DNA from: Candidatus Magasanikiibacteriota bacterium
Lineage (GTDB): Bacteria > Patescibacteriota > Patescibacteriia > Magasanikbacterales > 2-02-FULL-50-9b
NCBI GenBank assembly: GCA_943349075.1
Contig: CALQYY010000004.1
Coordinates: forward strand, 1 to 34,075
Direction of reading: 5' to 3'
Length of the DNA: 34,075 nucleotides
This document shows positions 1 through 34,075 of the stretch, one piece after another. Numbering within the stretch: position 1 is the first letter of the stretch; each line of letters begins with the position of its first letter. Made by a program: the position numbers and the translations under genes. The notes beneath the pieces are model-generated. The model saw only the letters and a program-made list of their open reading frames with translations, was not told the origin of the DNA and did no database searches.

Positions 1-3
1 TGA

Positions 4-105
4 GAGAGACTGCGCACAAGCACACCCGCGCGGGCATTTGCCCGCGCATCGGTGTGCGCGGAGGAACAAGTGGGCTGCGCAGTTAAGCGCAGCCCACGGT
101 CTCTC
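4..105 (+). promoter_or_regulatory. Structured leader / possible ncRNA upstream of dnaJ (three-helix fold)
   Basis: Closing helix gagagac (4-10)/gtctctc (99-105); hairpin gcacacc (20-26)/ggtgtgc (51-57) enclosing gcgcgggc (28-35)/gcccgcgc (40-47); hairpin gtgggctgcgc (70-80)/gcgcagcccac (87-97). Confidence 0.5.
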
Positions 106-120
106 GAACAAAACATGCGT

Positions 121-1203
121 ATGGCAAAGGATTATTACAAAATTTTAGGTGTCGACAAAAACGCTTCTGATGAAGACATCAAGAAAGCTTTTCGAAAATT
201 AGCACACCAGCATCATCCTGATAAGCAATCGGGCAATGCTGAAAAATTTAAAGAAATTAATGAGGCGAACCAGGTATTGTCTGACAAAACAAAACGTCAG
301 CAGTATGATCAATATGGTTCTGATTTTGTACAAGGCAACCATGGTGGTGGCGGCGGTGGAGGAAATCCATTCGGCGGTGCGGGCGGTTTTGATTTTGGTA
401 ATGCAGAAGATTTGGGAGATTTGTTTGGCGGCTTCGGTGACATGTTTGGATTTGGTGGCGGTAGTCGCAGCAAAAAGCAGCAGGGTGCTGATGTTGTGGT
501 TGACGCGGAAATCACGATTCAGGAAGCTGCATTTGGAACGGAGAAGAAATTTAATTTAAACAAACTTGGAAAATGCGACGTGTGTTCGGGTTCAGGAGGC
601 GCTCCGCATTCGAAAATCACTGATTGTAAAACATGTGGCGGTCGCGGTCAGGTGAAACGTATTCAAAATACGATTCTTGGTGCAATGCAATCAGTCGCAA
701 CGTGTTCTGATTGCCACGGCTCTGGGAAAATTCCAGAAAAACGTTGCTCAAAGTGCGACGGAACAGGAACGCACAAACGTCACGAAGATTTGAAAATTAA
801 TATTCCAGCGGGAATTGATGACGGTCAGACGATTCGTGTGACGGGACATGGCGAGGCGGCACCGTATCATGGCGCATCGGGCGACCTCTATATTCGAATC
901 CACGTTAAAGAAGACAAAAATTTACATCGCGATGGCGAGGACATCCATTCAGATGTTCATATTTCGTATCCGCGCGCAGTGCTTGGTGGCGAGGCAAAAA
1001 CGCACACACTCGAAGGTGTGGTGACCATTAAAATTCCGGAGGGAATTCAGTCGGGTGAGCTTATTCGCTTGAAAGGCAAAGGTGTAACCAAACGCGGCGG
1101 CGCGCGCGGCGACCACTACGTTCGCGTAACTGTCGATGTGCCAAAGAAAATTTCGCGCGCAGCAAAGAAGTTGCTTGAAGAATTGGACGAGGAGTTAGAT
1201 TGA
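121..1203 (+). CDS. dnaJ: Chaperone protein DnaJ
   Basis: [36 protein letters not shown]-domain with HPD, G/F-rich region, four CxxCxGxG-type zinc motifs, C-terminal substrate domain. Start at 121 (or 115) rather than 52. Confidence 0.97.
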
Positions 1204-1228
1204 CAGAACGGCGAAAAAATGGTTGAAT
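1200..1228 (+). promoter_or_regulatory. Sigma70-type promoter overlapping the dnaJ stop codon
   Basis: TTGACA (1200-1205), 17 nt, TTGAAT (1223-1228). Confidence 0.5.
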
Positions 1229-1251
1229 AGGGTTCAACCAGGAGGTACCGA

Positions 1252-1896
1252 ATGGCAAAGGTTTCTGGAAGAGTCGGGATTTCATTGATCCCTGACCACG
1301 TGACAGTTCGACAGGTGTGCGAGATGGGGAAAAAATATGCGGGAAAGTCCGCTGATCCCTCGAATGTCCATTTTACACTCTACAACTGCGCGGGAATGAA
1401 AAACGTAGTTGTCGATGATGTCTTTCGGCGGATGGTAGAGCTTCCGCTTCGCGCAGTCTCGGAGCCGTCGGATGCAATGTTCGCTCTCTCGCACGTTTAC
1501 CTCCATGAGGGGGGCTACGTACTCTGGCACGCGAGTGTGACTCCGTGGGTCAAGCAGGCGCATCAGCTCGCACTGAAGATCCTCTCACCCTATGTGACTG
1601 AGTCTCAACTCCTCTATGAGGTGGACAGTGCGCTGCGCGAGAATCCGAAGATCAAGCCGCGCGAGCTCGAGTTGGTCAAGAAGTTTGGTCGCCGCTACGT
1701 TGGTTGGCGCGATCAGCCGCACTTCATGTGCGGTCTCGCGTCTGAAGAGGAGGCGAAGACTTTGCAGAACCTCAAAAAGAAAGAACTCTTGTTTAACCAT
1801 CTCGGGTGCTTCACGCACCTTGCTCTGACGGTCCACGGAGACGCCGGCAAACTCGAGCAGATCTTGGCTCAGGTGCCGATCATCTCGGCGTTCTGA
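1252..1896 (+). CDS. Hypothetical protein, possibly a divergent 2H phosphoesterase / 2'-5' RNA ligase-like fold
   Basis: AGGAGG Shine-Dalgarno upstream; motif VHFTLYN (HxT) near the N-terminus and a second PHFMCGL motif. Assignment by motif only. Confidence 0.85.
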   Translation: MAKVSGRVGISLIPDHVTVRQVCEMGKKYAGKSADPSNVHFTLYNCAGMKNVVVDDVFRRMVELPLRAVSEPSDAMFALSHVYLHEGGYVLWHASVTPWVKQAHQLALKILSPYVTESQLLYEVDSALRENPKIKPRELELVKKFGRRYVGWRDQPHFMCGLASEEEAKTLQNLKKKELLFNHLGCFTHLALTVHGDAGKLEQILAQVPIISAF

Positions 1897-1906
1897 GCCT
1901 TCGATT

Positions 1907-1963
1907 GAGCCCTGTCTTCGTACACGCATCCGATGCGTACGTTGACAGGGCTCGCTTTTTTTT
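1907..1963 (+). terminator. Intrinsic terminator
   Basis: gagccctgtc (1907-1916) / gacagggctc (1944-1953) with inner cgtac..gtacg pairing, then cTTTTTTTT. Confidence 0.92.
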
Positions 1964-1992
1964 ACTGTGCAGTTTATACTATTTACTGCCTT

Positions 1993-2553
1993 ATGATTCC
2001 ATTTACACAGCAGCTTTCTGAATTTGCGGGACGAATTTCGTGGTCAAATCCAACATGGGATTTGTTTATTGTCGTTTTTTTGTTAATTGGAACCTTGATT
2101 TACGGATTTTCAATGGGTCGCGATCGAATTATTATGGTGATGGTTGCGGTTTATATGGCGCTCGTTGCAGCAACTCATTTGCCATATGTTCCAAATTTCG
2201 GAGCATCAGTTGCGCTCAGCAATGGATTTGTAATAAAAATGAGCACCTTTTTGGGGCTTTTTGTGATTTTGTTTTTTATGCTCACGAGAAGTGCACTTAG
2301 TCACGCAATCTCGAGCAATGGCGCACCCGGGAAGTGGTGGCACATTCTCATCCTCGCTTTTTTTCAGGTTGGAATGCTCGTGAGTGTTGTGCTTAGTTTC
2401 TTGCCGCCCGACTGGCTTGGAAATTTATCAGGACTTTCAAAAACGGTCTTTGTGAGCCCGTGGGGAAAATTCGCGTGGACGCTGCTGCCGATTTTTGGCC
2501 TTTTGATTGTCGGTGTTTCAAACGAAGGCGCGCGTAGACAATATTACGATTAA
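1993..2553 (+). CDS. Polytopic integral membrane protein, unknown function
   Basis: Several hydrophobic helices; the listed start at 1933 lies inside the preceding terminator, so ATG 1993 (MIPFTQQLSEF) is preferred. Confidence 0.8.
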   Translation: MIPFTQQLSEFAGRISWSNPTWDLFIVVFLLIGTLIYGFSMGRDRIIMVMVAVYMALVAATHLPYVPNFGASVALSNGFVIKMSTFLGLFVILFFMLTRSALSHAISSNGAPGKWWHILILAFFQVGMLVSVVLSFLPPDWLGNLSGLSKTVFVSPWGKFAWTLLPIFGLLIVGVSNEGARRQYYD

Positions 2554-2556
2554 ATT

Positions 2557-2958
2557 TTATCGTGCATCGAGCGCTTTGTTGACCTCAGCGTCAGCCTCTT
2601 TATTTTTTTCGCGCGGAATATGGGTGAACGTGCAGTGCTTGAGCCCTGTCGCCATGTTCCAGATTTTTAGAAAATGCGGCTGTAAATTTACGTCGCGAAC
2701 GCGATAGATTCGATTCATTTGTTTTACAATCAGCTCGGAATCCAAAAAACATTGCACCTCGGTTGCACCAAGTTTGATTGCTTCTTCGAGCGCGGCAACA
2801 AGCGCTTGATATTCTGCTTGATTATTTGTCGTGTCGCCAATGTAGCGACCAAAGGCTGCCAAATTCTCTCCCGTCGCTGCATTTTTTACAACAACACCAA
2901 TTGCTGCTGGCCCTGGATTTCCGCGCGCACCGCCGTCGGTGTAGGTGATTATTTTCAT
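2557..2958 (-). CDS. Ribonuclease HI family protein
   Basis: MKIITYTDGGARGNPGPAAIGVVV, NNQAEYQAL, DSELIVKQMNR, HIPREKNKEAD: RNase H D-E-D-D pattern. Confidence 0.93.
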   Translation of the reverse strand: MKIITYTDGGARGNPGPAAIGVVVKNAATGENLAAFGRYIGDTTNNQAEYQALVAALEEAIKLGATEVQCFLDSELIVKQMNRIYRVRDVNLQPHFLKIWNMATGLKHCTFTHIPREKNKEADAEVNKALDAR

Positions 2959-2961
2959 AGA

Positions 2962-3579
2962 TTATGCTGCTTGGCGCATATTACCCGGATGTCGAGCAAT
3001 TGCTCGTGCTGTAGCAGCAGAGAATTCCTCGTTTGAAATATATTTTGGAATATTTAATGTTGAACGAATAGCTGGATTGCTCATAACACTTCGAAATTCC
3101 TCGAGAGATTTGCTGCTATACTGATTAATAATCCCCTCAAATGATTTATCGAGTTCTTGTGAGCCCTGTTCTTGTGTCGCATTCACTAATTCATTTTTCC
3201 ATTGTTCAACGAGTGTTTTTCCTGCAGCGATTTGCTGTTGTTGTTCTGGGGTTGGACCATTAACACGTTGATTTGCTTCGGCTGAAATATGTGCAAGATA
3301 TTTTTCAGCTTGGGACAGGCTTGAGCGTGCTGCGTTAACGCGTGGTGATTCGTTTGAGATTGCTGCTATTTCAACATTAGAGTTTGCGACTGGATTTGAA
3401 ACAAATTGCTCAGATGGTACTCTTGCTGCGGCGACTCGATTTCGAAGTGCTGCTAGACGAGCTTCTTGAGATAATGTTGATTGCGGTTGGATGTTTTCTC
3501 TCGAACTTTCAGGTAATTTTTGAGTTTCGGCCGGTGAAAAAACATTGTTTAAATCGATTTCAAATCCTTTTGGGCCCAT
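2962..3579 (-). CDS. Hypothetical protein, Ala/Gln/Ser-rich
   Basis: 205-codon ORF co-oriented with its neighbours; no recognised domain. Confidence 0.7.
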   Translation of the reverse strand: MGPKGFEIDLNNVFSPAETQKLPESSRENIQPQSTLSQEARLAALRNRVAAARVPSEQFVSNPVANSNVEIAAISNESPRVNAARSSLSQAEKYLAHISAEANQRVNGPTPEQQQQIAAGKTLVEQWKNELVNATQEQGSQELDKSFEGIINQYSSKSLEEFRSVMSNPAIRSTLNIPKYISNEEFSAATARAIARHPGNMRQAA

Positions 3580-3612
3580 ATATTCTTTGTTATAGCTTGT
3601 ATTCTATCATTA

Positions 3613-5367
3613 TTATGTCACAATTCGAAAATCTTGCAATTTAAATTGCAACTCTTTTGTTCCATTCCACTCATTGCAACTAAAATTGTAGACGCCATTG
3701 ATTTTTTTGCCGGGCGCAAGATCAGGCAAATGTTCACCAAGCCCAAATCCCATCATTTTTTTAATAGAAGGGGAGTTGTGTTTGATCATGAGGCGAAGGT
3801 GTTTATCCTCGGTCCCGACATGCTGCGAGCCAACGATGCTCAGGTCTTCGGTAAGAAAGATTGGCTCAGGATTGCCGATGCCAAACGGCTCAAATTTTTG
3901 TAAGTGTTCAAGAACTTCCCAATTAAGATCGTCGAGTGGTACGCGCGCATCAATCAAAACGGTTGGAATTAGCTCTTGGATTTTTTCAACCTGCGCGTCC
4001 GCGATTGCGTGCATCGCTTTGGCAAATGGCTCGATCGCAGCAACGTCGGCAAGTGAAAAACCGCACGCCTGTGGATGGCCGCCGAACTTGGTGAAGAGGT
4101 CTGGGCGGGTTTGCATCGCAGCAATCATGTTCCATTCGGTGATCGAGCGACCAGATCCAACGATGCGATCGTCGTTAATTCCGATGACAAATGTTGGTTT
4201 GTAATATTTTTCTTTGAGGCGCGACGCGATGAGCCCAACAAGTCCTGCGGGCCAGCCTTCGCCGCTCACCACGAGCGATGCGTGTTTGTCGAGCTCGTCG
4301 CGTTTGATTTTTGCGTGAGCCTCTTTAACAATTGTTTCGGTGAGTTTTTGGCGGTCAGTATTATGTTGGTAGAGCTGGTCGGCGAGGCGTTGTCCTTCTT
4401 CGGGTGTTTCTGCGAGGAGCATCTCGAATGCGTATTTTCCGTGGTCCATGCGGCCAGCGGCGTTGATGCGTGGCGCGATTTTAAAACCAATAATTTGTGG
4501 CGTGATTGGCACAGAAGATCCCGTGTCTGAGGCGATGATTTTGTCGCGCGCGAGGAGTGCGCGCAGGCCATGACGTTTTGTTTTGCCGAGAACTTTGCAA
4601 CCGAAATAGACGAGTGTGCGGGTTTCGCCAACGAGAGGAACCATGTCGGCGACGCTGGAGATTGCAACGAGGTCGAGTTGCCATTTTTGGAAGTGATCGG
4701 GGTTTATGTGTGGCGGGAGCAATGCGCGCGTTGGCGGGTCTTGCATGAGCCCCTGCATGAGTTTAAATGCGACGCCGCCGCCCGACAATGTGTGATCAGG
4801 ATATGTTTCGCCCTCAACTTTTGGATGCAAAATAGCGTATGCCTCAGGAAGTGTTGCGGGGATTGCGTGGTGATCGGTTACAATTACATCGATGCCAAGC
4901 GTGTTTGCGTGTGTGATTTCGGGCGCATTTGAAATTCCGCAATCACAAGTAATGATAACTTTTGCGCCGCGTGCTGCAAGTGTGTCGATTGTAGTGATTT
5001 TGACGCCATAACCGTCGAATTCGCGGTGGGGAATGAATCCATCGACGTTCGCGCCGAGTGTGCGAAGTGTGTGGGTTAAAATTGCGGATGCGGAAATTCC
5101 GTCGGCGTCGTAGTCGCCGTGAACGATAATGAGTTCTTTGTTTAAAATTGCTGCGTGGAGACGGTCGACCGTGCGTTGCATGTGGCGAAACAAAAACGGA
5201 CTATGAATGTCACGCTCATAGCTTGGTTCCAAAAAAGCACGCGCCTCTTGCTCGGTGCGTAGGCCGCGGTTCCAGAGTAATTGTCCGATAATTGGATGAA
5301 TACCCGGCATTGCCGTTGCATCAAAAACATTCGTTTCAGCCAGAAGCGTCCAAAGGGTGTTTTTCAT
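3613..5367 (-). CDS. recJ: Single-stranded-DNA-specific exonuclease RecJ
   Basis: DHH family motifs (IVHGDYDADGISASAIL, VIVTDHH), GGHPQACGFSL DHHA1 motif. Start at MKNTLWTLL (5367). Confidence 0.95.
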   Translation of the reverse strand: MKNTLWTLLAETNVFDATAMPGIHPIIGQLLWNRGLRTEQEARAFLEPSYERDIHSPFLFRHMQRTVDRLHAAILNKELIIVHGDYDADGISASAILTHTLRTLGANVDGFIPHREFDGYGVKITTIDTLAARGAKVIITCDCGISNAPEITHANTLGIDVIVTDHHAIPATLPEAYAILHPKVEGETYPDHTLSGGGVAFKLMQGLMQDPPTRALLPPHINPDHFQKWQLDLVAISSVADMVPLVGETRTLVYFGCKVLGKTKRHGLRALLARDKIIASDTGSSVPITPQIIGFKIAPRINAAGRMDHGKYAFEMLLAETPEEGQRLADQLYQHNTDRQKLTETIVKEAHAKIKRDELDKHASLVVSGEGWPAGLVGLIASRLKEKYYKPTFVIGINDDRIVGSGRSITEWNMIAAMQTRPDLFTKFGGHPQACGFSLADVAAIEPFAKAMHAIADAQVEKIQELIPTVLIDARVPLDDLNWEVLEHLQKFEPFGIGNPEPIFLTEDLSIVGSQHVGTEDKHLRLMIKHNSPSIKKMMGFGLGEHLPDLAPGKKINGVYNFSCNEWNGTKELQFKLQDFRIVT

Positions 5368-5386
5368 ATTGTGTGCCGGCTTGGGA

Positions 5387-5476
5387 CTAGTAGCCAGCGG
5401 TAAACGCAAGAATCATTGAAACCAGAATGATGCTCGCAAAAATTGCAGAAAAAATGCGCCGTGTTTTTTGTTTCAT
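5387..5476 (-). CDS. Short transmembrane microprotein (29 aa), not in the ORF track
   Basis: MKQKTRRIFSAIFASIILVSMILAFTAGY*: basic N-terminus plus one hydrophobic helix; TTGTTT-17-TACAAT promoter 11 nt upstream of ATG; stop 19 nt before the recJ start. Confidence 0.65.
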   Translation of the reverse strand: MKQKTRRIFSAIFASIILVSMILAFTAGY

Positions 5477-5487
5477 ATGTCTGAAGC

Positions 5488-5516
5488 ATTGTAGCGCACT
5501 TGTTCACTGCAAACAA
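5488..5516 (-). promoter_or_regulatory. Promoter of the microprotein-recJ unit
   Basis: Minus strand TTGTTT (5516-5511), 17 nt, TACAAT (5493-5488). Confidence 0.7.
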
Positions 5517-5612
5517 TATTGAATTTTATCCCACGTTTGTCCACTATTGACAGCGTTATTTTTATATGGAACCCCGTATGTGTGGGCACGGTGCCTGCAG
5601 AGGAAATGTGTG

Positions 5613-5897
5613 ATGAAAAAAATATGTGCGCTAGGCGCTTTTCTTTGTGTGTCGTCGTGCGTTGCTGAACCCCCAGCTGCGTTTGAGGTGACGAGAGCTT
5701 CCATGACGGAAGATCCGTATCCATACGATGATTTTGTCTATGGGGATAGTTATCTCGACGAAGACAAAGACGGTGAGTCGACCGAATTTGATTGCAACGA
5801 CGAGAATCCGTTTGTGTGGACTGGTGCGAGCGAGCTCTGCAACAAAATTGACGACAACTGCAACGGCAAAACTGATGAAGCGGAGCAGTGTTTGTGA
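5613..5897 (+). CDS. Putative lipoprotein with MopE-like (PF11617-type) metal-binding motif
   Basis: MKKICALGAFLCVSSCVAEPP lipoprotein-like signal; DEDKDGESTEFDCNDENPFVWTGASELCNKIDDNCNGKTDE. Confidence 0.85.
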   Translation: MKKICALGAFLCVSSCVAEPPAAFEVTRASMTEDPYPYDDFVYGDSYLDEDKDGESTEFDCNDENPFVWTGASELCNKIDDNCNGKTDEAEQCL

Positions 5898-5901
5898 TTC
5901 G

Positions 5902-5936
5902 TGGCTGGTGAGCAACCGCTCGCCAGCCATATTTTT
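5902..5936 (+). terminator. Intrinsic terminator
   Basis: tggctggtgagc (5902-5913) / gctcgccagcca (5918-5929), loop aacc, followed by tATTTTTA. Confidence 0.85.
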
Positions 5937-7746
5937 AGCTTGCGTCTGGTTTTAGAATTGCTAAAAATGTTTCTGGTGGAATATCAACAGAACCGCGGCC
6001 CATCGCCTTCATTTTTTCTTTACCCTTTTTCTGCTTGTTCAAAAGCTTGTTCTTTCGAGTAATATCACCACCGTACAATCCAGCAGTAACGTCTTTGCGC
6101 ATAGCGCTAATGCGTTCTGATGCAATAATCTTTCCACCAATAACAGCTTGGAGCTTGATTTCAAACATTTGGCGAGGGAGGTGTTCTTTGAGTTTTTCGC
6201 AAACACGCTTACCAAGGCGATAGGCATCTTCTTTTGGAGCAAGCATTGCGAGCGCCTCGATCGATTCTTCCGCAACTAAAATCTCAACACAAACGATATC
6301 AGCAGGTTCTTCATCGAGCCAATCATATGAAAGCGATGCGTAACCACTTGAAATGCTCTTGAGGCGATCGTAAAAGTCAACCAAAATTGAAGAAAGAGGG
6401 AGTTCGAAGTGAAGAAGAACGCGCGCATGCGCTTCGCCGCCAGCTAAGTACTCAGCGTTTTTGTAGCGTCCGCGTTTTTCATGAACGAGTTGGATGATAT
6501 TTCCTTGTGTTGCAGACGGAGTTACAACATCAACCTTAACCCACGGCTCGAGTGTTTCTTCAACAAACGTTGGATCAGGATATTCCATCGGTGAGTGAAC
6601 AGTGATAACATCGCCATTTGTTTTGTGGACCGTCAAAGCAACACTCGGAGTTGTCACTACAACCGGGATATTAAATTCTCGAGACAAGCGTTCCTGCACA
6701 ATTTCTAAGTGCAACAAACCAAGAAGACCACAGCGAAAACCCATGCCGAGCGCAGGTGATTGTTCAGTTTCGTAAACGAGTGACGAGTCATTGAGTTTCA
6801 AACGCTCCATTGCATCGCGAAGTTTTGAGAACTGAGAACCGTCTTTTGGGTAAATACCCGCGTACACCATTGGTACAACTGGCTTATAACCAGGGAGGCC
6901 CTCGATAGATCCGTCGGCAGCACAGGTGATGGTGTCACCGACACGTACACCGCTAATCTCCTTAAGACCGGTCACAACATATCCAATCTCACCCGTTTTG
7001 AGCGACGGAGTTGAAATTAATTTTGGGCTGTAGTACCCAACTTCGAGTGCTTCTCCCAGCGACTGTGTTGCAATGAATTTAATTTTTACTCCTGGAGTAA
7101 GTTGACCATCAACGATTTTAACTTTTGCAACAACACCGCGATAGTCGTCGTAGATTGAGTCAAAAATAAGTGCACGAACTGGTGCGTTTGTGTCGCCAAC
7201 AGGTGGGGGAACTCGCTCAACAATTGCATCGAGAATTGCAGGAACGCCAACGCCTGTTTTTCCGCTCGCCAAAATAATATCCTCCTTGCGACATCCGATC
7301 ACTGCAACAATTTCCGCAGTCGTTTTTTCGATGTCTGCGTTTGGAAGATCGATTTTATTTAAAACAGGGATGATTGTAAGGTCTTGTTCGATCGCTAAGT
7401 ACAAGTTAGCGAGCGTTTGTGCTTGCATGCCTTGTGATGCGTCGACAACCAAAATCGCACCTTCAACCGCAGCGAGGGAGCGAGAAACTTCGTATGAAAA
7501 ATCCACGTGTCCCGGGGTGTCAATCAAGTTGAGTTCGTACTCGACGCCTGCAACCACATGTTTCATGCGGGCTGGGGCGAGTTTGATGGTGATTCCGCGT
7601 TCGCGCTCGATGTCCATGGAGTCGAGGAGCTGTGCCTGCATGTCGCGTTTTTGAACGGTTCCGGTAACTTCAAGAAGTCGGTCCGCAAGGGTCGATTTTC
7701 CGTGGTCAATATGGGCGATGATGCAGAAATTGCGAATGTGGTTCAT
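5935..7746 (-). CDS. lepA: Elongation factor 4 (LepA)
   Basis: GTPase motifs AHIDHGKSTLADRLLE, DTPGHVDF, NKIDLP; C-terminal GGDITRKNKLLNKQKKGKEKMKAMG. Confidence 0.98.
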   Translation of the reverse strand: MNHIRNFCIIAHIDHGKSTLADRLLEVTGTVQKRDMQAQLLDSMDIERERGITIKLAPARMKHVVAGVEYELNLIDTPGHVDFSYEVSRSLAAVEGAILVVDASQGMQAQTLANLYLAIEQDLTIIPVLNKIDLPNADIEKTTAEIVAVIGCRKEDIILASGKTGVGVPAILDAIVERVPPPVGDTNAPVRALIFDSIYDDYRGVVAKVKIVDGQLTPGVKIKFIATQSLGEALEVGYYSPKLISTPSLKTGEIGYVVTGLKEISGVRVGDTITCAADGSIEGLPGYKPVVPMVYAGIYPKDGSQFSKLRDAMERLKLNDSSLVYETEQSPALGMGFRCGLLGLLHLEIVQERLSREFNIPVVVTTPSVALTVHKTNGDVITVHSPMEYPDPTFVEETLEPWVKVDVVTPSATQGNIIQLVHEKRGRYKNAEYLAGGEAHARVLLHFELPLSSILVDFYDRLKSISSGYASLSYDWLDEEPADIVCVEILVAEESIEALAMLAPKEDAYRLGKRVCEKLKEHLPRQMFEIKLQAVIGGKIIASERISAMRKDVTAGLYGGDITRKNKLLNKQKKGKEKMKAMGRGSVDIPPETFLAILKPDAS

Positions 7747-7756
7747 AAGTTCTGGG

Positions 7757-7785
7757 ATTATACCGGTGAGCGCTCAAATAATCAA
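7757..7785 (-). promoter_or_regulatory. lepA promoter
   Basis: Minus strand TTGATT (7785-7780), 17 nt, TATAAT (7762-7757), 10 nt before ATG. Confidence 0.8.
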
Positions 7786-7813
7786 GTTTTAAGCCAAAAA
7801 AGGGGTTCTGGTC

Positions 7814-7842
7814 TTGACAAAGTCGCAAATTCGTGCTAACCT
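7814..7842 (+). promoter_or_regulatory. Promoter
   Basis: TTGACA (7814-7819), 17 nt, TAACCT (7837-7842). Confidence 0.75.
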
Positions 7843-7880
7843 GTTACCTAAGTGCCAAAATTGATTTGGCGGAGGGTCAA

Positions 7881-8111
7881 ATGAAAGTCTGGGTTACTGT
7901 TCTGGGGATTTTAATCGCATTTGAGGCGTTCGCGGCCACGCCGAAACTGGTGTGTCCGAAAGAGTGCTGCCACACGCTCGTACGTCAGAACGCGCGGCTA
8001 CGGGCACAGATTAAGCGTCTCACTCCACCACCGCCTAAGATGTTATACATCATTCAGTCGGTCGACGATCTATCCGATGGGCCTGTGCCGAAAATCGAAC
8101 CAGTCGACTAG
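7881..8111 (+). CDS. Small secreted protein, unknown function
   Basis: GGAGGG Shine-Dalgarno; MKVWVTVLGILIAFEAFAATPK signal peptide; Cys cluster CPKECCH. Confidence 0.8.
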   Translation: MKVWVTVLGILIAFEAFAATPKLVCPKECCHTLVRQNARLRAQIKRLTPPPPKMLYIIQSVDDLSDGPVPKIEPVD

Positions 8112-8115
8112 GCCT

Positions 8116-8160
8116 AAACCCCACTCTTATCCGCTGAAACAGCGGTGTAGGGTGGGGTTT
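8116..8160 (+). terminator. Intrinsic terminator
   Basis: aaaccccac...gtggggttt outer stem with ccgct-gaaac-agcgg inner stem. Confidence 0.85.
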
Positions 8161-8165
8161 GTTAT

Positions 8166-9788
8166 TTATCGATGATCAGTTGCATCGATCCAATCGATAG
8201 GTAAAATTGAAGCAATTTTTTTGACACGAATTTTTGTTGCGCTGAGCAAGGCATACACCTCTTCAATCTTAAGAAGAAGTCCAACAGTTAAAAAGGCAAT
8301 AGTTCCGGCAATTGATGCGCCAATTGCTTGCAAGAAAATTCCGAAAAACGTATGAGTATCAACAAATGTTGCAATTGGAAGTTTTATGCCTTGAGTGATG
8401 AGCACCATTACGAGTCCCGCGATGCTGAGTTTGTAGACCGTTTTTAAGATTAAACCGTTTTGAACTGAGCCGATGTGACGGCTGAGCAAGATCCAGAGGA
8501 GAAGTGCGTTGAGTGTTTCTTGAATTGCGATTGCGAGTGCGAGACCGCTAACGCCGAGTTCATCTTTGAGAAAAAGTGCGAGCAATGCTCCAACAATGAC
8601 AGACGCAGCTGCGCTCATTGCAGGAATTCGAGTGTTCTTGAGCGCGTAAAATGCGCGAGCAAACAGATGGACAAGTGATTGACCAACAAGACCAAGAGCA
8701 AAAAATCCGAGCGCGTCAGCTGTTTGAATCGTTGCTTCCCAATCAAATGCACCTGAACCAAGAATGATGCGAACCCATTGTGCGCGGAGTGTGATGAGTA
8801 ATATGCTGATTGGGACAATAAAAACAAAAATTGTTCGTACGGTTTGACCGATGGTGCGCGAGAGGCCGTCGGGATTTTCTTCGGAGACGTACGCAGTCAT
8901 CACAGGGAATGCAGCAACAGCGAATGAAACTGCAACTAATCCAATTGGTACATATTGAATATTGTTCGCCAAATTGAAGGTTGCGACGGCACCATCACCG
9001 AGGGTTGATGCAAAAATTGTGATGATCACTAGGTTGATTTGGGTTGCGGCCAGCGCGAGCACGCGTGGTCCCATGAGGCGAAGCATTGCACGAATGTCCC
9101 CATGTTCAGGAGACCAGCGCCACGATGGCTTAAAACCTGACGCAAGAAGTGCTGGAAATTGAACGAGCAAATGTAGGAGAGCTCCAAGCACGACGCCGAG
9201 CGCGAGTCCGGAAATTCCAAAAAGCGGAACAAAGATTGTGATGCCAAGAATAATTCCGATGTTATACATGATCGGAGCAAGTGCGAAAATCAGAAACTTT
9301 TTGAGCGATTGAAGTGCTCCACCAACCAAAGACGAGAGACCCATCAGAACAGGTGAGAGCATCATGATTCGGGTGAGTAAAATGGTTTGATCACGCTTTT
9401 CGCCTTCAAATCCAGGCGCAACAAGTACCATGAGTAGCGGCGCCACAATGGCACACGCAATAGAAAGACCAAGGAAAATAACACCAAGCGTTGAGAGTGT
9501 ACGATTTAAAAAATCCCACGCACGTTGTTCGTCTTTGGTAAAATAATCCGAAAAAATTGGAATGAATGCGGCGGATAAAACACCAAGCACGAGTAAATTG
9601 AAAAGAAGGTCGGGGATTCGAAATGCGGCATAGTAGGAGTCGAGCACAGCTCCGGCACCAAATTGATGTGTAAGAAGTCTGTCGCGGACGAGTCCAAGAA
9701 TGCGACTAACTAAAGAAGCGCCACCGAGAACCACTGCTGCTGTGGTGATGGAGCGCGACGTGTGATTGATCAGTTCGGTAAATGTCAT
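8166..9788 (-). CDS. murJ: Lipid II flippase MurJ
   Basis: ASLVSRILGLVRDRLLTHQFGAGAVLDSYYAAFRIPDLLFNLL; many transmembrane segments (MviN/MurJ family). Confidence 0.96.
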   Translation of the reverse strand: MTFTELINHTSRSITTAAVVLGGASLVSRILGLVRDRLLTHQFGAGAVLDSYYAAFRIPDLLFNLLVLGVLSAAFIPIFSDYFTKDEQRAWDFLNRTLSTLGVIFLGLSIACAIVAPLLMVLVAPGFEGEKRDQTILLTRIMMLSPVLMGLSSLVGGALQSLKKFLIFALAPIMYNIGIILGITIFVPLFGISGLALGVVLGALLHLLVQFPALLASGFKPSWRWSPEHGDIRAMLRLMGPRVLALAATQINLVIITIFASTLGDGAVATFNLANNIQYVPIGLVAVSFAVAAFPVMTAYVSEENPDGLSRTIGQTVRTIFVFIVPISILLITLRAQWVRIILGSGAFDWEATIQTADALGFFALGLVGQSLVHLFARAFYALKNTRIPAMSAAASVIVGALLALFLKDELGVSGLALAIAIQETLNALLLWILLSRHIGSVQNGLILKTVYKLSIAGLVMVLITQGIKLPIATFVDTHTFFGIFLQAIGASIAGTIAFLTVGLLLKIEEVYALLSATKIRVKKIASILPIDWIDATDHR

Positions 9789-9798
9789 GCGGTCGTTT

Positions 9799-10488
9799 CT
9801 AGTAATTCACGATAAGTTGTACGAATTCGATGCCGGGATCGTCAGGATGCAAATCAATTGCGCGCAAAACACCTGAGGTTGTGCCGCGGGAAAAATTGAA
9901 ACCAGCTTCATTCGCAGGCATTTTTTCTGGTGTTTCGATTGTGTAGTTTGCACGCACGAGCGCTTTTTCAATTCCGTCTGCGAAAATTGATGGATATGAT
10001 TTGATACCGTTCCATGTCACAACAACGGTGCGTGTATGCTCTGATCCAATCGGAATGCCTAAATATTTCAAATAATTCTCGCGTGATAATTCTCGTTTGA
10101 AGTTGACGCGACCGAGCGAGTCATGTTCTTCGGTGATTGTTGCGTCAGGATTTATTTCGCTGAGCACAGGTGACACAAGAAAGCGGGGGATTGCTGTTGC
10201 AACCCAAATCGATCGGTCTTTTGATGCTCCTTCAATCGAAGTAATTTTGATAATTTTATCAGGATTGCTTTGCGGAATATCTTTTGGAAAATCGTTTGGA
10301 AAATCTGAGAGAACTGCAGGACCGCTTCCGACAATAATTCGAAATAAAAGATAAAGCGCACCTATAAAAATTACTATGCATCCAGCGCCGGTTACACAGC
10401 TTCCGGTGAACCATCCGCTGTGTTTTTTTATTTCTTTCAGCGTCGGTTCTTGAATTTGAATGGTTTGTTGTGAAGAGGTTTGCCGCAT
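9799..10488 (-). CDS. Hypothetical protein with single N-terminal transmembrane helix
   Basis: TGAGCIVIFIGALYLLFRIIVG followed by an extracytoplasmic-type domain. Confidence 0.8.
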   Translation of the reverse strand: MRQTSSQQTIQIQEPTLKEIKKHSGWFTGSCVTGAGCIVIFIGALYLLFRIIVGSGPAVLSDFPNDFPKDIPQSNPDKIIKITSIEGASKDRSIWVATAIPRFLVSPVLSEINPDATITEEHDSLGRVNFKRELSRENYLKYLGIPIGSEHTRTVVVTWNGIKSYPSIFADGIEKALVRANYTIETPEKMPANEAGFNFSRGTTSGVLRAIDLHPDDPGIEFVQLIVNY

Positions 10489-10547
10489 ATGCGTTTAAAA
10501 GTGTAGCAGAAATAGAGTATAATTACCAGCAACAAATGGTGCACATT

Positions 10548-11900
10548 ATGAAGATTCATTTTTTCGGCGCGGCGGGCGAAGTTACGGGGTCGTGTTACAT
10601 GGTGGAAACGCCAGTTTCTAAGATTTTAGTTGATTGCGGATTGTTTCAAGGGTCACGCGAAGCTGATCAAAAATCACATGGTGATTTTGATTTTGACCCA
10701 GCTACCGTTGATGCGGTGATTGTGACGCATGCGCATATCGATCATTGTGGTCGTGTGCCACTGCTTTTTGCGCGGGGATTTCGCGGTCCTGTTTATGCAA
10801 CGGAGCCAACAGGCGAACTCATTAAGCTACAATGGGATGACATCTTGCATATAATGGAAGAGCGCGAGCGCCATTCAAATATGCCGCCATCATATGATTT
10901 AAATGATGTTGCACACGCTAAAGCTGCGATTGTGTCGTTGCCATATGGAAAGCTAGCAGCAATTACAAAAGACGCGGGATTTATTTTTCATGATGCAGGT
11001 CATATTTTCGGATCATCATTTGTTGAGCTTCGTGCAGGTGGTAAAACCGCTGTGTTTAGTGGTGATATTGGAAATGATAATGTTCCAATTGTTCGTGAAA
11101 CAGAACCGCTTGTTGCGTGCGATGTTTTGATTACGGAGGCAACCTATGGAGACCGAACACATTCACCGGTTGTGCAGCGTCGCGAAGATTTGCGACGTGT
11201 AATCATCGATGCGATTAAGCGTGGTGGCACACTTATGATTGCGGCGTTTTCACTTGAGCGCACACAAGAAATTTTATTTGAACTTGACCAGCTTATTGAA
11301 CGCGATCATGCACTTCCTCGAATTCCAATTTATTTGGATTCGCCACTGGCGATTCGCGCGAACGCGGTGTATCGAAAATTTAATTCATATTACGATGAGG
11401 TTGCGGCGGCTGAGTGGAAGCGGGGTAATGATTTTTTTGATTTTCCTGGACTCATTGTTGCAGAAACATCAGCACAATCGCGCCTCATTAATTCGGCTCC
11501 TGCACCAAAAATTATTATTGCGGGTTCTGGTATGCTTGCGGGTGGCCGCATCATGTATCATTTGATGCGCTATTTGTCAGATCCTAAATCAACGTTGCTT
11601 TTGGTTTCATATCAAGCAGAGGGAACGCTTGGTCGAAAAATTCAGGAACGTTCACATTCGGTGACGATTAACGGTGAACAGATTCCAGTAAAATGTTTTG
11701 TAGAAAAAATTGATTCGTATTCGGCGCATGGTGATCAGGAAAAATTACTTCGTTGGATGGTTTCAGGTTCAACGCCGCCGGGACGTGTGATTGTAACACA
11801 TGCCGATGCACCGGCAGCACAAGAATTTTGTTCGATTGCGGAAAAAAGAAATCACGTTCGGATTGAGGCGGCTGCGATGGGACAAATCATTGAAATTTGA
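10548..11900 (+). CDS. MBL-fold/beta-CASP RNase family protein
   Basis: MKIHFFGAAGEVTGSCYMVET, THAHIDHCGR, DAGHIFGSS, SGDIG, beta-CASP segment and SAHGD...VTHAD. Start at 10548 (or 10536). Confidence 0.93.
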   Translation: MKIHFFGAAGEVTGSCYMVETPVSKILVDCGLFQGSREADQKSHGDFDFDPATVDAVIVTHAHIDHCGRVPLLFARGFRGPVYATEPTGELIKLQWDDILHIMEERERHSNMPPSYDLNDVAHAKAAIVSLPYGKLAAITKDAGFIFHDAGHIFGSSFVELRAGGKTAVFSGDIGNDNVPIVRETEPLVACDVLITEATYGDRTHSPVVQRREDLRRVIIDAIKRGGTLMIAAFSLERTQEILFELDQLIERDHALPRIPIYLDSPLAIRANAVYRKFNSYYDEVAAAEWKRGNDFFDFPGLIVAETSAQSRLINSAPAPKIIIAGSGMLAGGRIMYHLMRYLSDPKSTLLLVSYQAEGTLGRKIQERSHSVTINGEQIPVKCFVEKIDSYSAHGDQEKLLRWMVSGSTPPGRVIVTHADAPAAQEFCSIAEKRNHVRIEAAAMGQIIEI

Positions 11901-11925
11901 GTTTTGAGCGCACACAGGTTACTAT
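11897..11925 (+). promoter_or_regulatory. uvrB promoter overlapping the upstream stop codon
   Basis: TTGAGT (11897-11902), 17 nt, TACTAT (11920-11925), ATG 6 nt downstream. Confidence 0.65.
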
Positions 11926-11931
11926 ACGAGA

Positions 11932-14013
11932 ATGCTTGGAAAAAATGAATCGAAAAAATTTAAATTGCATGCGCCGTTTAAGCCTGCAGGTGATCAGCCT
12001 GAGGCGATTTTGGCGTTAACTGAGGGTGTAAATCGTGGTGATCGGATGCAGACACTTCTTGGTGCAACAGGTACGGGTAAAACGTTTACGATCGCTGAAG
12101 TGATTGAAAAAACGCAAAAACCAACATTAGTGATGGCGCACAATAAAACGCTTGCGGCGCAGCTGTGCAATGAGTTTCGAGAATTTTTTCCAGAAAACGC
12201 GGTTGAATATTTTGTTTCCTATTACGATTACTATCAGCCTGAGGCGTACATGCCGGGAACAGATACATATATCGAAAAAGAGGCGATGATTAACCAAGAG
12301 ATTGACCGCTTGCGTCATGCTGCAACGCAAGCATTGCTCACACGTCGTGATGTAATTATTGTTTCGTCGGTCTCGTGTATCTATGGCTTGGGTTCACCAA
12401 AACATTATTTGGATAATGTTTTACAACTGTCTGTTGGCGACGAATTTAGTCGAATGAAAATTTTGAAGAAATTGATTGAGATGCAGTTTGTACGAACGAC
12501 CGTTGAGCTCGCGCGCGGAACATTTCGATTGCGCGGCGATGTGATGGATATTGTTCCAATTGAAGAAGGGCGAATTTATCGTATCGACGGAACCGGCGGA
12601 AAAATTAAAACGATTGAATTGTTTGATGCGGTTTCACGAAAGAGTGAAGGTATGGCTGCGGATGCGTGGATTTTTCCGGCGAAACATTATTTGGCAGATA
12701 AGAGTTTGACGGAAAATGCTTTAACGCAAATTTCAAATGAGCTCGACGAACGTTTAAAGTTTTTGGAAAAGAAAGACATGATGATTGAAGCGGATCGACT
12801 TCGTCGCCGAACAAAATATGACATCACGATGATTCGTGAAATTGGTTATGTGAACGGAGTCGAAAATTATTCGCGTTATTTTGATGGGCGAAAAGAAGGG
12901 GAGCCACCGTTTACACTCATTGATTATTTTCCGGAAGATTATTTGACGGTGATTGATGAGTCGCACGTGACGCTGCCGCAAGTTGGTGCGATGTCCGGCG
13001 GAGATTCGGCACGAAAAAATTCTCTGGTAGATTTTGGTTTTCGATTGCCGAGTGCGCGCGATAATCGTCCGCTCACGGGCGACGAGTTTTTGGCGAAAAC
13101 AAAACAGGTGATTTTTGTTTCAGCAACGCCAGCGGACTTTGAGCGAAAAAAATCAACGCAAGTTGTTGAGCAGATTATTCGTCCAACAGGACTCGTTGAT
13201 CCGGAAATTATTATGATGCCGGTGACGGCGAAAGGTGAATATCAGGGTCAGGTTCAGGATTTGATTGAGCGCGCGGTTGAACGAGCGAAACGCGACGAGC
13301 GTGTGATGGTGACGACGCTTACGAAGAAAATGGCGGAGGATCTGACGGATTATTTGAAAGACAAAAAAGTTAAAGTTAAATATTTGCATTCGGATATTGA
13401 AACCGTTGATCGAATTCAAATTCTCGGTGATTTTCGTCGAGGAATTTTTGATGTTTTGGTTGGTGTTAATCTGCTTCGCGAAGGTTTGGATGTGCCGGAG
13501 GTTTCGCTTGTTGCAATTTTGGATGCAGATAAGGAAGGATTTTTGCGCAGCGATACAGCGCTTATTCAAACGATTGGTCGTGCGGCTCGAAATGCAGCAG
13601 GTCAGGTCGTTTTGTATGCGGATAATATGACTGGTTCGCTGACGCGTGCAATTGATGAAACGGATCGTCGTCGCGAAATCCAGTTGGCGTACAACAAGAA
13701 ACATGGGATTACGCCGCAAACAATTAAAAAAGCGGTTCGTGATTTGGTTAAGGATTTTGGTTTGACACCAGGTGGAAGTAATAAGAAGGTGGGTCGTGGA
13801 GCAAAGGCAACTGATGAGTCAACAGCTCGACAACTTGATTTGATTGGTGACAAAGGGCGACCAATCGATCAGATTATTCGCGAGAAAGAATCGCAAATGC
13901 GTGCGGCATCAAAGGAGCTGCAGTTTGAGCTCGCGGCGATTTTGCGTGACGAGATTGTGTTGCTTAACAAGGAATTGAAAAAGAGTAAAAAAAATAGTAC
14001 ACTACTCACATGA
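11932..14013 (+). CDS. uvrB: Excinuclease ABC subunit B
   Basis: GATGTGKTFTIAEVIE, YFVSYYDYYQPEAYMPGTDTYIEKEA, GVNLLREGLDVPEVSLVAILDADKEGFLRS, C-terminal UVR motif. Confidence 0.99.
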   Translation: MLGKNESKKFKLHAPFKPAGDQPEAILALTEGVNRGDRMQTLLGATGTGKTFTIAEVIEKTQKPTLVMAHNKTLAAQLCNEFREFFPENAVEYFVSYYDYYQPEAYMPGTDTYIEKEAMINQEIDRLRHAATQALLTRRDVIIVSSVSCIYGLGSPKHYLDNVLQLSVGDEFSRMKILKKLIEMQFVRTTVELARGTFRLRGDVMDIVPIEEGRIYRIDGTGGKIKTIELFDAVSRKSEGMAADAWIFPAKHYLADKSLTENALTQISNELDERLKFLEKKDMMIEADRLRRRTKYDITMIREIGYVNGVENYSRYFDGRKEGEPPFTLIDYFPEDYLTVIDESHVTLPQVGAMSGGDSARKNSLVDFGFRLPSARDNRPLTGDEFLAKTKQVIFVSATPADFERKKSTQVVEQIIRPTGLVDPEIIMMPVTAKGEYQGQVQDLIERAVERAKRDERVMVTTLTKKMAEDLTDYLKDKKVKVKYLHSDIETVDRIQILGDFRRGIFDVLVGVNLLREGLDVPEVSLVAILDADKEGFLRSDTALIQTIGRAARNAAGQVVLYADNMTGSLTRAIDETDRRREIQLAYNKKHGITPQTIKKAVRDLVKDFGLTPGGSNKKVGRGAKATDESTARQLDLIGDKGRPIDQIIREKESQMRAASKELQFELAAILRDEIVLLNKELKKSKKNSTLLT

Positions 14014-14654
14014 GTCGAATCTCTTTGCGCAACGGCATAGTTCGTTTTGGAATTTTAGTTATTGCTTCAGCGTTTGCTGCGGCAAGTGTTTTGTTAGTCT
14101 TATTCGCAGCCGAGGTTCGTTCACGCTACGCAGACCGCGAATTTCAGCTCAAGGACGCTCCTGTGCGTGTGTATGGTGTTGTGCTTGGCGCATCAGTTGA
14201 TTTGGCAACATCTGAACCAGGAATCGCACTTCGTGACCGACTGGATACTGCAATAGATTTACTTCGTAGCCGTACGATCATGGGAGTTGTGGTAACGGGT
14301 GATGACGGAAAGTGGAAGTCGAATGAGATTAAGGGGATGGTTGATTATTTACACTCGAAAAATGTGCCGGATGAGGTGATTTTTGTGGACGGTGGCGCGT
14401 ATCGCACATACGAGAGCTGCATGCATCTCAAAGAGAAAGGTTTCACCAATGTTTTGCTTATTACTCAACAGTTTCATTTGCCGCGCGCGTTGTATTTGTG
14501 TAACAAGATCGGTGTTGATGCGGACGGTGTCATTGCCGATAAGCAGTGGTATTCACAGTATTTATATTATTGGGGTCGAGATTTTCTTGCGTCGCCGTTT
14601 GCTTATTTTGATGTTCGTGGAGTGACAATTATTGAAAAAGGACCGAGCGTCTAG
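14010..14654 (+). CDS. SanA/YdcF-like (DUF218) membrane protein
   Basis: N-terminal helix, VYGVVLGASVD, GVVVTGDDGK, LITQQFHLPRALYLC; ATGA overlap with uvrB. Confidence 0.88.
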   Translation: MSRISLRNGIVRFGILVIASAFAAASVLLVLFAAEVRSRYADREFQLKDAPVRVYGVVLGASVDLATSEPGIALRDRLDTAIDLLRSRTIMGVVVTGDDGKWKSNEIKGMVDYLHSKNVPDEVIFVDGGAYRTYESCMHLKEKGFTNVLLITQQFHLPRALYLCNKIGVDADGVIADKQWYSQYLYYWGRDFLASPFAYFDVRGVTIIEKGPSV

Positions 14655-14658
14655 TATC

Positions 14659-14687
14659 TTGAGGTAATTCAGGCGCTGTGTTATGAT
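14659..14687 (+). promoter_or_regulatory. uvrA promoter
   Basis: TTGAGG (14659-14664), 17 nt, TATGAT (14682-14687). Confidence 0.65.
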
Positions 14688-14702
14688 AAATTTCCACTAA
14701 AT

Positions 14703-17249
14703 ATGCAGGAATTTATTAAGATTCGCGGTGCGCGCGAACACAATTTAAAGAACATTTCGCTGGATTTGCCTCGTAACAAAATGATTGTTTTTACGGGTCT
14801 TTCGGGCTCGGGTAAATCATCTCTTGCGTTTGATACAATTTTTGCAGAAGGTCAGCGTCGTTATATCGAGTCACTCAGTGCGTATGCGCGCCAATTTTTG
14901 GGTGGCATGCAAAAGCCGGATGTAGATGAAATTGAGGGTTTGTCGCCAGCGATTGCGATTGACCAAAAGGCGCACAGTGCGAATCCTCGTTCGACCGTTG
15001 CAACGATCACTGAAATTTATGATTACTTGCGAGTGCTCTATGCGCGTATTGGTGTGCCGCACTGTATTTTGTGTGGCGACCCAATCCAGAAACTCACATC
15101 AGAACAAATTGTAAATTTGATTTTGAATTCATTACCGAAAACAGGGAAGGGCGAAATTAAATTACTTGCGCCAATTGTTCGTGGCCGCAAAGGTGAATAT
15201 TACCAACTCTTGTACGATCTTTATAATGCGGGTTTCATGGAGGTTCGTGTTGATGGAGAGCTCAACTCGCTTAAAAAACGAATCAACTTGGGTCGCTACG
15301 AACAACACACAATCGATGTTGTCGTTGATACGATTCCAGTTTTAGGTTTATCGCAAACAAAAGATGAAGAGCTTCAAAAAGCAGAGCGCCAGCGACTCGC
15401 GGAAGCAATCGAAACAGCGCTTTTGAAAAGCTCTGGTTTGGTCACCGTAATTTTTCCCGACAAAACTGAGAAATTATATTCAACAACGTTCGCGTGTCCA
15501 CGCGATGGATTTTCGTTTCCGGAAGTTGAGCCTCGATTGTTTAGTTTTAATTCGCCATACGGATATTGTCCGACGTGTACCGGTCTTGGAACCGAGTCGC
15601 TGTTTTCGGAAAAGCCGTGCGCAGCGTGTCAGGGAAAGCGTCTGCGGCCTGAAGCGCTTGCAGTTAAAATTGGTGGTATCAGCATTGTTGAGTTAACAGC
15701 GAAGACAATTCGGGATGCGCAAAAATTCATGGACGCATGGTTTTTTAATGATCTCGACGAACTTCGTCATGAGATTGCAGAGCCTGCGATGCGCGAAATT
15801 TTGGCGCGTTTGCAGTTTTTGCTCAATGTTGGTTTGCATTATTTAACGCTCGGACGCCTTGCAGGTTCTTTGTCAGGTGGTGAGGCGCAGCGCATTCGTT
15901 TGGCGTCTCAGATTGGTTCAAAGCTTGTTGGTGCACTCTATGTTTTGGATGAACCGACGATTGGTTTGCATCAGGCGGACAATGAAAAACTGATTAAGAC
16001 ATTGCTCGAGCTTCGTGATATCGGAAACACGATCATTGTTGTTGAGCACGATGAGGACACAATTCGTGCGGCGGATTATTTGGTTGAGTTTGGGCCGGGC
16101 GCGGGTGTGCATGGCGGTCATGTTGTAGTTGAAGGTCCGGTTGATAAACTCATGAAGCAGAAAAAATCGAAATCGCTCACGGTTCAGTACATGACGGGTG
16201 AGAAAAAGATTGAAGTACCGAAAAAACGTCGTCCAAAAGTTCACGACACACTTCGTGTGTATGGCGCATCGCAAAATAATCTGCGCAATATCGATGTGGA
16301 AATTCCACTGCGACGTTTTGTTTGCGTGACAGGTGTTTCAGGTTCTGGAAAATCGACACTCGTGCACGACATTATTTACAAGGCGGTTCATCGCAAACTA
16401 AATAATGCAGGGTCGCTTCCGGGCCGACACAAAGATATCAAAGGGCTCGAATATATCGAGCGCGTGATTATGGTTGATCAATCAGCGATTGGTCGCACAT
16501 CACGTTCGAATCCAGCAACGTATACGGGCGCATGGACGCCGATTCGCGAATTGTTTGCGTCGACCTCTGAGGCAAAGGCACGTGGTTATCGTCCGGCGCG
16601 TTTTAGTTTTAATGTTGCGGGTGGTCGCTGCGAAAATTGTGAGGGGCATGGCGAAATCGCGATTGAAATGCATTTCTTGCCAACAGTTTGGGTGCCGTGT
16701 GAGGTTTGTCGCGGCGCACGATTTGATCGGGAGACGCTCGAGGTCACATATAAGGATAAAAACATTTCAGAAGTTTTAAAGATGACGGTTGAGGAGGCTG
16801 AAAAGTTTTTTGAGGATATTCCGCATGTGAATGACAAGCTCAAAATGTTGAATGAGGTTGGTCTTGAGTATTTGGAACTTGGACAATCAGCGCCGACGCT
16901 CTCCGGTGGTGAATCACAGCGTGTGAAATTGGCGGCTGAGCTTTCGAAGCGCACACAAGGACGAACTCTCTATATTCTTGATGAGCCGACGACGGGTTTG
17001 CACTTTGCAGATATTCAGAAGCTTCTTGATGTAATACAAAAAATTGCCGACCGCGGTAATACGGTTTTAGTTATCGAGCACAACCTTGATGTGATCAAAT
17101 CTGCGGATTGGATCATTGATTTGGGTCCGGGAGGTGGAGACGAGGGTGGAAATATTGTTGCATTCGGAACACCAGAAGATGTTGCAAAAACATCGGGCAG
17201 TTTGACGGGTAAATATCTCAAAAAAATGCTATTGAAGTCCGACGTGTGA
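14703..17249 (+). CDS. uvrA: Excinuclease ABC subunit A (shortened)
   Basis: [35 protein letters not shown], two ABC signatures [12 protein letters not shown] and [12 protein letters not shown]; 848 aa. Confidence 0.98.
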
Positions 17250-17576
17250 TTCGACACGGGTGACGCGATTGCTATATGAAGCGAGCTCTGTTCGCATGGA
17301 TTTGAGTTCGCCGACTGTATTGTCTTCGCGCGTTAATAGTTCGTCGCGGAATTCGCGCATTTCCTCCGTAAGTTTTTCAAATTCTGGTTTGATTGCTTCT
17401 TTTACGGCAAGTTTGAATTCTTCGTTCGCGAATGTGCCTGAAACCGCATTTGTGAATGCTTTTCCTTTGAATGTTTTTTCAACAGCTTGCCCAAACTCAG
17501 GACTTTCAAAAGTCTTGGTAATAGCCTGAGTAAACTCAGTACTTTTGATAATTTCTAAAAACTCCTCCTTAGACAT
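17229..17576 (-). CDS. Hypothetical protein with ~13-aa repeats and coiled-coil-like C-terminus
   Basis: EFTQAITKTFESP/EFGQAVEKTFKGK/AFTNAVSGTFANE/EFKLAVKEAIKP; the start at 17576 is downstream of a strong promoter. Confidence 0.75.
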   Translation of the reverse strand: MSKEEFLEIIKSTEFTQAITKTFESPEFGQAVEKTFKGKAFTNAVSGTFANEEFKLAVKEAIKPEFEKLTEEMREFRDELLTREDNTVGELKSMRTELASYSNRVTRVESHVGLQ

Positions 17577-17603
17577 AGTAGAAATGTTATGACTCTTAAG
17601 GCG

Positions 17604-17631
17604 ATTATACATGAGGCGAATCGAGTGTCAA
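17604..17631 (-). promoter_or_regulatory. Promoter
   Basis: Minus strand TTGACA (17631-17626), 16 nt, TATAAT (17609-17604). Confidence 0.85.
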
Positions 17632-17664
17632 GATGGTGGGGAGTGGGGTTCTCTGTGGATAAAA

Positions 17665-17809
17665 TTTTGGGTTACACATGCGTTCTGGCACACGCGTCAA
17701 CGCGCTCCTGCGGCGCGGTGCGCTGTCTCTCGGCCAATTCATTTTGCATAAGCAAAAGCCAAGCTGAATTGGCCTCCGAGGCGTGCCATCACGCATGTGT
17801 AACCCAAAA
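17665..17809. repeat. Nested inverted-repeat element / candidate structured RNA
   Basis: ttttgggttacacatgcgt (17665-17683) pairs perfectly with acgcatgtgtaacccaaaa (17791-17809); tggcac (17686-17691)/gtgcca (17783-17788); ggccaattca (17732-17741)/tgaattggcc (17765-17774); ttttgc (17742-17747)/gcaaaa (17752-17757). Confidence 0.8.
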
Positions 17810-17855
17810 AAGTTACAGGCTGGATATTCCAGGCCAAACCTGCTAAACTCAGGCT

Positions 17856-19067
17856 ATGAAAAAGGGAAAACGCGAAAAACTATCGGCAATTGATGAATTA
17901 TCAGTCGGACTCAGCCATGTTAAGGCTCGCTGCAAGTATTTTGGCGAGTGTGGCGGCTGTTTGATGCAAAACATTGATTACAAAGACCAGGTGGAGCTCA
18001 AGCGCCAGTTGGTTAATCGCGCGTTTGAAAAGCAAGGGATCGAGGCGCGGCTCGAAAAGGGTGCAATCACACTCTCGCCGCAGCAGTGGTATTATCGCAA
18101 TCGCATGGATTATCCGGTCGGCGAGAACGCGGAAATCGGCCTTAAACCATTTGGAAAGTGGCGCGATGTGCTTGATTTGAAAGAGTGTTTTGTTTTGTCG
18201 AAGGAAACGCCGGAAATTTTGCAGCTCGTGCGCGACTGGATGAAGTCGTACGATTTGCCGGGTTGGAACAATGTTCGCTACCAGGGCTATGTTCGCTATG
18301 TGGTGATTCGCGAGGGCAAACGCACGGGCGAGCGCATGGTGATGGTGGTGACGGCTGAGGATAAAATGAATGCGGTGCCGCCAGATGCGTGGACCGAGCT
18401 CGCGCGCCGTCTCAAATCGTCATGCACAACTTTGTATCACGGGGTTAATCCGCTCATAACCGATATTTCAATTCCAGAACAATTGAATTTATTGTTCGGT
18501 CCAGAATTTTTGACCGAAAAAATTAATGGATACACCTATAAAATTTTTCCATCGTCATTTTTTCAGACGAACTCGGAGGGTGCGGAGCTTTTGCAGCAAC
18601 GCGTTCGCGCACATGTAAAAGGAGCGCGTGTGCTTGATTTGTATTGCGGTCTTGGTTTTTTCACGATCGACTTTGCGGCGCAGGGCAAAAAGACATTTGG
18701 TGTTGAACTCGATGCGGCAGCAATTGAACTCGCGCGTGAAAATGCAAAACTCAATAATGTTGAGGCAGGTTTTGCAGCAGCGTCGATGGAAGAGTGGATT
18801 CGCGGAGAAGGACCGGCGATTATTAAAGATTTCGCGGCCGACTCGATTGTTGTCGACCCACCGCGCATGGGTTTGCATCCGCGCGTTGTTGATTGGCTCA
18901 AGGACCAGAAAGTTCCTGAGCTTATTTATGTTTCGTGTAATTACGAGCAGCTCGCGCGCGAAATGCTCGAACTTCAGAAGGTTTATAAATTGGTTGCGCT
19001 CGAAGCGGTTGATATGTTTCCGCATACGCCGCATATTGAAACTATTGCGCGGTTTGAACTTCGCTAG
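17856..19067 (+). CDS. 23S rRNA (uracil-5-)-methyltransferase, RlmD/TrmA family
   Basis: CKYFGECGGCLMQ Fe-S cysteine motif, VLDLYCGLGFFTIDFA SAM motif, VDPPRMGL, VSCNYEQLARE. Confidence 0.92.
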   Translation: MKKGKREKLSAIDELSVGLSHVKARCKYFGECGGCLMQNIDYKDQVELKRQLVNRAFEKQGIEARLEKGAITLSPQQWYYRNRMDYPVGENAEIGLKPFGKWRDVLDLKECFVLSKETPEILQLVRDWMKSYDLPGWNNVRYQGYVRYVVIREGKRTGERMVMVVTAEDKMNAVPPDAWTELARRLKSSCTTLYHGVNPLITDISIPEQLNLLFGPEFLTEKINGYTYKIFPSSFFQTNSEGAELLQQRVRAHVKGARVLDLYCGLGFFTIDFAAQGKKTFGVELDAAAIELARENAKLNNVEAGFAAASMEEWIRGEGPAIIKDFAADSIVVDPPRMGLHPRVVDWLKDQKVPELIYVSCNYEQLAREMLELQKVYKLVALEAVDMFPHTPHIETIARFELR

Positions 19068-19068
19068 G

Positions 19069-19097
19069 TTGACTTTTTAGTGATTTTAATGTAGGAT
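19069..19097 (+). promoter_or_regulatory. Promoter
   Basis: TTGACT (19069-19074), 17 nt, TAGGAT (19092-19097), 1 nt after the methyltransferase stop codon. Confidence 0.7.
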
Positions 19098-19136
19098 TTT
19101 TCTATTCCCGAGATTTTTTCGGAGAAATGAGGGTGC

Positions 19137-19478
19137 ATGAAAGATCTCCTGGTTTGCGTTTTGATTGCCTTTTTGGCAGCCTTTGGGTTCGGCTGTGAGA
19201 ACAAGCCTTGCGGCGAGTGGTTTATGAAAGGGGATATGGCGCAAATGAACGCTGATCTCCAGATAGACCAGTTCGCCGATTTTCGTACGGTCACTGGTTT
19301 TGGACCGACTGATCTGTGCGCCGAGGCACGCGCAGAAATTGCGCGCGATCATTGCGGGTCAAGAGTGCGGCTCCGGTGGTACTACGATGGTGGAGCACAG
19401 AATAAACTCTGCAACTTCAAAGTCTACGTAGGAACATCCATCACGGCTTACGCCTACCCCACAACCAAGGCGTTCTGA
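19137..19478 (+). CDS. Small putative lipoprotein, Cys-containing, unknown function
   Basis: MKDLLVCVLIAFLAAFGFGCENKPC signal with lipobox-like C; GAGGG Shine-Dalgarno. Confidence 0.8.
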   Translation: MKDLLVCVLIAFLAAFGFGCENKPCGEWFMKGDMAQMNADLQIDQFADFRTVTGFGPTDLCAEARAEIARDHCGSRVRLRWYYDGGAQNKLCNFKVYVGTSITAYAYPTTKAF

Positions 19479-19497
19479 GCTTTCGGGTTCTGGACCT

Positions 19498-19534
19498 CGC
19501 GTCACTCACGAATACTTTCGGGGTGGCGCGTTTT
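19498..19534 (+). terminator. Probable intrinsic terminator
   Basis: cgcgtcactc (19498-19507) pairs with gggtggcgcg (19521-19530) using G-U wobbles; followed by TTTT. Confidence 0.65.
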
Positions 19535-19553
19535 GTTATAAAATGGGTGACAT

Positions 19554-19751
19554 ATGAATCACGAAACCCAAAATGCAGGATGGCAGCCAATCCCACTTCA
19601 TATTGATGTGCCGGAGCCGCCAAAAAATCAACCAGACGAAGCACAAAAAAAGCCGGTAGAAAATAAAAAAGACTCTTTTGTTATTAATGGCGAGGATCCT
19701 CGTGAGTATAATGCGTTTAGTGATCCGTTTAAGAGTGGTGACGAAATGTAA
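19554..19751 (+). CDS. Small Pro/Lys/Asp-rich hypothetical protein
   Basis: 65-codon ORF with possible -10 (TATAAA/TAAAAT) just upstream; no domain. Confidence 0.55.
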   Translation: MNHETQNAGWQPIPLHIDVPEPPKNQPDEAQKKPVENKKDSFVINGEDPREYNAFSDPFKSGDEM

Positions 19752-19807
19752 AATCTGTTAAATGGGTGTATACTGTTATCGTATTTCTGTAGTTATCGTT
19801 TGTGTTT

Positions 19808-22800
19808 ATGTGGCAAAAAAATAGAATAATAATCACATTAATTGCGGCTTTTTTTGCCACAACTGTTGGTATACCATTTGATCAAGTTCAGGCTGCATCG
19901 TATTCAAGTACGGTTTTGAGCGACAGCCCTCTTTATTATTGGCAGATGAATGATGCTTCGGGAGCAACGACTGCAGCAGCAAGTGCTGGAGGTGTCGCGC
20001 TGAATTTGACGGGTGCAACAGCAGGAAGCACGGCATATGTTGGAGGTTCATCAATCTCTTTTAATGGCACATCAAATTCTGCAGCAACAGCTTCGAGCTT
20101 AAACCTGACTGCGTACAATAAGATTGTCGTTGAAGCGCTGCTTTATATTCCTTCATATACAACGACAGGACGTATAGCGTGGGAACTTGGTCCTAATGTG
20201 AGTTCGTACTTTGATACATTGTATTTTGCGGTTGATGGTGGTGTTGATGGCACAACTGCTGCTGCAAACGTTGCGGTGCAGGGTAATGTTGGTTACAGTC
20301 TTGCCACATACCCTCGATTAACTGCAGCTAATTGGCACCATGTTGTAACTGTTTACGACAAGAGTTTAAGCACAGACGAAGTTTCTTTGTATGTTGATGG
20401 CTCACTTGTTAGCGTAACGTCTCGTGTTTTGAATAGCAATAATACAAATACGTTTGGAAATCGTGTTCTGTATTTGATGAGTCGAGCGGGAACAAGTCTA
20501 TATACGGCAGGTAAGATGCAGCATCTTGCGATATACTCAGATCTTTCAGCTCCAACAATTGCAACGCACGCTGCAACAGCGCTTGCAAACGTGGTGACAT
20601 CTGGAACGCTTTCAGAGGCGTCGCACACAGCATCAACAGCAACGTTGTCGTGGACAAATGCGTCTGGTGGAACCGCACCAATTACAGCTCAGCTGCAGCG
20701 CAGTGCTCAAAATGCAAATTCGTGGAGCAATGTGTCGGGCGGTACAACGAGTCCTACAACTGACACAGGTCTTTCGATGAGTACTGCGTATGACTACCGA
20801 GTGGTTTATACAGATTCTGCATCAAACCAAGTTATTTCAAATACTGTCACCGTAACAACTGATTCTTCGCCAGCGACTACAATTACGCTGACAGGGCCGT
20901 CAACTAGTACTGTTGGAAATGCATCGTCTAACTTTACTGTCGGATCAGATGGTTTAGTTAGTGGAACAGTTGTTGTAACTCCGAGCGACAGTGGGGCTGG
21001 AGGAACTTTTACACCGAGTTCGGCCTCAATTTCAGGTATTGGAACGGCAACGTTTACTTATTCAGGAGCGACCACAGGTACAAAAAGTATCTCAGTAACT
21101 AATAATGGAGGCTTAACCAATCCGTCTGCTACTACAATCAGAATCGGTAATTCAGGTATTTTGCTGGGCGATAGTACTGTTGCATCATATTTGGCGGGCA
21201 CACAAATTGCTGATTTTGTATATTCTGCATCTGAAACAAGTGCGGGTTATTCTGTAACATCGATTGCTGTTCCAGGTAATACAATCGCGCAGCAAAAAAC
21301 AGCATACTTAGCCACAAGTAACCGTGCAACATTTGATTATACAATTGTTCAAGTTGGTCTCAATGATTTAAATCCTGCCGAAGCTGCGTCGGTCGCGATT
21401 GCTCGTTTACAGGATTTGATTGATACGATTAATTCGAATAAAAAGACGGGTTCGCTTGTGATAGTTTCAACGATGACACCAGCGAAACAACGATTAATCG
21501 ATGTTTATGGAGCAACAAATGGTGCGATTTCGTATCAAAAATGGCTCGACATGAACGCGGCAATAAAAGGGGAGGGAGCAACACCAATTACAGGTGCAAG
21601 CTTAAGAATTTCCAATCATACAACTTACCTGAATGATGGCGCTGGAAATCTTGATGCTGCTTATGATTTGGGTGATCACATTCACGAAAACAATGCTGCG
21701 CGACAAATTATTGCGCACCTGTGGCGTGACGGACTTGCTCAGCTTGGAATTTTATTTGCAACAACATCAAGTGCTCCAACAGTTGCTTCGGCTGTTGCGG
21801 GAAATAGTTCCGCAGTGATTACACTCACTGAACCTCAGTTTACAGGAGGGGCAGCGGTGACTGGATACACAATAGTTGCGAGTCCAAGTGCTGGAACCGA
21901 TGCTCAAGCCGGCACAACAAATCTTTCCCACACAATCTCGGGTTTAACAGCGGGTGTCAGCTACACATTTACTGCTGTGGCAACAAACAGTGCAGGGTCA
22001 AGCGACCCTTCTGCTGCGTCAGGCGCAGTTGTTCCAACGGATACGACAGCTCCATCGACCACAGATAACGCTTCTTCGTCGTGGAGTGCAAGCAATGTAA
22101 CAATAACACTGACCTGTTCTGATACTTATGGTAGCGGATGCGCAACTACGTATTACACAACCGACGGGTCAACACCAACAACAGGGTCATCGTCAGGTAG
22201 CTCAATTCTATTAACAGAAAGTGGAACGTATACGGTGAAATATTTTTCAGTTGATGGAGAGGGGAATACTGAATCTGTAAATACCATAGGTTTCCTTGTG
22301 AAAATCGACAAAATAAGTCCAGCATCGGTCGGTGCTCCAAGTTTTGGAACAGTAACAAAAAATTCAATTGAAATTACTCAGCCAACAACGGTAACAGAAA
22401 CAGGGTCTGGGTTACATCAGTATCAGGTAAAAAAGAACGGGGTTACAGAACTCGGATTTAATGCAACAACAACAGCAGTGTCGGATACAAGTTTGACTGA
22501 AAATACACAGTATTCGTATGCTGCGCAGTTTAAGGATTATGCAACAAACGTTAGTTCGTATGGCGATACTGCGTCAAAGTATACAAAAGCACCAGATCCA
22601 ACAGGTTTGTCGAGTGCACTATCTACGAATGGGGTTACGATTACGGTAAATGGTTTTACGAACGATACAGTTAGCTTGTCAGGTTATTATTTTAGTCGTA
22701 CCGGAAAGAGTTCTGGATGGATTCAGACAAATAGTTGGAGCGACCAAGAAGTTGTTTGTGAGACTTCGTACACCTACTCAGTTAAGTATCGAAATGCTGA

Positions 22801-23515
22801 AGGTGTCGAAACTGATCCGGCCGTGATAAATGTGACGTCAGCTAACTGTAATAGAATTTCTGGTGGATCATCGTCGGTGATTATCCGACCTTCAGATACT
22901 ATTCGTCCAATAGCGGGTTACAGCGTTTTGATCAATAATGGTTTAGAAAAGACCAGTAATCGTGTCATTCCGATTAAATTTTTAGCGGGGTATGACATCA
23001 AGTACGTTGCGATTTCGATGGTAAATAATTTTGAATCAATAAGTTTGCAAAATTATTATCCACAAATGAGAATGGATTTGTGCTCAAAAGCGGCGGGAGC
23101 AATTGTTGAATCTGTTTGTCCTGATGGAGATTATGTGGTTCATGTAAAACTTTATACCAGTGATGGAATTGGTTCGCAGGTAATTTCTCAGCGCATTAAA
23201 CTTGAGTCGCCACCTCTTCCGAAAGTAATTAATCCTCTCGTGGAATACAGACCAATTCCAAAAGTCTCACCAGTGTTTTCTCGAAATTTACAACTAGGCG
23301 TGGTCTCTTCAGATGTTACTCGATTGCAAAAACTACTTGCAACAATGCCGGATGTTTATCCGGAAGGGGGTGTAACGGGCTATTTCGGATCGCTAACAAA
23401 AAAAGCAATACAGCGTTTTCAGCTTAAATATAAGATTGTCACGTCGAAAAATGATCCTGGTTTTGGAATTGTAGGTTCAAAAACAAGATTAGCACTCAAA
23501 AACATATTTAAGTAA
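19808..23515 (+). CDS. Large secreted multidomain surface protein: LamG-like, FN3-like, SGNH hydrolase-like, chitobiase-C-like, C-terminal peptidoglycan-binding domain
   Basis: Signal peptide MWQKNRIIITLIAAFFATTVG; LamG-like region; SGNH blocks GDST, VGLND, DHIHEN; TTDGSTPTTGSS...YFSVDGEGNTES; LQLGVVSSDVTRLQKLL...GYFGSLTKKAIQRFQ. Confidence 0.9.
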   Translation: MWQKNRIIITLIAAFFATTVGIPFDQVQAASYSSTVLSDSPLYYWQMNDASGATTAAASAGGVALNLTGATAGSTAYVGGSSISFNGTSNSAATASSLNLTAYNKIVVEALLYIPSYTTTGRIAWELGPNVSSYFDTLYFAVDGGVDGTTAAANVAVQGNVGYSLATYPRLTAANWHHVVTVYDKSLSTDEVSLYVDGSLVSVTSRVLNSNNTNTFGNRVLYLMSRAGTSLYTAGKMQHLAIYSDLSAPTIATHAATALANVVTSGTLSEASHTASTATLSWTNASGGTAPITAQLQRSAQNANSWSNVSGGTTSPTTDTGLSMSTAYDYRVVYTDSASNQVISNTVTVTTDSSPATTITLTGPSTSTVGNASSNFTVGSDGLVSGTVVVTPSDSGAGGTFTPSSASISGIGTATFTYSGATTGTKSISVTNNGGLTNPSATTIRIGNSGILLGDSTVASYLAGTQIADFVYSASETSAGYSVTSIAVPGNTIAQQKTAYLATSNRATFDYTIVQVGLNDLNPAEAASVAIARLQDLIDTINSNKKTGSLVIVSTMTPAKQRLIDVYGATNGAISYQKWLDMNAAIKGEGATPITGASLRISNHTTYLNDGAGNLDAAYDLGDHIHENNAARQIIAHLWRDGLAQLGILFATTSSAPTVASAVAGNSSAVITLTEPQFTGGAAVTGYTIVASPSAGTDAQAGTTNLSHTISGLTAGVSYTFTAVATNSAGSSDPSAASGAVVPTDTTAPSTTDNASSSWSASNVTITLTCSDTYGSGCATTYYTTDGSTPTTGSSSGSSILLTESGTYTVKYFSVDGEGNTESVNTIGFLVKIDKISPASVGAPSFGTVTKNSIEITQPTTVTETGSGLHQYQVKKNGVTELGFNATTTAVSDTSLTENTQYSYAAQFKDYATNVSSYGDTASKYTKAPDPTGLSSALSTNGVTITVNGFTNDTVSLSGYYFSRTGKSSGWIQTNSWSDQEVVCETSYTYSVKYRNAEGVETDPAVINVTSANCNRISGGSSSVIIRPSDTIRPIAGYSVLINNGLEKTSNRVIPIKFLAGYDIKYVAISMVNNFESISLQNYYPQMRMDLCSKAAGAIVESVCPDGDYVVHVKLYTSDGIGSQVISQRIKLESPPLPKVINPLVEYRPIPKVSPVFSRNLQLGVVSSDVTRLQKLLATMPDVYPEGGVTGYFGSLTKKAIQRFQLKYKIVTSKNDPGFGIVGSKTRLALKNIFK

Positions 23516-23517
23516 TT

Positions 23518-24774
23518 GTGATTGGATTTCGTATTGAATTACCTGATCGAAATAAACTTCCGGAATCACCCGGAGTTTATTTGTTTTTCGATGCTGCAGG
23601 CACACTTATGTATGTTGGTAAGGCAACATCGCTCAAGTCGCGTGTTTCATCATATTTTCGTGCACAAAAAGATGGGCCGACGCGTGCGATCGAGGAAGTG
23701 GTGAGCGATATCGCGCACATTGAATATATTGAAACGCCGACTGTGCTTGAGGCGCTGCTCAAAGAAGCAGATTTGATTCGTCATAAAAAACCGCCGTACA
23801 ATGTTTTGCTCAAGGACGACAAAAGTTTTTTGTGGATTTGTTTTACGGCCGACGAATATCCACGCGTGGTTTTGGTACGCGGCAAGGATTTGGAAATTGC
23901 GGGCGCTGAAAAAATGTATCCTAAACGCTGGGGTCCGTTTGTTGGCGCGAAGATGACACGCAGTGCGCTCGAAATTATGCGCCGGATTTTTTCGTGGAGC
24001 GATTGCACGCCGGGGCAGAAGCGCCCTTGTTTTAATGCGCAGATCGGGCGTTGTCCAGGTGTGTGCACGCGCGCGATTTCACCGACGGCATATAAGAAAA
24101 TCTTACGTCGCATGGCGCTTTTTTTGGATGGCAAGCGCTCGACGCTTGAGGCACAGCTATTGAAGGAAATGGCTGCTGCAGCGCGCGCGGAAGATTTTGA
24201 GCAGGCAGCGCTTTTACGTAATCAATTATTTGCGCTGCAACATATTCAGGATATCGCGCTTATTGGTCGCGAGGACGACGAGCCGTCGGCAAATTTGTCG
24301 GTCAATCCGTTCAAGCGCATCGAGGGATACGATATTTCGCATTTGTCCGGAACGGGCATGGTTGCATCGATGGTTGTGTTTGAACATGGTGAGCCCGCGA
24401 AAAAAGAATATCGCAAATTTGAAATTAAAGGTTTTACAAAATCAAATGACACGGGGGCGCTGCGCGAAACGTTGTCGCGACGGCTCACGCACGCCGAATG
24501 GCCACTGCCTGAGATTTTTTTTATTGACGGTGGCGAGGGGCAGGTGAATGCAGTGATGAAAATTTTGCGTGAGCTAAAAATCGATCGGCCGGTTGTTGGA
24601 ATTGCAAAAGGTGCGCTGCGAAAAAACATTCGCTACGTTTTTGATCGCCGCAATACTGCGCTCGATCGCGCGATTCGTTTGTATGGACATATTTTTGTGA
24701 AGGTTCGCAACGAGGCACATCGATTTGCGATTACGTATCAGCGGAAGAAACGGCAAATGCGGGATTTTACATAG
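23518..24774 (+). CDS. uvrC: Excinuclease ABC subunit C (shortened, no C-terminal HhH)
   Basis: GTG start; GIY-YIG-type PGVYLFFDAAGTLMYVGKATSLKSRVSSYF, UVR region, EGYDISHLSGTGMVASMVVF, FFIDGGEGQVNA. Confidence 0.96.
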   Translation: MIGFRIELPDRNKLPESPGVYLFFDAAGTLMYVGKATSLKSRVSSYFRAQKDGPTRAIEEVVSDIAHIEYIETPTVLEALLKEADLIRHKKPPYNVLLKDDKSFLWICFTADEYPRVVLVRGKDLEIAGAEKMYPKRWGPFVGAKMTRSALEIMRRIFSWSDCTPGQKRPCFNAQIGRCPGVCTRAISPTAYKKILRRMALFLDGKRSTLEAQLLKEMAAAARAEDFEQAALLRNQLFALQHIQDIALIGREDDEPSANLSVNPFKRIEGYDISHLSGTGMVASMVVFEHGEPAKKEYRKFEIKGFTKSNDTGALRETLSRRLTHAEWPLPEIFFIDGGEGQVNAVMKILRELKIDRPVVGIAKGALRKNIRYVFDRRNTALDRAIRLYGHIFVKVRNEAHRFAITYQRKKRQMRDFT

Positions 24775-24803
24775 TTGACAATCCGCTGTTTTTATTGTGT
24801 AAT
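24775..24803 (+). promoter_or_regulatory. Promoter immediately after the uvrC stop codon
   Basis: TTGACA (24775-24780), 17 nt, TGTAAT (24798-24803). Confidence 0.65.
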
Positions 24804-24850
24804 AACGCTCAATAACCCACTATTCAATAAGTAGGGCAAAGGAGTTTGTG

Positions 24851-25579
24851 ATGACTCACGGGATCGCTCCGGATCAAATGAACTCGTCGGCGCTGAACGA
24901 TTTTGCGGATGAGGAGACTGATTCGTCTTATGTTTATTTGTCGGGTTATAAACCCCGATCGATCGCTGAGCAGGCCAAGATTCTTCATCAGCACTTTCCA
25001 CAGCTCGGCATATCATGGAAAGAGGTTGTTGAACTGCCGGTTGGGGCTGAAGGGTGGTTTGCTATTCCGCGATGGCGGAAGCTGACACCAAGTTATAACG
25101 ATGCGGTGGAGTTAGTACTCAGAGAGCTTTCTAAGCAGAGGAACGGCAAATTCACGAACTATCAGCAAGGGGAGCTTGGGCCGGATCGTTTGCGCGAGAC
25201 CATCCAGAAGACAAAAGTTTTTGAAGTGATTGGCAGGCATCAAGAAGGCCACGACCTGATTATCATCGGTGCGCAGTTCGGCTTTGAGCATCGAGGTAAG
25301 TCCGTGCGCCGCGTTCGTGTGATCACCAATTGCGGCAACCAGTTCGGACTCGGTGCGTTCGAAGTTGGTATTATGCTGCTGAGCCATTTCGAGCGACTGA
25401 ATGATTTTGATGACCTGTGGGCGGATTGTCCTGGCGACGAGTATTGCTACATCACTGAACATGGTTTTGTACTTGCTCCATGTTTCGCCTTCAACGGTCA
25501 GAATCTTGAGTTTCGCACAGGCAAAATTGCAGACATTGCTGATTGGTGCGGTTCGGTCACAGGTTTCCATACACAGTAG
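24851..25579 (+). CDS. Hypothetical protein, unknown function
   Basis: AAGGAG Shine-Dalgarno; 242-codon ORF bounded by promoter and terminator. Confidence 0.85.
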   Translation: MTHGIAPDQMNSSALNDFADEETDSSYVYLSGYKPRSIAEQAKILHQHFPQLGISWKEVVELPVGAEGWFAIPRWRKLTPSYNDAVELVLRELSKQRNGKFTNYQQGELGPDRLRETIQKTKVFEVIGRHQEGHDLIIIGAQFGFEHRGKSVRRVRVITNCGNQFGLGAFEVGIMLLSHFERLNDFDDLWADCPGDEYCYITEHGFVLAPCFAFNGQNLEFRTGKIADIADWCGSVTGFHTQ

Positions 25580-25584
25580 TTCTC

Positions 25585-25642
25585 GGGACTTTGGATCTTT
25601 GGGTCTTGCGAACGCAAGATTCTTGGACCTTAGTCCTGTTTT
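25585..25642 (+). terminator. Intrinsic terminator, long imperfect hairpin
   Basis: gggact...agtcct outer pairing, tcttgc-gaac-gcaaga apex, followed by gTTTTaat. Confidence 0.75.
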
Positions 25643-25812
25643 AATATAATGATAAAGAAATTTTGATCGGATTTGGAATTTAGTAGTTTAGGTGAGTGTG
25701 TGCGAATATTTTTTAGACTAACCGCATTTATGAGACTATGATTTACAATTTTGTGGAAAGTGTTTTGGTGTGCTAAATATTTCAATTGTTATCCACAGGT
25801 GGGGGATTTACA

Positions 25813-25841
25813 TTGTTTTTAGTGGGTTTGTGGTCTATAAT
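25813..25841 (+). promoter_or_regulatory. mraZ promoter
   Basis: TTGTTT (25813-25818), 17 nt, TATAAT (25836-25841). Confidence 0.8.
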
Positions 25842-25864
25842 GGTTTCAAGTGGGGCGAAGTGGG
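25830..25864 (+). promoter_or_regulatory. MraZ operator: four direct repeats with 10-nt period
   Basis: GTGGT ctata ATGGT ttcaa GTGGG gcgaa GTGGG, overlapping the -10 element. Confidence 0.85.
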
Positions 25865-25876
25865 GTTTCAAGATCT

Positions 25877-26305
25877 ATGTTTATCGGAGAATATCGACAC
25901 TCTATCGACGATAAAGGCCGACTTGCAATCCCGGCTAAGTTTCGCAATTCTTTAAAAAAGGCGGTGGTAACTCGTGGGCTCGACGCATGTTTGTTTCTGT
26001 ATTCGCTCGCCGAATGGAAACAGCTTGCGGAAAAACTTGCGAATCTGCCAATAAGCCAATCAAATTCACGTGCGTTCGCCCGGCTCATGCTTGCGGGTGC
26101 AATGGATGTGGATGTTGATTCACAAGGCCGCGTGGTAATTCCGGAGTATCTCCGTAATTATGCGGGGCTTGGAAAAAATGTCGTTGTTGCAGGTTTATAT
26201 AATCGCGTGGAACTCTGGAGCGAAGACGCGTGGAATAAATACACGGCAGCAGCGGAAAAAAACAGCGGCGAAATTGCGGAGCAAATGCTCTCGCTTGGCG
26301 TATAA
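25877..26305 (+). CDS. mraZ: Transcriptional regulator MraZ
   Basis: MFIGEYRHSIDDKGRLAIPAKFR and DVDSQGRVVIPEYLR tandem MraZ/AbrB-like motifs. Confidence 0.98.
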   Translation: MFIGEYRHSIDDKGRLAIPAKFRNSLKKAVVTRGLDACLFLYSLAEWKQLAEKLANLPISQSNSRAFARLMLAGAMDVDVDSQGRVVIPEYLRNYAGLGKNVVVAGLYNRVELWSEDAWNKYTAAAEKNSGEIAEQMLSLGV

Positions 26306-26307
26306 CT

Positions 26308-27192
26308 ATGGAAACATCAACGCCACTACATAGACCCGTGCTTCTCACTGAAGTTCGCGAATGGTTACATCCCGAACTCGGGCAGGTTGTTGTTGATGGC
26401 ACGCTCGGCGATGGGGGGCACAGCGAAATGTTTTGCGAAATGGTCGGTCCAAAAGGACTCGTGATCGGAATTGATCGCGATCCTGAGGCTCTGCCAGCTG
26501 CAAGTAATCGACTACATCGATTTGGAAATGTGTTTCGTGCGGTGCACGGCAATTTCAAGGATGCGCCACGGCTTGCACTCAGTGTAACCAAACGACCGGT
26601 TGATCGAGTTTTGCTCGATTTAGGATGGTCGACAACTCAGTTCATGGTTCGTGGTCGCGGTTTCAGTTTTTTGACCAACGAACATTTGGACATGCGGTTC
26701 GATCCGACGGAAGAGTCGGAAAGTGCTGCGGAGATTGTGAATGGCTATAAGAAGGAAGAGTTGGTGAAAATTTTCCGCTTGTACGGCGAGGAGCCACAGG
26801 CCGAGAAAATCGCCGAAGCGATTGTGCGCGCGCGTATGCGTGAGCCGATCACAACAACGCAGCAGCTCGCAAATGTGATTGTGAGTGTTGCACCTCGACA
26901 CGGAAAAATTCATCCTGCGACGCAAGTTTTTCAGGCGCTGCGAATCGCCGTGAACGACGAGCTCAGTGTTTTGCACGATGCACTCGAGGCAATCACAGAT
27001 TTTGTTCCATCGGGCGCACGAATCGGAATTATCACATTTCATTCGCTCGAAGATCGAATTGTAAAGCGTTTTGTTTCGATGCGAAAAGATGTGGTGTCGC
27101 TCACAAAAAAGCCCGTCGCACCAACGCTCGAAGAAATTCGCGACAATCCACGCTCGCGCAGCAGCAAGCTCAGAATTTTTGAAAAAAAATAA
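26308..27192 (+). CDS. rsmH: 16S rRNA (cytosine(1402)-N(4))-methyltransferase RsmH
   Basis: HRPVLLTEV, VDGTLGDGGHSE, LLDLGWSTTQF, ITFHSLEDRIVKRF. Confidence 0.98.
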   Translation: METSTPLHRPVLLTEVREWLHPELGQVVVDGTLGDGGHSEMFCEMVGPKGLVIGIDRDPEALPAASNRLHRFGNVFRAVHGNFKDAPRLALSVTKRPVDRVLLDLGWSTTQFMVRGRGFSFLTNEHLDMRFDPTEESESAAEIVNGYKKEELVKIFRLYGEEPQAEKIAEAIVRARMREPITTTQQLANVIVSVAPRHGKIHPATQVFQALRIAVNDELSVLHDALEAITDFVPSGARIGIITFHSLEDRIVKRFVSMRKDVVSLTKKPVAPTLEEIRDNPRSRSSKLRIFEKK

Positions 27193-27194
27193 GT

Positions 27195-27500
27195 ATGTCC
27201 GCACGCACCAGCAATTTCCTTGACAACAAATCCGTACGAATTTTCTTTTTCTTCCTCACACTTGTTTTGGGGGTCATTTATTTTGTACAAATCACAACAG
27301 TTTCATCACGCGGTATCGAACTTCGCAATCTTTCAAAAAAACAATCAGCACTTGCAAACGAAACCCATCGCATCGAACTATTTATTGCTGAAGAATCGTC
27401 TGCACAAAAATTGCAAAAGCGTGTTTCTGAGCTTGGACTTGTTACTGCAGGCAAAGTTGAATATCTCAAAGCTGATGGTAATTCTGTTGCGATGAAATAA
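27195..27500 (+). CDS. FtsL/DivIC-like cell division protein
   Basis: Short protein with one N-terminal transmembrane helix and a coiled-coil-like segment directly after rsmH. Confidence 0.7.
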   Translation: MSARTSNFLDNKSVRIFFFFLTLVLGVIYFVQITTVSSRGIELRNLSKKQSALANETHRIELFIAEESSAQKLQKRVSELGLVTAGKVEYLKADGNSVAMK

Positions 27501-27523
27501 GTGGTATACTGATGGCAATCCGT

Positions 27524-27898
27524 ATGTCAGTACACGCAACAATTATTAGCAAACTTTCGATCGGCTTGTTTCTTGAAATTTTTTATTTGCCCGTGTGGTG
27601 GTATTCGCGTGGGTTGGCATGGTTTTTTTCAAAACTTATTTTTTCAATACAAGATACTGCAGTTTCGGCAGGCCTTGGTCTTTGGGTAAAAAATCTTTTT
27701 GTGCCAATGTACGGACAAAATGATCTGTGGGGAAGAATCACAAGTTTTATTGTGCGATTTGTAAACATAATCGTACGCGCGCTGTGGGTTGGAATTTGGG
27801 CGCTGCTCTGTTTTATTGCGCTTTGTGTGTGGATTGCGCTACCGCCTACATTGTTTTTTGTTTTTATCAGTTCATTAATCCGACGTGCATATGTCTGA
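27524..27898 (+). CDS. Small integral membrane protein, overlapping the Clp-like gene
   Basis: Hydrophobic helices; possible TATACT -10 at 27505-27510 favours ATG 27524 over 27512; the end overlaps the next start at 27891. Confidence 0.7.
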   Translation: MSVHATIISKLSIGLFLEIFYLPVWWYSRGLAWFFSKLIFSIQDTAVSAGLGLWVKNLFVPMYGQNDLWGRITSFIVRFVNIIVRALWVGIWALLCFIALCVWIALPPTLFFVFISSLIRRAYV

Positions 27899-30620
27899 GC
27901 CGATTAGTTTGATTTTTTGCGAGCAGTGCAGCGGTACCGGAAAAATATCCGACAAAAAATGTGGTGCATGCAGCGGCAGAACTGTTGGAGGATCATCGAA
28001 CGGAATTTTTTTGTATTGGGACCTCGCCATTTCAAGTTACGAAATCATCTATCGACGCGTTGAAGAAAAATTTAACGGCGCCATAAATTTTTTGTTAGTA
28101 ATTTTAGGCTTTGGTTTGATTGCGTTTTATGTTTTTGATATTACACAATCAAATCTTATTTTGCAGATCGCATCGGTTGATTTTTGGATGTATCCGCAAC
28201 CAATGATGATCGTTTTTGTTTTTGGCGTTCTTGCGCTTTTGTTTGCAGCAATGCGCTTTGTTCGGCAGGCTCCTGAAATTAATGATGTTCCTCACCATGC
28301 ATATGCGAGCGATGAGGTGGTGCCCGATGTTGCGCAGTTATCATGGTCTGAAATTCGACGACTTTCGCCCAAAGACCAGTTAAATATCGCAACAACATTT
28401 ACTGCAGAGGCCCGCGCAGCTGTTGAGTCGGCGTATCACATCGCACTCGCACACAACGCAACATCAGTAACTCCGACACATTTGTTTGCAGCACTTCTCA
28501 AAAATGATCATGTGCAAACAATTTTCATTCGACTTCTTATCTCAACTGATGAAATTGAAAAAAAGATTGCGAGCACACTTGATGGCTCTGGCAATCAGGT
28601 TTTACCAACAATTAGTCATGAGCTTTGGCAAGTTTTGTTTGGTGCATTTGAAATATCATGGCGCATTCGAGAGCCGCGCGTTGACGTAACAGAACTTCTT
28701 CAGTCTGCTGTTGCAGCAGAGGAATCGCTTCGTGATATTTTGTTTGATTTTGAAATTAAGCAGGAGGCACTTCAAAATGTGATTCAGTGGGTGCGTGTGC
28801 GCGCACAGCTTCGCCGCAAGAGCAATGGACGTGTGCGTGGCGGACGTGGGCGCAGCAAGGGTGATACAAATCGCGCGATGACGGCAATTGCAACGCCATT
28901 TTTGAATTCGTTCAGCGAGGATTTAACGCGTGCATCGCAATGGGGCGCGCTTGAGCCGATGGTTGGAAGAGAACATGAAATCGAAGAAATTTTTCGTGTG
29001 ATGCAAGGTGGCGGAACTAGTGTTTTGCTCGTTGGTGAGCATGGCGTTGGCAAAAAAAGCATCATTCACGGCATCGCGGATCTGATGGTTTCGGAAAATG
29101 TCCCCGATGTTTTGAAGGATCGGCGCCTCATCGAATTAAATGTGTCGCGCATGCTTTCGGGCGTTGGTCCATCTGAAGCTGAAGAGCGTTTACTGACGAT
29201 GCTTAATGAACTCGAGCAAGCGGGAAATATTATTTTGGTAATTCCGTCGGTTGAAAAATTGGTTGGCATTACGATTGGGCAAGAGCAGAGCATGGATGTT
29301 GCGAGTGTGCTCACACAAGAACTTGGAAAACATGCGTTTTTAACAATTGCAACAACATCTCCTGATGCATATAATCGGGTGATTGCAAATCAGTCGCTCG
29401 GCACAGTTTTTCAGAAAATTATTGTTGAGGAAATGGCAACAAATGATGCTGTTCAGGTGCTCGAGGCAAAAGTTGGATACATGGAATACAAACATGATAT
29501 TTGGTTTTCTTACGCAGCGCTTGAACGCGCAGTGACGATGTCGCAGCGATATTTGCATGATGCGTTTTTGCCGCAAAAAGCAATTGAAATTTGTAATGAA
29601 GTTGCGCTCTATGCTCGGAATAAGCGAGGGAAAAGTGCGTTGGTAATTGCTGATGACGTTGCGGCGATCATAGCGCAAAAAACAAAAATTCCAGTGACGG
29701 CGGTGACCGAAGATGAGGGTGAGAAGCTTATGCGCCTTGAATCTGAGATGCACCAGAGAGTGATTGGTCAAGAAGAAGCGGTGACGCTTGTTGCAAATGC
29801 TTTGCGTCGGTCGCGCGCCGAAATTCGAACCGGAAAACGGCCGATTGCGAACTTCTTGTTTTTGGGTCCGACGGGTGTTGGAAAAACAGAGCTCACCAAA
29901 ACAATTGCTGAGGTGTATTTTGGAAATGAAAATCAGATGGTTCGCCTCGACATGTCTGAATATCAAGACACAAACTCGATTTATCGCTTGATCGGAACGC
30001 CAGGGCAGCAGGGCACGGGTGTTTTGACCGAGGCGATTCGCCAAAAACCATTTTCGCTTGTGCTGCTGGATGAAATCGAAAAAGCGGATCCGAATATTTT
30101 GAATCTGTTTTTGCAGGTGATGGACGATGGTCGTCTGACGGATTCGGTTGGGCGCGTGATTGATTTCACCAACTCAATTGTGATTGCAACGTCGAACGCG
30201 GGAACACAGTTTGTGCAGGATCAGATGCGTGCAGGAGTTGGGTCTGAGCAAATCAAGACGCAGCTTATCCATGGCGAGCTCAAACAACATTTCAAACCGG
30301 AGTTTTTGAATCGTTTTGATGCGATCGTTTTGTTTCATGCGCTCACTGAGGCGCAAATTGGCTCGGTTGCGCGACTTATTCTTGGGGGTATTGGTAAAAA
30401 GCTCGAAGAACGTGGTATTGTTCTTCAGGTTACCGATGGCGGAATTGCAATGCTTGCGGCTGCTGGGTTTGATCCTGAATTTGGTGCGCGTCCACTGCGC
30501 CGCGTTATCCAGGATCGTGTTGAAAACGCGATTGCAGGGCTTTTGCTTCAGAATCAGGTTCACCGAAAAGATACGATAATTGTTGATGAAAACGGAGTTC
30601 GTGTTCAAACTACTGATTAG
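27891..30620 (+). CDS. Membrane-anchored Clp/Hsp100-type AAA+ ATPase with N-terminal zinc motif
   Basis: CEQCSGTGKISDKKCGACSG; two hydrophobic helices; Clp-N-like region; D1 GEHGVGKKS; D2 GPTGVGKTEL, VLLDEIEKA, GARPLRRVIQ. Confidence 0.93.
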   Translation: MSEPISLIFCEQCSGTGKISDKKCGACSGRTVGGSSNGIFLYWDLAISSYEIIYRRVEEKFNGAINFLLVILGFGLIAFYVFDITQSNLILQIASVDFWMYPQPMMIVFVFGVLALLFAAMRFVRQAPEINDVPHHAYASDEVVPDVAQLSWSEIRRLSPKDQLNIATTFTAEARAAVESAYHIALAHNATSVTPTHLFAALLKNDHVQTIFIRLLISTDEIEKKIASTLDGSGNQVLPTISHELWQVLFGAFEISWRIREPRVDVTELLQSAVAAEESLRDILFDFEIKQEALQNVIQWVRVRAQLRRKSNGRVRGGRGRSKGDTNRAMTAIATPFLNSFSEDLTRASQWGALEPMVGREHEIEEIFRVMQGGGTSVLLVGEHGVGKKSIIHGIADLMVSENVPDVLKDRRLIELNVSRMLSGVGPSEAEERLLTMLNELEQAGNIILVIPSVEKLVGITIGQEQSMDVASVLTQELGKHAFLTIATTSPDAYNRVIANQSLGTVFQKIIVEEMATNDAVQVLEAKVGYMEYKHDIWFSYAALERAVTMSQRYLHDAFLPQKAIEICNEVALYARNKRGKSALVIADDVAAIIAQKTKIPVTAVTEDEGEKLMRLESEMHQRVIGQEEAVTLVANALRRSRAEIRTGKRPIANFLFLGPTGVGKTELTKTIAEVYFGNENQMVRLDMSEYQDTNSIYRLIGTPGQQGTGVLTEAIRQKPFSLVLLDEIEKADPNILNLFLQVMDDGRLTDSVGRVIDFTNSIVIATSNAGTQFVQDQMRAGVGSEQIKTQLIHGELKQHFKPEFLNRFDAIVLFHALTEAQIGSVARLILGGIGKKLEERGIVLQVTDGGIAMLAAAGFDPEFGARPLRRVIQDRVENAIAGLLLQNQVHRKDTIIVDENGVRVQTTD

Positions 30621-30621
30621 T

Positions 30622-31659
30622 ATGGTTGATTTTTTGATCGCCGGAGCGGCTGCAGCTGTATTATCTGCAGGGATCGCGTCTTTGCTCATACCGCTTGGGC
30701 GAAAATTACGATTAGTTGATGCCCCATTCACTGCCGCACGAAAGGTTCACAAAGAACCCATTGTTTTGATTGGTGGACTTGCAATTGTTGCTGCGGTGGT
30801 GACATCGCTTGCTGTTGCTGCAAACATTGCACCACATCTTATTCCAATTTTGAGTATTGAAAAATGGGTTGCGCTTGCTACAGCTGTTTTTGTGATCATG
30901 GTTTTTGGTGTTCTTGATGACCGGTTTAGTTTGGCGCCTAGCGTTCAAATAATAGGACCTATCATCGCTTCTATCATTATTTGTTTGTCCGGCGTTGTTG
31001 TGACAACGGTCACCAATCCGCTCGGGGGAACAATTTCTTTTTCTGAAATTCCACTGATTGCGGGCGCGATAACATTTTGTTGGCTCATGGGAATGATGTA
31101 CAGCACAAAACTTCTCGACGGCCTTGATGGGTTGTCGACAGGCTTGTCTGGAATTGGTGCTCTCATGATTTTTGCACTCACACAAACAGATCGTTTTTTT
31201 GAACCGCGCGTTGGTTTTGTTGCGGTAATTTTTGCAGGAGCATGTTTTGGTTTTTTGGTGCTAAATTTCAACCCTGCGCGCGCATTTTTAGGGGAGGGAG
31301 GCTCGCTGTTTGTTGGGCTCATGCTCGCTATTTTGGCAGTTTTGAGCGGCAGCAAAATCGCGACAGCACTTATTGTTATGGCGCTGCCTGTTATTGATGT
31401 TGCGCGCGTTATCATTTCACGCAAGCTGCGGGGCCATTCAATTTTTGTTGGCGATGATCAGCATTTGCATCATTTGTTGCTTGCGAATGGCTTGTCGCAT
31501 CGCAGTGCTGTGTTATTTTATTACGCAGTTGGCCTACTTTTTGGAATTCTCGCACTTTTTTTGCAAAGCAAGGGGAAGATTGTGTTGCTTGGCATCCTTG
31601 TTGTTTTTGGAATCGCACTCGCGCACCTGCTTAGAAATCGCAATAAGAAGGTTGTATGA
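30622..31659 (+). CDS. Polyprenyl-phosphate N-acetylhexosaminyl-1-phosphate transferase (WecA/TagO/MraY superfamily)
   Basis: RKVHKEPIVLIGGLAIV, GVLDDRFSL, LLDGLDGLSTGLSGIG, NFNPARAFLGEGGSLFVGLMLA, DDQHLHH. Confidence 0.92.
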   Translation: MVDFLIAGAAAAVLSAGIASLLIPLGRKLRLVDAPFTAARKVHKEPIVLIGGLAIVAAVVTSLAVAANIAPHLIPILSIEKWVALATAVFVIMVFGVLDDRFSLAPSVQIIGPIIASIIICLSGVVVTTVTNPLGGTISFSEIPLIAGAITFCWLMGMMYSTKLLDGLDGLSTGLSGIGALMIFALTQTDRFFEPRVGFVAVIFAGACFGFLVLNFNPARAFLGEGGSLFVGLMLAILAVLSGSKIATALIVMALPVIDVARVIISRKLRGHSIFVGDDQHLHHLLLANGLSHRSAVLFYYAVGLLFGILALFLQSKGKIVLLGILVVFGIALAHLLRNRNKKVV

Positions 31660-32144
31660 AAATGCCATGGCAAGCGCAACCAATATCGGGAGGGGTTACA
31701 AAATGGATTTTGATTCTTGGATTTACAGCATTTGCTGCGCTTTATATTTGGGGGCGCATGTATGATAGCGTGGAAGTCGAGCTCGGTGGGGAGCGATTTG
31801 TTGCGCGTATTGCGGACACGGTGGACAAACGCGCGAAAGGGCTAGGCGGTTCAGATCCGCTCGGACAGCACGAGGCAATGATTTTCGTGTTCGGCACTTC
31901 AGAATCCCACACGTTTTGGATGAAGGGCCTCACATATCCGCTTGATATTATCTGGTTCAACGAGGGAAAGATTGTTGATATTGCGCCGCGTGTACCACCA
32001 ACAAACCCTGAAGATCCGGAATCGTCATATCCACGTTATGCGCCGCGATTTGATGCAAAATATGTGATTGAAGTTCCGTCTGGTACCGCCGATCGATTGA
32101 AGCTTAAAATCGGGGATCCTGTAAAAGTGATTTTGGAGGAATAA
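31656..32144 (+). CDS. DUF192 family protein with N-terminal transmembrane helix
   Basis: RAKGLGGSDPLGQHEAMIFVFGTSESHTFWMKGLTYPLDIIWF; ATGA overlap with the upstream gene. Confidence 0.93.
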   Translation: MKMPWQAQPISGGVTKWILILGFTAFAALYIWGRMYDSVEVELGGERFVARIADTVDKRAKGLGGSDPLGQHEAMIFVFGTSESHTFWMKGLTYPLDIIWFNEGKIVDIAPRVPPTNPEDPESSYPRYAPRFDAKYVIEVPSGTADRLKLKIGDPVKVILEE

Positions 32145-32173
32145 AAAAACCGCCCCGGAGGGCGGTGTTTTTT
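32142..32173. terminator. Bidirectional intrinsic terminator
   Basis: taaaaaaACCGCCC-CGGA-GGGCGGTgtttttt between convergent genes. Confidence 0.93.
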
Positions 32174-32176
32174 GAT

Positions 32177-32485
32177 TTACGAGAGCTTTGAGATTTTAAC
32201 CTCTGTCTGGTGCTGACGGTGACCAGCTGTACGGCGATAGCGAACTTTGTTCTTAAACTTACGAACAATGATTTTGCGTGTTCGTGTGTTTGCAACAACA
32301 GTACCTGCAGCAGCTGTTTCGAGATATGGAGCACCAATTTCAAGAGATGCGCCAGTTTCGTCAGCGATGAGCAATGTCTTAAAAGAGATTGCTTCGCCTG
32401 CTTCGATGCCAGCTTTTTCGATTTTGAGTTTTTCTTCTGGGGTTACAAGGTATTGTTTGCCACCAGCTTCGATGATTGCGATCAT
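32177..32485 (-). CDS. rplU: 50S ribosomal protein L21
   Basis: MIAIIEAGGKQYLVTPEEKLKIEK...VVANTRTRKIIVRKFKNKVRYRRTAGHRQHQTEVKI. Confidence 0.97.
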   Translation of the reverse strand: MIAIIEAGGKQYLVTPEEKLKIEKAGIEAGEAISFKTLLIADETGASLEIGAPYLETAAAGTVVANTRTRKIIVRKFKNKVRYRRTAGHRQHQTEVKISKLS

Positions 32486-32511
32486 ATATAGAGGGTCAAA
32501 AAGATGTTGGA

Positions 32512-32540
32512 ATTCTATCAAAATGCGCTAGATATGTCAA
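32512..32540 (-). promoter_or_regulatory. rplU promoter
   Basis: Minus strand TTGACA (32540-32535), 17 nt, TAGAAT (32517-32512). Confidence 0.85.
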
Positions 32541-32767
32541 ATATGAGTGTTTAGGCACTATTAACAGACTACTTCGGATTTCCCGGCTTGCTTGTGCATA
32601 ACAGATATGGTATACATAGTGTAGTAGGTTACCCAATAGCCTTACCAAACGAATCGTAGTCGAGCTACAAAATTCCTTAGAGAGATCGTAAATCAACAAT
32701 CCCTCCAAGCACATTTTGCAAGCTCCTACCATTCTCGCCCAACCGCGAACCCCTAACCAACCCCCGT

Positions 32768-32800
32768 GCCCCAAACGTCGCATAACCCATGCGGCTTTTC
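32768..32800 (+). terminator. Possible + strand intrinsic terminator
   Basis: gtcgcat-aaccc-atgcggc followed by TTTTCTTTTTTT (coordinates approximate); no + strand gene upstream. Confidence 0.6.
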
Positions 32801-32805
32801 TTTTT

Positions 32806-33393
32806 TTAAACTTTCTGTCGCGCCTTAAACGCGCTTCCAAGAGTTATTTCGTCGGCATATTCAACAGAGCCACCGGACGGAATTCCAGTCGCCAGACGGC
32901 TAATTGCGAGCCCTTCGCGAGCAAGACGCTTGCTCAGATACTGCACCGTGACTTCACCCTCGATGGTTGGGTCGAGTGCAAAGATGATTTCAGTCGCGCC
33001 TGGAGCGCGTTCCATGAGCTCCGCTAGTTTCATCTGTTGGGGCATTGCGTCGATAAGCGGATCGATGACACCGCGCAGGACGTGATAGACGCCCTTGTAG
33101 GTTCCGGATTTTTCGATGGCGATTACGTCCTGCGGTTCTGCAACCACACAAATCATGGTCTGATCACGACGCGAATCTGAACAGATTTCGCACGGGGACA
33201 TGTCGGAGAAATTATGGCAGATTTCGCACGAGCGAATGTTTTGGAGCAAGTCTTCAAGCGCGCGCTCGAGGCGCACAACCTCGCCGCGCCCCGATTTGAG
33301 TAAATGAATAGTAAACCGCTGCGCAGTTTTAGGACCAACACCCGGAAGGCGTGTGAAGGCCTCAATTAATTTTTGAATTGGCTGCGCGAGCAT
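32806..33393 (-). CDS. recR: Recombination protein RecR
   Basis: LPGVGPKTAQRFTIHLL, CEICHNFSDMSPCEICSD zinc finger, Toprim segment, GIPSGGSVEYADEITLGSA. Confidence 0.97.
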   Translation of the reverse strand: MLAQPIQKLIEAFTRLPGVGPKTAQRFTIHLLKSGRGEVVRLERALEDLLQNIRSCEICHNFSDMSPCEICSDSRRDQTMICVVAEPQDVIAIEKSGTYKGVYHVLRGVIDPLIDAMPQQMKLAELMERAPGATEIIFALDPTIEGEVTVQYLSKRLAREGLAISRLATGIPSGGSVEYADEITLGSAFKARQKV

Positions 33394-33405
33394 GGCTGTG
33401 CGCTA

Positions 33406-33711
33406 CTAGCCCTTGAGTTCCGGCATCTGGAAGTCGCCGAATTTATCCTTCATTTTTTCTGCCATAACGCGATGGACTTTTTGAACAGCATCGTTCACAG
33501 CGTCGGTTACAAGACCTTCGAGGCGCTTTTGATCGCCCGGATTTAAAAGTGAAACATCAATCGAAGTTCCGGTTACTTTTTGTGCACCGTTCATGGTGAT
33601 TTTTACTTTTCCAAAACCAGCTGATCCTTCAACGCTTTCTTGAGAAAGTGTGTCCTGAATCTGCTTAGCCTGATCGCGCATGTCTTTGAACTGTTTGAGT
33701 TTTTGAAACAT
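33406..33711 (-). CDS. ybaB: YbaB/EbfC family nucleoid-associated protein
   Basis: KVKITMNGAQKVTGTSIDVSLL, VTDAVNDAVQKV. Confidence 0.93.
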   Translation of the reverse strand: MFQKLKQFKDMRDQAKQIQDTLSQESVEGSAGFGKVKITMNGAQKVTGTSIDVSLLNPGDQKRLEGLVTDAVNDAVQKVHRVMAEKMKDKFGDFQMPELKG

Positions 33712-33712
33712 A

Positions 33713-34075
33713 TTAGTGTTGTTTATGAATTGAATCTAAATTGCGGAAGTTCGCCGTTGCATCGTTAAAGTACAGCTGAACGATGCCTGTTGGACCGTTA
33801 CGATGTTTAGCGATGTGAATTTCCGCGAGATGTTTTTCTTCCTGCGAAATTTCCTCAGGCCGATAGTTTCTATCGGTTGCTTTTCGATAAATAAACATAA
33901 CGATATCCGCATCTTGCTCAATACTACCACTTTCACGCAAATGCATCAGCTTTGGAATCGCCGGCTTGCTTTGTTCAACGGCACGCGCAAGCTGCGAAAG
34001 CGCGATCACCGGAACGTTGAGCTCACGCGCCAAACTTTTGAGTCCACGCGTAATTTCAGCAACTTCTTGCACACG
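33713..34075 (-). CDS. dnaB: Replicative DNA helicase DnaB, C-terminal part, truncated by the window edge
   Basis: [61 protein letters not shown]. Confidence 0.96.

Follow-up and report, generated by a model that had tools for sequence, protein, structure and literature searches.

A phage-type SGNH esterase-like module in a predicted wall-bound surface protein of a probable Patescibacteria bacterium

Introduction

Phage tail fibres with SGNH domains are the closest described systems for the predicted esterase considered here. In Klebsiella prophages, the SGNH tail fibres (RBPs 164_08 and 174_38) are esterases active on p-nitrophenyl acetate, and gp63.1 of E. coli phage G7C cleaves an O-acetyl group off LPS (PMC13123978). 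Our comparison with the G7C and Klebsiella proteins is drawn from the literature and not from sequence.

How ultrasmall bacteria choose a host and hold on to it is largely open, with pili and unnamed surface proteins as the main candidates. In Paceibacterales, extracellular proteins have been described that carry Ig-like domains together with peptidoglycan-binding ones (PMC10936435). We found no paper on a phage-type esterase of the present kind in these bacteria in the literature searched; the nearest report describes Patescibacteriota phages that carry genes for ConA-like lectins (PMC12911398).

Here we analyse a multi-domain protein encoded in a 34,075-nucleotide stretch of DNA (the window, by which we mean the whole stretch) from a 53-contig draft genome. 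The most informative fact, which was absent from a preliminary description of this DNA, is that the nearest relatives of the protein's SGNH and Ig modules are virion- or tail-type proteins of viral contigs and phages.

Results

The ORF lies at 19802..23515 on the + strand, as do all the features given below, and has a GTG at 19802 and a likelier start, an ATG, at 19808. From a signal peptide-like start to a PG_binding_1 tail it is uninterrupted over 1237 aa, in agreement with the surface protein at 19808-23515, with the same ATG, of the preliminary description. The order of its parts is signal peptide, Laminin_G_3, FN3-like, Ig-like, SGNH, fn3, Fn3_assoc, a weak FN3-like stretch and PG_binding_1. 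The signal peptide-like N-terminus (MWQKNRIIITLIAAFFATTVGIPFDQVQA/A, 19808..19897) was read from the sequence by eye. It is followed by a Laminin_G_3 or ConA-like domain (residues 89-247, 20066..20542; PF13385, E 8.2e-11), a match that appears only when the N-terminal piece is scanned alone. Behind the SGNH domain come an fn3 domain (residues 663-739, 21788..22018; E 2.6e-7), an Fn3_assoc domain (residues 781-828, 22142..22285; PF13287, E 1.2e-6) and, weakly, an FN3-like stretch (residues 835-937, 22304..22612), the last seen through an NCBIfam match to exoglucanase CbhB that is partial and, at E 6.6e-8, well under the cut-off. Thus LamG, fn3 and PG_binding_1, all named in the preliminary description, exceed their Pfam cut-offs, whereas the part it had called chitobiase-C-like has to be renamed, because Pfam scores Fn3_assoc, also above cut-off, and not CHB_HEX_C at residues 781-828.

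The FN3-like and Ig-like repeats that had been placed ahead of the SGNH domain are a more mixed case. Pfam does not recover them at residues 260-450 (fn3 E 0.71), and a structure model of the FN3-Ig-SGNH stretch is confident for SGNH only, the FN3 and Ig parts being poorly modelled. The FN3-like segment (residues ~271-356, 20612..20869) is weak, and falls inside a phmmer alignment of residues 271-449 to the viral contig L076 (3e-30; best tblastn segment, 53% identity). This contig also holds the best relative of the Ig-like module (residues 357-449, 20870..21148), which we judge by homology to be real and which matches further viral ORFs as well.

At the other end of the protein, the C-terminal PG_binding_1 domain (residues 1170-1229, 23309..23488) scores E 7.9e-7, or 29.6 bits against a curated cut-off of 23. 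The tail around it (residues 1143-1236) is 49% identical to that of a 1421-aa FN3 and PG_binding_1 protein from the same order (L066, genome G016). Similar tails were found in many relatives, and the window genome encodes two proteins with this domain. By sequence, this C-terminus appears typical of the lineage and is shared with its own order. The open frames behind the PG_binding_1-type matches in relatives span 1079-2945 codons, which makes the earlier label of 'giant' generous.

The SGNH hydrolase domain occupies residues 450-655 (21149..21766). When the segment is isolated, Lipase_GDSL_2 matches it at E 8e-7, slightly under the family cut-off, so that by HMM the earlier assignment falls just short; it is carried by an alignment of 22 relatives, by a profile alignment to E. 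coli TesA and by a fold model. In the 22-relative alignment, the invariant columns are G9, S11, T12, G72, N74, D178 and H181, which correspond to G456, S458, T459, G519, N521, D625 and H628 of the ORF. In the alignment to TesA, GDST falls on GDSL, GLND on GGND and DHIH on DGIH. The predicted nucleophile, S458 in block I (21173..21175), thereby meets the GDSL serine; block III is G519-L520-N521 (21356..21364), with N521 as the oxyanion Asn, and block V, D625-H-I-H628 (21674..21685), would supply the catalytic Asp and His. The block II Gly is present as G492, in a block that is not invariant across the subfamily. By sequence, the catalytic set (S458, G492, G519, N521, D625 and H628) thus appears complete. 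An AlphaFold model of the domain (mean pLDDT 96) predicts an SGNH fold for residues 450-655, and a PDB search with this model gave 103 matches at E<=0.001 with SGNH enzymes at the top, among them acyl-CoA thioesterase I, acetylxylan esterase Axe2 and sialate O-acetylesterase (TM ~0.6-0.7). The three blocks listed in the preliminary description (GDST, GLND and DHIH) therefore hold up in alignment, and its own test, the placing of the Ser and the Asp/His in one catalytic site, is answered through the TesA alignment and the predicted fold.

The kinship of this domain points to viruses. As a lone query, by one method, it found 5 loci in viral contigs against 1 in 84,980 species genomes; with the alignment as the query, 21 viral loci were recovered at 33-54% identity. 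The subfamily is also carried by two Vibrio phages, at 40.5% identity to the window domain, and the viral relatives come from contigs of diverse composition as well as from these phages. In many of the relatives' ORFs, often tail-type proteins, SGNH is the C-terminal domain, and genes for baseplate hub and wedge, tape measure, tail, terminase, portal and endolysin lie nearby in several viral contigs. One 873-aa protein (E 5.9e-21, TM 0.89, rmsd 1.5), equal in length to the Vibrio phage ORF, is by far the best match in a viral structure library; the remaining matches listed have only 12-20% identity. Taken together, the matches show that the SGNH subfamily of the window protein is mainly viral. 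In the tree, the window sequence falls among viral sequences without a supported sister, and the outgroup does not form one side of a branch. A plasmid origin was rejected, the search in plasmids having given no match.

The Ig module has its own set of viral contexts. It stands ahead of an alpha/beta-hydrolase-like region in L076 and ahead of other SGNH domains in the viral L080, L083 and L084/L085; in L080 a Laminin_G_3 domain lies in front, giving the order LamG-Ig-SGNH. LamG/ConA-Ig-hydrolase is thus an arrangement that recurs in viral proteins, and the N-terminal half of the window protein follows it. The Ig module had no match in named phages, LamG gave no kin in viral contigs at the sensitivity used, and the C-terminal part gave an empty result in a single-protein scan; such scans rely on short exact peptides, and their negatives are weak evidence. 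Within the order, LamG found one match (31%, genome G053).

Among bacteria related to the window genome, no strong match to the SGNH subfamily was found beyond that genome when 380 genomes of its phylum, 381 of its class and 86 of its order were sampled; these samples were drawn, not exhaustive, and overlap. This is in line with the earlier remark that the combination looks unusual. The two weak matches examined in these samples are other SGNH proteins: L090 is membrane-bound, and L070:169-2076 (+, genome G065) encodes 635 aa with apparent TrbC-like membrane and transglycosylase-like parts joined to SGNH, of which SGNH was scored and the others were read by eye. For the Ig module, one other sampled phylum genome, G338, had a strong match. 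This is a 629-aa chromosomal protein (L089:9964-11853, -) with the order ConA-like-Ig-FN3-SGNH, which resembles viral L084 and whose SGNH subfamily differs from that of the window; no phage structural genes are evident in the translations of ~8-10 kb on either side. Finding a second chromosomal protein of this overall build in the 380-genome sample suggests that such modules may be reused repeatedly.

The SGNH subfamily of the window protein also has a cellular member, in Bacteroidales, where L004 encodes a Ceramidase_alk-SGNH fusion; among 396 genomes of its phylum, L004 alone matched. By eye, the fusion adjoins glycoside hydrolase-like genes. A protein with two apparent SGNH-like domains is encoded near the fusion, the pair of genes lying at L004:156-2357 and 4504-6627 (+).

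The ORF is surrounded by uvrB, uvrA, an RNA (uracil-5-)-methyltransferase gene, uvrC, rsmH and a ClpB-like gene, and neither phage genes nor sugar-use genes were found among the neighbours examined in the window. Given the uvrB-uvrA-methyltransferase-uvrC neighbourhood, we reject a prophage gene. The ORF lies between the methyltransferase gene (17856..19067) and uvrC (23518..24774), both assigned by Pfam; the latter is 77-80% identical to its counterparts in same-genus genomes, and the two genes are near each other in regions from four relatives. The interval between them (window 19068-23517; L061-L065) ranges from ~0.8 kb to ~10 kb among close relatives: it is short in G002 and holds ~1020-aa proteins in G004 and G005, while in G001 it contains several secreted-type genes, as it does in G003 so far as the contig can be compared. 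Our best reading is that this interval is a cargo slot for surface-protein genes, turning over between related species. In G001, a same-genus genome like G003, the slot also holds an exosortase (PF09721, E 3e-11; L062:3445-4356, -). The gene order of the L062 slot, the exosortase with several secreted-type genes, is similar in L064 (G003), PF09721 having been scored in L062. In the window, the slot is shared by a 113-aa ORF that begins like a lipoprotein (MKDLLVCVLIAFLAAFGFGC; 19137-19478, +) and lies upstream of the 1237-aa ORF. The GC3 of the latter is 0.27-0.38 throughout, as against 0.40-0.52 in housekeeping genes, with no step at the SGNH edges; since it is low over the entire gene, we reject a recent in-frame insertion leaving a compositional footprint.

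Discussion

The best explanation, to which we give roughly even chances, is a surface protein that a small-genome bacterium, from the small genomes of its kin probably one of the Patescibacteria, exports and binds to its peptidoglycan, and in which a phage RBP-type module has been joined to a lineage-typical C-terminus. By the former we mean the Ig-like spacer and the SGNH esterase, behind a LamG lectin-like domain, and by the latter the FN3-like spacers with PG_binding_1. The signal peptide would direct export of the 1237-aa protein, PG_binding_1 would hold its C-terminus on the wall and the FN3-like domains would form a stalk, while LamG, FN3 and Ig together would display and orient the SGNH domain. 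There, S458-D625-H628 with the oxyanion residues G492 and N521 would hydrolyse an ester. By analogy with SGNH tail fibres, this would most likely be an O-acetyl ester carried by a neighbouring bacterium's surface polysaccharide, which the enzyme would thereby de-O-acetylate. We thus infer, as the preliminary description did, a carbohydrate esterase that may act on host glycans, and the sequence suggests that a bacterium may modify the sugar coats of other cells much as viruses do. The direction of transfer, probably from phage to bacterium, is read from the distribution of the subfamily because the tree leaves the window's sister unresolved. Points against the explanation are that the Ig and SGNH modules match different viral proteins and not a single one, that the subfamily has a cellular relative in Bacteroidales, that the search for viral LamG kin came up empty at its sensitivity, that FN3 and Ig were poorly modelled and that the window showed no phage gene.

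Other readings give the same domains a different use. The enzyme could serve scavenging, by stripping polysaccharides (xylan-like or exopolysaccharide), whether free or in biofilms, of their acetyl or acyl groups and so yielding acetate or opening the glycan for uptake, with LamG and the FN3-like domains as carbohydrate-binding parts. Axe2 and sialate O-acetylesterase among the nearest solved folds, and the glycoside hydrolase-like genes beside the Bacteroidales relative, would fit such a role; we nevertheless consider it unlikely, as virion proteins (33-54%) are far closer to the domain in sequence than known CAZyme esterases are (~15% by fold), and the neighbours examined include no genes for sugar use. 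It is distinctly unlikely that the protein is an adhesin only, an attachment factor in which the SGNH fold would bind glycan but do no useful catalysis. The residues Ser, Asn, Asp and His are all in place and do not vary over 22 divergent relatives, which implies selection for catalysis, although the LamG, FN3 and Ig architecture would suit an adhesin, and extracellular peptidoglycan-binding and Ig-like proteins are highly expressed in host-attached Paceibacterales (PMC10936435).

A further reading turns the enzyme inwards: a captured phage enzyme would de-esterify the bacterium's own surface glycan and remove a phage receptor, as a defence. Such phage exclusion would agree with a phage-type SGNH domain on a protein bound to the cell's own wall, and the methyltransferase gene-uvrC slot varies among relatives as is expected of loci under such pressure. 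We hold it quite improbable, however, since the viral relatives are from diverse-composition contigs and Vibrio phages, none shown to infect the lineage, so that a foreign glycan is likely, and the multi-domain stalk suggests outward presentation. Finally, the draft state of the genome and the phage-like character of the SGNH module could mean an assembly chimera or a remnant prophage gene in place of a functional surface protein. This is very improbable indeed: the module is enclosed on both sides in a single open frame that runs from the signal peptide through a PG_binding_1 tail of its own lineage, the chromosomal neighbours are conserved, those examined include no phage genes, and the low GC3 is unbroken at the SGNH edges.

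If we return to the proposed wall-bound protein with its phage-type module, it is tempting to speculate that its bearer, probably an episymbiotic bacterium, recognises its bacterial host's surface polysaccharide through the captured receptor-binding enzyme module and strips it of O-acetyl groups, in a phage-like adsorption to prey. This step is possible, if doubtful. In this scenario, host range would depend on a module that can be swapped within a variable locus for surface proteins. A predicted phage-type glycan esterase on a putatively wall-bound protein is a concrete and testable candidate for host attachment, and since the bacteria infected by the related phages hint at possible target glycans, it also gives a clue to which host is involved.

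Compared with known systems, the protein resembles E. coli TesA (acyl-CoA thioesterase I / lysophospholipase L1) in its SGNH fold and in the GDS, GxND and DxxH blocks that align, but TesA is a stand-alone enzyme at ~16% identity and TM 0.6-0.7. The Bacteroidales fusion is closer (45-46% identity), belongs to the same subfamily and is likewise cellular with a signal-like N-terminus, yet its partner is a ceramidase N-terminus and it has no LamG, Ig or PG_binding_1. With phage SGNH tail fibres, our protein shares an esterase domain set in a modular protein, LamG/ConA and Ig parts occurring in other proteins of this type, and its subfamily includes AUR95877.1 of Vibrio phage 1.214.O (40.5% identity). 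In contrast to tail fibres, its SGNH domain is placed between a signal peptide-like N-terminus and a predicted peptidoglycan-binding tail, and the protein is encoded among bacterial housekeeping genes and is no part of a virion; it would work like a tail fibre, but because it is without a phage-gene neighbourhood and not built for a virion, we do not class it as one. The own-order protein L066 (1421 aa) differs from it in having neither SGNH nor LamG by Pfam, and what both L066 and the Paceibacterales proteins share with the window protein is the pairing of FN3/Ig-like domains with a C-terminal PG_binding_1.
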